DNA from: Candidatus Nitrosopumilus sp.
Lineage (GTDB): Archaea; Thermoproteota; Nitrososphaeria; Nitrososphaerales; Nitrosopumilaceae
DNA length: 57,507 nt
Direction of reading: 5' to 3'
NCBI RefSeq assembly: GCF_029882185.1
Contig: NZ_JAOULD010000007.1
Span: forward strand, 1-57,507
Position numbers and translations under genes: made by a program. Positions 1 through 57,507 of the stretch are shown here, in pieces. Within the stretch, counting starts at the first letter, position 1, and the number at the start of each line of letters is the position of its first letter. The notes below the pieces were generated by a model. That model worked only from the letters and a program-made list of their open reading frames with translations, was not told where the DNA came from and ran no database searches.

Positions 1-1
1 T

Positions 2-163
2 TTGGATGTATTTGAAAAAGAACCTGCCATTGGAACAAAGTTGGCTGAATTGGACAATGTAATTTTGACTCCGCACATCGGTGCTCAAACAAAAGAGGCT
101 CAATCTTTAGCAGCAAATGTAATTGCTGAAAAGATTATTCAGATTCTACGTGGCGTAATCTAG
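2..163 (+). CDS. serA: D-3-phosphoglycerate dehydrogenase family, C-terminal fragment (5' end outside window)
   Basis: The first 53 codons of the window are the end of an open frame running in from the left edge. They read LDVFEKEP, then NVILTPHIGAQTKEAQ, then a helix ending in LRGVI. This is the usual C-terminal end of the catalytic domain of D-isomer 2-hydroxyacid dehydrogenases: the TPHIG motif carries the active-site histidine and LDVFEKEP precedes it. 3-Phosphoglycerate dehydrogenase (first step of serine synthesis) is the likeliest member. Only this tail is visible and it has no ACT domain after it, so a related hydroxyacid dehydrogenase is possible. The stop is TAG at 161-163. Confidence 0.75.
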   Translation: MDVFEKEPAIGTKLAELDNVILTPHIGAQTKEAQSLAANVIAEKIIQILRGVI

Positions 164-268
164 TAGAACTTCTGCCTGAACTATAAAAATAACCAAAAAA
201 GCTTGACTTTTACGTGATTTATTATCGTCTCTTCATTTTTAACGTCTATTTGGGAGTCTAAATTACAA

Positions 269-1120
269 ATGAATAATTTTGCAGTAAAGGAACTTTATTC
301 GAAAAAACACGCCAAATTTTCTAATGCTGATTCTTTATTGAAAATTTCTCTTGGATTAATCTTGTTTACTATAATATCAACGGCATTGGTCTATGCAGAA
401 ACCATGTCTGTCGATGTTGAAGGAACATCTTTTGACATTCAATATGATGCAACAGGAATGACTATATCTGGAATTGAGGCCGACACTGATTTTATATCAT
501 TAATTTTGACAGTTGATGTTATTGGCTCTAGTGGCATTCTTGATATCACACTTGATCGTTCTTTTTTTGATTCTACTTATCAGGGATTAGATGATGATTT
601 TATTATTTTAGTTGATGGTGATGAACCTGTGTTCTCAGAAACCAACACTTCTTCTCAAAGTAGAACGTTAAGTATTGAATTGCCTGCTGGTACTGAAGAA
701 ATTGAAATTATAGGTTCTGTATTTGGCGGTGTATCTGTTCCTGTAGAAGAACCCACAGTTGAAACCCCTGTAGAACCCACAGTTGAAACCCCTGTAGAAG
801 AACCCACAGTTGAAACCCCTGTAGAAGAACCCACAGTTGAAACCCCTGTAGAAGAAACACCTGTAGTGGATACTCCTAAGACTCAATGTGGCCCTGGAAC
901 CATTCTTAAAAATGGTGTATGTGTTCTAGATGAGCGATGTGGTCCTGGAACCATTCTTAAAAATGGTGCATGTGTTATTGATCCAACTGTAAAATCATCT
1001 AGTCCCTCTGTTAAAGGAATGGGTAAAGATCTAATGATGGGTTTTGCTATTGCATTTGCTGCTGCTGGAATTGTTGGAGTAATTCTTGGAATTGTAGCTA
1101 AAGCAAGTAAGAGTAATTAA
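269..1120 (+). CDS. Secreted or envelope protein with PVEEPTVET repeats and C-terminal membrane anchor
   Basis: This 283-residue protein has a hydrophobic segment at about residues 27-43 ending in YAE (signal peptide or anchor). A beta-rich domain without recognisable family follows to about residue 155. Next comes a Pro/Glu/Thr linker of nine-residue repeats (residues 158-195). Two copies of a CGPGTILKNG-x-CV motif at about residues 208-238 give four cysteines that could form disulfides. A C-terminal membrane helix (about 254-276) is followed by lysines. The layout suggests an exported domain held at the cell surface on a stalk. It overlaps the convergent next gene by four bases. Function unknown; no enzyme motif is seen. 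Confidence 0.8.
   Translation: MNNFAVKELYSKKHAKFSNADSLLKISLGLILFTIISTALVYAETMSVDVEGTSFDIQYDATGMTISGIEADTDFISLILTVDVIGSSGILDITLDRSFFDSTYQGLDDDFIILVDGDEPVFSETNTSSQSRTLSIELPAGTEEIEIIGSVFGGVSVPVEEPTVETPVEPTVETPVEEPTVETPVEEPTVETPVEETPVVDTPKTQCGPGTILKNGVCVLDERCGPGTILKNGACVIDPTVKSSSPSVKGMGKDLMMGFAIAFAAAGIVGVILGIVAKASKSN
740..853 (+). repeat. In-frame tandem repeat (27 bp unit) coding for the PVEEPTVET stalk
   Basis: Units lie at 740-766, 767-790, 791-817 and 818-844, with a partial unit from 845. Each codes PVEEPTVET except the second, which lacks one GAA codon. The copies are nearly identical at the DNA level, so the array is young or kept uniform by slippage and is likely to vary in copy number between strains. 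Confidence 0.9.
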
Positions 1121-1632
1121 TCACAAGACAAATTTTCAGAATTCATTATCCTATCAAAATCAAATCCTGTCATTTGAGTTGAAGTAGAGTATGGAATTAA
1201 TCCTATGATGGGTATGTCTACATTGATTACTACCATGAATTTATTTGGGTCGAGTCTAATATCTCCACCATCAAATTCAAAATCCAACGTCATGAAACTA
1301 TGTTGGGCTGCAGAAATTTCTTCTGATGAAAAAATCCCCGCTTGTACTGTTGATGATAGTGGATTGATTATAGTTGGATTTACTACGAATGAACCCAGAT
1401 GTGTTGTATCATAAAATGCCGCAATCTCAAAACTTTGGAAACTAGTCCAATATGGCACAGTACTACAAAATTCAATATTTCCTGAATTGGACATTGTAAA
1501 AAAATTGAAATCTCCTGGACTATCCCATCTATATTCTAATTGCTGTACACCTACTATACTTAATCCTGAATGAACAAATGGAATTATGATGATTGTTATT
1601 GTAATTCCTGTGATGATTGAATGTTTATTCAA
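1117..1632 (-). CDS. Hypothetical exported protein, signal-anchor N-terminus
   Basis: This is a 171-residue protein. Residues 5-24 are hydrophobic (ITGITITIIIIPFVHSG) and look like an uncleaved signal or anchor. The rest is a beta-rich soluble domain rich in Phe, Asp and Ser, with two cysteines. The middle (FVVNPTIINPLSSTVQAGIFS) and the alternation of hydrophobic strands suggest an Ig-like or LEA-like fold, but no family is recognised with confidence. It overlaps the upstream gene on the same strand by four bases (ATGA-type coupling at 1629-1632), so the two are probably co-transcribed, and it meets the convergent gene at 1117-1120. Confidence 0.65.
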   Translation of the reverse strand: MNKHSIITGITITIIIIPFVHSGLSIVGVQQLEYRWDSPGDFNFFTMSNSGNIEFCSTVPYWTSFQSFEIAAFYDTTHLGSFVVNPTIINPLSSTVQAGIFSSEEISAAQHSFMTLDFEFDGGDIRLDPNKFMVVINVDIPIIGLIPYSTSTQMTGFDFDRIMNSENLSCD

Positions 1633-2291
1633 ATTGCATCATCTACAATAGTTTTTTCTTTTATTATTTTTTTCTCAAATAGATAATTAAATGCTTGAGC
1701 AAAATCATTATCTGAAATCATATTATTTAGCCACCAAACCCCTATGTTCTCTTTAACCCAACTTGGCATGTTAATTTCTAAAATATTCTCTGCATTTACT
1801 TCAAATGGTATGTTGATTAATTTTGGATTAACATTTTTTTGTAATGCATCTACAAAATAACCATCAGGAAGTTCTCCATTAATCCATCCTATGATAAATT
1901 GTTTGATAATTCCTGGGACGCAAATGTTATCTGAATCAATAATTTCAAATTCTGCTGTAGTTGAAATTCCGTCATATTCTACATCTATGAAGTATTTTCC
2001 TGGTGCAAATTGTTCTTTTTCAAATGGAAATGCTGCGGGAACTAAATTTTGTAATCCTCCTATTGGAATTGGGATTGCACTACTTCCTTTACCTGATTCA
2101 TCTCTGATGTGAATAATTGCAGGATCACCTGTCACTTCGGAAACTTCAATGATGTAAGATAATTTTTCACAGTATTGGTATGTTGTTTTTTCTATGTCTA
2201 TGGAAACAGTGGGTTCTGCATATGCAGTTGTGATAAATATTGAAAAACAGATTGTGAAAATTGTTGATAAATATACTATTTTGGCAGTCAT
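1629..2291 (-). CDS. Exported hypothetical protein with signal peptide
   Basis: The open frame runs back to 2429, but the ATG at 2291 is the better start. It is preceded six bases upstream by GGAG, and it puts a standard signal peptide (about residues 5-24, ending TTAYAEP) at the N-terminus. The mature part has a beta-sandwich-like stretch (TVSIDIEKTTYQYCEKLSYIIEV and following), as in other thaumarchaeal secreted proteins. The C-terminal part contains MPSWVKENIGVWWLNNMISD. This tryptophan-rich segment is typical of a short domain repeated in many thaumarchaeal exported proteins (recollection, not checked). It is the first gene of a two-gene unit with 1117-1632. Function unknown. Confidence 0.75.
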   Translation of the reverse strand: MTAKIVYLSTIFTICFSIFITTAYAEPTVSIDIEKTTYQYCEKLSYIIEVSEVTGDPAIIHIRDESGKGSSAIPIPIGGLQNLVPAAFPFEKEQFAPGKYFIDVEYDGISTTAEFEIIDSDNICVPGIIKQFIIGWINGELPDGYFVDALQKNVNPKLINIPFEVNAENILEINMPSWVKENIGVWWLNNMISDNDFAQAFNYLFEKKIIKEKTIVDDAI

Positions 2292-2378
2292 CTTTTCTCC
2301 AAATCTTTTATCTTCAATAAAAATCTCAAAGCAATCCTGAGGAATCTTTTTTAATAACTTGGGCCAACTTGATTCATC

Positions 2379-2433
2379 GAGTTTTCTGCGGGAGCAAACT
2401 CTTTGAGTGTGTGGAATGTGAAACCCCACTCAA
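2379..2433. other. Two adjacent hairpins upstream of exported-protein gene
   Basis: GAGTTT (2379-2384) pairs with AAACTC (2396-2401) around an 11-base loop. TTGAGTG (2403-2409) pairs with CACTCAA (2427-2433). Read on the plus strand, the second stem is followed within a few bases by a short T run (2437-2441). On the minus strand they would lie in a 5' leader of the gene starting at 2291. They may form a small RNA, a leader element or a terminator. The strand is not decided. Confidence 0.35.
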
Positions 2434-2557
2434 GAGATTTTTAACTATTCAACATTGTTCATGCTTGTCCAAACCTTCAATATCTATATCTCAATTTAAT
2501 TACATCATGTCATATTTATGACAAGATTAAAATATTATTTTTAATATTCATCTTATA

Positions 2558-2779
2558 ATGAAACAAGAATCCGTTTTAGACATGTCTTCATTTCAGGCAA
2601 AACCTCGAGAAGAAAGACAAGTGACCTATTTTTGCAGATTATGTAGGAATTATGGAATAAAAACTAGAAAAGCACACCTACAAAATCATCATAATGCTTC
2701 TCGTGATACTGTGACTAAAAGAAGTAATGGTGATTTAGTAAATGTCATCTTTATAGAATCAAAACATGTGAGCATTTGA
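2558..2779 (+). CDS. Small C2H2-like zinc-finger protein
   Basis: This 73-residue protein contains one finger-like motif: CRLC at residues 26-29, followed by a basic helix and HLQNHH at about 40-45. The Cys-x2-Cys and His-x3/4-His pattern resembles a short C2H2 finger. The tail VNVIFIESKHVSI looks like a closing beta strand. It starts with ATG and lies 30 bases upstream of the eL15 gene on the same strand, so it may be co-transcribed with it. Nucleic-acid binding is inferred only from the finger. It could also be a structural zinc protein. Confidence 0.6.
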   Translation: MKQESVLDMSSFQAKPREERQVTYFCRLCRNYGIKTRKAHLQNHHNASRDTVTKRSNGDLVNVIFIESKHVSI

Positions 2780-2809
2780 GTTATTAATGGGATTTTCATC
2801 AATCTCGAT

Positions 2810-3265
2810 ATGCCTAGTTATCAAGATCAGACATGGATAAGGATATGGAAAGAAAATTCTCCTGATATCCGTGAACGTGTAATTGGATGGCGTAAGCAAA
2901 GCGCTGTAACTCGTATTGATAAGCCTAGTAGATTACAAAGAGCTAGAAGATTAGGTTACAAAGCAAAACAAGGAATTATTGTTGTTAGAATGAGAGTTGG
3001 TACTGGTGGTATGCGAAAACAAAGGCCTACTGGTGGTAGAAGACCAAAACATCTTGGTGTTACAAGAATAAAGGCTGATGATGATATGAAAACTGTTGCA
3101 GATAGAAGAGCTGCTCAAAGATATCCTAACATGAAACTTTTAGGTTCATACTTTGTCTACAAAGACGGAAAACACTATTGGTTTGAAGTTATCTTGGCAG
3201 ATCCAGATCATCCTCGAATTGCTCAAGATAAAGAATTAACAAAAAGAATTCCTAAAACTGCATAA
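2810..3265 (+). CDS. rpl15e: Large ribosomal subunit protein eL15
   Basis: The 151-residue protein is full length for archaeal eL15 and strongly basic. Recognisable family stretches are RLQRARRLGYKAKQG, VRMRVGTGGMRKQRP and the C-terminal YFVYKDGKHYWFEVILADP. eL15 is shared by archaea and eukaryotes and binds 23S rRNA near the exit region of the large subunit. The next frame starts one base after its stop, suggesting the same transcript continues into the membrane-anchored protein at 3267. Confidence 0.97.
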   Translation: MPSYQDQTWIRIWKENSPDIRERVIGWRKQSAVTRIDKPSRLQRARRLGYKAKQGIIVVRMRVGTGGMRKQRPTGGRRPKHLGVTRIKADDDMKTVADRRAAQRYPNMKLLGSYFVYKDGKHYWFEVILADPDHPRIAQDKELTKRIPKTA

Positions 3266-3266
3266 A

Positions 3267-3812
3267 TTGAAAATTATATACTTAGCATGCATTGCATTAC
3301 TTTGTGTAGTGTCACCTGTTTATGGTCAATTGTTATCTGATGCTACAGGATTGGTAAACAGATTGGATATACAATCTGGAGGTTATTCTTTTGAAGTAGA
3401 GATAGTATCTAATTTTGACATTTCTAATTTTGAATTTGATAAAGATGAGAAAAAACTAACTTTATTCATAAGCAGTGGGTTGAAGAATAACTTAGGCGAA
3501 GTAATAATTCCCCAAAATCTTCTTGGTGGAAATCTTACATTTTATCTAAATGATAAAGAATATTTCCCAAAAGTAAACACAAATGAAAAAATTTCTTTTG
3601 TGACATTAAATTTTACAGGCTCTGGAAATAATCAATTAGAAATTTTTGGAACGACTCGCTTTTTTGGGTTATCTGAGGAAACTGAAATTCCTCAATCAAA
3701 CCCCATCCCTCCAACTGATTATGATTTAATCTATACAATAATTATGGTTCTCTTGATAGTTGGTGTAATTGCAGGTGTAATAATTTTTAAACTCAAACAG
3801 GGAAGAAAATAA
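3267..3812 (+). CDS. Signal-peptide protein with C-terminal membrane anchor
   Basis: The TTG start at 3267 lies one base after the eL15 stop and gives a clean signal peptide (KIIYLACIALLCVVSPVYGQ). The 181-residue protein then has a beta-rich exported domain, a Pro-rich spacer (IPQSNPIPPTDYD) and one C-terminal membrane helix at about 151-173, followed by KLKQGRK on the inner side. This is a type I membrane layout with an outside domain. No family is recognised. Tight spacing to the ribosomal gene suggests co-transcription, which need not imply shared function. Confidence 0.75.
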   Translation: MKIIYLACIALLCVVSPVYGQLLSDATGLVNRLDIQSGGYSFEVEIVSNFDISNFEFDKDEKKLTLFISSGLKNNLGEVIIPQNLLGGNLTFYLNDKEYFPKVNTNEKISFVTLNFTGSGNNQLEIFGTTRFFGLSEETEIPQSNPIPPTDYDLIYTIIMVLLIVGVIAGVIIFKLKQGRK

Positions 3813-3840
3813 AAAACATTTTGCATATTTTACAATAATT

Positions 3841-3921
3841 ATGGATAACGCAAAAATTGCTCTCGTTGGTGGATTTATAATTACTGTGATACTTTCTGTT
3901 ACACTCGTATTGATAAGATGA
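3841..3921 (+). CDS. Possible 26-residue one-helix membrane peptide
   Basis: ATG at 3841 opens MDNAKIALVGGFIITVILSV and continues TLVLIR before TGA. It is a short charged head followed by a single hydrophobic helix with a terminal arginine, the look of a bitopic microprotein. It sits in the 109-base gap between two convergent larger genes and its stop abuts the end of the redoxin gene. Evidence is only the ATG, the membrane-helix composition and the lack of another use for this stretch. It could be chance. Confidence 0.35.
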   Translation: MDNAKIALVGGFIITVILSVTLVLIR

Positions 3922-4587
3922 TTAGTCTTCTTTAAGCAATTTTTCAATTATTGCTTCGGCATGACCTGATTGTCCAAATGACACATCCCTGAGAATTCCT
4001 TTTCTGTCTACTATTATCATAGAAGGTGTGCCTTGCAAGGCAAATTTTTCAAAAGTTTCAGCAGAATACTCTTTAGATTTCATGTAACTTTTCACTCTTT
4101 CAATAATCTGATTCTTGTATTCTTCTGGTTGTGAGTCAAAATCTGGAATTTGTGGATAAATAAATTCCATAATTTTTTCATGGCTGATCTCCCCTGATGT
4201 CTTTGTAAGTTTGTCCATCCCTAGTGGAAATGGTATTTTGTATGATAATTTGTTACCTTCTTTTAATTGACCATATGCTGAAAGTGCCTCTTTAGTCTCC
4301 CCGATGACTTCTCCTGTCTCTGCAAGCATTTTCAAATTTTCTAATGTATTTTTATCAAAATCCTCAAAAGCTGTTGCAAGACCTAAAACTCTAACTCCTT
4401 CATCTTTGTATTTGTTATAGATGTTGATTGCCTCTGGAATTGCATGCATAAAACATCCTGGGCAATTAACTTGGAAAACTTCTAAGACTGTGATATGATC
4501 TTTTTCTTGATCAAAATTTGTTGGAGCTCCTTGTACCCATTCTGATACTCCAAAGTTTGGTGCTTTCTCACCAATTTTTACACTCAT
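3922..4587 (-). CDS. Thioredoxin-like redoxin (AhpC/TlpA fold) with CPGC active site
   Basis: This 221-residue protein has no signal peptide and opens with IGEKAPNFGVSEW, typical of peroxiredoxin/TlpA-like proteins. The redox motif CPGC is at residues 42-45, following VLEVFQVN. The cis-proline loop is LQGTPSMIIVDRKGILRD near residue 185, with a family-type close FGQSGHAEAIIEKLL. An insertion of about 60 residues with charged helices lies between the two halves. It probably performs cytoplasmic thiol-disulfide exchange or peroxide reduction; the substrate cannot be told. CPGC is an unusual dipeptide for thioredoxins (CGPC is standard), so its redox potential is likely shifted. Confidence 0.85.
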   Translation of the reverse strand: MSVKIGEKAPNFGVSEWVQGAPTNFDQEKDHITVLEVFQVNCPGCFMHAIPEAINIYNKYKDEGVRVLGLATAFEDFDKNTLENLKMLAETGEVIGETKEALSAYGQLKEGNKLSYKIPFPLGMDKLTKTSGEISHEKIMEFIYPQIPDFDSQPEEYKNQIIERVKSYMKSKEYSAETFEKFALQGTPSMIIVDRKGILRDVSFGQSGHAEAIIEKLLKED

Positions 4588-4685
4588 GATAATTTATTGA
4601 ATTTTTTCCATTAAATAGATAACGCATTCCATTTTTGGTTCTTCTCAAGTAACCTAATATATGACTCAGAAAGTTCTAAAACAAA

Positions 4686-5174
4686 ATGCAGGCAGTAACT
4701 GAAGAACGACTAGCACTTTTTGCTGAAATGGAATCAAAATATGAACAAAAAGATACTGAATATTTTGTCTCTCTTCTAGATCATCCTGACTATGTTATTA
4801 GAACAAGAGTGGCATGCATTTTAGTTGATTTTGGTGGAGAAGACAAGGTTCAATATATTGCTAAAGTTTTAAAAAATGATGAAAATGAATTGGTAAGACA
4901 CGAGGCTGCATTTGCATTGGGTCAAATGAGCTATTCTAGTGCAATACCTCCACTAACTGATGCAACATTGCATGATCCTAGTATGTTTGTACGACACGAG
5001 GCTGCCATTGCTTTGGGAGTTGTTGGTTCTAAAGATGCAAAAGCAGCTCTGCAAAAAGCATTAGAGGATCCTGAAGAACCTGTGGTTGAATCTGCAGTCG
5101 TCGCTTTATCTAACATTGAATTTATGGAAAAGTTAAGTAAGAATGAGGCATTTGCAAAGTTAACAGGTGGATGA
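4686..5174 (+). CDS. HEAT-repeat protein (PBS lyase HEAT-like)
   Basis: The 162-residue protein is made of helical repeats of about 31 residues: [19 protein letters not shown], then [17 protein letters not shown], then [17 protein letters not shown] and [15 protein letters not shown]. The repeated RHEAA-x-ALG signature is typical of PBS lyase-type HEAT-like repeats, which act as protein-binding scaffolds. No catalytic motif is present. The next gene begins one base after its stop, so the two are probably one transcript. That neighbour is an exported cupredoxin protein, but this product is clearly cytoplasmic. Confidence 0.85.
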
Positions 5175-5175
5175 G

Positions 5176-6297
5176 ATGAATTTTTCTTATGGAATTATAG
5201 CTGCAGTTGGAATTCTTACTGCGATATCTATTGCATTCATTTCCCTAGATCCAAACTATATAATCGAACCGAGAGCCATTTCTGAAGAAAACCTTACTGC
5301 TTGTACGTTACAATGGGATCCTATGTGTGGAGTTGATGGTAAGACTTATGGAAATATGTGCATGCTTAATGCAGCAGGAGTTGAACTAGCTCATAGATTT
5401 GAATGTGGTGTAGATGATCCTAAAGTAATACCTCGAGTTGAACCAACACCAGAACCCACAATGAAACCTTGTACAAAAGAGTATAGGCCAGTATGTGGTG
5501 TTGATGGAAAAACATATGCAAATATGTGCATGTTAGAATCATCTGGAATTACATTTGACTATGATGGTGAATGTGTAATTGTACAATCAGTGCCCACAAT
5601 GACTATGCCTATCGCAACTGGTGTCCATACAGTTAACATTGCTGAAGGCTCTGGAACACCAGGATGTGAAGAAACAAACGAATGTTACTTACCTTATTCT
5701 ATTACAATTCTTGTCGGTGATGTCGTCCAATGGAATAATCCTGATAGTGCTGCACACACTGTAACCAGTGGAAATATTTCAGATGGACATGATGGTATGT
5801 TTGACTCTGGTTTGTTCATGGCAGGTGGAACTTTTGAATTTACATTTGACAAAGCAGGAACTTATGATTATTTCTGTATGGTTCATCCTTGGATGACTGG
5901 CAAAGTTACTGTGAATGAAATTGAAGAAATGGTTGTAATAGAAGAACCAGAATCTGAATCTGTATCAGAACCTATACTAGACCTTGAATTATTACCTTCT
6001 GGTACTATCGTTTCAATTCCTGTCGGTGTTGCAGTTCCTGGATGTGAGGAAACAAACGAATGTTATTTGCCTTATGAAGTCACAATATCCAATGGCTCTT
6101 CTGTCTCTTGGATAAATGCTGATTCAGCAGCACATACAGTTACTAGTGGAACTGTTAATGCCGGAGTGACAAGCGTATTTGATTCTGGTCTGTTTATGTC
6201 TGGTTCAACCTTTGAATTTACATTTGACAAAGCAGGAACTTATGATTATTTCTGTATGGTTCATCCTTGGATGACTGGTAAAGTTATAGTAAATTAA
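5176..6297 (+). CDS. Exported protein: two Kazal-type domains plus two cupredoxin domains
   Basis: The frame opens at a GTG at 5167, but ATG 5176 is preferred because GGTGG lies just before it and a signal/anchor segment starts at once ([20 protein letters not shown]). Two Kazal-like modules follow, with [14 protein letters not shown] (about residues 54-67) and [14 protein letters not shown] (about 109-122). Two type I copper domains come next. Each has a ligand set: His in SAAHTVTSG and Cys, His and Met in YFCMVHPWM (about residues 235-243 and 362-370). Both look competent to bind copper. The protein would be anchored outside the membrane. Cupredoxins are probable electron carriers in ammonia oxidisers; the Kazal part suggests protease inhibition or a disulfide scaffold. 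Confidence 0.9.
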
Positions 6298-6313
6298 ACT
6301 TCTACAATTAATT

Positions 6314-6469
6314 CTATGGTGAAATTAATTTCCAATCCTTTTTACCGCATTTGCATTGTTTTCTATATCCCTGAATGTAATCCATATATTCTAAATCTGT
6401 ACAAGGACCTTGATCTGGAATATCAATTTTAAATTTACATTTTCTACATATTGCAATAAAACTATTCAA
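6314..6469 (-). CDS. 51-residue zinc-ribbon microprotein (TTG start)
   Basis: The minus strand reads from a TTG at 6469 to TAG at 6314-6316. The product has CRKC at residues 8-11, one further cysteine at 23, and CKCG at 39-42, then KDWKLISP. The paired CxxC/CxC spacing with a short beta-rich middle (DQGPCTDLEYMDYIQGY) is a zinc-ribbon pattern. A TGA lies three codons upstream of the TTG, so the start cannot be far. The gene fills most of the gap between the cupredoxin gene and the paralog pair at 6512-7424. Function unknown. Confidence 0.65.
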   Translation of the reverse strand: MNSFIAICRKCKFKIDIPDQGPCTDLEYMDYIQGYRKQCKCGKKDWKLISP

Positions 6470-6511
6470 TATTTTTCAAACTATCCGTAAAAACCACTAT
6501 AGTTTAGTTTT

Positions 6512-6925
6512 TTATTTTTGAGATTTAATAAAATCGACAATGGATAAAATTTTACCCATGTCTGCAAGATGCCCATAGCTTTTTCTTCTATTGATGGCTA
6601 ATTTTAGTGGTTCATTATTTACAGTGCAAAATAATAGTTTGCCATTATCTAAAGGGACTGTGATTCTTTTAATTTTTTCATAAGATGCAATTGAATATAA
6701 TCCTGAACCAATATACTTCTTAAATCCTGCATTTTCTTTCCAAGCATGTAGAGCCCTAGAAATTGTTTGTTTGGTTTCACTCACTGAAACAATATTTTTC
6801 AATCCTGTCCTTTGGCTATTCCATAAAATTTGACCATTTTCGTCAGTCACTGCTGCAAATCTAACTGTTTCATCAAAATCCATAATCATGTCAAGTAGTT
6901 TTTCGTATTTATCCACAAATAACAT
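6512..6925 (-). CDS. DUF6659-like small protein, copy 1
   Basis: The 137-residue soluble protein opens YEKLLDMIMDFDETVRFAAVTDENGQILW, continues with LYSIASYEKIKRITVPLDNGKLLFCTV, and ends KSYGHLADMGKILSIVDFIKS. The strand-turn-strand order (sensing-like RFAAVTDENG, ITVPLDNGKLLF) resembles roadblock/profilin-like folds. I recall this as a thaumarchaeal family annotated DUF6659, but that label is from memory. It is followed on the same strand by a clear paralog at 7020-7424. A role as a small regulatory or scaffold protein is inference. Confidence 0.75.
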   Translation of the reverse strand: MLFVDKYEKLLDMIMDFDETVRFAAVTDENGQILWNSQRTGLKNIVSVSETKQTISRALHAWKENAGFKKYIGSGLYSIASYEKIKRITVPLDNGKLLFCTVNNEPLKLAINRRKSYGHLADMGKILSIVDFIKSQK

Positions 6926-7019
6926 GAACCATTTCTGTTAATAAATATTCCAAATTCTTTTTCTAGTGTTAAAATCGATTTAAAATTATTTACAAGTTTG
7001 ATTGAAAACTATTAAAATT

Positions 7020-7424
7020 CTATTCGAACGTGTTTACAAAATCTACTATGGATAATATTTTTCCCATTTCGACCATTCGTCCATAACTTTTCTTTTTTGT
7101 ATTTTTCATAGGCGTATTATCTACACTCAGAAACAACAGGTGAAATGCATCAATTGGAAGTGTCACTCTCTTGGTTTTCTCAAAAGATGTAATGTGGTAT
7201 AGTGGTGCTCCAAGTGCAGTACGATCTGCAGCCTTGCATCTATCTACCCAGTCTTCAGATTCGCGTTTTAACGCTTTTTTAGTTTCAGCAATTGGGACAT
7301 TAAGTTTTGCATCCGATCTTTTGGAATTCCATAAAATATTTCCTGATGTGTTACTAATTATTGCAAGCCTAATCGACTCATCATAATCCATTAACATGTT
7401 GAGAACTTTCTCATATCTTCCCAT
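7020..7424 (-). CDS. DUF6659-like small protein, copy 2
   Basis: This 134-residue protein is paralogous along its full length to the one at 6512-6925. It shares YEKVLNMLMDYDESIRLAII, NILWNSKR, the ETKKALKRE helix, FEKTKRVTLPIDAFHLLF and the C-terminal KSYGRMVEMGKILSIVDFV. The two genes lie in tandem on the minus strand, 94 bases apart, so each may have its own promoter. Divergence is high enough that the duplication is old. No catalytic residues stand out. See copy 1 for the fold suggestion. Confidence 0.75.
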   Translation of the reverse strand: MGRYEKVLNMLMDYDESIRLAIISNTSGNILWNSKRSDAKLNVPIAETKKALKRESEDWVDRCKAADRTALGAPLYHITSFEKTKRVTLPIDAFHLLFLSVDNTPMKNTKKKSYGRMVEMGKILSIVDFVNTFE

Positions 7425-7521
7425 GAATATGATATAATTTTGGAGAATAAAAACAATTTGTAAAGTTCTAAATTGTTGAGAAAGAAGATTAACTTATATC
7501 TTATTTTAACTGGTATCAATC

Positions 7522-8067
7522 ATGCTGGGAAAATATGCTGGTTTTGTTGGCGAAGTTTGGGAAGATTTTCCACAGCTTGCAGAATGGCATGATGATGATC
7601 CTTCACTTCTCTCAATGTGGAGTCTGGACAAATTTATCGAAGCTGGATATCACAATTTTCATGCAGAAAGAAAGCAGTTATTCCATATCAGCAAACTAAT
7701 TGAAAATTACGCTCAAGAAAATAGTCAGCCATTACTTGCTACTTTTGAAAAAATTGCACGATACAAATTTGTTGAAAAAAGATACCAAAAATTGATTGAA
7801 CAAATTCCGCAAATTACTGTCGTTGCAGATTATGGTGAAACCAAGATAGAGACTCCTCCAAAAATCAACGTGATAAATTGCAAAGATACTCCTCTAATTG
7901 ATGTCTGGAGTGTTATTACAAGAGGACCATATGGCCCATTTGGTTTGATAGCTGAAGAATATGAAAGTGGAAAGTTTAGAGGATTTTTCACACTTAATCC
8001 TAATGTCTGCAGACATGCTGTCAGTAAGATGAGTAAAATTCTAGGAACAAAATTCACACTGCAATAA
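7522..8067 (+). CDS. DICT-domain-like sensory protein, copy 1
   Basis: The 181-residue soluble protein has an N-terminal helical part (WSLDKFIEAGYHNFHAERKQLFHISKLIENYA). A domain follows with QPLLATFEKIARYKFVEKRYQKL, DVWSVITRGPYGPFGLIAEEY and FRGFFTLNPNVCRHAV. The latter resembles the DICT domain (a small sensory domain found with diguanylate cyclases and two-component proteins), which has a LLATFQ-type helix, a W-x-V-x-x-x-GP strand and a closing F-x-G-F/W-T-x-x-P-x-V. This match is by eye. A TATA-like TTATATC at 7494-7500 lies about 22 bases upstream of ATG 7522, consistent with a leaderless mRNA. A convergent paralog follows at 8144-8698. Confidence 0.7.
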   Translation: MLGKYAGFVGEVWEDFPQLAEWHDDDPSLLSMWSLDKFIEAGYHNFHAERKQLFHISKLIENYAQENSQPLLATFEKIARYKFVEKRYQKLIEQIPQITVVADYGETKIETPPKINVINCKDTPLIDVWSVITRGPYGPFGLIAEEYESGKFRGFFTLNPNVCRHAVSKMSKILGTKFTLQ

Positions 8068-8143
8068 TTCGTATTTCCGCAAATTTACAAAACCTATATT
8101 TTGAAATTAGACATAAAAAAATATTTGATAAATTAGAAAACAA

Positions 8144-8698
8144 TCATGAAAAATTGATTTTCACTCTTAGATTTTCATTTATCTTGTCTATTGCTTTTTG
8201 GATCACTTGTGGACTGATTGAAAAGAATCCTGAAAACTTACCCTCTCCCATGTCTTCTGCAATAAGACCAAATGGTCCGTTAGGTCCTTTTGTAACTACT
8301 ATCCACATGTCTTGAATATTAGTTCCATCACAACTTATTACTTCAGCTACTTTGGGTGGTTGAGGTTGTAAAAATGGATTGTTGAAGTTACCAATTATCC
8401 ATGCCTTTGGGATTTTTTCAAGAATTTCAACATAACGATCTTCTACATATTTGAATCTCTTTTCATTCTCAAATGATGCTAGCAGTGGGACATTATGCTT
8501 TATTGCATAATTTTCAAGTAAGATGCTAATTCTGTATAGTTCCTTTCTTGAAGTAGTGTATCTGACATGTCCTGCATCCATCCATTCTTCTAATGTCCAT
8601 AGAATGTTATGATCAGTGACATCTGTTTGTTTTACTTCTGATAATGCAGGAAACTCACTGTATATTTCTGCTAAGAAACTGTTGTATGTTTGACTCAT
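8144..8698 (-). CDS. DICT-domain-like sensory protein, copy 2
   Basis: The 184-residue protein is a paralog of 7522-8067 and faces it convergently. Matching parts are the WTLEEWMDAGHVRYTTSRKE helix, VPLLASFENEKRFKYVEDRY, MWIVVTKGPNGPFGLIAED and FSGFFSISPQVIQKAI. There is no effector domain in either copy, so they may act by binding partner proteins or as stand-alone sensors. The start ATG at 8698 sits about 18 bases downstream of a TATA-like element, and a distinctive array of 19-base repeats lies just beyond that element (8727-8785), suggesting regulated expression. Confidence 0.7.
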   Translation of the reverse strand: MSQTYNSFLAEIYSEFPALSEVKQTDVTDHNILWTLEEWMDAGHVRYTTSRKELYRISILLENYAIKHNVPLLASFENEKRFKYVEDRYVEILEKIPKAWIIGNFNNPFLQPQPPKVAEVISCDGTNIQDMWIVVTKGPNGPFGLIAEDMGEGKFSGFFSISPQVIQKAIDKINENLRVKINFS

Positions 8699-8715
8699 GA
8701 TAGTATAATTACCTC

Positions 8716-8726
8716 ATTATATTTAA
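8716..8726 (-). promoter_or_regulatory. TATA-like box for the gene at 8144-8698
   Basis: On the minus strand this reads TTAAATATAAT. It ends about 18 bases before the ATG at 8698, near the usual distance for an archaeal leaderless promoter. The repeat array begins directly upstream of it, where a bound regulator would touch the TFB/TBP footprint. Confidence 0.5.
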
Positions 8727-8785
8727 CCTAGTGATAAATATTCCACCTAGTGGTAATTATGCTGCCTTGTGATAATTATTTACCT
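8727..8785. repeat. Array of three 19/19/18-base direct repeats (operator-like)
   Basis: Three consecutive units begin with CCT at 8727, 8746 and 8765: CCTAGTGATAAATATTCCA, CCTAGTGGTAATTATGCTG and CCTTGTGATAATTATTTA. A fourth CCTAA begins at 8783. The shared core is CCTWGTGRTAAWTAT. The period of about 19 bases (a little under two helical turns) and the position just upstream of the TATA-like box of the 8698 gene suggest binding sites for a multimeric regulator. It lies in the only intergenic gap between rad50 and this gene. Confidence 0.6.
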
Positions 8786-8819
8786 AACTCAAAATCTATG
8801 CCAGGTAATTGATTGCTAA

Positions 8820-10901
8820 TCAATTGAGTAATGTCACACTACTTCCTTGTTCAGATGATTCAAACTTGTAAATTTGCTCAACTGAAGAATCTTCAAAGAT
8901 CTCTGAATCATGCGTAATGATGATAAATTGCATTGGTGTTTCTGAATTTGAAATGTTTGATAATTGAGATAATACATCTACAAGAGATTTCTTTCTTTCT
9001 GCATCAAGATGTGTTGTAGGCTCATCGAGAATCATCAAATTGAGGTTTGAAGCCCCTAGAAGGCTTGCCATTCCTAGTCTTAATGCCAATGCCACGCTGA
9101 CTTTTTCTCCACCACTTAGTGATTCCAAATCTAATTCTTCTGTTTTTGAATTACAAATTATTGAAATATCTCTAGCTTTTTCTGCAAGATGAATCCTTTG
9201 AATTTTAGTATTAAGTAGTGCAAGATATTCTGATGCTTTTGCTGAAATAGCATTCAGTGCCCATGATCTTAAACTTGTAGCAACAGGACCATCTCTGCTA
9301 AAAACATTATTTTGAATCTCATCCAAATTCATAACATAATCTTTAACAATGCTCAATTCTGAAATAGCATTTTCAATAATCTTGACTTGTTCATTTCCTT
9401 TGGAGATTTTTTCCAAAATTGCACCAATTTGTTGATCAATACTTGAAAGTTTTGTCTGTTTTTCATTAACTGATTTTTTCAGACTAGAAAATTCTTGTTC
9501 ATCAAAACCTTTCGTTTCTATTTCTAATTTTAAAATATTTTCAAAAATCATTTTTGCATGAGAATCTAATTGTGACATCTCAAGTAGATTTGCACTATTG
9601 GTTTCAGGAATTTTTTTTATGTTTTGCTTTTTTATTTTGATATCTTCTTGAATTTTATCTAATTCTTCTTTTGAATTAATAGAGTATGCTCTTAGCGTGG
9701 CTTCTGCATCTCTAGCAGTTTGTAACTTTTCAGAAAATTCTTTCTTTTTTTGATTGTACATTTGAAATTCTTTTTCTTTTAAAATAATTTGTTCTTGTAA
9801 TGACACTAATTCTTGTTTAATGTGTTCTTCTTGGAAGAGTGGGTTTAATTTTTCTACACTTGAATCACAAACTGGACATTTGTTATCTTTTAACTGTAAT
9901 TTTGATGCTAGCAACTGTTTTTCCTTCAGTGAGGCTGTTTTACTTTTCATATCTTGAATTTTGTTTAATGTTTCATCTACTGCTTGTTCTACTTTTTGAA
10001 TTTTGGACTCAAAATCTTTTTTTAGACTTGCCGGTTCGAAACATCCTTCACAATCATGTATTTTACGCTCATTTTTGTTAATTTCCTGCTGAATTTCATG
10101 AATTGCATCTTTTGCATATTCTATTAGCTCTTTTTTTCTTAGATCTAATTGGTTGATTTTGTCGATTTTTGGAGACTCGTCTTCAATTTTTTTTCGTAAT
10201 TCTTCCATCTTATTTTTTAATTCTTTTTGTTTTGTTTCTAGTTGGTTTTTTTGAGGCGTAGATTCTTCTATTTCTTTTATGTGTTTTTCTAGATCTTTTG
10301 ATAAAATATCAATATGTGTATCATCATAACCAATTTTGTCTCTAATACTTTCACGAAATTCTTTATTGACAGTTTTCATTGATTCCGAGGCAACATCCAA
10401 CTTATCAATTCCTATAATTGCATTAAGCAATTCTTTGAATTCTTTTGGTTTTGCATTAATAATTGAGTTTAATTCTCCCTGCTGTACAATTGATGCTACT
10501 TTTAATTTTTCAAAATCAAGACCTATGATCTTTTCAACTTCATGTGTCATTGATTCTCCAAATTGTTTTCGTTCACCTGCTGCAATTTCCAATATGTCAT
10601 TTCCTATAATTTCAGAAAATTTTGCTGAAAGTGTACCTTTGCTGTCTATTTTTCTTACTGCCTCATAATTTTTCCCATTTATTGAAAAATTTACTTTTGC
10701 AAATCCTTGAGTTGTACCTCTTTTGATGAGTCCTTTATTGGATTTTCTCGTATGTTGTCCAAATAATGCAAATGTAATTGCGTCTATAATGCTTGATTTT
10801 CCTGCACCGTTATGACCTACAAAAACTGTTACTCCGTTATCAAAATCTAATTTTGTCTCTGAGTGTGCTAAAAAATCTCCTAACTCAATTGATATGATCA
10901 T
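8820..10901 (-). CDS. rad50: DNA double-strand break repair ATPase Rad50
   Basis: This 693-residue SMC-like ATPase has Walker A GHNGAGKSS at residues 29-37. The long coiled coil is interrupted by a zinc hook CPVC near residue 342. The C-terminal lobe has the signature LSGGEKVSVALALRLG, Walker B LNLMILDEPTTHLD and the histidine switch IITHDSEIF. With Mre11 it tethers and processes DNA ends. It is shorter than the roughly 850-900 residues of many archaeal Rad50s, so the coil is short. A second CxxC (CEGC, near residue 284) lies on the ascending coil. The start overlaps the mre11 stop by four bases (ATGA-type), placing it last in the nurA-herA-mre11-rad50 operon. Confidence 0.96.
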   Translation of the reverse strand: MIISIELGDFLAHSETKLDFDNGVTVFVGHNGAGKSSIIDAITFALFGQHTRKSNKGLIKRGTTQGFAKVNFSINGKNYEAVRKIDSKGTLSAKFSEIIGNDILEIAAGERKQFGESMTHEVEKIIGLDFEKLKVASIVQQGELNSIINAKPKEFKELLNAIIGIDKLDVASESMKTVNKEFRESIRDKIGYDDTHIDILSKDLEKHIKEIEESTPQKNQLETKQKELKNKMEELRKKIEDESPKIDKINQLDLRKKELIEYAKDAIHEIQQEINKNERKIHDCEGCFEPASLKKDFESKIQKVEQAVDETLNKIQDMKSKTASLKEKQLLASKLQLKDNKCPVCDSSVEKLNPLFQEEHIKQELVSLQEQIILKEKEFQMYNQKKKEFSEKLQTARDAEATLRAYSINSKEELDKIQEDIKIKKQNIKKIPETNSANLLEMSQLDSHAKMIFENILKLEIETKGFDEQEFSSLKKSVNEKQTKLSSIDQQIGAILEKISKGNEQVKIIENAISELSIVKDYVMNLDEIQNNVFSRDGPVATSLRSWALNAISAKASEYLALLNTKIQRIHLAEKARDISIICNSKTEELDLESLSGGEKVSVALALRLGMASLLGASNLNLMILDEPTTHLDAERKKSLVDVLSQLSNISNSETPMQFIIITHDSEIFEDSSVEQIYKFESSEQGSSVTLLN

Positions 10902-12040
10902 TGCTTTTTCTCCTTTTTGAACCTCTCAAAATCTTCAATAATTATTTCCGAGGCCTCTTTAATTTCTCCTGATGCTAACGCTGGAAGTAATTCTTTGATG
11001 GCAAAACTAGCAGCTTGCTCTGAACCTAACGCGTCTATTGATAATCTGAACATTTCCTCATCTATGATATTAGGTCTGTCTAAGAAGACTGACGAGTCTG
11101 AAATTTTCTTTGTGCTAATTCTCCAAAAACATCGTAAAACCATTGAATTTAGCCTAGCAATTTGTGCCTGAATGTGGTCTGTTTCAATATTTTCTCCTTG
11201 AATATTCACTTCTATCATTGGTTTCTTTGCAAATCCTACTATTTTCTCGGCAATCTCATCTATCGTTTTTGCCAATTCTTCATATTTTGTTTTAAACGAA
11301 AACTGGGGTCTTGTATCAAGTTCTATCCAGTTTGGTTTTGCTTCTTTTCCTGAAATATCTACTTCAAAGAACCCTTTCTTTGTTTCTTTAATTCCTTCAC
11401 TTGTTGTTAGCTCAATTGAACCAGGATATGCAATTGGTCCCTTTAGATGATTGAATTGTTTAATGCCTGTATCGTGAAGATGTCCCATTGCGTAATATGT
11501 GAAATTTTTTGGTAAATCCGTTGATTGTAATTCTCCTGCAAATTTGTTGAATTCAATAATCCCTTGATGTAATACCAAAATTCTATGACCAAAAAAATTT
11601 TCTGCGATTTTATCAATTTCTGCAAATTTTTCTTCATATTGTGATATTTCGGTTTTTCTTATTTTGTCAAATCCTGCAAGTAACACTCCCTTGTATTCAA
11701 TTGGTTTTCCTTGTCCGATGTATTTTGAAAATTCTAAATTATGATATATATATGGAATCGGCGTCGTTCTAATTCTACTAATATCGTGTTCTCCTAAAAT
11801 AAAAAATGAATCGATGTTGTTTTGCTTTAATCGCTTTAATCCATTTGCCATCTGAATAATTGCAGTCCCATTGGGATTGGGAACATGAAAAATATCTCCT
11901 GCAAAAATTACAAAATTCACATGATCTTTGATTGATGTGTCTATTGCTTGATTGAAAACATCATACACATCTTGTGCACGTTCCTCAGAACTATACTGCA
12001 CTAATCCCAAATGTGTGTCTGAAATATGTGAAAATAACAT
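10898..12040 (-). CDS. mre11: Mre11 nuclease
   Basis: The 380-residue calcineurin-like phosphoesterase shows the Mre11 metal motifs in order: SDTHLG (D8, H10), GDIFH (D49), GEHD (84-86), LHQGI and MGHLHD. It forms the nuclease half of the Mre11-Rad50 end-resection complex with manganese-dependent exo- and endonuclease activity. The usual motif III is GNHD; here the asparagine is replaced by glutamate (E84), which alters a metal ligand but could still coordinate. A C-terminal part beyond about residue 250 carries the capping and Rad50-binding region. It overlaps rad50 by four bases and herA by one base, so translation is probably coupled. Confidence 0.95.
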   Translation of the reverse strand: MLFSHISDTHLGLVQYSSEERAQDVYDVFNQAIDTSIKDHVNFVIFAGDIFHVPNPNGTAIIQMANGLKRLKQNNIDSFFILGEHDISRIRTTPIPYIYHNLEFSKYIGQGKPIEYKGVLLAGFDKIRKTEISQYEEKFAEIDKIAENFFGHRILVLHQGIIEFNKFAGELQSTDLPKNFTYYAMGHLHDTGIKQFNHLKGPIAYPGSIELTTSEGIKETKKGFFEVDISGKEAKPNWIELDTRPQFSFKTKYEELAKTIDEIAEKIVGFAKKPMIEVNIQGENIETDHIQAQIARLNSMVLRCFWRISTKKISDSSVFLDRPNIIDEEMFRLSIDALGSEQAASFAIKELLPALASGEIKEASEIIIEDFERFKKEKKQ

Positions 12041-13572
12041 TAGTCTAACAACAAATCTTTCTGTACTAATCCTTGGGTTGATTCTACAGCGATTCCTTTC
12101 ATTTTATCTGCTTTGGCCCAAGCGCTAATTGCGCTTTGATCTGCGCCCATTATCTTTTCTTTGACTTCTTCAACATGAACTAATGATGGCAAATTGGTCC
12201 ATTGCCCAACAAGTACTGCATCTCCAACATTTAATGATGTAAGCTGAGCGATTAATTCACGACTGGTTGATTCTGTAGCTGAGGCAATTTGACGTTGATC
12301 ATCTTCCTGAATTATTTTCATGATTGCAAATGAGCCCATCTGACTAAGTACATTCAGGTCTACACTACGTGGTCTTTGTGATACAATCCCTAGACCTAAA
12401 CCAAACTTTCTTCCCTCTCTGGCAATTTTTGCAGCCCAATACTTTGCACTAGTGTCATGATCTTTTGGAATAAAGACATGAGCCTCTTCAATTATGACAA
12501 ATACGGGGGAATTAAATTTGAAATTTCTTTCTCTTTTTGTTCTTCCATGCTGTGCAATGCTGGCATCTTTTCTGTCTTTAAGTAATTGTTGTAAGTAAAA
12601 TGCTAAAGCAACATTTGCTTGTTTTTCAGACAACTCTGAAATGTTAAGAACATTTGCACATCCTTCTTTGATAAAACTAATTGGATCTCCCATGTCTGGA
12701 TCTAAAATGTCTTCAAATCTTCTTTGAGCATCTTCTACTATGTCTTGAACTCTATATGCTGATGATCTAATTTCTTTGAGTTTGTTATCGTCTGAATTAA
12801 TGATAAAATCAATTTCACTTTCCAATTTCTTCCAAAACTCATTTGATTTTTTGACATTTTCTGTAAATGCCATTCTTAACACTCTTTGCTGAACAGTGGC
12901 ACTTTCTCTAATTTCTAAAACATCTGAGAGTTGTTCAGAGTCTAACAATCGTGGATTTATTTTGGCATCAATTACATTGATTCGTGGAATGTTTAGACTG
13001 GTGTAATCGTTGTGATAATCAAAAATAATCACAGTGCCATTTAGTTTTGAAATTTGTTTTGTAACTAAAGATACCAAATTACTTTTACCCATTCCTGTCA
13101 TTGCTAGAATTCCTAAATGTCTTGAAACTATTTTATCCAGATTTACTTTGACATCAATTGATTTATTTCGTAAAAGATTTCCGATGCTGACCCATCCTTC
13201 TTTTTTAGGGCTGAAAATTTCTTCTAGATCTTGTTTGCTTGGCAAAGTGATTTCTGTGCCTGGAATTGGCGGTATTGCAGGTATGATTGATTGTCCTCTT
13301 CTTAGGTTTTCTAAGAATCCTAAAATCCCAATGTGTGAAGTAAACGTTTTATCTCTTTTATTTAGCTCTGCAATTTCTGTGCTTTCTGATGCTTCATCAA
13401 AATTTTTGACATCTGTAAATGCTGCACTTGATACTGCGGATCTTTCCACCAATCCTAAAATTTCCCCTTCTTCTGAATCTATTTTGATATATTCTCCTAC
13501 TGATAATGCTCTTGAAGTAATTGCTGTCACAAATGTGGGTTTTGATTCTCCTATCACGAATCCTAAACTCAA
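12040..13572 (-). CDS. herA: HerA DNA-translocating helicase/ATPase
   Basis: The 510-residue protein has an N-terminal HAS-barrel-like beta domain (residues 1-55, GFVIGESKPTFVTAITSRAL). The FtsK/HerA-type motor follows, with Walker A MTGMGKSN at 158-165 and Walker B VFVIIEEAHVF at 357-367. A sensor-like IVSQRP motif and an arginine-finger region come later. HerA hexamers pump DNA and work with NurA to resect double-strand breaks in archaea. It overlaps nurA by four bases and mre11 by one base; gene order nurA-herA-mre11-rad50 is classic for hyperthermophilic archaea and is kept here in a mesophile lineage. Confidence 0.95.
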   Translation of the reverse strand: MSLGFVIGESKPTFVTAITSRALSVGEYIKIDSEEGEILGLVERSAVSSAAFTDVKNFDEASESTEIAELNKRDKTFTSHIGILGFLENLRRGQSIIPAIPPIPGTEITLPSKQDLEEIFSPKKEGWVSIGNLLRNKSIDVKVNLDKIVSRHLGILAMTGMGKSNLVSLVTKQISKLNGTVIIFDYHNDYTSLNIPRINVIDAKINPRLLDSEQLSDVLEIRESATVQQRVLRMAFTENVKKSNEFWKKLESEIDFIINSDDNKLKEIRSSAYRVQDIVEDAQRRFEDILDPDMGDPISFIKEGCANVLNISELSEKQANVALAFYLQQLLKDRKDASIAQHGRTKRERNFKFNSPVFVIIEEAHVFIPKDHDTSAKYWAAKIAREGRKFGLGLGIVSQRPRSVDLNVLSQMGSFAIMKIIQEDDQRQIASATESTSRELIAQLTSLNVGDAVLVGQWTNLPSLVHVEEVKEKIMGADQSAISAWAKADKMKGIAVESTQGLVQKDLLLD

Positions 13573-14405
13573 CCTAATACCTCCCTTGAACCTATTTCAT
13601 TGCTTAATCCTAACAAACTAACCATCTTTGCAAGCTCTTTATCAGATATTTTACAGTTATTATGAGCAAGCTTTAGAGCATATGGATATCCACCTACACT
13701 GGTTTTGTACAACTTATTCATGACTGATTTTATTTCAGATTCATCGTGTTGATCACCTAAAAATTCCAATTTGATAATGGGAGTAGAGTCACTTAATCTC
13801 ACAAATGTAGATGATATGATTTTGTCTGCTCCGTATTTTTTTTCTACAAATATTTTACTAAATCCTGGATTGTTTGTTACATGATTGTAATAGAAAATAT
13901 CTCCTGCAAGAGATCCAAAGTTCTCAAATTGTTTTTTTGTGTTTGATGTCTTTGCAATGAAAATCACATTGTCTTTCTTTTTCATTATTCTGACAATCTG
14001 TGATCCTAAATTTGCTTGCCTTGTCATTAATTGAGAATGCAAAGAGCCATCCATCAAAACCATGTCTACTTCATCTGTTGTTTTCTCACACGCCTCAATT
14101 TCCATTTTACTAGCTATACTTGAAATGTCATCAGCTGCCCCCAGTCCTGATTTATGCAAATCTGCTAGTATTTCTCCGTCTGATTTTATTGAAACTGCTG
14201 TCGTTGCCCAAAGTTCAATTCCTTGAAATTTTGTATTGTTAAAACTAGAATCAATTCCTGCCGTTACCACTTCTTCTTTTGTAGGCGTAAATTCTACCCA
14301 ATTACTACGTGCTTTTTGTAAAATTTGTTCATATTTTGGACCTTTCAGAATAGAGAGCATCTTGTCTCTATTGATGATTGCATCCTTGTAGACTGTATTG
14401 AGCAC
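13569..14405 (-). CDS. nurA: NurA 5'-3' nuclease
   Basis: The 278-residue protein has the NurA acidic motifs: AGIDSSFNN (D52) and VLMDGSLHS (D119), on an RNase H-like fold that binds manganese. The C-terminal part LKLAHNNCKISDKELAKMV fits the conserved final NurA motif. NurA threads a DNA strand through HerA and degrades it. The start is a GTG at 14405 with no better ATG nearby. It is the first gene of the resection operon, with 73 bases separating it from the next upstream gene, where its promoter should lie. Confidence 0.93.
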   Translation of the reverse strand: MLNTVYKDAIINRDKMLSILKGPKYEQILQKARSNWVEFTPTKEEVVTAGIDSSFNNTKFQGIELWATTAVSIKSDGEILADLHKSGLGAADDISSIASKMEIEACEKTTDEVDMVLMDGSLHSQLMTRQANLGSQIVRIMKKKDNVIFIAKTSNTKKQFENFGSLAGDIFYYNHVTNNPGFSKIFVEKKYGADKIISSTFVRLSDSTPIIKLEFLGDQHDESEIKSVMNKLYKTSVGGYPYALKLAHNNCKISDKELAKMVSLLGLSNEIGSREVLG

Positions 14406-14478
14406 AACAATACTTTGTAGGTTTGAATAAAATCTTTAGGTTATGCTAAACTTTGACAAACCTGATCTATGGAATCTT

Positions 14479-15468
14479 CTATCCGATTCTACCTTTCAGA
14501 ATAATTTTCTCACTAGTTCCAGAAGGTGTGCTTGTATCGATATATCTAATTTCATACGTGTCTCCGATATGAATCACTTTACCATCAATCTCTCGAGGAA
14601 TTTTGATTATCACTTCAAATGTACTGGTATTGGGTCCTGTTTCTACAAGATATCCTCTGTTTGCATCAAACTTTGGATTAGAAAGCGTGGTTCTTAGTCC
14701 CCCTTCTCCTCTAAACTCTAATTTACTCAATGATATCTTGTCTTCATTTTTTGAATCAAGGTTTGCATCTGGTTCATAAATTCTTACAGTGAATTCGTGA
14801 CCTATTCTTGAACCTCTTCCAGATAATTCTATGTTTGCAAATGTCTTTGAAAGTGGAATTGATTTTACAAGTACTCTTCTATCTCCTGAATAATCCGATT
14901 CATCCAAATATTTTATCATAACAATATCCTTCTGGCTAAGATGTTTCCCATTGATAGTTTCAGGTAACTCTAGTTTGATGTAAAATTGACCTGTATCTGG
15001 ACCTGTCTCAATCATATTTTTTGGACCACTGATTGGAATGCCGTTTATTGTAAACTCAAACAATCCTTCAGTTGAAACAACTTCCACTCCGTTATGTGCC
15101 AAATTCAAATCTTGATCTGTAATGTAAAAATTCACTATTGCCATATTTGATGCAGGAACTGTTTGCATCTCTATTTCAGATGCAGCAACTGTTTTTAGGT
15201 TTCTTACCAAATCTGCAAACTTTACTGGTACAAACAACATGCCTGCTTTTTGCATTTTTTCTACAGTTTCTTGTCTTACACATGCAGCAAGACCATTTGT
15301 TCTGATTACCAACTCCAAGCCTTCTTTACATATGACCTCCTCGGCTGATATTCCACGCTGCATCTGCTTTCTTGGAGATTCTACATCTGCATTTGCTGGA
15401 AATCCTACTGTTAAAATTATCATTGAAAAAACCCCTATCAAAGCAACATTTTTGAAATTAATCTTCAT
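14479..15468 (-). CDS. Exported protein with S-layer-like Ig domains
   Basis: This 329-residue protein starts with a signal peptide (VALIGVFSMIILTVGFPANAD). A short Cys-containing region follows (EEVICKEGLELVIRTNGLAACV). Two similar beta-sandwich domains come next: VNFYITDQDLNLAHNGVEV with ETGPDTGQFYIKLELP, and FTVRIYEPDANLDSKNED with ETGPNTSTFEVIIKIP. The pattern D-x-D-(L/A)-N-L followed by ETGP(D/N)T is common in thaumarchaeal cell-surface and S-layer proteins (established from memory, not searched). It probably acts as an envelope component. It lies downstream of nothing obvious and 73 bases before nurA on the same strand. Confidence 0.8.
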   Translation of the reverse strand: MKINFKNVALIGVFSMIILTVGFPANADVESPRKQMQRGISAEEVICKEGLELVIRTNGLAACVRQETVEKMQKAGMLFVPVKFADLVRNLKTVAASEIEMQTVPASNMAIVNFYITDQDLNLAHNGVEVVSTEGLFEFTINGIPISGPKNMIETGPDTGQFYIKLELPETINGKHLSQKDIVMIKYLDESDYSGDRRVLVKSIPLSKTFANIELSGRGSRIGHEFTVRIYEPDANLDSKNEDKISLSKLEFRGEGGLRTTLSNPKFDANRGYLVETGPNTSTFEVIIKIPREIDGKVIHIGDTYEIRYIDTSTPSGTSEKIILKGRIG

Positions 15469-15579
15469 TATTGATATCAGAAATCATTTTGTTAAAAAGC
15501 ATTAAGAATAATTCCTTCTAAAAACCATACTTGAGAATTTGCTATCTTATTATATTTGATAAATTGTAGTTATTCATAC

Positions 15580-16161
15580 ATGATTAGAATTATTTTTGGA
15601 TTGTTTTTACTTTTAATGATTCCTGCATCTAGCTTTGCATTTGCAGAGCATATCTTTAACCCTAATGCATATGCTCAGTATCTTGACATCTCTCAACTAG
15701 AGTCAGAAAAAATAACTTTTACCTTTGATGAAAAATCATATGACATCTACTATGGATATAGAGGTAGTTTGGACTCTATGGGTTCCAATGAACTTTATCC
15801 TGTTTTATTTTCAATGGAAATTAATCAAGAAAAAAAATCCATTGAAATTATCATGGATGTTGTTCCTGAAAAAACTGATTTTTGGGTCAGAACTCCTCAA
15901 GATGTACTTTATGCTGAGAATGAAAAATATACAGTTCTAGTTGATGGCGTCGACACTAGATATGATTTGATGAAATTTCCAAATGACTATGTAATTGGAT
16001 TTATTATTTCAGAAGATACTAAAAAAATTGAAATTATAGGAACTAGGGTGATTCCAGAATTTGGGGTATATGCCATTTTAATTCTAGGTGTTTCTATTCT
16101 TGGTTTGATTTACTTTGCACGTAAATCTTCAATTGTTTCTCAATGGACTAGAATTAATTAA
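15580..16161 (+). CDS. PEFG-CTERM exported protein
   Basis: ATG 15580 is preferred over the upstream TTG 15556. It begins a signal peptide (IRIIFGLFLLLMIPASSFAFA) and lies about 25 bases after a TATA-like TTATATTTG. The mature 193-residue protein ends in IPEFGVYAILILGVSILGLI followed by a basic tail. That is the PEFG-CTERM sorting signal of thaumarchaea, which is thought to be cut and anchored by an archaeosortase. The central domain is beta-rich (EKITFTFDEKSYDIYYGYRG). It is therefore probably a surface protein, possibly modified or lipid-anchored. Function otherwise unknown; no sortase is visible here. Confidence 0.85.
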   Translation: MIRIIFGLFLLLMIPASSFAFAEHIFNPNAYAQYLDISQLESEKITFTFDEKSYDIYYGYRGSLDSMGSNELYPVLFSMEINQEKKSIEIIMDVVPEKTDFWVRTPQDVLYAENEKYTVLVDGVDTRYDLMKFPNDYVIGFIISEDTKKIEIIGTRVIPEFGVYAILILGVSILGLIYFARKSSIVSQWTRIN

Positions 16162-16185
16162 GTGATAAAATCACGCCAATTTGAC

Positions 16186-16449
16186 ATGACAGATTATGAT
16201 CCAGATGGACGTCTCTTGATTTGTAGGGCCAAACAATTAGATGATATACCTTCAAGATGTTATAATTGTGAAGGTGAAGATCTTCATCAAATAATGGAAC
16301 ATGTTGATGGTGGCAGTTGGATATGCATGACGTGTAATTTTTTGAATTCATATGAACCTGCAATGCAATTAACAAAGAATATGCCTTTCTCTATGGTGAA
16401 TCTAGGAATGGATGAAATTGTTTTTGTGGATGGTTGGAATTTTGAATGA
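16186..16449 (+). CDS. Zinc-ribbon protein, hypothetical
   Basis: The frame opens with GTG 16162 directly after the previous stop, but ATG 16186 (MTDYDPDGRLLICR) is a natural start and would give 87 residues. The protein has CYNC and CMTC about 25 residues apart, with HVDGGSWI between, which is a four-cysteine zinc ribbon. The C-terminus (MVNLGMDEIVFVDGWNFE) is acidic and beta-like. It could be a small transcription- or translation-associated zinc protein. It may share the transcript of the PEFG-CTERM gene. Confidence 0.7.
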   Translation: MTDYDPDGRLLICRAKQLDDIPSRCYNCEGEDLHQIMEHVDGGSWICMTCNFLNSYEPAMQLTKNMPFSMVNLGMDEIVFVDGWNFE

Positions 16450-16548
16450 TTGAAACAAAAACCAAGAAAATGATGGATTATGGGAAATCTTGACAAATAA
16501 TACCTCATGATTTTAGATTAATTAAGTGATATTTTCTAGAATGATTGC

Positions 16549-17367
16549 TTGAAACGAATAGGCTTGTTAGGGTGTGGTGCCATGGGTACTCAAATTGCAC
16601 TTGCAATTGATTCTGGTCAAATCCACGCAACACTTACACATGTTTTTGATGAATCAAAAGAAAAATCTGAATTATTGGTTGACAAATTAACAAACAAACC
16701 TGAAATTGTTGAAAATTCTCACTTGTTATCTTCAAATCCTGTTGACATTGTTGTTGAAGCAGCATCCCAGGATGCTGTAATGGATGTATCTTTGAGTGTT
16801 TTACAAAATAAGAAAGATCTCATGATCATGAGTGTTGGAGCACTACTTGATGAATCCATATACGATATCTTGTCTGATGCGTGCAAAGATTTCAAAAAAA
16901 CAATCTATCTCCCATCAGGTGCAATTGCAGGATTGGATGGAATAAAGTCTGTAAAGAATGAACTTGAATCAATATCAATCACTACAACAAAACATCCTCG
17001 TTCTTTAAAGGGAGCAAAGTTTTTTGAAACATCTGATATCAACTTAGATGAAATTAATACATCGACTGTAATCTTTGAAGGAATTGCAAAAGATGCTGTT
17101 TCTTTATTTCCTGCAAACATCAATGTAGCTGCATTGCTTTCTTTGACTGGAATTGGAAGTGAAAAAACTGGGGTAAAAATAGTCGCAGATCCTAATACTG
17201 ATAAAAACACTCATCATATTGTTGCTGAAGGAAAATTTGGAAAGATGACTTTTACCATTGAAAATTATCCTGATGTTAATAATCCTAAGACCAGTAGATT
17301 GGCTATATTATCTGCAATTGAGACCTTGAAAAAATATTGTTCAGATGACATTCAGATTGGTACATAA
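16549..17367 (+). CDS. nadX: L-aspartate dehydrogenase
   Basis: The 272-residue protein starts at TTG 16549 with KRIGLLGCGAMGTQIALAI, an NAD(P)-binding Rossmann GxGxMG. Family motifs follow: DIVVEAASQDAV, YLPSGAIAGLDGIKSV, and FPANINVAALLSLTGIG with the NxxATL-like stretch of aspartate dehydrogenases. It oxidises L-aspartate to iminoaspartate, the substrate of NadA. The neighbouring NadA and NadC genes complete the path to nicotinate mononucleotide. No L-aspartate oxidase (NadB) is seen in this window, so NadX likely replaces it. Confidence 0.93.
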   Translation: MKRIGLLGCGAMGTQIALAIDSGQIHATLTHVFDESKEKSELLVDKLTNKPEIVENSHLLSSNPVDIVVEAASQDAVMDVSLSVLQNKKDLMIMSVGALLDESIYDILSDACKDFKKTIYLPSGAIAGLDGIKSVKNELESISITTTKHPRSLKGAKFFETSDINLDEINTSTVIFEGIAKDAVSLFPANINVAALLSLTGIGSEKTGVKIVADPNTDKNTHHIVAEGKFGKMTFTIENYPDVNNPKTSRLAILSAIETLKKYCSDDIQIGT

Positions 17368-17559
17368 AATAAAATTTGTGTAGAAATAATCTAAGACTCA
17401 GTATTAAAAATAAAATGAATAAAGAATTACTGAAATTGAGAAAAATTGAAGTGTGAATAATACCTTCTAAAGAAAACCTCTCTGCCTACACAGATTAGAT
17501 AAAATCACGCTCAAAAAGGGGGAAATTCTTGCCACATTTGCTAGTTTTTTAGAAAATTC

Positions 17560-18567
17560 ATGTCTACTTCCCATTCTTTAAATCCTTACCAATTCCAATT
17601 TGAACTGTTTATGCTTGTACAACAATCATCAGCACTCAAAGATGAGATTCTGAGACTAAAGAAAGAAAAAGATGTGGTAATTCTAGCACACAATTATCAG
17701 ATTCCTGATGTTCAAGATGTGGCTGATTTCACTGGAGATTCTTTAGGGTTATCTAGACAAGCTGCCAAAGTTCCACAAAAAACAATTCTTTTCTGTGGTG
17801 TAAATTTCATGGCAGAAACTGCTGCAATTATTAGTCCTCAGAAAAGAGTATTACTTCCTGACTTGGAAGCTGGTTGTTCTTTATCTGATTCAATTACTGT
17901 GGATGAATTAAGAAATTGGAAAAAACAACATCTAAATGCAATAGCAGTTGGATATGTTAACACTACTGCTGAAATTAAAGCAGAGCTTGATTATTGCTGC
18001 ACATCATCAAATGCTGTCAATGTAGTTAAGGCAATTCCAGAAGACAAAGAAATTTTATTTTTGCCTGACATGTTTTTGGGCTCATATGTCGCAAAAGTGA
18101 CTGGGCGAAAAAATATGCATATTTGGGCCGGTGAGTGTCATGTGCATGCAGGAATTACCCCTGAAGATGTAACAAAGAAATTGGAATCAATGAAAGATGC
18201 TGAATTTGTCATCCATCCTGAATGTAGCTGCACTACTCCTATGATGTATGATGTTGCAGATGGAAGTTATGATAATAAAAAAGTCTCAATTCTCTCCACT
18301 GAAGGTATGCTAAATCATGTAAAAGAATCAAAAGCAAAAAATTTTGTTGTTGCAACTGAAACAGGAATATTATACAGAATGAGACAACAAAATCCAGACA
18401 AAACATTCATTCCTGCTTCTGAAAAGGCAGAATGCCAATACATGAAAATGATTACTCTTGAAAAAGTATATGATGCTTTGATAAATGAGAAAAATGTTGT
18501 TACTGTTCCAAAAGAGATTGCTGATAAAGCTCGTTTGGCTATAGATAGAATGCTTGCAATAAGTTAA
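17560..18567 (+). CDS. nadA: Quinolinate synthase
   Basis: The 335-residue protein condenses iminoaspartate with dihydroxyacetone phosphate, using a [4Fe-4S] cluster. Family motifs are VILAHNYQIPDVQDVADFTGDSL at residues 40-62 and the three cluster cysteines in FCGVNFMAET (C79), GECHVHAG and AECQYMKM. The ATG at 17560 is in frame, but a start at ATG 17611 (MLVQQSSALKDEI) would fit family lengths better. It lies 192 bases after nadX on the same strand; the gap contains no gene. Confidence 0.95.
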   Translation: MSTSHSLNPYQFQFELFMLVQQSSALKDEILRLKKEKDVVILAHNYQIPDVQDVADFTGDSLGLSRQAAKVPQKTILFCGVNFMAETAAIISPQKRVLLPDLEAGCSLSDSITVDELRNWKKQHLNAIAVGYVNTTAEIKAELDYCCTSSNAVNVVKAIPEDKEILFLPDMFLGSYVAKVTGRKNMHIWAGECHVHAGITPEDVTKKLESMKDAEFVIHPECSCTTPMMYDVADGSYDNKKVSILSTEGMLNHVKESKAKNFVVATETGILYRMRQQNPDKTFIPASEKAECQYMKMITLEKVYDALINEKNVVTVPKEIADKARLAIDRMLAIS

Positions 18568-18573
18568 CTGCGT

Positions 18574-18975
18574 GTGACTATTTTGGTTGGATTATTTTCT
18601 AGAACTCCGAAAGATCCTATTCAAAAAAAGAACGCTGAAAAATTTAAAGAGTTCAAACAACTGGCAAAACAAAAAAAATATGATGCTGCTCTGAAATCAG
18701 GTGCAGAATATATCAAAAAAGTTCCAAACAACCATGACGCATTATTTACAATGGGTGGAATTTGTTATCTGAAAAAAAAATACAAAACTGCAATTTCGTA
18801 TCTTGACAAATCTCTTGAAATTGCTACATATGATGTTGATGCATTGTTGTTAAAGGCATATTCTCATCAGAAACTCGGTGAAAACAAACGAGCAATACAG
18901 TGCTGTGAAAAAATTCAAGAAATTGATCCAAAAAACAAATCTGTATCTGAATTATTAAATCAACTAAATTCTTAG
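18574..18975 (+). CDS. TPR-repeat protein
   Basis: The 133-residue protein starts with GTG 18574, five bases after the nadA stop, so it is likely co-transcribed. Three tetratricopeptide units are visible: YDAALKSGAEYIKKVPNNHD, YKTAISYLDKSLEIATYDVD and KRAIQCCEKIQEIDPKNKS. TPR domains bind proteins. The N-terminus (TILVGLFSRTPKDP) is only weakly hydrophobic. A partner cannot be told; position between nadA and the convergent nadC is not evidence for a role in NAD synthesis. Its end overlaps nadC by four bases. Confidence 0.85.
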   Translation: MTILVGLFSRTPKDPIQKKNAEKFKEFKQLAKQKKYDAALKSGAEYIKKVPNNHDALFTMGGICYLKKKYKTAISYLDKSLEIATYDVDALLLKAYSHQKLGENKRAIQCCEKIQEIDPKNKSVSELLNQLNS

Positions 18976-19787
18976 ATTTCTAGACTCATGTCAATTCCTT
19001 TGACAGAGTTTGTTATACTTCCTACTGAAATAATGTCTACTCCTGTTTGCCCATACTTTGAAATATTTTTTGAATTGATTCCCCCTGATGCTTCAAGCAT
19101 TACTTTGTTTCTCAATTTTTGTTTTTTGAGAACTCTGATTGTTTTCTTAATTTGCGTTGGTGTAAAATTATCTAGCATAATTATACTAGCTCCTTCACTT
19201 GCAGCTAATACTGCGTCTGATGTATTTTCAACCTCTACCTCAAATGTTTTGTATTTTTTCTTTGCATTTTTAATCAAAGATAATAATGAATTCCCAACTG
19301 CGATGTGGTTGTCTTTGATCATAACCATCTCGTCTAATGTCAGTCTGTGTTTTTTACCTCCTCCAATCTCGACTGCCTCTTTGTCAAAATATCTCAGCCC
19401 TGGCGCTGTTTTTCTTGTAGCATACAATTTTGTTTTCTTTGGAATCTTTTTTACAAGAGCATCTGTTTGGGTCGCAATTCCGCTCATTCTTGCAAGTAGG
19501 TTCAATGCGGTTCTCTCACATGTTAGTATGCTGCCTGCGTTACCTGTGATTGTCATTATGGTTTGATTTTGTTTTATTTTAGAACCGTCTTTTTTCAAAA
19601 TTTTTACATTGCATCCTTTTAATCGGAAAATTTCTTTTGCGTATGCTGCTCCTGCAATAATTGCACTTTCTCGAGAAATGATTCTCACTGAAACTTTTTT
19701 CTTTGGTAATAATTTACTGGTAATGTCTCCTTTACCGATATCTTCAGCGAGAAATTGAGATAATTGTTTTTTTGAATTAAATGTCAA
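18972..19787 (-). CDS. nadC: Nicotinate-nucleotide pyrophosphorylase (quinolinate phosphoribosyltransferase)
   Basis: The 271-residue enzyme turns quinolinate and PRPP into nicotinate mononucleotide, CO2 and pyrophosphate. Visible motifs are EDIGKGDITSKLL near the N-terminus, TALNLLARMSGIATQT, ATRKTAPGLRYFDKEAV, KIGGGKKHRLTLDEMVMIKDNH and the C-terminal EASGGINSKNISKYGQTGVD with DIISVGSIT. All the substrate-binding basic residues of the family appear present. It is transcribed against nadX-nadA and ends in a four-base overlap with the TPR gene. Confidence 0.95.
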   Translation of the reverse strand: MTFNSKKQLSQFLAEDIGKGDITSKLLPKKKVSVRIISRESAIIAGAAYAKEIFRLKGCNVKILKKDGSKIKQNQTIMTITGNAGSILTCERTALNLLARMSGIATQTDALVKKIPKKTKLYATRKTAPGLRYFDKEAVEIGGGKKHRLTLDEMVMIKDNHIAVGNSLLSLIKNAKKKYKTFEVEVENTSDAVLAASEGASIIMLDNFTPTQIKKTIRVLKKQKLRNKVMLEASGGINSKNISKYGQTGVDIISVGSITNSVKGIDMSLEI

Positions 19788-19822
19788 TATAATGATAAAA
19801 TGTTAATATGATTTTAAAGATT

Positions 19823-20011
19823 TTATGTTACTTTAATTGCATATTTGCCTTTAGTTGTAATTCCTAATGTTTTTGAAATTTCTGAATTAGTTGGATCAAC
19901 AACTAACACAACTCCATTCCAATCTGGTGTCAGATCTGATGATTTGCAATTTGGACATACTTTGAGAGTTGTTACATGTTTACATTTACGGCAAGCCATC
20001 TCTCGCGCCAT
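19823..20011 (-). CDS. spt4: Transcription elongation factor Spt4 (RpoE'')
   Basis: The 62-residue zinc protein has CRKC (C7, C10) and CPNC (C19, C22), then SSDLTPDWNGVVLVVDP and a beta-hairpin ending KGKYAIKV, as in archaeal Spt4. With Spt5 it forms the universal RNA polymerase clamp-binding elongation factor. It follows rpo7 with one base between stop and start on the same strand, the conserved archaeal rpo7-spt4 pairing. Confidence 0.95.
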   Translation of the reverse strand: MAREMACRKCKHVTTLKVCPNCKSSDLTPDWNGVVLVVDPTNSEISKTLGITTKGKYAIKVT

Positions 20012-20012
20012 T

Positions 20013-20609
20013 TTAACTAGCCTCTATTTTTTTTTCCTTTGCTGGCTCTTCTTTGCCACCGCCGGCTTTCTTTATCTCTTCTGCAATCCATTCATCTGCA
20101 CCAAGGAATGGTTGTCTACATGTGATTCCTATTTTACCCATTGCAGCTGCTTTTCCTAATGATACTGCAGTAATTCTTGCACGAAGTGTAGAACCCACTT
20201 TGAGTGTTCTGCCACTTTGATTTGCTAAAATCATTCCGGATTTAACATCACTCTTTAGATAATCATCCATCACTTGTGACAAGTGAAGTAATGCATCAGT
20301 TGGACCAATTCTTACAAATGCTCCAAAGTCTGTAATGTCTACAATTTCTCCTTGAACTATTTCTTGGAGTTTTGGATAAAATGTCAAAGCTTCAAATTCG
20401 ACTTTGTGAAATGTTCCACCGTCTCCGGCAATCATCTTTCCCATTTCATCAACTTTGGCATCTAAAATCATAATGATATATCCTAAATCTGCATTAATCA
20501 TGCTCTCGTACTTTTCTTTGAGAATGTTAACTGCGGCCTTTTTGAGTGCGGTTCCAAACAAGCTTGGAGGAATCCTCACAACATCAACTAGGGTGGATAT
20601 AGAAAACAA
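20013..20609 (-). CDS. rpo7: DNA-directed RNA polymerase subunit Rpo7 (RpoE')
   Basis: The 198-residue protein has the N-terminal RNP-like domain (FSISTLVDVVRIPPSLFG, then LKEKYESMINADLGYIIMILD). A C-terminal S1/OB domain begins at IVQGEIVDITDFGAFVRIGP, with LLHLSQVMDDY. It forms the stalk of archaeal RNA polymerase with Rpo4 and binds emerging RNA. The last 20 residues are a Lys/Glu-rich tail (GGGKEEPAKEKKIEAS). It is the first gene of rpo7-spt4. It is transcribed divergently from the Mrp gene across a 149-base gap. Confidence 0.95.
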   Translation of the reverse strand: MFSISTLVDVVRIPPSLFGTALKKAAVNILKEKYESMINADLGYIIMILDAKVDEMGKMIAGDGGTFHKVEFEALTFYPKLQEIVQGEIVDITDFGAFVRIGPTDALLHLSQVMDDYLKSDVKSGMILANQSGRTLKVGSTLRARITAVSLGKAAAMGKIGITCRQPFLGADEWIAEEIKKAGGGKEEPAKEKKIEAS

Positions 20610-20727
20610 ATGTACATTTTTTCTCGAATTTCAATTTATGAATGTTTAGGTGTTTTTAGGCTCAAATTCCCAAAGGTTTTTGATATTTTTGAGATAATTG
20701 ATAATTTCTTTTGATGTCTAACTTATG

Positions 20728-20736
20728 TTTAAATAA
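20728..20736 (+). promoter_or_regulatory. TATA-like box for the Mrp/NBP35 gene
   Basis: TTTAAATAA ends 22 bases before the ATG at 20759, a typical distance for an archaeal leaderless promoter. The 149-base gap (20610-20758) separates it from the divergent rpo7 gene and must hold both promoters. A clear second box for rpo7 is harder to choose. Confidence 0.5.
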
Positions 20737-20758
20737 TGTAGACTGACTTTTTGACGCA

Positions 20759-21877
20759 ATGGTTGGTATCGATCAAGTTCTTGAAAAATTAAGTACTGTG
20801 ATTGATCCTGATTTGAAAAAAGACATCGTGTCTATGGGTATGATTAAAGACCTGGAACTTAATGACGGTAATCTCAAATTCACTCTAGAATTAACAACTC
20901 CTGCATGTCCTTTCAATGTCGAAATCGAAGATGATGTTAGAAAAGCAATTGCTGAACTTTCTGACTTGAAAAATTTTGATATGAAAGTTACTGCCAAAGT
21001 CATGGAAGGCCGTTCATTAGAAGATGATGTTGGAATGGCAACTGTCAAAAATATTATTGGTGTTGCAAGTGGAAAGGGTGGAGTAGGAAAATCAACTGTT
21101 TCATTAAATCTAGCATTAGCATTATCTCAATCTGGAGCCAAAGTTGGTCTGTTAGATGCTGATATCTACGGTCCAAGCATTCCACTAATGCTTGGAATGA
21201 AAGACGGATTTATGGAAGTTGAAGATAATAAATTACAGCCAGCAGATTCAAATGGATTAAAAGTTGTTTCATTTGGTTTCTTTGCTGATCAATCAAACCA
21301 GGCCGCAATTTATCGTGGACCAATTATTTCTGGAATATTAAAACAATTTCTTGTAGATACTAATTGGTCTGAATTAGATTATTTGATTGTGGATCTTCCT
21401 CCTGGAACTGGTGACATTCCATTAACACTTGCACAAACTATTCCAATTACAGGAATTCTTGTAGTTACAACTCCTCAAGATGTCGCAAGTGATGTTGCAG
21501 TAAAAGCAGTTTCAATGTTTGAAAAATTAAATGTTCCAATCATCGGCGTTGTTGAGAACATGAGTCACTTTATTTGTCCAAACTGTAATGACAAACATTA
21601 CATCTTTGGCGAAGGTGGCGCAAAGAAAATTAGTGAAAAATTTAACATGCCTTTCTTAGGGGAAATTCCATTAAATTCTGGAATTATGTCTGGTTCTGAC
21701 TTGGGTAAACCCATCATGATTACTAATCCTGATTCACCAAGTGCTGATGCGTTTAGGAAAAGTGCAAAAAATATTGCAGCACAATGTAGTATCCTTGCAG
21801 CTAAACTTCAAGATGAGATGGCCTCTGAAAATACTAGTGAGGATCCTGCATCTGAGGCAAGTACAAACCAATCCTGA
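20759..21877 (+). CDS. Mrp/NBP35-type iron-sulfur carrier ATPase with N-terminal MIP18 domain
   Basis: The 372-residue protein has a MIP18/DUF59 domain at residues 1-85 (VIDPDLKKDIVSMGMIKDL, then TLELTTPACPFNVEI). A deviant P-loop NTPase follows, with GVASGKGGVGKSTVS at 101-115. Further motifs are DADIYGPSIP, DLPPGTGD and a C-terminal CPNC near residue 272 that would hold a bridging cluster. The family carries or transfers Fe-S clusters to apoproteins (ApbC/NBP35). The tail from about residue 350 is Ser/Glu-rich and disordered. The next gene starts five bases downstream. Confidence 0.93.
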   Translation: MVGIDQVLEKLSTVIDPDLKKDIVSMGMIKDLELNDGNLKFTLELTTPACPFNVEIEDDVRKAIAELSDLKNFDMKVTAKVMEGRSLEDDVGMATVKNIIGVASGKGGVGKSTVSLNLALALSQSGAKVGLLDADIYGPSIPLMLGMKDGFMEVEDNKLQPADSNGLKVVSFGFFADQSNQAAIYRGPIISGILKQFLVDTNWSELDYLIVDLPPGTGDIPLTLAQTIPITGILVVTTPQDVASDVAVKAVSMFEKLNVPIIGVVENMSHFICPNCNDKHYIFGEGGAKKISEKFNMPFLGEIPLNSGIMSGSDLGKPIMITNPDSPSADAFRKSAKNIAAQCSILAAKLQDEMASENTSEDPASEASTNQS

Positions 21878-21882
21878 TTCCT

Positions 21883-22377
21883 GTGAAATTACCTGATTCT
21901 CTTAGGGACCAAATGAAAATTCCTTTAGGAATACTCTTACCTGAAAGTCATACTCAAAAAAGTGAAATTCAAAAACACCTGACAGATAATTCGTACATCA
22001 TAACTGTAGGTGATAGAACGACTGAAAAAATGATTGATTTTGGATTAATCCCTTCACTACAAATCATTGACGGACAAGAAAAGAGGGAAAAAAGAGAATC
22101 TCCTAATTTAACAAATGCAACTGAACTAACAGTTGATAATCCAGCAACTGAAATCACTCCACAAAGTGTCGATGTAATCAAAAAAGCATTTACTATGAAA
22201 TCTCCTGTGAGGATTTTTGTTAATGGTGAGGAAGATCTTTTAGTTATTCCAGTATGCATTCATGCGCCTGAAAATGCTGTTGTAATGTATGGTCAACCTC
22301 ATGAAGGTTTAGTAATTGTAAAGATTACTGCCGAAATTAGAAATAAAGTACAAACACTACTTGATTTAATGGAATAA
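21883..22377 (+). CDS. GTP-dependent dephospho-CoA kinase (DUF359 family)
   Basis: The 164-residue protein starts with GTG 21883. It has the DUF359 motifs VGDRTTEKMIDFG, SLQIIDGQEKRE and VNGEEDLLVIPVCIHAP, with MYGQPHEGLVIVKIT at the C-terminal end. DUF359 proteins were shown in archaea to phosphorylate dephospho-CoA with GTP, the last step of coenzyme A synthesis. It is probably co-transcribed with the Mrp gene, five bases upstream. Confidence rests on the conserved motif order. Confidence 0.9.
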   Translation: MKLPDSLRDQMKIPLGILLPESHTQKSEIQKHLTDNSYIITVGDRTTEKMIDFGLIPSLQIIDGQEKREKRESPNLTNATELTVDNPATEITPQSVDVIKKAFTMKSPVRIFVNGEEDLLVIPVCIHAPENAVVMYGQPHEGLVIVKITAEIRNKVQTLLDLME

Positions 22378-22384
22378 TCGGGGT

Positions 22385-22434
22385 GTGATGAGACGGTGGC
22401 TGTATGATTGATGATTACTCCACATAACCTCTGA
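22385..22434 (+). ncRNA. Probable C/D box methylation-guide sRNA
   Basis: The plus strand has box C GTGATGA (22385-22391), then a guide of about 12 bases (22392-22403). ATGA (22404-22407) could be box D' and TGATGA (22409-22414) box C'. A second guide of about 16 bases (22415-22430) precedes box D CTGA (22431-22434). GGG at 22381-22383 can pair with CCC at 22435-22437, forming the terminal stem of a kink-turn. Size, box order and stem match archaeal C/D sRNAs, which guide 2'-O-methylation of rRNA or tRNA. By the N+5 rule, the D guide would target the base pairing with A22426. The D' box is degenerate, so that guide is less sure. I could not identify the target. Confidence 0.6.
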
Positions 22435-22528
22435 CCCTATTAATTCATAATTTATAGAACCAAAATACACCAAATTTCATACAACAATTGACATTTCAAG
22501 ATAAACGCAGATTTCATGATGTAATATT

Positions 22529-22906
22529 GTGAAGCTTGATCCTGATCTTACGTTACAAATTTTAGAAAAAGTTGGTATTTACTCAAATCGATTTTCTATC
22601 ACTGAACCTCAAATTCTTCTAACCACCAAAGAAGTATTGGATGCCCCAAAAGACATGACAGAAGGTAGACGTACGTCGGCTTACAAGTATTATGGGGTGT
22701 CATATCTTCAACATAATCTTGTTTTCATTAATGTGAGAAAGATTCCAGATGAAAAAACTCTTGAGAATACCATTGTTCATGAATTGATCCATATGAGATT
22801 TCCATATCTTGCTCATGGGAAACGATTCACCAAATTGGTAAGGCAAGGGTTGAAAGGAAAAACATTTCCTCCATATAGAAAGCGAAGCAAAATCTCTGCT
22901 ATTTGA
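22529..22906 (+). CDS. SprT-like zinc metalloprotease domain protein
   Basis: The 125-residue protein begins with GTG 22529. It has the zinc-peptidase motif TIVHELIHMRFPYLAHGKRF: HExxH (HELIH) with a third histidine at HG about 10 residues on. A C-terminal basic segment (KGKTFPPYRKRSK) follows. This resembles SprT-like minimal metalloproteases. The N-terminal half contains ILLTTKEVLDAPKDM and a YKYYGVSYLQHNLVFINV stretch that may form the small beta part. Target proteins are unknown. Confidence 0.8.
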   Translation: MKLDPDLTLQILEKVGIYSNRFSITEPQILLTTKEVLDAPKDMTEGRRTSAYKYYGVSYLQHNLVFINVRKIPDEKTLENTIVHELIHMRFPYLAHGKRFTKLVRQGLKGKTFPPYRKRSKISAI

Positions 22907-22941
22907 TTTATATTTACAGGATTTGGCAAGCTGAATATACT

Positions 22942-24981
22942 ATGGAAATAGCACAAATTCTGCCCTTTATTGCAGGAATTGCATCATTTTTAGTTGCAGG
23001 TGGCTTGGTTGTATGGATTACCAAACAACCTTCTGGAACAAAAGAGATGATGGATATTTCCAACGCTGTCAAAGAAGGAGCATCTGCATTTCTAAAAAGA
23101 GAGATGAAAATTATCGTTCCTGTTGCCATCGCATTATCTTTAATCATCGGTGTTTTCTTAACTCCTTCAAATGGAATTGCATTTGCAGTAGGTGCAGCCC
23201 TTTCTGCAGTTGCAGGAATTATTTCATTAAAAATTACAGTAAAAGCTGCAGTTAGAGCTGCTAATCTAAGTAGTTCAGGTCTTGGAAAGACATTTGCCAT
23301 GGCCTTCAGAGGTGGAGCAACAGTTGGTTTAGCTGTTCCAGCAATGGCATTATTAGCAATTACCGGACTTTATTTGATTTATCCCGACCCTATCACAATT
23401 GCAGGAGTAGGAATCGGTGCCAGTCTTATTGCATTATTCATTAGAATTGGTGGTGGTATATTCACAAAAGCCGCAGACATGGGCGCAGACCTGGTTGGAA
23501 AAGTTGAAGCAAATATTCCAGAAGATGATCCTAGAAATCCTGCAACCATTGCAGACAATGTGGGAGATAACGTTGGTGATGCAGCAGGTATGGGCTCTGA
23601 TGTTTATGAATCATATATTGTAACAATTCTTGCGGCATTACTCATTGCAGCATTGATTGGTGCACCAAACTTTTTCCTTTATCCTATCTTAATTGGTTCA
23701 TCAGGAATGATTGCGTCAATTATTGGTGTAGTGATTGTTGGCTCAAAGAATATTACTGATGTAATGAAACCTCTTAATCGTTCATTTTATGTTTCAGCTG
23801 CGATTGCAATTGGATTAAACTATATCTTTATCACTCAATTCATTGGTGAATCTACCGCAGCATATGCTTTGTTTGGTTCTACTGTGATTGGTGTAATACT
23901 GGTTCCTATCATTCAAAAAATCACTGACAATTACACAAGTTACAAAAAAGGCCCTGTTAAAGAAATTGCAGACTCTGCAAAATGGGGCTATGCATCATTA
24001 ACATTGATGGGAATTATCAAAGGAATGCAATCTACTGGACCATTCATGATTACACTAGTTGTTGCAATTATCTTGTCATATAGTATTGCATCTGCATCTG
24101 CTCCTGAAGATGCAGATCCTGTTCTTTATGGAATTTTTGGTACTGCATTAACAGCAATGGCAATGTTGAGTCTTGCAGGAATTGTTCTCAGTATTGATGC
24201 ATTTGGTCCTATTGCTGATAATGCAGGAGGTATTGTTGAAATGACTGGAATGGGTGAAGAAAACCGTAAGGTTACTGATGAAATTGATGCTGTAGGAAAT
24301 ACCACAAAGGCAGTTACTAAGGGCTTTGCTATTGCAAGTGCGGCATTAGCTGCATTGGCTATGATTCAGGCATTCCAGTTTGAAGCTGCTCATGTTTTTG
24401 AAGGTGTTTTAGACTTGGATTATAGTTTGACCAATCCTGCAATTGTTGTTGGATTGCTCATTGGTGGTTTGATTCCGTTCATAATTACTGGTCAACTCAT
24501 TAATGGTGTATCTCGCGCTGCCGGAAAAATGGTTGATGAAGTGAGACGTCAATTCAAAGCAGATCCTGGAATACTTACTGGTAAATCAAAACCTGATTAT
24601 GCAAAATGTGTAGATATTGCTACTGTTGCATCCATTAAAGAATTGTATAAACCAGCACTTGTTGCAATCATTGCTCCAATAATTCTAGGAATTTTGTTAG
24701 GTCCAACTGCAGTTGCTGGATTGTTGATGGGTTCCGTTGTTACAGGCATCTTACTTGCATATCATTTAGCAAATACTGGTGGTGCATGGGATAATGCAAA
24801 GAAGCTGGTTGAAATGCAAGGAGAAAAAGGTTCTGAAGTTCATAAAGTTGCAGTTGTAGGTGATATCATTGGTGATCCATACAAGGATACAGCTGGTCCA
24901 GCACTAAATACCGTCATCAAACTACTAAACACAATTGCCATTGTATTCGTATCTGCATTTGTCGCAATAATTACTATCTAA
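22942..24981 (+). CDS. hppA: Membrane-bound proton-pumping pyrophosphatase, K+-insensitive type
   Basis: The frame runs back to 22903, but the ATG at 22942 begins a natural first membrane helix (EIAQILPFIAGIASFLVAGG). The product is about 679 residues with some 15-16 membrane helices. Substrate motifs are DMGADLVGKVE, DNVGDNVGDAAGMGSD and, late in the protein, GDIIGDPYKDTAGPALN. In the DNAGGIVEMTG region the sequence GNTTKA has lysine (K456) where K+-dependent enzymes have alanine, so it is predicted K+-insensitive. It couples pyrophosphate hydrolysis to H+ (or less likely Na+) export. A soluble pyrophosphatase is also present at 54003-54542. Confidence 0.95.
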   Translation: MEIAQILPFIAGIASFLVAGGLVVWITKQPSGTKEMMDISNAVKEGASAFLKREMKIIVPVAIALSLIIGVFLTPSNGIAFAVGAALSAVAGIISLKITVKAAVRAANLSSSGLGKTFAMAFRGGATVGLAVPAMALLAITGLYLIYPDPITIAGVGIGASLIALFIRIGGGIFTKAADMGADLVGKVEANIPEDDPRNPATIADNVGDNVGDAAGMGSDVYESYIVTILAALLIAALIGAPNFFLYPILIGSSGMIASIIGVVIVGSKNITDVMKPLNRSFYVSAAIAIGLNYIFITQFIGESTAAYALFGSTVIGVILVPIIQKITDNYTSYKKGPVKEIADSAKWGYASLTLMGIIKGMQSTGPFMITLVVAIILSYSIASASAPEDADPVLYGIFGTALTAMAMLSLAGIVLSIDAFGPIADNAGGIVEMTGMGEENRKVTDEIDAVGNTTKAVTKGFAIASAALAALAMIQAFQFEAAHVFEGVLDLDYSLTNPAIVVGLLIGGLIPFIITGQLINGVSRAAGKMVDEVRRQFKADPGILTGKSKPDYAKCVDIATVASIKELYKPALVAIIAPIILGILLGPTAVAGLLMGSVVTGILLAYHLANTGGAWDNAKKLVEMQGEKGSEVHKVAVVGDIIGDPYKDTAGPALNTVIKLLNTIAIVFVSAFVAIITI

Positions 24982-25160
24982 TCTTCTACGATTAGTGTCA
25001 TATCTAATTCATCAATTTGATCTTGAATTGCTTTTTTCAAAGTTGAATTATGCTTGTTACAGAATTTAAAATAATTATCTGCTGTTTGAAAACATCCGCA
25101 AATCCATTTTGTTTTCTTATCCCCTTCGACAGTCCACTTTGAATATTTGTTTTCAGTCAT
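24978..25160 (-). CDS. Small hypothetical protein
   Basis: The 60-residue soluble protein has ICGCFQTADNYFKFCNKH, with three cysteines and a histidine that could bind metal, then a helical acidic tail (KAIQDQIDELDMTLIVED). It begins with ATG and ends in a four-base overlap with the hppA stop region. Family not recognised. Its coherent composition supports it as a gene rather than chance. Confidence 0.6.
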   Translation of the reverse strand: MTENKYSKWTVEGDKKTKWICGCFQTADNYFKFCNKHNSTLKKAIQDQIDELDMTLIVED

Positions 25161-25218
25161 ACTAACTCTTTGATGATTGATCTAAAAAATATGTTCATTA
25201 AGAAAAAGGAAAAAATGT

Positions 25219-25476
25219 TTAAGGACAGCCTTCCATCTTTTGGATAAAGTAGCCTTTCTCCTTAATTGCCTGTTCAACAGGCTCTGGTGCACCTTGCGAA
25301 TGACAGAATTGACATTCATTAGTAGTCATTTCTGCTTGTCCTTCACCGATGGATTCCAACCACTCTTTTCCATATGTGATGGCTTTACTGTGATCTTTTT
25401 CACCAGTAATTACATCAAAGTGCATGGTATGACCGTCTGCTGCTTTGACATAAGTGTCGTATACGTGAATTTCCAT
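25219..25476 (-). CDS. DUF2024 family protein
   Basis: The 85-residue protein opens EIHVYDTYVKAADGHTMHFDVIT, the signature of the DUF2024 family, and carries CQFCHSQGAPEPVEQAIKEKGYFI near the end. The CxxCH-like motif could bind zinc or heme but is not proven. The family is small, cytoplasmic and of unknown role. No partner is implied by the neighbours. Confidence 0.85.
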   Translation of the reverse strand: MEIHVYDTYVKAADGHTMHFDVITGEKDHSKAITYGKEWLESIGEGQAEMTTNECQFCHSQGAPEPVEQAIKEKGYFIQKMEGCP

Positions 25477-25663
25477 AAATCTAATTAAAAAAAGGGATAT
25501 TTAATTCAAAATAATGCTCTTCTATCCAAGAATGTCTCTGAATTTGTTTGATTTAATTTTGATAGATAATCCCATTTAGTGTTCTCATGTGTGAAAATAC
25601 ATGGTTTATTTTTAAGATTGAATAAAGAAAAATCAATATGAATAAACTATCTGGTGTATTATT

Positions 25664-25801
25664 ATGAAAATTTGTAAAAAATGTGACGTAGAAATGGATC
25701 ACAAAAACAAGCCTTCCAAAAGACGTGGGAGTAAACAAAATATGCTTACTGAATATTATTGTCCAAAATGTGATCATTCTGAATATGTTAAACCAAATTA
25801 A
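25664..25801 (+). CDS. 45-residue zinc-ribbon microprotein
   Basis: ATG 25664 gives a protein opening MKICKKCDVEMDHKN and ending YYCPKCDHSEYVKPN, closed by TAA at 25799-25801. Cysteines at 4, 7, 33 and 36 form two CxxC knuckles about 25 residues apart, the classic zinc-ribbon layout. The middle is basic (KPSKRRGSKQN). It fills the gap between the DUF2024 gene and the cyclophilin-like gene. A nucleic-acid role is plausible but not shown. Confidence 0.75.
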   Translation: MKICKKCDVEMDHKNKPSKRRGSKQNMLTEYYCPKCDHSEYVKPN

Positions 25802-25858
25802 GAATCTGACAATGTCTAATTTCGGAATGGTTTTCTAATCGTTTTTTCATTGATATTT

Positions 25859-26248
25859 ATGAAATATTCAGTGATTCTTAAGATCACAAACTCTTCCAAC
25901 ATCCTTTTGGAATTAGATGATTCTACTTCTCCAAAAACTGTTCATGACTTTGTTGAAAAATTGCCTTTTACAGTTGATCTTAATGTTTGGGGCGATGAAA
26001 TCTATACTTCAAAATCTCCCATCTCTCAGCCTGAAGAAAATGCAAAATCTACTGTGGACCTTTTCGATGTTGCATATTGGCCAACTGGAAAAGCAATTTG
26101 TTTATTTTATGGTCCCACGCCAATAGGAACTCCTGGAGAAATTACCCCTGCATCTCCTGTCAACATTATTGGTAAAATTATTTCACCTGACAAAACAATT
26201 CTATATAGTATTCATAGTGAACAAGCAACATTCGTCTTGGAATCTTAG
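25859..26248 (+). CDS. Cyclophilin-like fold protein (TM1367-like)
   Basis: ATG 25859 is chosen over a TTG at 25850. The roughly 129-residue protein reads MKYSVILKITNSSNILLEL, then KTVHDFVEKLPFTVDLNVWGDEIY. The middle and end have DLFDVAYWPTGKAICLFYGPTP, EITPASPVNIIGKI and a final strand. This matches the small cyclophilin-like domain family typified by TM1367, in which catalytic activity is generally not demonstrated. Neighbours do not suggest a substrate. Confidence 0.8.
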   Translation: MKYSVILKITNSSNILLELDDSTSPKTVHDFVEKLPFTVDLNVWGDEIYTSKSPISQPEENAKSTVDLFDVAYWPTGKAICLFYGPTPIGTPGEITPASPVNIIGKIISPDKTILYSIHSEQATFVLES

Positions 26249-26249
26249 G

Positions 26250-26636
26250 CTATTCTATTGGAATTTCTATAATATCTGATTCAAGAATATATGCCCTGAA
26301 ATTTTTATTGATTCCTGAATAAATCACCCATACAACTGGATTACTTTGCATGAATTTTTTATCTGTATTTGATGGATATGCTTCTGAATCTGGATGTGAA
26401 TGAAATATGCCTATGACTTCCATCTTTTTTTCTTCTGCCATTCTATATCCTTCGATTAATTGTTTATTTGAAATTGTAAAGTTTACCTGTGACTTTTCAA
26501 TATTTTCTGCTAAAAAGAGTTCTTGCACTATGTTGTCTTTACCAAACAATAACGCACATGATTCGTTGGGTTTTTGATTTTCTGAATATTCTGAAAGAAT
26601 TGTTTTGCTTGATTCTGATAATTTGATTTTATACAA
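26250..26636 (-). CDS. JAMM/MPN+ metallopeptidase (M67 family)
   Basis: The 128-residue protein has the complete JAMM zinc site: glutamate E25 in NESCALLFG, then HSHPDSEAYPSNTD with H79, H81 and D92 and the S89 of the Sx2D motif. In archaea such stand-alone JAMM proteins remove ubiquitin-like SAMP modifiers or process sulfur-carrier proteins; which applies here is not known. No ubiquitin-like gene is seen in this window. It is transcribed on the minus strand, two bases after the two-cupredoxin membrane protein. Confidence 0.9.
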   Translation of the reverse strand: MYKIKLSESSKTILSEYSENQKPNESCALLFGKDNIVQELFLAENIEKSQVNFTISNKQLIEGYRMAEEKKMEVIGIFHSHPDSEAYPSNTDKKFMQSNPVVWVIYSGINKNFRAYILESDIIEIPIE

Positions 26637-26638
26637 AT

Positions 26639-27730
26639 CTATTCTACGTTAACAGTTCCGACCATCCATGGATGGAATGTACAGAAATAATCATAAGTTC
26701 CTGCATCTGTAAATGTAAATTCAAAAACATCTCCTGCTGACATCATTCCTGAATCAAAAATGCCGTCTGTTTCTGGTGCTATTCCTGATGTCACTGTATG
26801 CACTGTAGTATCCACATTATCCCATACTACTGTTGTTCCCGCAGTAATGTCTAGTATTTCAGGATCATAGTATATTTGTCCGTCTTCTGGAATTGCTGCT
26901 CCTTCAGGAATTATAACTTTGGTTGGTTCTTTAGCAGCTTCGATAACTAAAGTTGCAACCATCCAAGGATGTACTATGCACAAATATTCATATTCACCAA
27001 TTTCTAAATCATTTGTATCGAGTGTGTATACCTCGCCTGCATTAATCAAACTAGAATCAAATGTTTCCCCAAAGTCCGATGCACTAGTTACTGTATGTGC
27101 AACTGTGTCTGCATTAGTCCATTCAATTACATGTCCTTGTTGTACTATTGCGACATCTGGATCATAATCTGGATTTCCTTCTTCTACTGATTCTGCAAGA
27201 ATCTCAATTGTAAATATTGGCCCTGATGGTGTAAGATCTTCTACAGGTTCCTCTACTCCAATTTGCTGTGGAATCATGTATGTATCTGGAGCTGAGAAAA
27301 TTCCAAATGATACCCACATTATAATTCCTGTTGCAGCTGCCATTGATACAATTGCTCCAATTGGTTTTGCTATTGTGGGGTGTTTCATGTAAAGGTATGA
27401 AATTATAATTGCAGGGAATGCGATTGCCATTAAAATTCCTGCGATAGTGACTGTATAATTTGATGTGTTAAGAACCATGGAATACATTCCAAATCCTAAT
27501 GCTATTGACAAAATTACCAAAGTCGTTGCTTTGGCTCTATTACTGGTTGAGACTCCTCCGTCTAGGATGCCTGCTGCTAGGAAAATCAATCCTACAAACA
27601 TGGTAAGGCCGGTAAGAGCATGCATACCATCAATGAATGTGTGGGCAATGCCTGCATATGATAATGTAAGGCCAGCTAACCCTATAGCTGTAAGTCCCAT
27701 TCCTGGCATCATGAGGTCCCAATTACTCAT
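26639..27730 (-). CDS. Membrane protein with two C-terminal cupredoxin domains
   Basis: The 363-residue protein has five membrane helices in its first half (about residues 8-30, 36-57, 66-86, 92-113 and 121-146). Two outward-facing type I copper domains follow. Copper ligands are visible in both: VAHTVTSAS with YLCIVHPWM, and TVHTVTSG with YFCTFHPWM. Its likely role is a membrane-tethered electron carrier; thaumarchaea use copper proteins instead of cytochrome c. It is divergent from heme o synthase 97 bases away, and that gene context suggests a respiratory function. Confidence 0.9.
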   Translation of the reverse strand: MSNWDLMMPGMGLTAIGLAGLTLSYAGIAHTFIDGMHALTGLTMFVGLIFLAAGILDGGVSTSNRAKATTLVILSIALGFGMYSMVLNTSNYTVTIAGILMAIAFPAIIISYLYMKHPTIAKPIGAIVSMAAATGIIMWVSFGIFSAPDTYMIPQQIGVEEPVEDLTPSGPIFTIEILAESVEEGNPDYDPDVAIVQQGHVIEWTNADTVAHTVTSASDFGETFDSSLINAGEVYTLDTNDLEIGEYEYLCIVHPWMVATLVIEAAKEPTKVIIPEGAAIPEDGQIYYDPEILDITAGTTVVWDNVDTTVHTVTSGIAPETDGIFDSGMMSAGDVFEFTFTDAGTYDYFCTFHPWMVGTVNVE

Positions 27731-27827
27731 TTAAGATAGCTGATAGGACTGAGATACTTATTCCTTGCGCAATTTGAGAGATCTGTAGACGAAGAAATTA
27801 AATGGCTTTGGAATAGGATAGATTGAA

Positions 27828-28715
27828 TTGGGATTTAATGAAATACTGGAGATATCAAAGCCCAGAATTGTTGTTCTTTTAGTAATAACTGCGGTCACAT
27901 CTATGTATGCTGCAAGTAAATTAGTTCCAAATGTTCCAGAACTTGATTATTGGGCATATTTGCATATTATCATTGCAGGTGCATTAGCATCAGCTGGCTC
28001 TAGTGCTCTAAATCACTATTATGATAAAGATATTGATCCTAAAATGACTAGAACTAGTACCAGACCTATTCCGTCTGGCAGGATGAAAGCATCTAGTGTC
28101 TTGGTTTATGGATTAGCAGTTAGCTGCATATCTGTCATCTATGGTTATTTTGCATTAAATGCCGTATCTGCATTCTTTATTGCAGTTGGGATTTTTTCAT
28201 ATGTGATAATCTATACTGTTTGGCTAAAACGAAAGAATACTTCAAACATTGTAATTGGTGGTATTGCAGGTAGTGCTGCAGCTTGGGCTGGATGGACAGC
28301 AGCTACTGGAAGTATGGATTTGTTAGGATTCTTAGTTGGATTTCTGGTTTTTGTTTGGACTCCTTCTCACTTCTGGTGTCTTGCAATGAAAATTAAAGAT
28401 GAATATGCTCAAGCAGAAGTTCCAATGCTTCCAGTAGTAATTGGAATGCACAAAACATCAAAATTCATTTTAGGTAATACTCTGATTTTGATTCCTTATT
28501 CTTTGATCTTGTCGTTTATTCCGGATGGTATGGGAATTGTTTACACTGTTATTGCAATAGTTTCTGGAGGGTTGATGCTTGTTTATCACTATAAACTAAC
28601 AAAGACTCCTACATCTGAATTTGCCTGGAAGGCATACAAAGTAACTGCACCATATCTTACAATAATTTTTGTAGCTGTTGCATTAGATGCAGCATTCCAC
28701 ATCCCGTTGTTTTAA
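27828..28715 (+). CDS. ctaB: Protoheme IX farnesyltransferase (heme o synthase)
   Basis: The 295-residue UbiA-family protein has about nine membrane helices. The two aspartate-rich substrate motifs are NHYYDKDIDPKMTRTSTRPIPSG and the KDEYAQAEVPMLPVV region. It attaches a farnesyl tail to heme b for assembly of heme-copper oxidase. The start is TTG 27828 (MGFNEILEISKPRI), just upstream of the conserved KPRI-x-x-L. It faces away from the cupredoxin membrane protein, and the two may share a regulatory gap. Confidence 0.93.
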   Translation: MGFNEILEISKPRIVVLLVITAVTSMYAASKLVPNVPELDYWAYLHIIIAGALASAGSSALNHYYDKDIDPKMTRTSTRPIPSGRMKASSVLVYGLAVSCISVIYGYFALNAVSAFFIAVGIFSYVIIYTVWLKRKNTSNIVIGGIAGSAAAWAGWTAATGSMDLLGFLVGFLVFVWTPSHFWCLAMKIKDEYAQAEVPMLPVVIGMHKTSKFILGNTLILIPYSLILSFIPDGMGIVYTVIAIVSGGLMLVYHYKLTKTPTSEFAWKAYKVTAPYLTIIFVAVALDAAFHIPLF

Positions 28716-28718
28716 AAA

Positions 28719-29015
28719 TTATTTATCTACACCTGGGAAACTAGCTTCATAATCACTTTCCATAGTTTCCTTTGCGAGTTCTTCTATTTTGTCTACTTCT
28801 TGCTCAACAACCACTACTTCTATTCTGCGCTCATCTTTAGTAATCCATGATACCGTGATCAGCCCTAATATTTCTAAATCTAAAAGAATTTTGTTGAACC
28901 TGTCCTCTGCAATTACATGTCCGTCTTTGGCTAAACTCTTGGAAAGTTCTACATCTGTGAGACGATTAGATTCCTGTATCTTGTCAAATACTGTGTTTCT
29001 TATTGGTATTGCCAT
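28719..29015 (-). CDS. Winged-helix-like hypothetical protein
   Basis: The 98-residue protein has a helix-rich N-terminus typical of winged-helix DNA-binding folds: NTVFDKIQESNRLTDVELSKSL, RFNKILLDLEILGLITVSWI, then a wing-like DERRIEVVVVEQ. It ends in an acidic helix. The start is three bases after the stop of cdc48 on the same strand, so it is co-transcribed. A role in regulation or as a Cdc48 partner is inference. Confidence 0.7.
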   Translation of the reverse strand: MAIPIRNTVFDKIQESNRLTDVELSKSLAKDGHVIAEDRFNKILLDLEILGLITVSWITKDERRIEVVVVEQEVDKIEELAKETMESDYEASFPGVDK

Positions 29016-29018
29016 ATT

Positions 29019-31187
29019 TTATCCGTAAAATGATTTATCTCCTGTCTTTGGTACTACATTAGATATACTTTCCTTTATTGTGTTGTACCATTGGTCTACT
29101 TCTTTAGTGATAGATGGTCTTACTTGTTTCAAGCTATTTGCAAAGTCATGACTTGAAATCTTTGTTGAATTGTTTCTCATTGCTTCTACTGCTGCTTCTC
29201 TACACAATGCCGCTAAATCTGCTCCTGTGTAATTTTGAGTAGCTACTGCAATCTCTTGTAATTTTACATCATTTGCTAATGGCATCTTTCGTGTTAGGAT
29301 CTTAATGATTTCCAATCTTCCTTTTTCATCAGGAGGTGCTACGTAAAGGACTAAATCCAATCTGCCTGTTCTTAGCAAAGAATTATCTAATACATCTGGC
29401 CTATTTGTAATTCCAATTACTACTACTCTTGATGAAATACCTTCTTCTATTTCTGTTAGCAATTGGCTGAGAATAGTTTCACTTGTTCCTCCCTCTCCTG
29501 ATTTGTAACGTGCTATTGAATCCAATTCATCAAAAATTACTACACACGGTGATGATGATTTTGCTTTTCTAAAAATTTCTCGTACAGCTTTTTCAGATTC
29601 TCCTAACCATTTGGAAAGAATTTCTGGGCCTCTGACCAAAATCATATTTGCCCCTGTTTCAGTAGCTAATGCTCTACCAAGTAATGTCTTTCCACATCCA
29701 GGTGGTCCGTATATCAAAGCTCCTTTTGGTGGTTTTATTCCCATTTTTGTAAATTTGGTTGGTTCTTTCATTGCCATTATTAGATTGTCTGTAAGTGATT
29801 TTTTGATCTCATCTAACCCTCCAACATCTTTCCACCACACTTTTGGTCTTTCAACATAAAATTCCCTCATTGCTGTGGGAACTACTTCATGCATTGCGTC
29901 GTAAAAGTCAATTAATTTAATTTGCATCGATTGTAAAACTTCGGAGGGAATTTTTTCAGTTTCAAGATCAATTTCTGGAAGATATCTTCTAATTGATTTT
30001 AATGCTGCCTCTCTACAAAGTGATTTGATATCTGCACCTGTGTATCCATGCAGCTCTGCTGACAAATCTTTAAGATCTATGTCATCTGCAATTGGCATTC
30101 CTCTTGTATGGATTTCAAGAATCTCCAATCTTCCGTCTTCGTTAGGTACTGAGATCTCAAATTCTCTATCAAATCTTCCTGGTCTTCTGAGTGCGGGATC
30201 GACACTGTCTGGTCTGTTTGTAGCTCCTAGAACTATGACATTTCCTCTGTCGTTTAGTCCATCCATTAGTGCTAATAATTGTGCAACAACTCTTTTTTCT
30301 ACATCTCCATATGCTTCTTCTCTTTTTGGTGCAATGGCATCAATTTCATCTATGAAAATAATGCTTGGAGAGTTATCTTTTGCCTCTTTGAAAATGTCTC
30401 TTAACTTTGCTTCTGTTTCCCCATAATACTTGTTCATAATCTCTGGACCGTTAATTGGAAACATGTTAGCTTCTGATTCGCTTGCCATTACTTTTGCAAG
30501 TAATGTCTTTCCACATCCAGGTGGTCCATAAAGTAAAATTCCACTATGTGGCTCAATTCCTAATCTTGCAAATAATTCTGGATGTTTTAATGGTAATTCA
30601 ACAATTTCTCTCATAGCTTTTACTTCTTTCCTTAACCCTCCCACTTCTTCATATGTCACTCTGACTTTTCTGTCCACTGAGGTTTCTGTTGAAATGCTAA
30701 GATTTGTCGTTCTATCTATTTTGACTACTCCTTTTGGAGATGTTTTTGTAATTTTAAAATCCATTGAATTTCCTAAAATCATCACTGAAATTTCATCGCC
30801 ATGAACAATTGGCAATCCTTTCAATCTGTTTTTTACAAAGTCTGTGAATTCTTTATCTACTGTAACTGAATCATTCACTGGAGTTAAAGAAACTGTTTTT
30901 GCAAATTTTGATGTCACTTTTCTGATTTTTACAAAATCATTTAGTGATGCGCCAACATTTTTTCTTGTTTGTCCATCTACTCTTATGATGTCTGGTAGTT
31001 TTTCATCTTCGTCTACTGGCCAAACAACTGCACAGCTAGATCTTGAACCCATCACTTCAATAATGTCCCCTGGTGTTACTTTTAGAAAGTCCATTGCATC
31101 AGGACCAATTCGTGCACGTTTTTTTCCTACGTCTCTTTGTTTTGCTTCCCCGATTCTCATTTGCAAAGGTTCTTCTTTGCGTGCCAA
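29019..31187 (-). CDS. cdc48: Cdc48/VAT-type double AAA ATPase
   Basis: The 722-residue protein has an N-terminal double-psi barrel domain (EPLQMRIGEAKQRDVGKKRARI, then the substrate-recruiting module to residue about 180) and two AAA modules. D1 has GPPGCGKTLLAK near residue 223, FIDEIDAIAPKRE and a NRPDSVDPALRRPGRFD second region. D2 has GPPGCGKTLLGR near residue 496, IFDELDSIA and NRPDVLDNSLLRTGR. It unfolds ubiquitin-like-tagged or damaged proteins for a proteasome. A Zn-ribbon/aEF1-beta cluster lies next to it on the same strand. Confidence 0.97.
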   Translation of the reverse strand: MARKEEPLQMRIGEAKQRDVGKKRARIGPDAMDFLKVTPGDIIEVMGSRSSCAVVWPVDEDEKLPDIIRVDGQTRKNVGASLNDFVKIRKVTSKFAKTVSLTPVNDSVTVDKEFTDFVKNRLKGLPIVHGDEISVMILGNSMDFKITKTSPKGVVKIDRTTNLSISTETSVDRKVRVTYEEVGGLRKEVKAMREIVELPLKHPELFARLGIEPHSGILLYGPPGCGKTLLAKVMASESEANMFPINGPEIMNKYYGETEAKLRDIFKEAKDNSPSIIFIDEIDAIAPKREEAYGDVEKRVVAQLLALMDGLNDRGNVIVLGATNRPDSVDPALRRPGRFDREFEISVPNEDGRLEILEIHTRGMPIADDIDLKDLSAELHGYTGADIKSLCREAALKSIRRYLPEIDLETEKIPSEVLQSMQIKLIDFYDAMHEVVPTAMREFYVERPKVWWKDVGGLDEIKKSLTDNLIMAMKEPTKFTKMGIKPPKGALIYGPPGCGKTLLGRALATETGANMILVRGPEILSKWLGESEKAVREIFRKAKSSSPCVVIFDELDSIARYKSGEGGTSETILSQLLTEIEEGISSRVVVIGITNRPDVLDNSLLRTGRLDLVLYVAPPDEKGRLEIIKILTRKMPLANDVKLQEIAVATQNYTGADLAALCREAAVEAMRNNSTKISSHDFANSLKQVRPSITKEVDQWYNTIKESISNVVPKTGDKSFYG

Positions 31188-31195
31188 AAAATCAC

Positions 31196-31477
31196 CTATT
31201 TCATGTCAACTGACATTCTACTCATGTTGAGAACTTCAAACTCACTTACACCGTCAGTTGATCTTATTGCGTTCTCTAGGGCATCACTTTGACCCTCCTT
31301 ATCCTCTAAAATGAATTCTGCTTTGATACATTCTAAACCAAATGCTAGTGGCTCTTTTGCATGTCTTTTCATGGACATCCCTTCTGGCAATACTGTTTTG
31401 ATGGTCTCAGTTAGTTTATCTAAATCAACTTCCATTCCATTTGGAAGAATTTTTGTTACAAATAGTAATTGAGTCAT
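31196..31477 (-). CDS. ef1b: Elongation factor 1-beta (aEF1-beta)
   Basis: The 93-residue protein has the archaeal EF-1-beta features: [47 protein letters not shown] and a final FEVLNMSRM. It exchanges GDP for GTP on aEF1-alpha. It lies eight bases after cdc48 and four bases before the zinc-ribbon gene, an archaeal arrangement with the zinc ribbon. Confidence 0.95.
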
Positions 31478-31481
31478 TTCT

Positions 31482-31661
31482 CTAAGGTCCCTGAAAATTA
31501 CATGAAGAACAAGTATAGTTTCTTGCTGCTTCTCTGCAACTTTGACATCTCCAAATTAAATCAGTGCCACAACTAGGGCAATTGAATTTTACACATTTAT
31601 CATTAGGCATAATATGTCTGTGACAGCAACTGCATGTCGGTAATGAAATAGTAGAAGACAT
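31482..31661 (-). CDS. Four-CxxC zinc-ribbon protein
   Basis: ATG 31661 gives [17 protein letters not shown] and is preferred over the frame's opening ATG at 31685. The 59-residue protein has four Cys-x2-Cys knuckles (CSCC, CPSC, CQSC, CSSC), so it should bind two zincs. Such proteins typically lie beside aEF1-beta in archaea, supporting a role in translation. The gene is four bases upstream of aEF1-beta on the same strand. Confidence 0.9.
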
Positions 31662-31713
31662 ACCCCAAATTTCTGTAAACATCATTTATACCTTCCTTAG
31701 AAATTGTACTGTC

Positions 31714-32850
31714 TTAGATTAGTAATTTTTTAATTTCTCCGCCGATTAGGGTTTGGGCAGTTTTAATCGAACCTTTCAATCCCAATAATTTGATAATTGA
31801 TCCCGTATGAAAATCAAAATCATCCTTCTCTGAAATTTCTTTAATGATCTCAGGTGTAATTGTTTCAAATAATTTGTTGATTGTATTGTTGTCAATTCTC
31901 TCCAGCACTTTTCTTGCCAATACCTGTTTTTCAAATTCCTTCCCAAATCTTTCTGTCCATTGCTTTTGGTATTTTTTTAGATTCTCATTGTTGTTTGTTT
32001 TTAAAAATTCTGAAATTGCTCGTCCTGCATAAACTCCACCCATGCCACTTGTAAAAATTCCTCCAGCTGTAGTTGGTTTTGCCTGCCCTGCAGCATCTCC
32101 GACGATAACTGTTTTACCATCCACAAAATTTTTGATGGGGCCTTTAATCCAAATTGGTGCAAAAATTTTTCTTATTGTTGAAAACTCTCCTTTGTCTTTG
32201 AGGAAAGTGTTCATGGTCTCTACAACATTAATTCCTCTTCCTGCGATTCCTATTTTCCCTTTACCTTCTCCTGATGGAATAATCCATGCAAAAAATCCTG
32301 GATATTTTTCTTGATCAAAAATCACTTCTACTTTTCCTTTCTTTATCCAATCTGCATAGATTTCATATTGAGCAGATGATAAAATTCCTGTTCTGTCTTT
32401 ATGAATTAATGATGAAACTCCCCTTGCATCCACAAATATCTTACAATCTATTTCTTCTTCATTGGTTCTAATTCCTTTATCTGTAAGTTCTTGAAAACTT
32501 GTTCTGACTTTGATTACGGCTCCATTTTTCTGAGCTTGAAATGCTATTTGTTTGTCTAATTCCCTTCTACTGATTTCGACGACTTTTTGTTTTTCCGAAT
32601 TAATTGTAAAATTATTCCCATTAGGAGATGTAATTTTGGCTGACTCTATCATATGTTCAAATGTTTTTTTGAATGGTATTGTTCCTAGTTCTTCTAATCC
32701 TGACAAACTCACTAATCCTCCACAGTGTTCTGGAGTCCCAATCTCATAGTCTTCCTCAATTACTAGAACTGAAAATCCTTTTGAAGAAATTTCTCTGGCA
32801 CATAGCAAGCCTGCAACACTTCCTCCTGCAATTACTACGTCAAAGCTCAC
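31714..32850 (-). CDS. Geranylgeranyl reductase family flavoprotein
   Basis: The 378-residue FAD enzyme starts with GTG 32850 (MSFDVVIAGGSVAGLLCAREI), the dinucleotide-binding fold at the N-terminus. Further motifs are CGGLVSLSG, KQIAFQAQKNGAV and the FAD-binding VIVGDAAGQAKPTTAGGI near residue 250. The family saturates isoprenoid chains of archaeal membrane lipids (digeranylgeranylglycerophospholipid reductase) or side chains of quinones; which one is not clear. It is transcribed away from pth2 across 66 bases. Confidence 0.85.
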   Translation of the reverse strand: MSFDVVIAGGSVAGLLCAREISSKGFSVLVIEEDYEIGTPEHCGGLVSLSGLEELGTIPFKKTFEHMIESAKITSPNGNNFTINSEKQKVVEISRRELDKQIAFQAQKNGAVIKVRTSFQELTDKGIRTNEEEIDCKIFVDARGVSSLIHKDRTGILSSAQYEIYADWIKKGKVEVIFDQEKYPGFFAWIIPSGEGKGKIGIAGRGINVVETMNTFLKDKGEFSTIRKIFAPIWIKGPIKNFVDGKTVIVGDAAGQAKPTTAGGIFTSGMGGVYAGRAISEFLKTNNNENLKKYQKQWTERFGKEFEKQVLARKVLERIDNNTINKLFETITPEIIKEISEKDDFDFHTGSIIKLLGLKGSIKTAQTLIGGEIKKLLI

Positions 32851-32916
32851 AGATTTTGTTTCTTTGTCAATTATTTAATTCAAAAGTTTTTCATTAAACA
32901 TCCTTTTGATAATTAC

Positions 32917-33270
32917 ATGGGAGACATCAAACAGGTAATCGTTGTTAGAACTGATCTTGACATGGGTAAAGGGAAGATTGCAGCTCAAGTGGGCCATGCG
33001 TGTGTACTCGGAGCAGAACATGTTAGAAAATCTCACCCTGAGTGGTATAATGAATGGTGGGGAGGTCAAGAAAAGGTGGTCGTGAAAGTTTCTGGAATTA
33101 AAGAATTACAAGAAGTAAAAAGGCATGCAATTGATTTGAATTTACCCTGGTCTGAGGTATCTGATGCCGGACATACTCAACTATCTCCTGGAACTACCAC
33201 TTGTATTTCAATTGGTCCTGCTCCTGAAAATCTGATTGATAAAATTACTGGATCTCTGAAATTATTATAA
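32917..33270 (+). CDS. pth2: Peptidyl-tRNA hydrolase Pth2
   Basis: The 117-residue enzyme has the Pth2 core: KQVIVVRTDLDMGKGKIAAQVGHACV, KVVVKVSGIKELQEVKRHA, VSDAGHTQLSPGTTTCISIGPAP and the final IDKITGSLKLL. It recycles tRNA from peptidyl-tRNA that dropped off ribosomes, acting alone in the cytoplasm. It is the archaeal/eukaryotic-type enzyme. Confidence 0.96.
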   Translation: MGDIKQVIVVRTDLDMGKGKIAAQVGHACVLGAEHVRKSHPEWYNEWWGGQEKVVVKVSGIKELQEVKRHAIDLNLPWSEVSDAGHTQLSPGTTTCISIGPAPENLIDKITGSLKLL

Positions 33271-33306
33271 TTGGTTTTTCTTGGAATAAGATATTAACAG
33301 CACTAT

Positions 33307-34917
33307 GTGACAAAATTTGTGAAAAAACAAACTAAGGGAATTTTTGCATTTGTTTTTCTAGGTGGCATCATGGTTACTTCTGGTGTTGTTATTGCATTTC
33401 CTGGAATAGATCCTGGAACAAATCCTGATTTTACAACTACCGGCACTCCTGCAGATAATTTTCCAGATGAACAACGAGCTCAGTTTTGTGGTTCAAGTAA
33501 TGCAAAATCGACTGATTATGTTAGAGAATTTTCTATTCCGACACTATGTACTAACCCCTTAGCCATTGTCACTGATTATGATGGTAATGTTTGGTTTGCT
33601 GAAACCAATACTGGTAAAATAGCTAAATTTGATCCTGTTTCAGAAACATTTACTGAATATGATAATTCCCTATGGCCTCCCGGTGGCCGTTCAATGATGT
33701 GGGGAATTGACTATGCTCCAGATGGTTCTATATGGTACACTGATGAATCTTTTGATTCTGTATGGAAATTTTCAACACTTGATGAAACTTATGATAGATT
33801 ATCATATCCTTCAGAAGGAAATTCATTGCCACAAAAATTACGAATTGACGGTTCTCAAATAATAATAAATGATTTTACTGGAAACAAACTTACTTTCTTA
33901 GATCCAAATCAGTCTGATGACAATGTTAACTATCTGAGTATCCCTTCTCCTATGGATGACTCTGTAACTGCTGATTTTGCAATTGATGCCGATGACAATG
34001 TTTGGTTTACAAATTGGTTATATCAGCAAGGTGGAGTACTAGTAAAATTTAATCAAAATGGATATCTTGAATCTGTTGCAAATTCAGATGAGAAATTCCT
34101 TCCACTTCTTGACTTTATTGAAACCTACCAATTACCTGTAGCATTGCTTACTCCTAACGGTGCAGTCTTTGGTGATGATGGAACTCTTTGGATGGCAGAC
34201 ACCACGTCTTCTTCCTTCTTTAGCTTTAATCCTATATCTGAAGAATTTACACAATACACTACAGCAGTTCCACTACAAAGTACATTTGGTAATCACACTG
34301 GAATTGTTAAAACTCCTATTTCTAGACCATATTGGATTGAATCTGATGATCAAGGAAGAATAGTTTTCAATGAACAAACTGCCAATAATATTTCTGTAAT
34401 GGATCCTAAATCTCACACTCTTGTAGAATACCATGTACCTTCAAAGAATCCGTATTGGGCAGACTGTGATCCTGGAAATGGTGTGATTGATGATTGTGGC
34501 GTAGCACAAATTTTTGATTTCACCATCAATGGTGAAAAAATTTGGTTTACTGAGTGGGTTGAAAACAATATTGGTGTAGTTGACACTACTGTTCCTCTCC
34601 CTCTTGAAATTCAGTTGCAATCTAATTCATTAATAATTTCTTCTGGAAATTCACAAGAATTTGATTTTACTATATCTTCTAAATCCGAAGAAAATCTATC
34701 CAGTGTTTCATTAATCTCCTCTTCTACACATGACTTTTTGGATGTTGTTTTAGATAATACGTCTAATTCATTCCAACTAGATTCTGGCGCATCTCGCCCA
34801 ATTTCTGTCATACTTGCAGTGTCTGATGATGCAATACCTGGAACATACAAAGTTCTACTTGGTGCACAATTACCTGATATTGCAATTAGCAAATATGTTA
34901 CAGTGACAATAGAGTGA
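33307..34917 (+). CDS. Exported beta-propeller protein (Vgb/streptogramin-lyase-like)
   Basis: The 536-residue protein starts with GTG and an N-terminal hydrophobic segment (FAFVFLGGIMVTSGVVIAFPG). Propeller blades follow, with repeated VWFAET-x-TGKIAKFDP, DGSIWYTDESFD, DNVWFTNWL, DGTLWMADTTSSSFFSFNP and KIWFTEWVENNIGVVD. These repeats are typical of the Vgb/streptogramin-lyase fold, a beta propeller with few catalytic residues fixed. An Ig-like (NEW3-type) domain at the C-terminus is suggested by PLEIQLQSNSLIISSGNSQE. Lyase activity is not claimed; it probably is an extracellular binding or enzyme domain. The truD start overlaps its stop. Confidence 0.85.
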   Translation: MTKFVKKQTKGIFAFVFLGGIMVTSGVVIAFPGIDPGTNPDFTTTGTPADNFPDEQRAQFCGSSNAKSTDYVREFSIPTLCTNPLAIVTDYDGNVWFAETNTGKIAKFDPVSETFTEYDNSLWPPGGRSMMWGIDYAPDGSIWYTDESFDSVWKFSTLDETYDRLSYPSEGNSLPQKLRIDGSQIIINDFTGNKLTFLDPNQSDDNVNYLSIPSPMDDSVTADFAIDADDNVWFTNWLYQQGGVLVKFNQNGYLESVANSDEKFLPLLDFIETYQLPVALLTPNGAVFGDDGTLWMADTTSSSFFSFNPISEEFTQYTTAVPLQSTFGNHTGIVKTPISRPYWIESDDQGRIVFNEQTANNISVMDPKSHTLVEYHVPSKNPYWADCDPGNGVIDDCGVAQIFDFTINGEKIWFTEWVENNIGVVDTTVPLPLEIQLQSNSLIISSGNSQEFDFTISSKSEENLSSVSLISSSTHDFLDVVLDNTSNSFQLDSGASRPISVILAVSDDAIPGTYKVLLGAQLPDIAISKYVTVTIE

Positions 34918-36110
34918 TACCTGATATCGATTCACAAATAGGCATTTCTGTATATAGTACAAAATTTTCTGGTATTGGAGGAAAAATTAGAGTTGTACCT
35001 GAAGATTTTCAAGTATCTGAATTACTTTCTGAAAAAATAAAAAATAATATCAATGATCAAAATGGTTATGCTGTCTATAAATTAAAAAAGAAAAAAATTG
35101 ATACAAATCATGTCTTATCTGGAATTTTTAGACAAAAAGGAATTCGTCTCAAATCTCTTGGACTAAAAGATGCATCAGCAATAACAGAACAATTTGTGTG
35201 CTCTTTGACTAAGGGAAAATCAATAGATAATTTCTCCAGTGACAAATACTCTCTTGAAAAACTCGGATATGTGAAAAAACCTCTATCAAAAAAGGATATG
35301 GTTGGAAATCATTTTAAATTGAAAATTTCTGACTGTCAAAACGGTTTAGAGTCGTTTACAGAATATAACAAAGTTCTTAATTTTTATGGATACCAGCGTT
35401 TTGGCTCAAAAAGACCTGTGACTCATCTTATTGGCAAGGCAATATTGCAAATGGATTTTGAGAAAGCAATTGACTTGATTCTGTCATTTACCTCTTCTCA
35501 TGATTCTGCAGAAAATAATGAAATTCGTGAAAAACTATCTGATAAGGCAAATTATGAACGCTATTTTGATCAAGTTCCGATTCAGATGGATATTGAGAGA
35601 ATAGTTCTAAAAGAAATGATTGATCATGGTGATTCTATACGTGCAATCAGAGCCATCCCTGTTTCTTTAAGGCGCTTTTACATTCAGGCTTACCAATCTT
35701 TTATTTTTAATCAATCCCTTAGTGCTGCATTTTTGGATGGTGAAAATCTTTTTGAGGCTCAATCTGGTGATGTTTGTTTTGATCATAATGGAATTATTGG
35801 AAAATATGTCAAAGGACTGGATCAGAATTTGGCATTGCCCTTTGTTGGCTATTCCTATTACAAAAAAACAAGATTTGATTTTCAAATTTCTAAAATACTG
35901 GAACAAGAAGAAATTTCTCCCAAAGATTTCTTCATAAAGGAAATGCAAGAAGTTAGCAGTGAGGGTGGCTTTAGACAATCTGCTATTCATTGTACTGATT
36001 ACTCTTCACATGAAAATATTGTGGAATTCTCATTGTCTAGAGGATCCTTTGCAACAATCTTGTTAAGAGAGATTATGAAACCTGCCGACCCTATTATTGC
36101 TGGTTTTTAA
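34914..36110 (+). CDS. truD: tRNA pseudouridine synthase TruD
   Basis: The 398-residue protein starts with GTG 34914, overlapping the previous stop by four bases (GTGA). Its catalytic aspartate D86 lies in LKSLGLKDASAITEQFV. Family features include FQVSELLSE near the N-terminus, FYGYQRFGSKRPVTHLIGK and SLRRFYIQAYQSFIFN. It makes pseudouridine at position 13 of tRNA. The overlap with the beta-propeller gene means co-transcription but not a shared function. Confidence 0.95.
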   Translation: MIPDIDSQIGISVYSTKFSGIGGKIRVVPEDFQVSELLSEKIKNNINDQNGYAVYKLKKKKIDTNHVLSGIFRQKGIRLKSLGLKDASAITEQFVCSLTKGKSIDNFSSDKYSLEKLGYVKKPLSKKDMVGNHFKLKISDCQNGLESFTEYNKVLNFYGYQRFGSKRPVTHLIGKAILQMDFEKAIDLILSFTSSHDSAENNEIREKLSDKANYERYFDQVPIQMDIERIVLKEMIDHGDSIRAIRAIPVSLRRFYIQAYQSFIFNQSLSAAFLDGENLFEAQSGDVCFDHNGIIGKYVKGLDQNLALPFVGYSYYKKTRFDFQISKILEQEEISPKDFFIKEMQEVSSEGGFRQSAIHCTDYSSHENIVEFSLSRGSFATILLREIMKPADPIIAGF

Positions 36111-36173
36111 GATATACTTTACAAAGACACTCTTTAGATGTCCTTATGTTGGTCTAAAGAAAATATAATCTAG

Positions 36174-36400
36174 TTGGAAAAGGCATACATGTTGATCAGT
36201 TGTGAGGTCGGAGAAGAACAATCTCTCTATTCTCAACTCAAAGAATCCCTGAAATCAAAAATTGTTTAATTACTTTTGGTAATTATGATGTTGTAGCTGA
36301 GTTTGTAGTAGATTCTTCTCAAATTAATGAAATAATTACATCTAAGATAAGAAAACTCAAAAACATTAGAAGTACTGTGACTCTACGTGTCACAAACTAG
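36174..36400 (+). pseudogene. Lrp/AsnC-type ligand-binding (RAM) domain gene with a frameshift
   Basis: TTG 36174 reads MEKAYMLISCEVGEEQSLYS and reaches QLK before leaving frame. The frame that continues from about 36240 reads RIPEIKNCLITFGNYDVVAEFVV and ends ...TLRVTN at TAG 36398-36400. Together they match the intact 77-residue protein at 44644-44877 (FILLNCDLGAEEYIVDELKQ, then AYLTFGAYDVIAEV). One A missing from the AAA at 36240-36242 accounts for the break: adding it gives an uninterrupted QLKRIPEIKN. The gene is thus either a recent pseudogene, a sequencing indel, or uses frameshifting. RAM domains sense small molecules in the Lrp family; no DNA-binding part is present. Confidence 0.8.
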
Positions 36401-36612
36401 TTTTTTTTGAAAATTATTATCCCTATACTCAAAATAATAATTCCAAGAATTGCCATTTGCATTCCATATGTGACCCAGTTTGGATTTGAATACATGAATG
36501 ATGATTCTGGACCTATGATTGAATGCCCTTGGAGGTGGAAAATTACGCCAAAAATCGTTATTATTATTCCTATAATTGCTAGTGTTTTTCCACCTTTCAT
36601 GAAACTTTTCAT
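36397..36612 (-). CDS. Small two-helix membrane protein
   Basis: The 71-residue protein has two hydrophobic helices at about residues 11-30 and 52-68, joined by a loop with HLQGHSIIGPESSFMYSN. The C-terminus is KKN, inside. It starts with ATG at 36612. Its last codons overlap the stop of the broken Lrp-type gene on the other strand. No family is recognised. Confidence 0.6.
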   Translation of the reverse strand: MKSFMKGGKTLAIIGIIITIFGVIFHLQGHSIIGPESSFMYSNPNWVTYGMQMAILGIIILSIGIIIFKKN

Positions 36613-36703
36613 TTTTTCTAGTAAAAAAGGGTAAACAGAATTGATAATTTGAGCAAATGATTTTCGGATTTGGTTTTTAATTATTTTCTTATGATGAAAT
36701 AAA

Positions 36704-37390
36704 ATGTATAATTGGAGTGATTATAAAGAACCTTCTAGTCACAGTCATCTTGGATTAATCTTATTTGGTTCTTCTGCCTCGCTTGCAATAATCTTATTTT
36801 TGATATTTCACCCTCAAATTGAGTCTATTAACAAAGAGTCTCCCATTCTAATCAATATCATGTTTTTTCCTGCAATGGCTGTAGGATTTCTTTATGGTGT
36901 TAGGATAACTGAAAGGGCTGTAAAACCTTCTGAAATACGTAGTCCGATTAAACGCTCTATTGTAAAAATTTTCTTGTTCTTTTTTGTCATTGGGGGTATG
37001 TTCAGCTCTGTTAATTTTGCAATTAATGGTGGAAGTATAATGCCTGATATTGCAATACTTGATGACGGCTTGTTACCTTGGTTAAATAATTTCGTCACTG
37101 CAAACGGTGGTGCAACATTTTTGATTATTACAAGCATTGGTTTGATGGCCGGTGCAACTAAACGAATTGTTGGAATGAACTCCGGATTTCTAAATCGAAT
37201 GATAACCTTTGTCGGAACTTTTGTATTTTTCACAATGCTTGTTTTGAGTTTCACAAAATCAGACCCCACTTCATCTGGAGTCTTTTTGTATACCTTTTAT
37301 CAGGCAGGAATTGTTGGCGGAGCATTCTTTGCAATGAATCGTCTTACTAAAAATCAAAATATGCTAGAAGATTTTTCTAATGGATTTTAA
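36704..37390 (+). CDS. Multi-pass membrane protein, hypothetical
   Basis: The 228-residue protein has about six hydrophobic segments, at roughly residues 16-34, 48-66, 84-105, 130-150, 160-184 and 190-212. Short charged loops lie between. The closing FLYTFYQAGIVGGAFFAMN resembles the last part of the 49539-50105 protein (LLYFLYQLGITIGILAG), so the two may be distant relatives. No catalytic motif is visible. The ATG start is natural and it is followed within a base by a convergent gene. Confidence 0.7.
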   Translation: MYNWSDYKEPSSHSHLGLILFGSSASLAIILFLIFHPQIESINKESPILINIMFFPAMAVGFLYGVRITERAVKPSEIRSPIKRSIVKIFLFFFVIGGMFSSVNFAINGGSIMPDIAILDDGLLPWLNNFVTANGGATFLIITSIGLMAGATKRIVGMNSGFLNRMITFVGTFVFFTMLVLSFTKSDPTSSGVFLYTFYQAGIVGGAFFAMNRLTKNQNMLEDFSNGF

Positions 37391-37391
37391 T

Positions 37392-37640
37392 CTATTTTTC
37401 AAGATCTACATAAATTCCTGATGCTTGGTTATTGATTCTATCCCAATATTTTTCACAACCATCTGTCTTGAAATCATTCTTTTTGCACTCATTAAAATGA
37501 GCAGTATGTTCTCTTGATATGTTATCTGATAATAACACATCATCTGCAGTAAAGAGTGCAATTATGCCAATTGCTGCTAAACTTGCAGCTACTACTATCA
37601 TCGAATACCCAACTTTTGCATAATTGTGAGGCTCTTTCAT
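37392..37640 (-). CDS. Single-helix membrane protein, hypothetical
   Basis: The 82-residue protein has one membrane helix (SMIVVAASLAAIGIIALFTA) after a short N-terminal tail. A soluble part with CKKNDFKTDGCEKYWDRI follows, whose two cysteines could pair outside. It is the convergent neighbour of the 36704 gene. Function unknown. Confidence 0.65.
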   Translation of the reverse strand: MKEPHNYAKVGYSMIVVAASLAAIGIIALFTADDVLLSDNISREHTAHFNECKKNDFKTDGCEKYWDRINNQASGIYVDLEK

Positions 37641-37729
37641 TTATGGAAAATCAATAGCTCTTGAATTTAATCTTTTCAAGCTGAATATCTGCGATCAATT
37701 TCTGGCACTAGTGGATTTTTTTAGAAAAG

Positions 37730-38257
37730 ATGAAAAGAAAGTACTCGAAATTAACTGCATTGAGCATACAAATCCTCCAATATGAGTTTCTTGGACCTAT
37801 TCCTCTTGAGGAATGGGGGCCCCCGATGGAGAAATTGATCTATTTAATTCTCTCACGAGAGAAAGAAAAATTCAATGTTCTTTTTATTGGTGACTGTGAA
37901 AAGACTGATGACAAGTCATTTTTTGTTCAACATCAAAGTTACAAATGCTGGATTGATAATTCAGGATCCGAAAAATCATTACATCTGGCAATATTGCCTT
38001 TGTTTGATTCGAGTACTCAATATCGAGAAAATATAATGAATAAAATAATTTCTAACTACAAGCCTGCTTGCAACATTGCTATTCTTCCTGAAAAAAAACC
38101 TGATTATGTTGTAAGAAAATCTGAAAATGTAAATCAAGACACAGAAAAAACCGTGTGTCTTTGCTGTGGGGCTAAAATGTTACCTGAACAAATTCTTGAA
38201 AAATCCACTCTGTTTAGATGTACTGGTTGTGGATTAAGTGACACTCGTATTACTTGA
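37730..38257 (+). CDS. Hypothetical protein with C-terminal zinc ribbon
   Basis: The 175-residue protein has a mixed N-terminal domain (SIQILQYEFLGPIPLEEWGPPMEKLIYLILSREKEKFNVLFIGDCE). Its C-terminal zinc ribbon has CLCCGAKM and CTGCG. Cys-x2-Cys pairs about 25 residues apart fit one zinc site. The LEEWGPP-x-EKLIYLIL stretch is distinctive, but I do not recognise a family. It is convergent with the next gene, overlapping by eight bases. Confidence 0.7.
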   Translation: MKRKYSKLTALSIQILQYEFLGPIPLEEWGPPMEKLIYLILSREKEKFNVLFIGDCEKTDDKSFFVQHQSYKCWIDNSGSEKSLHLAILPLFDSSTQYRENIMNKIISNYKPACNIAILPEKKPDYVVRKSENVNQDTEKTVCLCCGAKMLPEQILEKSTLFRCTGCGLSDTRIT

Positions 38258-38480
38258 CTTTATTTTGAACATCAAATAATTGCAGAGTCAATAAATCTAA
38301 TGCTTTTTTTAAATGCTGGAATTCATTTATTGAATGTATTTGACCTTCAATCAAAGCTCTTTGAATTTTAATTGAGTTTTTTTCAAATTCATTTGATGCT
38401 ACAATTTCCATGGCGTTAAGCTTTGATAACAAATTATCTAAATCTTTAATCATTTCATCTGATGGTTTATGTTTGTCCAT
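38250..38480 (-). CDS. Small coiled-coil protein, hypothetical
   Basis: The 76-residue protein is nearly all helical: MIKDLDNLLSKLNAMEIVASNEF, then IKIQRALIEGQIHSINEFQHL and KKALDLLTLQLFDVQNKVK. It probably forms a helical bundle or coiled coil. ATG start at 38480. It overlaps its convergent neighbour by eight bases. Function unknown. Confidence 0.55.
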   Translation of the reverse strand: MDKHKPSDEMIKDLDNLLSKLNAMEIVASNEFEKNSIKIQRALIEGQIHSINEFQHLKKALDLLTLQLFDVQNKVK

Positions 38481-38512
38481 GATAATCTAAAATAATTTTA
38501 ATATATGAATTG

Positions 38513-38665
38513 TTATAAAAGATCCTCATCAATTTCTTGGATAGGATCTAAATATTGCTGACATGTACATGATGGAATCTGACATTTCCCTGCTTTCATT
38601 AACGAATTACTTTTTTCATTGTTGCTATGTGCTTCATTTGTATGATGGCATCGATTACAATTCAT
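38513..38665 (-). CDS. 50-residue cysteine-rich microprotein
   Basis: ATG 38665 opens MNCNRCHHTNEAHSNNEKSN and continues SLMKAGKCQIPSCTCQQY before ending at TAA 38513-38515. The CxxCHH motif and CQIPSCTC at residues 28-35 would supply four or five cysteines and histidines for one or two zinc sites. The C-terminus is acidic (DPIQEIDEDLL). It fills most of the gap before the alcohol dehydrogenase gene. Redox or metal storage are also possible. Confidence 0.6.
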   Translation of the reverse strand: MNCNRCHHTNEAHSNNEKSNSLMKAGKCQIPSCTCQQYLDPIQEIDEDLL

Positions 38666-38701
38666 ATCAAAAACCGGTTTCACTGATATTTAAGCCCAAT
38701 A

Positions 38702-39736
38702 TTATGGAATTAGAACTGCCCTAGCTTCTATTTCTGAATCTTTTAGTTTTTTGAGTGCTTCATTTGCTTGTTCTAGTGGAAATATCTGGGAGATTACCTC
38801 TAATTTTTTTTCATCACAAATTTTTATGACCTGCTCCATGTCTTTTGTTGAGCCTATCAATGTTCCACGAATTGTTTTTTCCTCAAATGCCATAAACGTT
38901 GGATTTTTCCCTACTGTTGCAATTACAATCAGCCCTCCTTTTTTTACTGATTTAATTGCAGTATCAGTTACAATATCAGCTGGTGCAAAGACAATCGCCG
39001 CATCTAAGAGACCGTGTTTTTCTTTTAACTTGTCTAGAAACTCTTGTTGATCTTCAGAAAAAACTATTGCATCTGTTGCCCCTAGTCTTTTTGCAACGTC
39101 TAGATGTTTCTGAGATCTAGAAAAAGCAATAATTTTGCAATTTTCTACTTTGGCAAATTGTACTGCCATATGACCTACTCCTCCAATTCCGAAAATTCCG
39201 ATTTTTTTATTTGGTTTAGGTTCTGCAGCTTTTACTGCTTTGTATGATGTAATTCCTGCACAAAATAACGGAGCTGCATATTCTGCTTTCATGTTGTCTG
39301 GAACTTTTGTCGCAAAGTCCTCCGTTACTGTAACATATTCTGTATATCCCCCTTTAGTTGATTCTCCTAGGATTATTGATGATTCACAGAGATACTCTTT
39401 TCCTTCTTTACAGTATTGGCATTCCTGGCAAGCTTCTAACAATGGAGTGATTCCTGCCCTGTCTCCGACTTTGAATTTTGTGACATTGTCTCCGATTTCA
39501 ACTACTTTGCCCACAACTTCGTGTCCAGGAACTGTTGGGAGTGCTGGCGGAATTCCGATATTTTGCCAATCTCCTTCTATTCCATGTAATTGTGAATGAC
39601 AAACTCCGCAGGCTTCGATTTTAATTAGAATTTCATTGGGTCTTTTAATTTCATGTCTGTCAATTTGGGTTAGTTTCAATGGATTGGTCTCAATTTTTGC
39701 GCATTTTTCAAGTACCATTGCGCGCATTTTTTCCAT
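38702..39736 (-). CDS. Zinc-dependent alcohol dehydrogenase
   Basis: The 344-residue protein is a medium-chain dehydrogenase. Catalytic-site pieces are KIEACGVCHSQLHGIEGDW and GHEVVGKVVEIG; the structural zinc loop is CQECQYCKEGKEYLC. NAD(P) binding is in IGIFGIGGVGHMAVQFAK. ATG 39736 is followed nine bases later by an equally plausible ATG (MRAMVL). The substrate is not known; primary alcohols or aldehydes are typical. No operon partner is visible. Confidence 0.92.
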   Translation of the reverse strand: MEKMRAMVLEKCAKIETNPLKLTQIDRHEIKRPNEILIKIEACGVCHSQLHGIEGDWQNIGIPPALPTVPGHEVVGKVVEIGDNVTKFKVGDRAGITPLLEACQECQYCKEGKEYLCESSIILGESTKGGYTEYVTVTEDFATKVPDNMKAEYAAPLFCAGITSYKAVKAAEPKPNKKIGIFGIGGVGHMAVQFAKVENCKIIAFSRSQKHLDVAKRLGATDAIVFSEDQQEFLDKLKEKHGLLDAAIVFAPADIVTDTAIKSVKKGGLIVIATVGKNPTFMAFEEKTIRGTLIGSTKDMEQVIKICDEKKLEVISQIFPLEQANEALKKLKDSEIEARAVLIP

Positions 39737-39809
39737 GATTTAAAAAATTATTTGTTGAATTTTAAGATTCGCTCATTAGAAAAATAAAGGACTATCACAC
39801 AATTCCATT

Positions 39810-40043
39810 ATGGCTGAAATTACGGATGAAGATCGTGAAAGGGTAAAACTGTTGCAAATAGTGACAAGTTCAAAACATGAATTCAAAAAACTTTCTTTAG
39901 AACAATTAAAAAGATTACAAGAATTAGTTGAAAAAAAAGATTACAGTCATGATAAAAAAGCTCACAAATCCAAAGTAAAATTACTTGGAAAAATCAATGT
40001 TAGAATTTATGAGTTAACTGAAGGCAAGGGAATTTGGGGATAA
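39810..40043 (+). CDS. Small charged helical protein, hypothetical
   Basis: The 77-residue protein is strongly charged and helical: DEDRERVKLLQIVTSSKHEFKKLSLEQLKRLQELVEKKD. It ends with a more strand-like KINVRIYELTEGKGIWG. A cluster of Lys-rich helices suggests binding to nucleic acid or protein. It is followed 40 bases later by a gene on the same strand. Not recognised. Confidence 0.6.
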   Translation: MAEITDEDRERVKLLQIVTSSKHEFKKLSLEQLKRLQELVEKKDYSHDKKAHKSKVKLLGKINVRIYELTEGKGIWG

Positions 40044-40082
40044 TCCAATTAGGTACAAATATCATAACGAATATGATCATTT

Positions 40083-42110
40083 GTGGTAAAAAATCATCTT
40101 GCGTCTGAAACAAGTCCATATCTCCTTCAGCATGTAAACAATCCTGTTGATTGGTATGGTTGGAATGAGGAATCATTAAAAAAAGCAAAAGATGAAAACA
40201 AGCCAATCTTTCTTAGTGTTGGATATAGTTCATGTCATTGGTGCCATGTCATGGCTCATGAGTCGTTTGAAAATCAAGATGTTGCTGAATTTATGAATGC
40301 AAATTTCATTAATATCAAAGTTGATCGAGAAGAACGACCTGACATTGATGACATATATCAAAAAGTCTGTCAGATTGCAACAGGTCAAGGAGGTTGGCCT
40401 TTGAGTGTTTTTCTTACTCCTGATCAAAAACCATTCTATGTTGGAACTTATTTCCCAGTTCTGGATTCTTATGGACGTCCAGGGTTTGGAAGTATTTGCA
40501 GACAACTCTCCCAAGCTTGGAAAGAAAAACCTAAAGATATTGAAAAATCTGCCGAAAAATTTCTTGGCGCATTAGATAAAGCCGAAACGATTCAAATTCC
40601 ATCAAAATTAGAAAGGGTTATTCTTGATGAGGCTGCAATGAATCTATTTCAATTGGGAGATGCAACATATGGTGGATTCGGTTCTGCTCCAAAATTTCCA
40701 AATGTTGCAAATGTTTCTTTTCTTTTTAGATATGCAAAACTTACTGGATTAACCAAATTCGCCGAATTTGCGCTCAAAACCCTCAAAAAAATGGCAAATG
40801 GGGGAATATTTGATCAAATTGGAGGTGGTTTTTCTAGATATTCTACTGATGCAAAATGGCTAGTTCCACATTTTGAAAAAATGCTTTATGATAATGCTTT
40901 GATTCCAGTAAACTATGTTGAGGCATTTCAAATTACAAAAGATCCTTTTTACCTTGAAGTTTTACAAAAAACTCTAGATTTCGTTTTACGTGAAATGACT
41001 TCTCCTGAGGGTGGGTTTTATTCTGCATATGATGCTGATTCTGAAGGTGTTGAAGGGAAATACTATGTATGGAAGAAAAGTGAGATCAAAGAAATTCTTG
41101 GGGATGATGCTGATTTGTTCTGCCTATACTATGATGTAACTGATGGTGGAAATTGGGAGGGAAATAATGTCTTGTGTAATAATCTGAACATATCTACAGT
41201 TGCTTTTAATTTTGGGCTTTCTGAAACTGAGGTTAAAAAAATAATTAATTTATGTTCTGAAAAATTATTAAAAGCTCGTTTTTCTAGGATTCCTCCTGGA
41301 TTAGATGACAAAATTTTAGTTTCTTGGAATTCTTTAATGATCACTGCGTTTGCAAAAGGTTATCGTGTTACAGGCGATATGCGATATCTAAACGCTGCAA
41401 AAAACTGTATTTCTTTTATTGAAAACAATTTACTTTCTGATGATAAATTATTACGAACATACAAAAACAAAACTGCAAAAATTGATGGATATTTAGAAGA
41501 TTATTCTTATTTTATCAATGCATTACTTGATGTGTTTGAAGTTGAACCTGATGAAAAATATCTGCAACTGTCTTTGAAATTAGGTCATCATTTAGTTAAT
41601 CATTTCTGGGATTCTGAAAATAACAGTTTCTTTATGACTTCTGATGATCATGAAAAATTGATTATTCGTCCAAAGAGTAACTATGATTTGTCTTTACCTT
41701 CTGGAAATTCTGTATCTGCTTTTGTCATGCTTAGATTGTATCACCTGTCACAAGACCATGCTTTTCTGAAAATTGCTACGAAAATTATGGAATCTCAGGC
41801 ACAAATGGCTGCAGAAAATCCCTTTGGCTTTGGGTATTTGCTAAATACAATTCTAATGTACGTTGAAAAACCTACTGAAATCACCCTCATTAACACTGAA
41901 AATTCCAAAATATGCGAATCACTTCTTTTGGATTATTTGCCAAATTCTATTTTAATAACTATTCATAATGCTTCACAATTGGAGAATCTTTCAAAATATC
42001 CTTTCTTTGCAGGAAAATCTTTTGAAGACAAAACAACTGTTTTTGTTTGTAAGGATTTTGCTTGTTCTTTACCCCTTTACACTCTTGATGAAATTCAATC
42101 AAATCTTTAG
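40083..42110 (+). CDS. Thioredoxin-domain protein, YyaL/SPATA20 family (DUF255)
   Basis: The 675-residue protein begins with GTG 40083 and the family opening [21 protein letters not shown]. The thioredoxin-like domain has CHWC (C51, C54) in [15 protein letters not shown]. An (alpha/alpha)6-barrel C-terminal part follows, with [35 protein letters not shown] and [10 protein letters not shown]. The family is widespread but its activity is not settled; a redox-linked hydrolase or epimerase role is inferred from the fold. Full length for the family. The stop overlaps the convergent gene by four bases. Confidence 0.92.
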
Positions 42111-42427
42111 TTCTTTTTTAAATCCACTTCGATGATATTTCCGACTTGTGGTCTTCCCATGTTGTCATATCTTGACTTTGGCATTGCAATTGTGATCTGA
42201 GTCTGCTGATATGATTTGATATTTACTGTTGGCTGTGCTTGTAAAATTGCTTCTAATAATGGCATTACTTGCTCTTTAGTTTCTGAATCTAGTTTTTTTG
42301 AAACGTTCTCAATTATCATCTGTTTTTGAGATATTGGCTCAGTTGAAATATTTTCAATCAAAGTTAATTGAACCATCTGACCGTTATCTACTATTTGTGT
42401 AATTTTAAATTCATTTGTGTCTGGCAT
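42107..42427 (-). CDS. Hypothetical acid-rich protein
   Basis: The frame starts with TTG 42484, but ATG 42427 ([20 protein letters not shown]) is preferred because the TTG lies inside the upstream microprotein gene that ends at 42459. The 106-residue protein has a beta-strand start, a helical part ([25 protein letters not shown]) and a strand-rich close ([20 protein letters not shown]). No family recognised. The microprotein upstream is likely in the same transcript. Confidence 0.65.
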
Positions 42428-42458
42428 GTGAAATGATCTGTTTCCTGATGATTTATCT

Positions 42459-42551
42459 TTAACGAATTGAAAAATACAATGCAACTACTGCTGTGACTAC
42501 TGCTGCAGATACTCCTAACCCAAAGATTATTTTGCTTCCATCCACTTTCAT
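42459..42551 (-). CDS. 30-residue one-helix membrane microprotein
   Basis: ATG 42551 reads MKVDGSKIIFGLGVSAAVVT then AVVALYFSIR and ends at TAA 42459-42461. A short basic head, a glycine- and alanine-rich membrane helix and a terminal arginine are typical of a bitopic microprotein. It lies directly upstream of the hypothetical gene at 42107-42427, and its end makes the ATG at 42427 the natural next start. Confidence 0.55.
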   Translation of the reverse strand: MKVDGSKIIFGLGVSAAVVTAVVALYFSIR

Positions 42552-42660
42552 AATTTTTACTAAAAATAGTTGGAATTAAACCCTGCTGATTTTCTTCATT
42601 TTTAAAATTTATTCACTGATGATTTCTACGTAAGTGTTTTAATAGAAAATTTGCTATGTC

Positions 42661-42749
42661 TATTATCGCATACTAACTGTATTCATACACCTGCGATAGT
42701 ACCGCGTCCAACAGGAGTCATAAAGAGTGTCCATTTGGGCACTCTTTTT
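42661..42749 (+). ncRNA. Structured RNA candidate with terminator-like 3' hairpin
   Basis: TATTATCGCA (42661-42670) can pair with TGCGATAGTA (42692-42701), one G-T wobble, making a 10-bp stem. After a 20-base linker, AAAGAGTGTCC (42722-42732) pairs with GGGCACTCTTT (42737-42747) over a four-base loop and runs into T residues. A TATA-like TTTTAATAG at 42637-42645 is placed about 20 bases before the first stem. The whole looks like a short independent plus-strand RNA. No coding frame fits. The 3' hairpin could instead serve the convergent minus-strand gene that ends at 42748. Confidence 0.5.
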
Positions 42750-43089
42750 AATTAAAATCACTGTCTGTCTGATTTTCATGCTCTTCTTCTTTCTTATGTG
42801 TCTCTGGTTTTGGAGGATCAAGGATAGCTTTTTTGATTAATGCCGCACGCTCTTTTATTATCTGATTAAATTCTCTCATGTCGTCTAGCCCTGGTGTCTG
42901 TTGTTGATTTTGATATGCTTGTAAAAATCCAGAATATACACATCCTGTGATTATTCCAAATGCTGTATCTGGAACTGATTCTATTTCAGGAACAAAGTTT
43001 TCTGCTATTTGCTTGTAAGATTCTGATTCATTAATGTAATAGTCTACTAGGCTGTCTATGAAATCTCTATTTTCCTTTGAAATTGCCAT
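42748..43089 (-). CDS. Hypothetical protein
   Basis: The 113-residue soluble protein has helices in the N-terminal half (AISKENRDFIDSLVDYYINES) and a middle PDTAFGIITGCVYSGFLQAYQNQ. The Lys/Glu-rich C-terminal tail (PPKPETHKKEEEHENQT) looks disordered. ATG start at 43089. No family recognised. Its stop abuts the RNA-like hairpin at 42722-42747. Confidence 0.6.
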   Translation of the reverse strand: MAISKENRDFIDSLVDYYINESESYKQIAENFVPEIESVPDTAFGIITGCVYSGFLQAYQNQQQTPGLDDMREFNQIIKERAALIKKAILDPPKPETHKKEEEHENQTDSDFN

Positions 43090-43161
43090 CTGTTTTTTCT
43101 TAATTTCCTAGTTTATTTAATTGTCTTTGATTAATCGTTTATTTATTCATAAATCGGTTTG

Positions 43162-43623
43162 ATGGTGTTGTGGAAATTAGAATCAGATGAAGGTTTTTTT
43201 CGAATATATGATTCAAAAAAACTCATTGCAGGATATTTTGATCCTGATTATGGAGATGTTTTCTCAAAAGATAACTCTGAAGAAATTATTTCGTCTATGA
43301 TAAAAAATCATGAAAAGATCTCAGGTGGACTCTTGATGATTCCCTGTGTAAAATTTCGATTATTTGATACTGATTTGGATACCTCTTTGGAAAATGTAGA
43401 AGCGCAAGTACTACGGGTGAATGCTCATTTACAAAAATGGAAGAATTTCCTATCTGAAACTAATCGTCAATCTCATTCGATCCGAATATCCCATACTGAT
43501 CAGGACATGTTAACCATCACATTTCCAATAGTTTTTTCAAAACCCACTCCTCTTGAAAAATTATCCTTACTTGAGGAACTTTTCGAAACTTTGGAATTGT
43601 TGCAAAAATCTAGTTTGCTGTGA
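43162..43623 (+). CDS. Hypothetical protein
   Basis: The frame opens with TTG 43159, but ATG 43162 is taken. The 153-residue soluble protein begins VLWKLESDEGFFRIYDSKKLIAGYF. It has beta strands with a helical C-terminus (TPLEKLSLLEELFETLELLQKS). The N-terminal half, with DPDYGDVFSKDNSEEI, has no recognised family. There is no signal peptide. Confidence 0.65.
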   Translation: MVLWKLESDEGFFRIYDSKKLIAGYFDPDYGDVFSKDNSEEIISSMIKNHEKISGGLLMIPCVKFRLFDTDLDTSLENVEAQVLRVNAHLQKWKNFLSETNRQSHSIRISHTDQDMLTITFPIVFSKPTPLEKLSLLEELFETLELLQKSSLL

Positions 43624-43633
43624 TCCTGTTTGT

Positions 43634-44323
43634 TTAAGGAAGGTGGTCTTTTTTCCATTTTTCAGCTTCATTTATGCAGTTAAACCACTTGACTTCTATG
43701 TTGTCTGAGTCAAATTCATTTACTTTATTTTTAAATTCGATGTCACATTTGTTTTTCATATTTTCTGAAATCTGAATTACTTTTTGTTTGAGAACATTAT
43801 CTGGTGGAGAAAATTTGTCATCTTCATTAAATTCTACTATTCCTGATTTAGCTAGCTGAAATTCAACCAATCCTAAATTTTCATATTCATAAGCTTCTTG
43901 AATTTGTGTATCTGATCTTACTTTTGCTGATTCATCCCCTGTTGAAATCCATTTGATATATTCAATATCGCTTTTTAATTGAGTCTCAGATGAAATCTTG
44001 AACAATTCTACAGAACTTTCAAATAATTTTGATGGTGACAACTGATCATATTTGGAAATGATTTTTTCAAATTCTGTTACATGTTTGTCATAGTATTCCA
44101 ACAATTCTTCTTTAGTAATATCTCCTTCATCCCATTTGATTTTTTCAGAATAAAATTTTGTTTGCAATTCTGCAACGTCTTGTTGAATTTGTGCTAATTC
44201 GTTACCGAATTGAAATCCTTTCTGCTTGGTCTGTTCTGCTGAATAGTTGTATGCAATTATTGATAAAATGATTATAATTCCTATTATGGCAATTGTGATG
44301 TTTTGTATTTTGTTTTTTTTCAA
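43634..44323 (-). CDS. Membrane-anchored coiled-coil protein
   Basis: The 229-residue protein has one N-terminal membrane helix (residues 7-25, KIQNITIAIIGIIIILSIIAYNY). Charged helical segments follow (ELAQIQQDVAELQTKFYSEKIKWDEGDITKEELLEYYDKH), probably outside the membrane. Family not recognised. It overlaps the upstream gene 44320-44610 by four bases, so the two are coupled. The C-terminus KEWFNCINEAEKWKKDHLP-like region includes two cysteines. Confidence 0.65.
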   Translation of the reverse strand: MKKNKIQNITIAIIGIIIILSIIAYNYSAEQTKQKGFQFGNELAQIQQDVAELQTKFYSEKIKWDEGDITKEELLEYYDKHVTEFEKIISKYDQLSPSKLFESSVELFKISSETQLKSDIEYIKWISTGDESAKVRSDTQIQEAYEYENLGLVEFQLAKSGIVEFNEDDKFSPPDNVLKQKVIQISENMKNKCDIEFKNKVNEFDSDNIEVKWFNCINEAEKWKKDHLP

Positions 44324-44610
44324 AGATAATCTATGTAATTCCCATTCTCGTCTAACTTTAATTCAATTGTTAATTCTGTACCGCTGATAAAAGAATCGTT
44401 TCTTGTAGTTCTCACTCTTCCTACTACCAACTCATATGGCCAAATTTCTACAACTATTGAACCGACTTTGGCAGTTGGTGTCTCTGTAATTTCCATATCT
44501 TCACGTTTAACGCCATGTCTTTCAAGCATGTGTATGGCATGATCTAAAAGTGGCTTTGGATTATTGTAATTTAACACCCATACTGGTGCTTCGTAATCAA
44601 TTTTCTGCAA
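44320..44610 (-). CDS. Hypothetical small beta-rich protein
   Basis: The 96-residue protein starts with ATG at 44610. It reads APVWVLNYNNPKPLLDHAIHML, then EITETPTAKVGSIVVEIWPYELVVG and a final ELTIELKLDENGNYIDYL. Alternation of beta strands and one helix suggests a small sandwich domain. Its stop overlaps the membrane-anchored coiled-coil gene by four bases. No family recognised. Confidence 0.6.
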   Translation of the reverse strand: MQKIDYEAPVWVLNYNNPKPLLDHAIHMLERHGVKREDMEITETPTAKVGSIVVEIWPYELVVGRVRTTRNDSFISGTELTIELKLDENGNYIDYL

Positions 44611-44643
44611 TTTGAAACAATCCTGAATTTACTCATATAACAA

Positions 44644-44877
44644 TTATTCGGGAACTATTACATTTAATGTCATTGTACTTACAACTCTGGATAGTTTTCT
44701 AATAGTTGAAATGACTTTTTCAAATTCCTCTTGATTGTCTGTCTTTACTTCTGCAATTACATCATATGCACCAAAAGTTAGATATGCGTTAGTAATGTCT
44801 TGCATTTGCTTTAATTCATCAACGATGTATTCCTCGGCTCCCAGATCACAATTTAATAAAATGAATCCTTTATGCAT
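44644..44877 (-). CDS. Stand-alone Lrp/AsnC ligand-binding (RAM) domain protein
   Basis: The 77-residue protein is the RAM sensory domain without a helix-turn-helix: HKGFILLNCDLGAEEYIVDEL, DITNAYLTFGAYDVIAEVKT, then the helix FEKVISTIRKL and the closing strand RVVSTMTLNVIV. Stand-alone RAM proteins in archaea assemble into ring oligomers and sense amino acids or other small molecules. A frameshifted homolog is at 36174-36400. It lies after the DEAD-box gene on the minus strand. Confidence 0.85.
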   Translation of the reverse strand: MHKGFILLNCDLGAEEYIVDELKQMQDITNAYLTFGAYDVIAEVKTDNQEEFEKVISTIRKLSRVVSTMTLNVIVPE

Positions 44878-44922
44878 TGTCTGTTTATGATTATGGAGTT
44901 CTTGTCTTTAAGTTTTCTAGTG

Positions 44923-46227
44923 TTACCATCTACTGCGTCCGCCGTAGCTATTTCTATTACTGTCTGAGTCTCTTCTTTTTCGAGTTCTGTCATCTCTTGG
45001 ATTGCTGCCTCTGTCTGATCTTCTATATCCTCCTCCTCTAGAATAATTAGATCTGGATTGGCCTCCATATCTTCTTGATGGGGTTTGTCTTTTCAGTGGA
45101 TCTGGAATTGAAATTTGTATTCCCATTTCTTGATTTAAATCTCTAATTGGTACTTTGATTTGGCGCTTGATTAGATTCCAATCTCCTACTGATGAATATG
45201 ATACAAATGTAACGGCTTTACCTTTTGCACCTGCTCTGGCGGTTCTTCCAATTCTATGAAAGTATGCCATCTCTTGATTTGGTACATCATAATTAATCAC
45301 TAATTCTACTCTTGGAACATCTATTCCTCTTGATGCTACATCTGTTGCTACAAGAATGTCTGCTTTACCACTTCTGAATTTTCCCATTGATTGCTCTCTT
45401 CTATGCTGTGACATGTCACCTTCAATAGCAACTGCATTGAATTTTTCTTGATGGAGGAATTTTGCCACATCACGAGTTCTGTATTTTGTAGAACAAAATA
45501 CTATGCTTTGACCTTTTGTTGGTTTTATGAAATCAAGTAGGTATTTGAATTTGTCTCTGTCTTTAATCACTAAATATGATTGGTCTATTCCTTCTCCGCT
45601 GAGATCATCTGCATCTAACAAGAATTGTTTTGGATTCTTTAGATATTCCTCAGACAATCTCAAAATTTCTGTTGGCATTGTTGCTGAAAATAATGCCATC
45701 ACTCTGTCTTCTGGGGCTAAATCCAAAATAAATGAAATATCGTCCACAAATCCCATATCTAACATGGTATCTGCTTCATCTAGAACAATATGTGAGATAT
45801 CTCTGAGTTCTATTGATCCTCTTTTGAGATGATCTATCAATCTACCTGGTGTTGCTACTACAATTTCAACTCCTCTATGGAGTACATCTAACTGAATTCC
45901 CATTCCTTGTCCTCCGTAGACTGTAGCTATTTTGATTCCTGTATATTTTCCAAATTTCTTGATTTCATCGCTGATTTGCATTGCAAGTTCTCTTGTAGGT
46001 GCCATTATCAATCCCTGAATTCCTTGTTTGGGTTGAATCTCTTGCAACATTGACAATGCAAATGCTGCTGTTTTTCCAGAGCCTGTATGAGCTTGTCCCA
46101 CTACATCTCTACCTGAAAGTAACACTGGAATTACTGCTTCTTGAATTGGGAATGCTTCTTCAAAGCCTTGATCAGTAATTCCTCTTAGTATCTCGTCGCT
46201 TAATCCTAAATCTTGAAATTTTGTCAT
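44923..46227 (-). CDS. DEAD-box RNA helicase
   Basis: ATG 46227 (MTKFQDLGLSDEIL) is chosen over the extended frame's start at 46272 because it matches family N-termini. The 434-residue protein has Q-motif GFEEAFPIQEAVIP, AHTGSGKT, PTRELAMQI, VLDEADTM, SAT, and the C-terminal RGIDVPRV and HRIGRTARAG motifs. A basic, glycine- and arginine-rich tail with RGGGYRRSDRG and Ser/Arg repeats follows, which probably binds RNA. Role: unwinding of RNA, often cold-induced in such organisms. Confidence 0.95.
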   Translation of the reverse strand: MTKFQDLGLSDEILRGITDQGFEEAFPIQEAVIPVLLSGRDVVGQAHTGSGKTAAFALSMLQEIQPKQGIQGLIMAPTRELAMQISDEIKKFGKYTGIKIATVYGGQGMGIQLDVLHRGVEIVVATPGRLIDHLKRGSIELRDISHIVLDEADTMLDMGFVDDISFILDLAPEDRVMALFSATMPTEILRLSEEYLKNPKQFLLDADDLSGEGIDQSYLVIKDRDKFKYLLDFIKPTKGQSIVFCSTKYRTRDVAKFLHQEKFNAVAIEGDMSQHRREQSMGKFRSGKADILVATDVASRGIDVPRVELVINYDVPNQEMAYFHRIGRTARAGAKGKAVTFVSYSSVGDWNLIKRQIKVPIRDLNQEMGIQISIPDPLKRQTPSRRYGGQSRSNYSRGGGYRRSDRGSNPRDDRTRKRRDSDSNRNSYGGRSRW

Positions 46228-46328
46228 TTTGTTTTTTTCTCTTTGGCAATGACGAAAAAGCTCATTGCCCACTCGTCATTATTCTGATACATGATCCCAC
46301 CTTATGTCTAATAAACGCTTGTTATTCT

Positions 46329-47114
46329 TTATGCATCCAATTGAGCATCAATGATTTTTTTGAAACTCTCAAATGGCTGGGCTCCTTTTAATTCAACATA
46401 TCCTACAATATCATTTCCAACAAAGAATCCTGGTGTTCCTGAAACTCCGTATTCTCTTCCATCATCAAGATCTTTTTTAATTTCTGGAATGAATTTTCCA
46501 CTAGAAAGACATGAATCAAATTCTTCTTGATCTAATTTCATATCTGTTGCATATTGATTGAATAATGATAATGCATCCACAGTATCTAGTTTATTCCATT
46601 CGTTTTGTTTTTCAAACAATGTATCATGCATCTCTCTGAATTTTCCTTGTTCATTTGCACATTCAGCTGCAACTGATGCAGGTAATGCATTTGGATGAAT
46701 GCTTTGTATTGGAAAATCTCTAAAAACCAATTTTACTTTTCCTTGTTCGATATATTCTTCAAGAATTAACGGTAATGTCTGGGTATGGAATCTTGCACAA
46801 AATGGACATTGAAAATCTGAAAATTCCACAATTGTAATTGGAGCGTTTGGATTTCCTATGATGGGATCATCATCTGTTGAAATTTTTACAGGTGCTGATG
46901 GTTGTTTTGTGGGCAATTGATTTTGCAATAATTCTAATTCTAATTTTGCTATTGCATCATCAAGATCTTCTTCTGAAATTTGATTGAAATTTGATGTATA
47001 TGATCCTGCAAAGAATGCTGCAACTCCTACTAAGATAATTATCATTACTATCATTCCATTAAACGTAGATTTCTTCACTGATACTTTTTGATTAGGTTCT
47101 TCCTCAAAACTCAT
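46329..47114 (-). CDS. Membrane-anchored DsbA-like thiol-disulfide oxidoreductase
   Basis: The 261-residue protein has an N-terminal membrane helix (about residues 20-38), then a short linker. The DsbA-like domain has CPFC at 103-106 in VEFSDFQCPFCARFH. The cis-proline loop is VSGTPGFFVGNDIVGY. DsbA or related thioredoxins oxidise or isomerise disulfides in exported proteins. Because many exported proteins here carry cysteines, this may act on them. Start ATG at 47114. Confidence 0.9.
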   Translation of the reverse strand: MSFEEEPNQKVSVKKSTFNGMIVMIIILVGVAAFFAGSYTSNFNQISEEDLDDAIAKLELELLQNQLPTKQPSAPVKISTDDDPIIGNPNAPITIVEFSDFQCPFCARFHTQTLPLILEEYIEQGKVKLVFRDFPIQSIHPNALPASVAAECANEQGKFREMHDTLFEKQNEWNKLDTVDALSLFNQYATDMKLDQEEFDSCLSSGKFIPEIKKDLDDGREYGVSGTPGFFVGNDIVGYVELKGAQPFESFKKIIDAQLDA

Positions 47115-47190
47115 TTCAATTCATTGAACATTCAGCATACTTAATCGTATTGCCAAATTTTGGCTAAAGACCGATTTAAAAATTTGAAAA

Positions 47191-47263
47191 GCCAATGACG
47201 GGATCTGAACCCATGACCTATTGATTACAAATCAATTGCTCTACCAGGCTGAGCTACATTGGC
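47191..47263 (-). tRNA. tRNA-Thr (anticodon TGT)
   Basis: The minus strand starts GCCAATG at 47263 and ends CATTGGC at 47191, a perfect seven-pair acceptor stem. The D arm has GCTCAGCCTGGTAGAGC. The anticodon stem is ATTGA/TCAAT with loop TTTGTAA, giving TGT, which reads ACA threonine codons. The T arm is ATGGG/CCCGT with loop TTCAGAT. There is no encoded CCA. The tRNA is 73 bases without an intron. Confidence 0.93.
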
Positions 47264-47387
47264 ACGAAGTAAAATGAAATTTTTGACGGTTTAAAGTGTT
47301 ACCTGTGGTTCATTTCAAAATGATCTTTATTCGAAAATCGCTAAATTCGCCGTCAATTTATAATAATCCTATATTTTGATACCTCAT

Positions 47388-47612
47388 ATGAGATACATCG
47401 AACCTACTAGAGTCAAGGTTTTGATGATGATGTTTTTTGCAACTGGTTCTATTGGTATTGTTATTGGGTTATCTCCAATTGCTGGACCTCAACAAACTCT
47501 TATGGTTACTTTTATGGGTGTGATAAACATAGGGCTGGGTGCGTTCTTTACCTTCATTCTCTTGACTCAGATTCAGAAAGAACCTGATAAAAGAAAGAAA
47601 AAGAAAAAATGA
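47388..47612 (+). CDS. Two-helix membrane protein, hypothetical
   Basis: The frame starts with TTG 47376, but ATG 47388 (MRYIEPTRVKVL) is the natural start. The 74-residue protein has two helices (about residues 10-30 and 38-59) and a strongly basic tail (KEPDKRKKKKK) inside. A TATA-like TTTATAATAA (47357-47366) lies about 20 bases upstream. No family is recognised. Confidence 0.65.
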   Translation: MRYIEPTRVKVLMMMFFATGSIGIVIGLSPIAGPQQTLMVTFMGVINIGLGAFFTFILLTQIQKEPDKRKKKKK

Positions 47613-47681
47613 TTAATTCTATATCTCATTTGAAAATGCTTTTGTCATGTCCAATTAAAGTATAAATAATAACTATCTTTC

Positions 47682-48245
47682 ATGAATTCAGAAATGCTAG
47701 ATCTAGTTGCAAAGAATTTGTTTCTTACTAAAGGCAAAGGCGTTCATGAAGACAGATTGACTAGTTTTGAATATGCATTACGTGATGCAGGAATTGCAGG
47801 AACTAACCTTGTTTTAATTTCCAGCATATTTCCTCCAAAAGCAAAACTAATTTCTAGAAAAGAAGGGTTGAAAAAAATTTCACCTGGGCAAATCTTGTTT
47901 ACTATTTATTCTAAAAATCAGACAAATGAACCTCATCGAGTATGTTCTGCATCTGTGGGTCTTGCTCAACCAAAGGACAAAGCACGATATGGATACTTGT
48001 CTGAATATGAGGCATTTGGACAAAATGAAATTCAAGCAGGAGATTATGCTGAAGATATTGCAGCACAAATGCTTGCATCTTCTTTAGGAATTCCTTTTGA
48101 TGCTGATAAGGCATGGAATGAAAAAAGGCAGCAATGGTTAATTTCTGGAGAAATCTACAAAACTCATAACATTACTTCAGCTACTAAGGGTGACAAAGAT
48201 GGAAAATGGACGACCGTCTTTGCAGCAGCTGTTCTTTTATTGTAA
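47682..48245 (+). CDS. pdaD: Pyruvoyl-dependent arginine decarboxylase
   Basis: The 187-residue protein matches PdaD. The self-cleavage site is the serine pair S47-S48 in NLVLISSIFPP; cleavage makes a pyruvoyl group on S48. Other features are FEYALRDAGIAGTNLV and YLSEYEAFGQNEIQAGDYAEDIAAQML. It produces agmatine from arginine for polyamine synthesis. The ATG start gives a normal length. Confidence 0.93.
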   Translation: MNSEMLDLVAKNLFLTKGKGVHEDRLTSFEYALRDAGIAGTNLVLISSIFPPKAKLISRKEGLKKISPGQILFTIYSKNQTNEPHRVCSASVGLAQPKDKARYGYLSEYEAFGQNEIQAGDYAEDIAAQMLASSLGIPFDADKAWNEKRQQWLISGEIYKTHNITSATKGDKDGKWTTVFAAAVLLL

Positions 48246-49394
48246 TTATTTTTTGTATCCTTTAAGATAAAATAAAGCAGCAGCTATTGCAACTATTGTA
48301 ATTATAATTACAACTAAAATTGATTCGTCAAATTCTTGTTTTTCTTCTAACATGCTATCTCCACCAAGTGAAAATTTTAATTCGTTACTGCTCACGGTTG
48401 TTTCTTTACCGAAAATGTATTTTCCTTGAATCATCTGTCCTTCTTCAGGATCAAAAACCCAGCCTTTTTTTGTAATGTCTATTGGAATTTTTTCATTATC
48501 TATTATCTGAGTTGGAATGATATTTCCTCTCACATCTGAAATGTTTGTGTTTTCAGATGAAAGAATTGCTACTTGAACTATTGAATTTAGAGGGTAAAAT
48601 CCTGTTGAGAAATACTCTGATCTTTTCAGTTCATTTGTCTTTAACAATTCTAGTGGATTGATTTTATCGATACTTGGTGCGATTTCAGAATATGTTGTTG
48701 ACACTCTTAATTGAAGCAATGATTTACTGCCTGATGGGATTATGGAAAATGTCATTTTTGCATTTTCATCTGTTGAAAGATTTTTTGCTGCATCATAAAA
48801 TCCTCCCGAATCTCTGATGGTTTTTGGAATTAAAATTGCTGAGATTTTTTCATACATTGAATCGGTGTCTTCCATAGGCATGGTATATGCTGCAGAAACT
48901 GTTCCTTTGCCTGAAACCACTCCTGATGTTTGCAGTGCTGTATTTGTTTCATCGCTGGGCTGAATAAACGTAGAATGCAATTTTGCTTTTGTATCAAAAA
49001 TGTCGTTTATCTCATCAATAAATTGCTCTGATATTTTCAATGTTGAATTTTGAATTTTTAAAAAGTTGGTATCTTCTGGATTTCTTTTTACATTAATCAA
49101 AATACATGATTCCCCATTAACCCCTAGAACACATTTGTCTTGATTTGTAATTATGACTGCTGAAATATTTTCATTTTCTCTAATTCTTTGTTCTAATTCT
49201 GTTGGAATTTTAATTTCTTGAATGCTAGTACTTTGTAATGTGATTGATGATGTTACAATTTGTGTAATTCTTTTATCTATGATAACTTGTGCCGTCTCCT
49301 GAAATGTTGCAAGGCCTATTTCTTGGGAATATGCATAATTTACTGAAATTCCGACTAATGCAATAATTGCAAAGAAAATAATTTTTTGCTGCAT
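48246..49394 (-). CDS. Exported membrane-anchored protein, hypothetical
   Basis: The frame extends to 49517, but ATG 49394 starts a clean signal peptide (MQQKIIFFAIIALVGISVNYAYSQ), so it is preferred. The roughly 382-residue product has a large beta-rich exterior domain with two cysteines (KCVLGVNGESCILI). A C-terminal membrane helix (ILVVIIITIVAIAAALFYLKG) ends in KGYKK. This type I layout suggests a surface protein. No family recognised; the central part resembles other thaumarchaeal exported proteins only in composition. Confidence 0.7.
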   Translation of the reverse strand: MQQKIIFFAIIALVGISVNYAYSQEIGLATFQETAQVIIDKRITQIVTSSITLQSTSIQEIKIPTELEQRIRENENISAVIITNQDKCVLGVNGESCILINVKRNPEDTNFLKIQNSTLKISEQFIDEINDIFDTKAKLHSTFIQPSDETNTALQTSGVVSGKGTVSAAYTMPMEDTDSMYEKISAILIPKTIRDSGGFYDAAKNLSTDENAKMTFSIIPSGSKSLLQLRVSTTYSEIAPSIDKINPLELLKTNELKRSEYFSTGFYPLNSIVQVAILSSENTNISDVRGNIIPTQIIDNEKIPIDITKKGWVFDPEEGQMIQGKYIFGKETTVSSNELKFSLGGDSMLEEKQEFDESILVVIIITIVAIAAALFYLKGYKK

Positions 49395-49538
49395 AGGCTG
49401 TGTTTCTATATGTGAAATTATTAAATTTACTCCTGTTTTGTCTATGTCTTGTTTCTCAACTTGATCCTTCTTCATTTTTTGTAAAATACGTGATATCTGG
49501 TAACTAATATTTCCCATTAATCCAATTATCTGGATAGT

Positions 49539-50105
49539 ATGGCATTAATTCCTGTTCTAGTGGATCTTTTTCTTCATCCTGTAATTCAACTAGTTGCCGT
49601 TTTGAGTGCATTTGGTATTGGATTGTTTCAAGGAATAATTCTCGGTAGGGCCATACTTGTCAGATTCCCACGTTTACAAAATCGTGTTAAAACTGTCTCT
49701 GTTACAATGTTTATTCTATTTTTGACCAATGCAATTTTGAGTGTTCCTCGCTTTGCTTCTCCTGAAAAAATTACTCTTTCAAATCTGTCTGCAAGCAGTC
49801 CTGGCGAAATCATATCTTCACTTTTTTTAATTTTTGGAATGAATACTGGCTTTTTGACAGTGTTGGCAATATCTGTGACCGTCATGAGTTTTGTCATTTT
49901 GAAATTCACAAATCTTACTGGTATAACAAAAGGATTTGTTTTCTTTTTCAGTGCCCTTTTGTTGATATTGACTGCTGTGAGTAGATTCACTGATCTCACT
50001 CCTAGCACTTTTGAAGTTTTACTGTATTTTCTTTATCAGTTAGGAATTACTATTGGAATTTTGGCAGGCTCTATCAGAAAGATAAAGCCTAAGAAATTAG
50101 ACTAA
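49539..50105 (+). CDS. Multi-pass membrane protein, hypothetical
   Basis: The 188-residue protein has five likely membrane helices (about residues 7-31, 48-66, 88-110, 117-137 and 154-178). The loops are short and the last residues basic (RKIKPKKL). The C-terminal YFLYQLGITIGILAG resembles the protein at 36704-37390. ATG start. A convergent RNA-like hairpin element follows 65 bases downstream. Function not known. Confidence 0.65.
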   Translation: MALIPVLVDLFLHPVIQLVAVLSAFGIGLFQGIILGRAILVRFPRLQNRVKTVSVTMFILFLTNAILSVPRFASPEKITLSNLSASSPGEIISSLFLIFGMNTGFLTVLAISVTVMSFVILKFTNLTGITKGFVFFFSALLLILTAVSRFTDLTPSTFEVLLYFLYQLGITIGILAGSIRKIKPKKLD

Positions 50106-50169
50106 ATAATTTCAAACGTTTAAATCAGATCATCATTGTATTTGAAATGACATCGAATTCAAACCGTTC

Positions 50170-50210
50170 GGGGAACAAGCTGGCAGTCCATGCGTTGGAC
50201 TGTCAGCCCC
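50170..50210 (+). ncRNA. Structured RNA candidate: long hairpin closed by an outer G-C helix
   Basis: GCTGGCAGTCCA (50179-50190) pairs with TGGACTGTCAGC (50196-50207), one G-T wobble, over a TGCGT loop. GGGG at 50170-50173 can pair with the CCC at 50208-50210, closing an outer helix with a five-base bulge. The element is strikingly GC-rich for this region and sits in the 118-base gap between convergent genes. A TATA-like TTTAAAT at 50119-50125 is about 45 bases upstream, so a short RNA of roughly 65-70 bases could begin near 50148. No T run follows, and no known RNA family is recognised. Confidence 0.45.
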
Positions 50211-50223
50211 ATTTATTCTAAAA

Positions 50224-51996
50224 CTAGTTTAATGAAGATAGTGTCTTTACTTGGTCTCTGACATAATCAAATCCTTCTTGCCAGAATTTTTGACTAGATA
50301 TATCAAATCCATATTCTGAAAGAAGTTTTTCTGGTTTCTTTGAACCTCCTGCTGCAAGAATGCTGATGTATGCTGGAACAAAGTCCTTTCCTTCTTTTTT
50401 GTATCTTTGAAATAGAGACAGAGCTAGTAAGTTACCAAATGAATATGCATAACAGTAAAACGGTGTGTGATAAAAATGAGGAATACAACTCCACTCAATT
50501 GCAAAGTCATCTGTTAAACTAATAGAATTTCCAAATTGAACTTTGAGATTATTCAAATATGTTTTTGATATTTCATCTATCGTTGTACCTTCTCCTATCT
50601 GTTTATGAGCGTCTACTTCAAATATTGTGAAAAATGATTGTCTCAGAATTGTTGCATATAGATCATCTATTTTCTCTGATAGCATCACTTTCTTTTCATT
50701 ATCTGAAATTTTGTTAGACAAATTATCATACAATAATAATTCCGAAAACGTTGATGCTGTTTCTGCTAGAGGCAATGGTGCATCTTGAACAAGAATTGAC
50801 CTATCTTGTGCTGCTTGACTATGCACAGCATGACCTAATTCATGTGCCAGAGTAAATACGTCTCTGGATTTGCCTGTAAAATTTACCAATACATAAGGCG
50901 TGATTTTTGGCGAAAGCGTACTGCAAAATGCTCCATCTCGTTTTCCATGTCTTACTTCTGAATCGATATGGTTCTCATTGAATACCTTTCCAGCATATTC
51001 TTCTAGCGTGCTGCTGAATTTTCCCAATGATTCAAAAACTAATTTTACTGATTTGTCATATGAATAATTTTTCTCTTTGATGTTTGCTGCTGCAGGTGCA
51101 TACAAATCATACCTTCGTAATTTTTTCATGTTTAGCATCTTTGCTTTTTGAATGAAAAATTTCTGAAAAACAGGCGAGTTTCTTTTACATACTGCAAGTA
51201 ATGATTCTATAGTTTTATCATCTACATCGTTTCCTATGTTTCTCATTGAAATTGGTGACTTGTATCCTCGAATTTCAATACCCTCATCTTTCCAATTAAG
51301 AACTATGTTCTGATATATTTCTCCAACGACTCCTTTGTTATCAGAATATTTTGAAAGAATAGTTTTGTATGTTGTCTCCCTAATTTTTGGATTGTTGCTT
51401 CTAACATAATTTGTAAGTTCTTCTCTTGTCATTACTTTTGTTTTATTCCCAATTTTCATTTTATATTCAAAAGAATTAGTAATCTTGTCATACAGTTTTA
51501 CAAGTGCAGATATTCCGGTCACATCTAACGTGTTTATGATTCTCTCTTCTGGTTCACTTAATGCATATTTTGCAAATAGTCTTTTATGTGAAAGATACTC
51601 TGTAATTTCTCCTGCATCTTTCATTAGTCTTTTTGCATTTTTATCATCGACTTGGGTTTTCCACCACAAATCAAAAAACAAAATTTTATTTGATATTTCA
51701 GCACCAAGCTTAGACATTCTTGTCATTAGAGATGTTGCTTCGTCTGATTGTGTGTCTGAAGAATATGATAATGATGCATACCCTCCAACCTTATTCATGT
51801 TTTCAGAAATTTTCTCAATTTGATGAAGTATATTCATGAATTGCTTGGTTGACATTTTAGGATCTAATTTTGATTTGATCTTTTCAAAATTCTTTGCCTG
51901 GTTTTCTAATTCTCTAACTTGCTTTTGAAATGCTGGACTTTTTGGATTTTTTACTAGTTTTGTGAGATCCCATTTACCCAACTGATATGATGACAT
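50224..51996 (-). CDS. pepF: Oligoendopeptidase F family metallopeptidase (M3)
   Basis: The 590-residue protein has the M3 zinc motif HELGHAVHS near residue 385. It also has the family stretch DAPLPLAETASTFSELLLYD after it, giving the third zinc ligand. The N-terminal half is all-helical with KLVKNPKSPAFQKQVRELENQA. It degrades short peptides in the cytoplasm; no signal peptide is present. Length fits PepF. ATG start at 51996. Confidence 0.93.
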   Translation of the reverse strand: MSSYQLGKWDLTKLVKNPKSPAFQKQVRELENQAKNFEKIKSKLDPKMSTKQFMNILHQIEKISENMNKVGGYASLSYSSDTQSDEATSLMTRMSKLGAEISNKILFFDLWWKTQVDDKNAKRLMKDAGEITEYLSHKRLFAKYALSEPEERIINTLDVTGISALVKLYDKITNSFEYKMKIGNKTKVMTREELTNYVRSNNPKIRETTYKTILSKYSDNKGVVGEIYQNIVLNWKDEGIEIRGYKSPISMRNIGNDVDDKTIESLLAVCKRNSPVFQKFFIQKAKMLNMKKLRRYDLYAPAAANIKEKNYSYDKSVKLVFESLGKFSSTLEEYAGKVFNENHIDSEVRHGKRDGAFCSTLSPKITPYVLVNFTGKSRDVFTLAHELGHAVHSQAAQDRSILVQDAPLPLAETASTFSELLLYDNLSNKISDNEKKVMLSEKIDDLYATILRQSFFTIFEVDAHKQIGEGTTIDEISKTYLNNLKVQFGNSISLTDDFAIEWSCIPHFYHTPFYCYAYSFGNLLALSLFQRYKKEGKDFVPAYISILAAGGSKKPEKLLSEYGFDISSQKFWQEGFDYVRDQVKTLSSLN

Positions 51997-52171
51997 CTGA
52001 ATTTGCTGTTTTGTAACTATTAAAAAATGAATATGTGTATTGTGGGTATTATTCTAAAAATTCTTGTTTTTGGTGTTTTTTGAGACTTTTTACCATCAAG
52101 TTGTAATTTTCAAAAATTTTGTTCCTAAAATTTGGACTCGATCTATTTCCAAAAAGTCACAAAATAAGTCG

Positions 52172-52179
52172 TTTATATA
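52172..52179 (+). promoter_or_regulatory. TATA-like box for the TFB gene
   Basis: TTTATATA is about 32 bases before the ATG at 52211, in an otherwise AT-rich 214-base gap (51997-52210) that shows no other gene. A-rich sequence just upstream could serve as a TFB-recognition element. This is the only promoter evident for the TFB-TBP unit. Confidence 0.55.
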
Positions 52180-52210
52180 GGAAATCAATAGCATAAAAGA
52201 AGTAATCTTT

Positions 52211-53143
52211 ATGGTTTTAGAAATTATCAACGCTGATTCGACATGTGGTCGTTGTGGAAAAAATTCTATGTTGACTGATAATGTAACTGGTGAAAGATTC
52301 TGTGGTAAATGTGGCTATGTAATCACTGAGACCCTGCAAGACTCTGGACCTGAATGGAGATCATTTTCAAAAGAAGGCGGAGCAGATCCGACTCGAACTG
52401 GAGCTCCTACATCCCTTGCAATGCATGATAGAGGACTTGCAACTATTATCAGTCCCATGAACAAAGACTCTTCTGGCAAACCTCTGACATCTACTATGAA
52501 AAGCACTATCGAAAGACTAAGAACTTGGGATAGTAGAAGTAAAGTAAATGCATCTTCAGACAAAAATCTCAGACAAGCATTAAGCGAATTATCCACATTA
52601 AAAGATAAACTCTCATTATCTGATGCAGTAATTGAAAAAGCATCATACATTTACAGAAAAGCACTAGAAAAAGGTCTTGTAAAAGGTCGTTCCATATCTG
52701 CATTAATTGCAGCTTCTCTTTATGCGGCATGTAGAGATACTGAGACTCCTAGAACTCTAAAAGATGTTTCAGATGCAGGTAACATTAAGAAAAAAGATAT
52801 CTCAAGGTGTTATAGAATTTTACATCAGGAATTGGAGCTAAAAATGCCTGTTGTGGATCCTGTTCAATGTGTTGCAAGAATTGCAAGCTCTATTGGAATT
52901 ACTGAAAAAACAAAACGTTATGCAGTTAAAGTACTCAAAGATGCACAAGCTCATGAGGAATCTGCAGGAAAAGATCCTATGGGATTAGCAGCTGCAGCAT
53001 TATACCTTTCATGTGTTAAAAATGGTGAAGATAAAACTCAACGAGATATTGCAGAGGCTGCAAATGTAACTGAAGTGACAATTAGAAATAGATACAAAGG
53101 CTTGAGATTAGACCAAAATATGGATATGGTGGGAGGAAAATGA
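52211..53143 (+). CDS. tfb: Transcription initiation factor IIB (TFB)
   Basis: The 310-residue protein has an N-terminal zinc ribbon with C12, C15, C31 and C34 (CGRC and CGKC). The B-finger/linker follows with SKEGGADPTRTGAPTSLAMHDRG. Two cyclin-like core repeats begin at about residues 120 and 215 (RSISALIAASLYAACRDTETPRTL and GKDPMGLAAAALYLSCVKNGEDKT). It recruits RNA polymerase to TBP-bound promoters. TBP follows four bases downstream in the same transcript. Length is normal for archaeal TFB. Confidence 0.97.
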   Translation: MVLEIINADSTCGRCGKNSMLTDNVTGERFCGKCGYVITETLQDSGPEWRSFSKEGGADPTRTGAPTSLAMHDRGLATIISPMNKDSSGKPLTSTMKSTIERLRTWDSRSKVNASSDKNLRQALSELSTLKDKLSLSDAVIEKASYIYRKALEKGLVKGRSISALIAASLYAACRDTETPRTLKDVSDAGNIKKKDISRCYRILHQELELKMPVVDPVQCVARIASSIGITEKTKRYAVKVLKDAQAHEESAGKDPMGLAAAALYLSCVKNGEDKTQRDIAEAANVTEVTIRNRYKGLRLDQNMDMVGGK

Positions 53144-53147
53144 GAAA

Positions 53148-53708
53148 ATGACTCAAACAAAGCCTGTAATTGCAATTGTCAATGTTGTTGCTTCTGCAAC
53201 AATTGAACAAAAATTAGATTTGGTAGATATCACTAAAAAATTCCCTGCAGTTGAATATCATCCCGAACAATTTCCTGGTGCTGTATTTAGACTGAAAAAT
53301 CCTAAAACTGCAACATTACTTTTTGGTTCTGGAAAGATGGTGTGTACAGGTGCAAAATCACAAGAACTGGCTGAGACTGCTGTGTTTGAGGTAGTCAAAA
53401 TATTACGAAAAGGAAAAATCAAAATTAAAAACGATCCAATAGTGTCAATACAAAATATTGTATCTTCGATTAATCTTGGAGGCAAAGTCAATTTGGAGCA
53501 AGCCGCTAGAACATTACCTAGAAGTATGTATGAGCCAGAACAATTCCCTGGGTTAATCCATAGAATGCTTGATCCAAAAACGGTAATTCTCATATTTGCA
53601 TCTGGAAAATTAGTTTGTGTGGGAGCAAAATTAGAAAAAGATGTTCATCGTTCTGTAAACCAAATTCATGCTTTGCTTGAAGAAAAAGGTTTAATGGTTT
53701 ACGATTAG
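53148..53708 (+). CDS. tbp: TATA-box-binding protein (TBP)
   Basis: The 186-residue protein is the two-fold repeat saddle: PVIAIVNVVASATIEQKLDLVDI, YHPEQFPGAVFRLKNPKTA and GSGKMVCTGAKSQELA, then repeated as SIQNIVSSINLGGKVNLEQA, YEPEQFPGLIHRMLDPKTV and ASGKLVCVGAKLEKDV. ATG 53148 is preceded by GGGAGG (53131-53136), which could help translation although the spacing is long. It is the second gene of TFB-TBP. Confidence 0.97.
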   Translation: MTQTKPVIAIVNVVASATIEQKLDLVDITKKFPAVEYHPEQFPGAVFRLKNPKTATLLFGSGKMVCTGAKSQELAETAVFEVVKILRKGKIKIKNDPIVSIQNIVSSINLGGKVNLEQAARTLPRSMYEPEQFPGLIHRMLDPKTVILIFASGKLVCVGAKLEKDVHRSVNQIHALLEEKGLMVYD

Positions 53709-53746
53709 ACTTTAATCTAAATTATTGAATCTCGAACATATTTAAA

Positions 53747-54001
53747 TTAATAATATTTTTCATGAATATAACACCACTTCCAAATATTTTCTGGAACTGC
53801 TCGCATTACTGGATGTCCTGTTTCTTCAAAATGTTTTGTTGCATGTTTTCCAATAGATGAATCACAACAACCCACATGTCCACACGTTAAACACATTCTT
53901 AATGCAACAACTGGAAGATGTTCTTTTTCGCATTCTTCACAACTTTCTGTATTTTGAGACACCTTTTTTTCTTGGGAAAAATGCTCGCATTCTTTTGCCA
54001 T
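53747..54001 (-). CDS. UBP-type zinc-finger protein
   Basis: The 84-residue protein has the ZnF-UBP layout: CEHFSQ, CEECEKEHLP, LRMCLTCGHVGCCDSSIGKHATKHFEETGHPVM and a final WKWCYIHEKYY. UBP fingers bind ubiquitin C-terminal glycines in eukaryotes; archaeal stand-alone versions have no known ligand. It is one base after the ppa gene on the same strand, so the two are likely co-transcribed. Confidence 0.9.
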   Translation of the reverse strand: MAKECEHFSQEKKVSQNTESCEECEKEHLPVVALRMCLTCGHVGCCDSSIGKHATKHFEETGHPVMRAVPENIWKWCYIHEKYY

Positions 54002-54002
54002 G

Positions 54003-54542
54003 CTAATATTTTTTCAAAGTATCTTTGTATCTTTTTATCGATTCGATGATTACTGTTTTAGCTTCTTTTGCAGATTTCCATCCTATGATTTCTACTTTCT
54101 TTCCTTCCAAATCTTTGTAAACTTGGAAAAAGTGTGCAATTTCTGAACGATAATGATCTTCGATATCGGTAATGTCTGCAGTGTGTAGGTATCTGGGATC
54201 ATTAGTTGCAACACAAATGATTTTGTCATCTAATTTTCCATCGTCCTTCATTTGAAGTAATCCTATTGGTCTTGCTTCAATTAAAATTCCTGGATATGTG
54301 GGGTTTGTAACTAATACTAGTGCATCTAATGGATCACCATCATCAGACAATGTCTGAGGAATAAGACCATAATCTCCTGGATAATGAAATGGTGAAAACA
54401 ATACTCTGTCTAGTTTTATCATGTTGTGTTTTTTGTCGTATTCATATTTGTTCATGGATCCTTTGGGAATCTCCACAATGGCATTAATGATTTCGGGAAT
54501 GTCTGTGCCTGGTTCTATGTCGTGCCAAAGATTCTTACTCAT
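54003..54542 (-). CDS. ppa: Inorganic pyrophosphatase, soluble (family I)
   Basis: The 179-residue protein has the family I signature: IVEIPKGSMNKYEYDKKHNMIKLDR, PFHYPGDYGLIPQT, and DGDPLDALVLVTNP with the metal-binding aspartates. Later conserved parts are PIGLLQMKDDGKLDDKIICV and the WKSAKEAKTVI close. It hydrolyses pyrophosphate in the cytoplasm, complementing the membrane pump HppA. ATG start at 54542. Confidence 0.97.
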   Translation of the reverse strand: MSKNLWHDIEPGTDIPEIINAIVEIPKGSMNKYEYDKKHNMIKLDRVLFSPFHYPGDYGLIPQTLSDDGDPLDALVLVTNPTYPGILIEARPIGLLQMKDDGKLDDKIICVATNDPRYLHTADITDIEDHYRSEIAHFFQVYKDLEGKKVEIIGWKSAKEAKTVIIESIKRYKDTLKKY

Positions 54543-54632
54543 TTTCTAGCTCTTGGTTTGTATGTTCAGTATATGAATTCTATGAAAAAATTGTTCTTTT
54601 TTAGAAAATAGGTGTGTTTGGTAAGATGTTGA

Positions 54633-55064
54633 TTATGCAAAATCACTCGTATTTGGAATGACTTTGTATATTTTTACAGTGTATTCTCCCTCAAACACAT
54701 TTACAAATTCTCCTGTGTTGGAATCAAGATTTCTGACTCTGAATTTGTATTCATAAGAGCCATCTCCTTTTGCATCCACTTGTGCAAAGTGAACGGGATC
54801 CTCTCCTTTGTAAAATTGAATGATTATCGGATATCTTTCAGCTACGTCTGATGCCTCCCCTTTGACAAATCCCCATGGGAGTTTATTGTCTAAAGGAACA
54901 TTCATTGTAGTAATTGTTTCTTCTAAACTGACTTTTTCATTAATTGGTGTTACAGTAATTTGATTGATCTCAGCAGATATCTCTCCTGGAATTAACATTA
55001 CTCCAAATATTGTCATAACTGATGCAATTAACAAGACATCTGTTTTTACATTCATTTCATTCAT
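54633..55064 (-). CDS. Exported beta-rich protein
   Basis: The 143-residue protein has a signal peptide (VLLIASVMTIFGVMLIPGEISA). A beta-sandwich-like domain follows: ITVTPINEKVSLEETITTMNV, then VAERYPIIIQFYKGEDPVHFAQVDAKGDGSYEYKFRVR and YTVKIYKVIP. This resembles an Ig/fibronectin-like domain of thaumarchaeal surface proteins. The tail contains few charges. No PEFG or membrane anchor is visible at the end. Confidence 0.75.
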   Translation of the reverse strand: MNEMNVKTDVLLIASVMTIFGVMLIPGEISAEINQITVTPINEKVSLEETITTMNVPLDNKLPWGFVKGEASDVAERYPIIIQFYKGEDPVHFAQVDAKGDGSYEYKFRVRNLDSNTGEFVNVFEGEYTVKIYKVIPNTSDFA

Positions 55065-55119
55065 AGTATTTCAAAGTCATTTAAAAAATTTATTACTAAT
55101 TTATTCCAGTTTGACTGGA

Positions 55120-55251
55120 TTATGGTAGTTCTTCCTCTAAATCACAACATGCTTTGTGAACCCATTGCTCTTTACTATTTTTTAGAATTTCTTTGCCTGT
55201 TTTAATGACATCGCCACATTCTGAGCATTTTCCATTAAATCTGGCCTTCAT
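55120..55251 (-). CDS. 43-residue zinc-finger-like microprotein
   Basis: ATG 55251 opens MKARFNGKCSECGDVIKTGK, followed by EILKNSKEQWVHKACCDLEE and ELP, ending with TAA at 55120-55122. The metal-binding set is CSEC at residues 9-12 with HKACC at 32-36, a C2HC-like pattern. The layout resembles the short zinc-binding domain in some DNA-repair and phage proteins (inference). It lies in a gap where no larger gene fits. Confidence 0.65.
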   Translation of the reverse strand: MKARFNGKCSECGDVIKTGKEILKNSKEQWVHKACCDLEEELP

Positions 55252-55340
55252 ACCATTTTTGACATTTCTATCTAATTTTAATCAGGTTATTGACTAAATT
55301 TTGATTTTGAGATGCTTTGTAGCCCGAATTATGCCTAATT

Positions 55341-55592
55341 CTACTTTTTTGTCATATTCCCATGTGACATTTCTTGTTTTGGTCTTCTTTCTAGCATGAA
55401 AGTGTTATTTTCTGTCTTTGAAATCAAGGCCAAACACTCCTTTTCCCCCCTATCATATTTCTCATGATTTTTTACAAAATCTTTGATGGCCTTGAATATC
55501 ATGTATGTGTCTAGATTTTCCTTATTCTTAAGAATTGTATCTATGAGGATTTCCTTGTATGTTTCTACTATCTTCCTTTGGTAAATGTTCAT
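55341..55592 (-). CDS. Hypothetical protein
   Basis: The 83-residue protein is mostly helical and charged: IYQRKIVETYKEILIDTILKNKENLDTYMIFKAIKDFVKNHEKYDRGEKECLALISK. It ends with a more basic, unstructured tail (ERRPKQEMSHGNMTKK). ATG start at 55592. It is the last full gene before a gene-poor stretch. No family recognised. Confidence 0.55.
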   Translation of the reverse strand: MNIYQRKIVETYKEILIDTILKNKENLDTYMIFKAIKDFVKNHEKYDRGEKECLALISKTENNTFMLERRPKQEMSHGNMTKK

Positions 55593-55817
55593 AAGATTAT
55601 TTCGTCTTTTAGATTTTAATCATTGCTATTTCTTTATACTAAAATGAACTTTTGTTATTTTGGACATTTTAACAATTTAATTTTTGAAATAACATGCAGA
55701 TGGTAATGTATGAAAATATGTAAATTTTAGTTTGGTCAAACAGGAGCCTGTTAGCATAAAACAACAGATGATTCTATCTGTACCTCTGTGGGCTAATTTC
55801 TATGCTTTTTACCATGT

Positions 55818-55937
55818 CTAAAAATTGGGAATATGTATTGCAAGAAATTTTGTTTTATTATCTGGTCTGTTGTCGCGAGTTGCTTCCGCCCTGATTCCTT
55901 GATAGAAAAGTTCCAATGGGTTCTCTGTCGTTTCCAT
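55818..55937 (-). pseudogene. Possible fragment of a tyrosine-recombinase-like N-terminus
   Basis: The minus strand from ATG 55937 reads METTENPLELFYQGIRAEAT and then RDNRPDNKTKF before TAG at 55818-55820. The phrase NPLELFYQGIRAEATRDN resembles the N-terminal SAM-like part of thaumarchaeal integrase-type proteins. After about 20 residues the resemblance ends and the frame stops. It is thus a probable relic. The recollection of the family is from memory; an alignment would decide. Confidence 0.3.
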
Positions 55938-56031
55938 CAAATCATTATCGTTAATCTTGATCTTCAATGTTGCAAGTCATGCGTGGTGGACCGTAATAAA
56001 GAACATTATTGTAGTGGACCGGATGGGAATT

Positions 56032-56052
56032 GACACTGTGGTGTCTCTTTTT
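56032..56052 (+). terminator. Hairpin with T run
   Basis: GACAC (56032-56036) pairs with GTGTC (56041-56045) over a four-base loop and is followed by TCTTTTTT. This is an intrinsic-terminator-like pattern on the plus strand. It follows no convincing gene, so it may end an unrecognised transcript in the GC-richer stretch or be a relic. Confidence 0.4.
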
Positions 56053-56305
56053 TCTGTTCCATTGTGCCTAGAATTTGGTTTGATTTTAGTTTATTGAGAT
56101 GATTGTTGATTATTTGGACAATTTAGATATTGGAACTTAGCAGATTCGAACCTGATATGATCTGCTGAATCTATTTTCATCCCTAAAACAATATCTGAAT
56201 CCCCGTGAAGTTAAATCGAATCTTTTTCTAACTACAAAAAAGGTTCAGGCCTCTAAAGACCCGACACCATTGAGAAAATTTTTCTAATTGTGCCTGATTT
56301 CAGGC

Positions 56306-56583
56306 ATGATGACAGTCAAAAAGACCCTGAAACTAATTGATTTTCTAATTGAATATGAGGCTAGGATGTACAATGGAATGAGTGATCCTACAAAATCCTG
56401 GAATATTGGAGATGATAGTTTTAGCAAATTAGTAAAGACCTTTCAGACTGTCATAAAGACAACATCCAAGTTTTGAATATTATCAAAAATGAACTAATTC
56501 CAAACTGTAAGCATCCAAAGAAGATGAGAGATAAAACTGCTGATGGGTAGTTGTATTGTATGAACTGTAATTCTGATCTTTAG
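56306..56583 (+). pseudogene. Broken small zinc-finger protein gene (frameshift and in-frame stop)
   Basis: ATG 56306 or 56309 reads TVKKTLKLIDFLIEYEARMY, then FSKLVKTFQTVIKTTSKF and stops at 56474-56476. In the shifted frame from 56473 it continues LNIIKNELIPNCKHPKKMRD then KTADG, hits TAG at 56548-56550, and resumes LYCMNCNSDL to TAG 56581-56583. The C-x-H...C-x2-C end is familiar from a thaumarchaeal small-protein family that reads ...KTADGQLYCMNCN (recollection). Here the Q codon would be CAG to TAG. One indel and one nonsense change in a single gene indicate decay. Confidence 0.7.
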
Positions 56584-56594
56584 GGATTAATATT

Positions 56595-57248
56595 TTAAAT
56601 TAACATGAATCTTCTTGATGGGAAATAAAATAATTTTGTTCTCCACCATGAACTTTCAAAATTTGGTCTAAGTTCTGAATCAACATCTGCATCTATTCCT
56701 TCTTGTGCAGAATCATGCCATAATGTATAATCCAAAAAATCTTTTGGACCCAAATTACTCATAGGTCCAATTTTTACAATATGTGCAATATGATGTAATG
56801 ATGATAATGCAGCAAGAGCGTTTAGAAAATTGTTTAAAGTACATTTTTCTAATCCTTCAGGCATGCTATGTTTTACTGTGGTATATGCTAACCACCATTC
56901 ATTTTGTTTTTTTGTTTTTTTGAATGGTTGTAATATCTTGTTATTTTCTTTTAACATAACTTCTTGGTTTACTAACATTCCTTTAGAATCTAATTCTTTA
57001 AAATAATCTAAAAAATAATAATTCCTACTCTTTTTATGTTTGAATCCCAATTCTTCAGAAAGAATTTTTGACATTGATTCTATTTGGGGCCCAACTTCCA
57101 ACATCATTGTTGCTAATTTTGGTGATTTTATTTTCCAATCATTTGAATGATAGGGAACAAATTCGTTAAAATGTATAAAGGAATTTTCTGTTGCATCATA
57201 TAGTTTTTTCATTTGATATAATTTTTTGATAAATTGCAATCTTAACAA
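56595..57248 (-). CDS. Orphan hypothetical protein
   Basis: The 217-residue protein begins at 57248, with an alternative start at ATG 57212 (MKKLYDATENSF). It contains ESMSKILSEELGFKHKKSRNYYFLDYFKELDS, a tryptophan-rich YTTVKHSMPEG region and LNALAALSSLHHIAHIVKIG. No domain is recognised. Its position beside decayed genes and its coding on the opposite strand to the pseudogene suggest a strain-specific accessory gene. Helical content is high; there is no signal peptide. Confidence 0.65.
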   Translation of the reverse strand: MLRLQFIKKLYQMKKLYDATENSFIHFNEFVPYHSNDWKIKSPKLATMMLEVGPQIESMSKILSEELGFKHKKSRNYYFLDYFKELDSKGMLVNQEVMLKENNKILQPFKKTKKQNEWWLAYTTVKHSMPEGLEKCTLNNFLNALAALSSLHHIAHIVKIGPMSNLGPKDFLDYTLWHDSAQEGIDADVDSELRPNFESSWWRTKLFYFPSRRFMLI

Positions 57249-57363
57249 TTATTCTTCTATAACATATTAACGATTTTGATACTGATTTTGTACCTATTTT
57301 CCTCAAATTGTTGCTGAATACTCTAAGTTAAGACATAATAGATTCCATGTTTTTGAAGATGAT

Positions 57364-57507
57364 ATGAACATATTATTCTGTGTTTTCTTATCGTTTTGTA
57401 TTTCATTCTTTATTGTTGGTAATGTATATGCCGAAGAGGATGATGTATTGAAGGTAAAATTAATTGAAGATCCTTCTAGTCCTATTCCTACAATATTGGC
57501 TGTCCTT
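57364..57507 (+). CDS. Exported protein, N-terminal fragment (runs off window)
   Basis: ATG 57364 starts a signal peptide (MNILFCVFLSFCISFFIVGN, then VYAEE). The following 27 codons reach the window end in frame: DDVLKVKLIEDPSSPIPTI. It is the start of a secreted or anchored protein. Only 48 codons are visible, so its family cannot be told. Confidence 0.65.
   Translation, partial: MNILFCVFLSFCISFFIVGNVYAEEDDVLKVKLIEDPSSPIPTILAVL

What the first reader, a model, noticed from the sequence alone, without database searches (positions are those of the whole stretch)
42661..42749. Two-hairpin RNA candidate ending in a terminator-like stem
A 10-bp stem (one wobble), a 20-base linker, then an 11-bp stem with a 4-base loop and T run, with a TATA-like box at a suitable distance. 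The pattern of promoter, stem, linker, terminator looks like an independent short RNA, and no ORF explains it. Alternatively the last hairpin terminates the minus-strand gene at 42748.
Basis: seen in the sequence. Interest (0 to 1): 0.65.

Follow-up and report, generated by a model that had tools for sequence, protein, structure and literature searches.

The report
Conserved small RNA gene in Nitrosopumilus
A short gene in marine ammonia-oxidizing archaea appears to make an ~85-base regulatory RNA with its own promoter, which is shared with a handful of other genes; the RNA matches no catalogued family, and what it controls is not yet known.

Summary
The two hairpins are real and much more stable than chance (z -4.6). 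The element is conserved at the same chromosomal position in about 30 Nitrosopumilus and Nitrosarchaeum species, and all 30 covariance-model loci inspected lie between the same two genes. The pattern is that of an independent small RNA: promoter 93% identical, spacer 51%, RNA 62-89%, following sequence 47%, third codon positions of the neighbour 65%. The stems keep pairing through compensatory changes, there is no conserved ORF, and no Rfam family matches. The hairpin goes with the RNA, not with the convergent gene: 53 of 55 relatives that keep the gene but lack the RNA have no hairpin there. New here: the promoter carries CTGATRATTTCTACG, which recurs 50 times in 33 of 95 congeneric genomes (reversed control: 0). 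At 14 of 14 coding sites examined the start codon lies exactly 49-50 bases from its first base. The same element precedes small zinc-finger proteins, secreted proteins, a TrmB-like regulator and a second hairpin RNA, which suggests a regulon. Transcription, targets and regulator are untested. Most likely a trans-acting sRNA: a new family of a known kind.

The parts
42616..42631 (+). upstream promoter element CTGATGATTTCTACGT (probable activator site, -49 to -34 from the predicted start)
   Evidence: part of the most conserved block of the locus; 15-base core occurs 50 times in 33 of 95 genus genomes against 0 for the reversed pattern; fixed 49-50 bases before leaderless start codons at other loci
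42631..42644 (+). BRE-like TAAGTG and TATA box TTTTAATA (-28 to -21)
   Evidence: segment 42614-42648 is 93.5% identical among 19 species, spacer after it 50.6%
42665..42749 (+). predicted small RNA, about 85 nt, start at A42665
   Evidence: synteny in 30 of 30 loci inspected, covariance model, fixed start distance
42665..42697 (+). 5' hairpin: AUCGCA (42665-42670) with UGCGAU (42692-42697), plus small apical stem UGUA/UACA (42678-42681 with 42686-42689), loop UUCA
   Evidence: 97% of cells paired for the six pairs, 81% for the four pairs upstream of the predicted start; apical stem has three pairs with double changes
42698..42721 (+). single-stranded conserved linker containing GUCCAACAGGAGUCA
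   Evidence: 42702-42721 is 81% identical although it has no supported helix
42722..42749 (+). 3' hairpin (42722-42732 with 42737-42747) and T run 42745-42749, probable transcript end
   Evidence: 95% of cells paired, five pairs with changes on both sides

Best explanation
The locus is an independent small-RNA gene of Nitrosopumilaceae. An activator is thought to bind CTGATGATTTCTACGT next to the BRE/TATA, and RNA polymerase starts at A42665 and stops after the U-tract at the 3' hairpin near 42749. The product is a ~85-nt RNA capped at each end by a hairpin, with a conserved single-stranded linker (CCAACAGGAGUCA) between. The most likely role is a trans-acting regulator that uses the linker to pair with mRNAs or to bind a protein, made together with the other genes that carry the same promoter element. 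Shown by sequence: conservation, structure, synteny, and the promoter element with its fixed distance. Inferred: transcription, the activator, and trans action. Roughly 0.85 that it is a transcribed non-coding RNA, roughly 0.5 that it acts by base pairing.
For: Folding z -4.6. About 30 species with the RNA at the same place. Segment conservation: promoter .935, spacer .506, stem arms .74-.89, linker .81, downstream .466; neighbour third codon positions .647. Covariation in the independent MAFFT alignment: 91.5% of cells paired, 14 double-change cells against 4.9 in shuffles, 0 of 500 as high; slid controls 30-54% paired. No conserved ORF. Hairpin absent from 53 of 55 RNA-less gaps. No Rfam family at gathering score. 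Promoter element 50 sites against 0 in the control, with start codons at +49/+50 in 14 of 14 coding cases examined.
Against: No transcript evidence was available. No convincing target: complements of the linker fall inside coding sequences, not at translation starts. Stem 1 itself is nearly invariant, so covariation speaks mainly for the 3' hairpin and the apical stem. In a divergent group (L012, L014, L021, L123, L211, L231) stem 1 is replaced by a different 5' hairpin. The RNA has been lost repeatedly (about 10 changes on the tree), so it is dispensable in many lineages. The T run is missing in Nitrosarchaeum.
Confidence: 0.62

Rival explanations
1. The 3' hairpin is only a transcription terminator or mRNA 3'-end protector for the convergent minus-strand gene 42748-43089, and stem 1 is incidental.
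For: The hairpin starts right after that gene's stop codon, and hairpins are nearly palindromic, so it could act on both strands.
Against: 53 of 55 relatives that keep the gene but lack the RNA have no hairpin there. The T run follows the hairpin on the + strand; on the - strand only two or three T follow it. It does not explain the 93.5% conserved + strand promoter.
Confidence: 0.08
2. The RNA acts by binding a protein (for example an RNA polymerase, Sm-like or RNA-modification factor) rather than by pairing with mRNAs.
For: Linker sequence and UUCA apical loop are conserved, and no conserved mRNA target was found near start codons.
Against: No known protein-binding RNA family matches; no box C/D pair, H/ACA box or kink-turn was recognised by eye.
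Confidence: 0.25
3. The transcript is a 5' leader or cis-regulatory element, or an antisense RNA, of an adjacent gene.
For: The + strand gene 43159-43623 lies downstream and the minus-strand gene 42748-43089 overlaps any read-through.
Against: The next + strand gene is about 400 bases away behind the 3' hairpin, T run and an opposing gene. The RNA is lost repeatedly while both neighbours stay.
Confidence: 0.08

Closest known systems
Archaeal intergenic trans-acting sRNAs (as reviewed in PMC3432209, e.g. Methanosarcina mazei, Haloferax volcanii)
   Same: short intergenic transcript unit with its own BRE/TATA promoter, hairpins, 3' U-tract and a conserved unpaired segment
   Different: sequence family unrelated to any Rfam 15 model at gathering score; restricted to Nitrosopumilus and Nitrosarchaeum in the genomes searched; no target or transcript known
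Tan1, an abundant orphan ncRNA of marine group II Euryarchaeota (PMC5069720)
   Same: structured, lineage-restricted orphan ncRNA of marine archaea with unknown function
   Different: Tan1 is 229 nt and was found from transcripts in Thalassoarchaea; this one is ~85 nt, thaumarchaeal, and known only from comparative genomics
Archaeal U-tract termination with aCPSF1 (PMC8716108)
   Same: the T run at 42745-42749 fits a U-tract end signal, and a thaumarchaeal aCPSF1 ortholog works with such tracts
   Different: archaeal terminators mostly need no hairpin, so the conserved hairpin is more likely part of the RNA than a bacterial-type terminator

Membership tests
Independent intergenic archaeal sRNA | own promoter in an intergenic gap, on the strand of the RNA | tested here: met
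   BRE/TATA block 93.5% identical, followed by a 51% spacer
Independent intergenic archaeal sRNA | structure conserved with compensatory changes | tested here: met
   0 of 500 shuffles reach the paired percentage or the covariation score
Independent intergenic archaeal sRNA | no conserved open reading frame | tested here: met
   longest ORFs 0-28 aa, in differing strands and frames
Independent intergenic archaeal sRNA | a transcript of the expected size | not testable with these tools
   no RNA data held
Independent intergenic archaeal sRNA | mRNA target or protein partner | tested here: inconclusive
   linker complements in 12 genomes lie inside coding regions only, among the sites inspected
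Any Rfam 15 family (SRP RNA, RNase P RNA, C/D and H/ACA sRNA, riboswitches) | match at or above the gathering score | tested here: not met
   no match at the locus; best sub-threshold hits MicX 19.7 of 75 bits and mir-968 21.2 of 88
Bacterial-type intrinsic terminator of the minus-strand gene | GC-rich hairpin followed by a T run on the strand of the gene, kept with the gene | tested here: not met
   T run is on the + strand; hairpin absent in 53 of 55 RNA-less relatives that keep the gene

The most novel reading that the evidence does not exclude
The RNA belongs to a previously undescribed regulon of ammonia-oxidizing archaea, defined by an activator site CTGATRATTTCTACG at exactly -49/-50 from the start of leaderless mRNAs. 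It comprises at least two non-coding RNAs (this one and the AAUAGAUAGGAUGGAGG hairpin RNA), tiny zinc-finger proteins, secreted proteins and, in one species, a TrmB-like regulator.
Probability: 0.5. Interest if true: 0.72.

Novelty: new member of a known kind. Interest (0 to 1): 0.56.

Why it matters
My searches of the open-access literature found no described regulatory RNA of Nitrosopumilus, although these archaea are among the most abundant ammonia oxidizers in the sea. A single-copy, syntenic RNA with a predicted 5' end to the base and a distinctive promoter element gives a concrete entry point. It also points to a small set of co-regulated genes, including a second putative RNA, and hence to an activator that could be identified. 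The repeated losses offer natural knock-outs for comparison.

Tried and rejected
Rfam at gathering and relaxed thresholds: no credible family. A middle hairpin in the linker (GAC..GUC, UCC..GGA), suggested by single-sequence folds, shows no covariation and is broken in the window itself. Antisense targets of the linker: hits in 12 genomes at up to 3 mismatches; those inspected lie inside coding regions such as a transaldolase-like gene, not at starts. A coding reading, including short ORFs on both strands, is not conserved. Box C/D sRNA (TGATGA at 42617): it lies upstream of the TATA box and is TGATAA in a third of homologues, and no box D partner was seen. Cas12a-like repeat resemblance of ATTTCTAC: I judged it coincidence, since the element sits at a fixed distance before genes. 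Bacterial sigma-70 and terminator scans were uninformative, with counts equal to shuffles. Literature searches found no report of this RNA or motif; subscription papers were not searchable.

Full report
What is there. Window 42661-42749 holds the two stems as described, with TATA-like TTTTAATA at 42637-42644. The + strand folds at -29 kcal/mol, z -4.6; the minus strand is weaker at z -2.9. The window is from a Nitrosopumilus-type genome: its relatives carry names such as Nitrosopumilus and Nitrosarchaeum.

Conservation. The gene next to the hairpin (42748-43089, minus strand, no Pfam family) found 80 syntenic loci. In about 25 of them the gap holds the same promoter and RNA. A promoter weight matrix separates carriers from the rest, at 18-58 bits for carriers against under 10. 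A covariance model built from 23 sequences finds single-copy matches in about 27 of 250 family genomes. These fall in 2 of 22 genera, and a sample of 300 genomes of the order adds none outside them. All 30 loci inspected are flanked by the same two genes. The model misses a divergent group (L012, L014, L021, L022, L088, L211, L231) that has the same promoter and layout but a different 5' hairpin, so the count is a lower bound. On a tree of neighbouring proteins the RNA occurs in several clades, including Nitrosarchaeum, and needs about 10 changes. A mostly open-ocean clade lacks it throughout, and L034, L047 and L071 carry what look like relics. I read this as an old RNA lost repeatedly.

Selection acts on promoter and RNA. 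Mean pairwise identity in 19 species is: upstream .54, promoter .935, spacer .51, stem-1 arms .89 and .885, apical part .75, linker .81, 3' hairpin arms .74 and .875, after the hairpin .47. Third codon positions of the neighbouring gene give .65.

Structure. In the MAFFT alignment, which was not fitted to a structure, 91.5% of cells pair. Nine pairs have double changes and there are 14 double-change cells; shuffles give 4.2 and 4.9. Slid controls pair 30-54%. Examples in the 3' hairpin are GAGUGUCC/GGGCACUC, GGGUGCCC/GGGCACCC and GAAUGCCC/GGGCAUUC. A model-fitted alignment gives the same picture more strongly, but it leans towards the structure and includes a few reverse-strand rows. The middle hairpin of some folds is not supported.

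The hairpin belongs to the RNA. Of 55 loci scored as lacking the RNA but keeping the gene, 53 have no hairpin within 60 bases of its stop codon. The T run is on the RNA's strand. In Nitrosarchaeum copies the hairpin stays while the T run is short or missing. In archaea U-tracts, not hairpins, are the main termination signal (PMC8716108), so the hairpin is probably a stability or function element as well.

The promoter element. The whole 22-mer TTTCTACGTAAGTGTTTTAATA is unique in the genome at up to 3 mismatches. Its upstream part is not. CTGATRATTTCTACG occurs exactly 50 times in 33 of 95 genus genomes, and the reversed pattern 0 times. Outside this RNA, at coding loci with up to 2 mismatches, the start codon lies 49 or 50 bases from the first base of the motif in all 14 cases examined. 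These are a 278-aa secreted protein, other secreted proteins, tiny CxxC zinc-finger proteins and a TrmB-like regulator (Pfam E 8.8e-12). Other 2-mismatch sites have no gene at that distance and may be chance. A start codon at a constant distance from a promoter element is what leaderless mRNAs would give, so the distance measures the transcription start. Applied here it gives A42665 (A at +49), and the same offset lands on a corresponding A in nearly every homologue examined (L069 is the exception). The four outer pairs of stem 1 would then not be transcribed; they pair in 81% of cells against 97% for the six inner ones.

A second RNA. At about ten sites the element precedes AATAGATAGGATGGAGGCTTTT...ACCTYACACCATCTATT, which begins at about +50 and folds into one long hairpin. 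It has no Rfam match. A relative is in the window's own genome on contig 58.

Mechanism. Shown: promoter, structure, conservation, element and its distance. Inferred: an activator recognises the element; the ~85-nt RNA acts in trans through its exposed linker. A target search gave only coding-internal complements among the sites inspected, so protein binding is a live alternative.

Novelty. No Rfam family, and no paper found, describes it. It is a new family of a known kind, orphan archaeal sRNAs. The possible regulon is the more novel part.

Noticed in passing
L173 1551-1600 and homologues (L179, L193, L203, L208, L221, L227, L228, L230); own genome G000:C58:22217-22236 (L235): Second putative hairpin RNA AAUAGAUAGGAUGGAGGCUUUU...ACCUYACACCAUCUAUU, starting about 50 bases after the same promoter element; no Rfam match.
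   Followed up: partly
G000:C58:3132 (L178), G000:C38:749 (L184), L219, L224: Leaderless ORFs for 38-42 aa CxxC...CxxC zinc-finger-like proteins directly behind the CTGATRATTTCTACG element; no Pfam family for the one tested.
   Followed up: partly
L174, L176, L223, L226 and G000:C92:4066 (L190): About 278-aa protein with a signal-peptide-like start, leaderless, with the same element at -50; no Pfam family.
   Followed up: partly
window 42461-42553, minus strand: Unlisted ~30-aa membrane-like ORF (MKVDGSKIIFGLGVSAAVVTAVVALYFSIR) ahead of the 42107-42484 ORF, with similar start and TATA sequence visible in most syntenic loci.
   Followed up: no
L029 3330-3488: Tandem duplication of the 5' hairpin loop segment (CTGTATTCACATACCTG twice) within one homologue of the RNA.
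   Followed up: no
L196, L205, L218: Sites where the element is followed about 50 bases later by a second, partly matching copy (GATAATTTCTAC or similar); unexplained.
   Followed up: no
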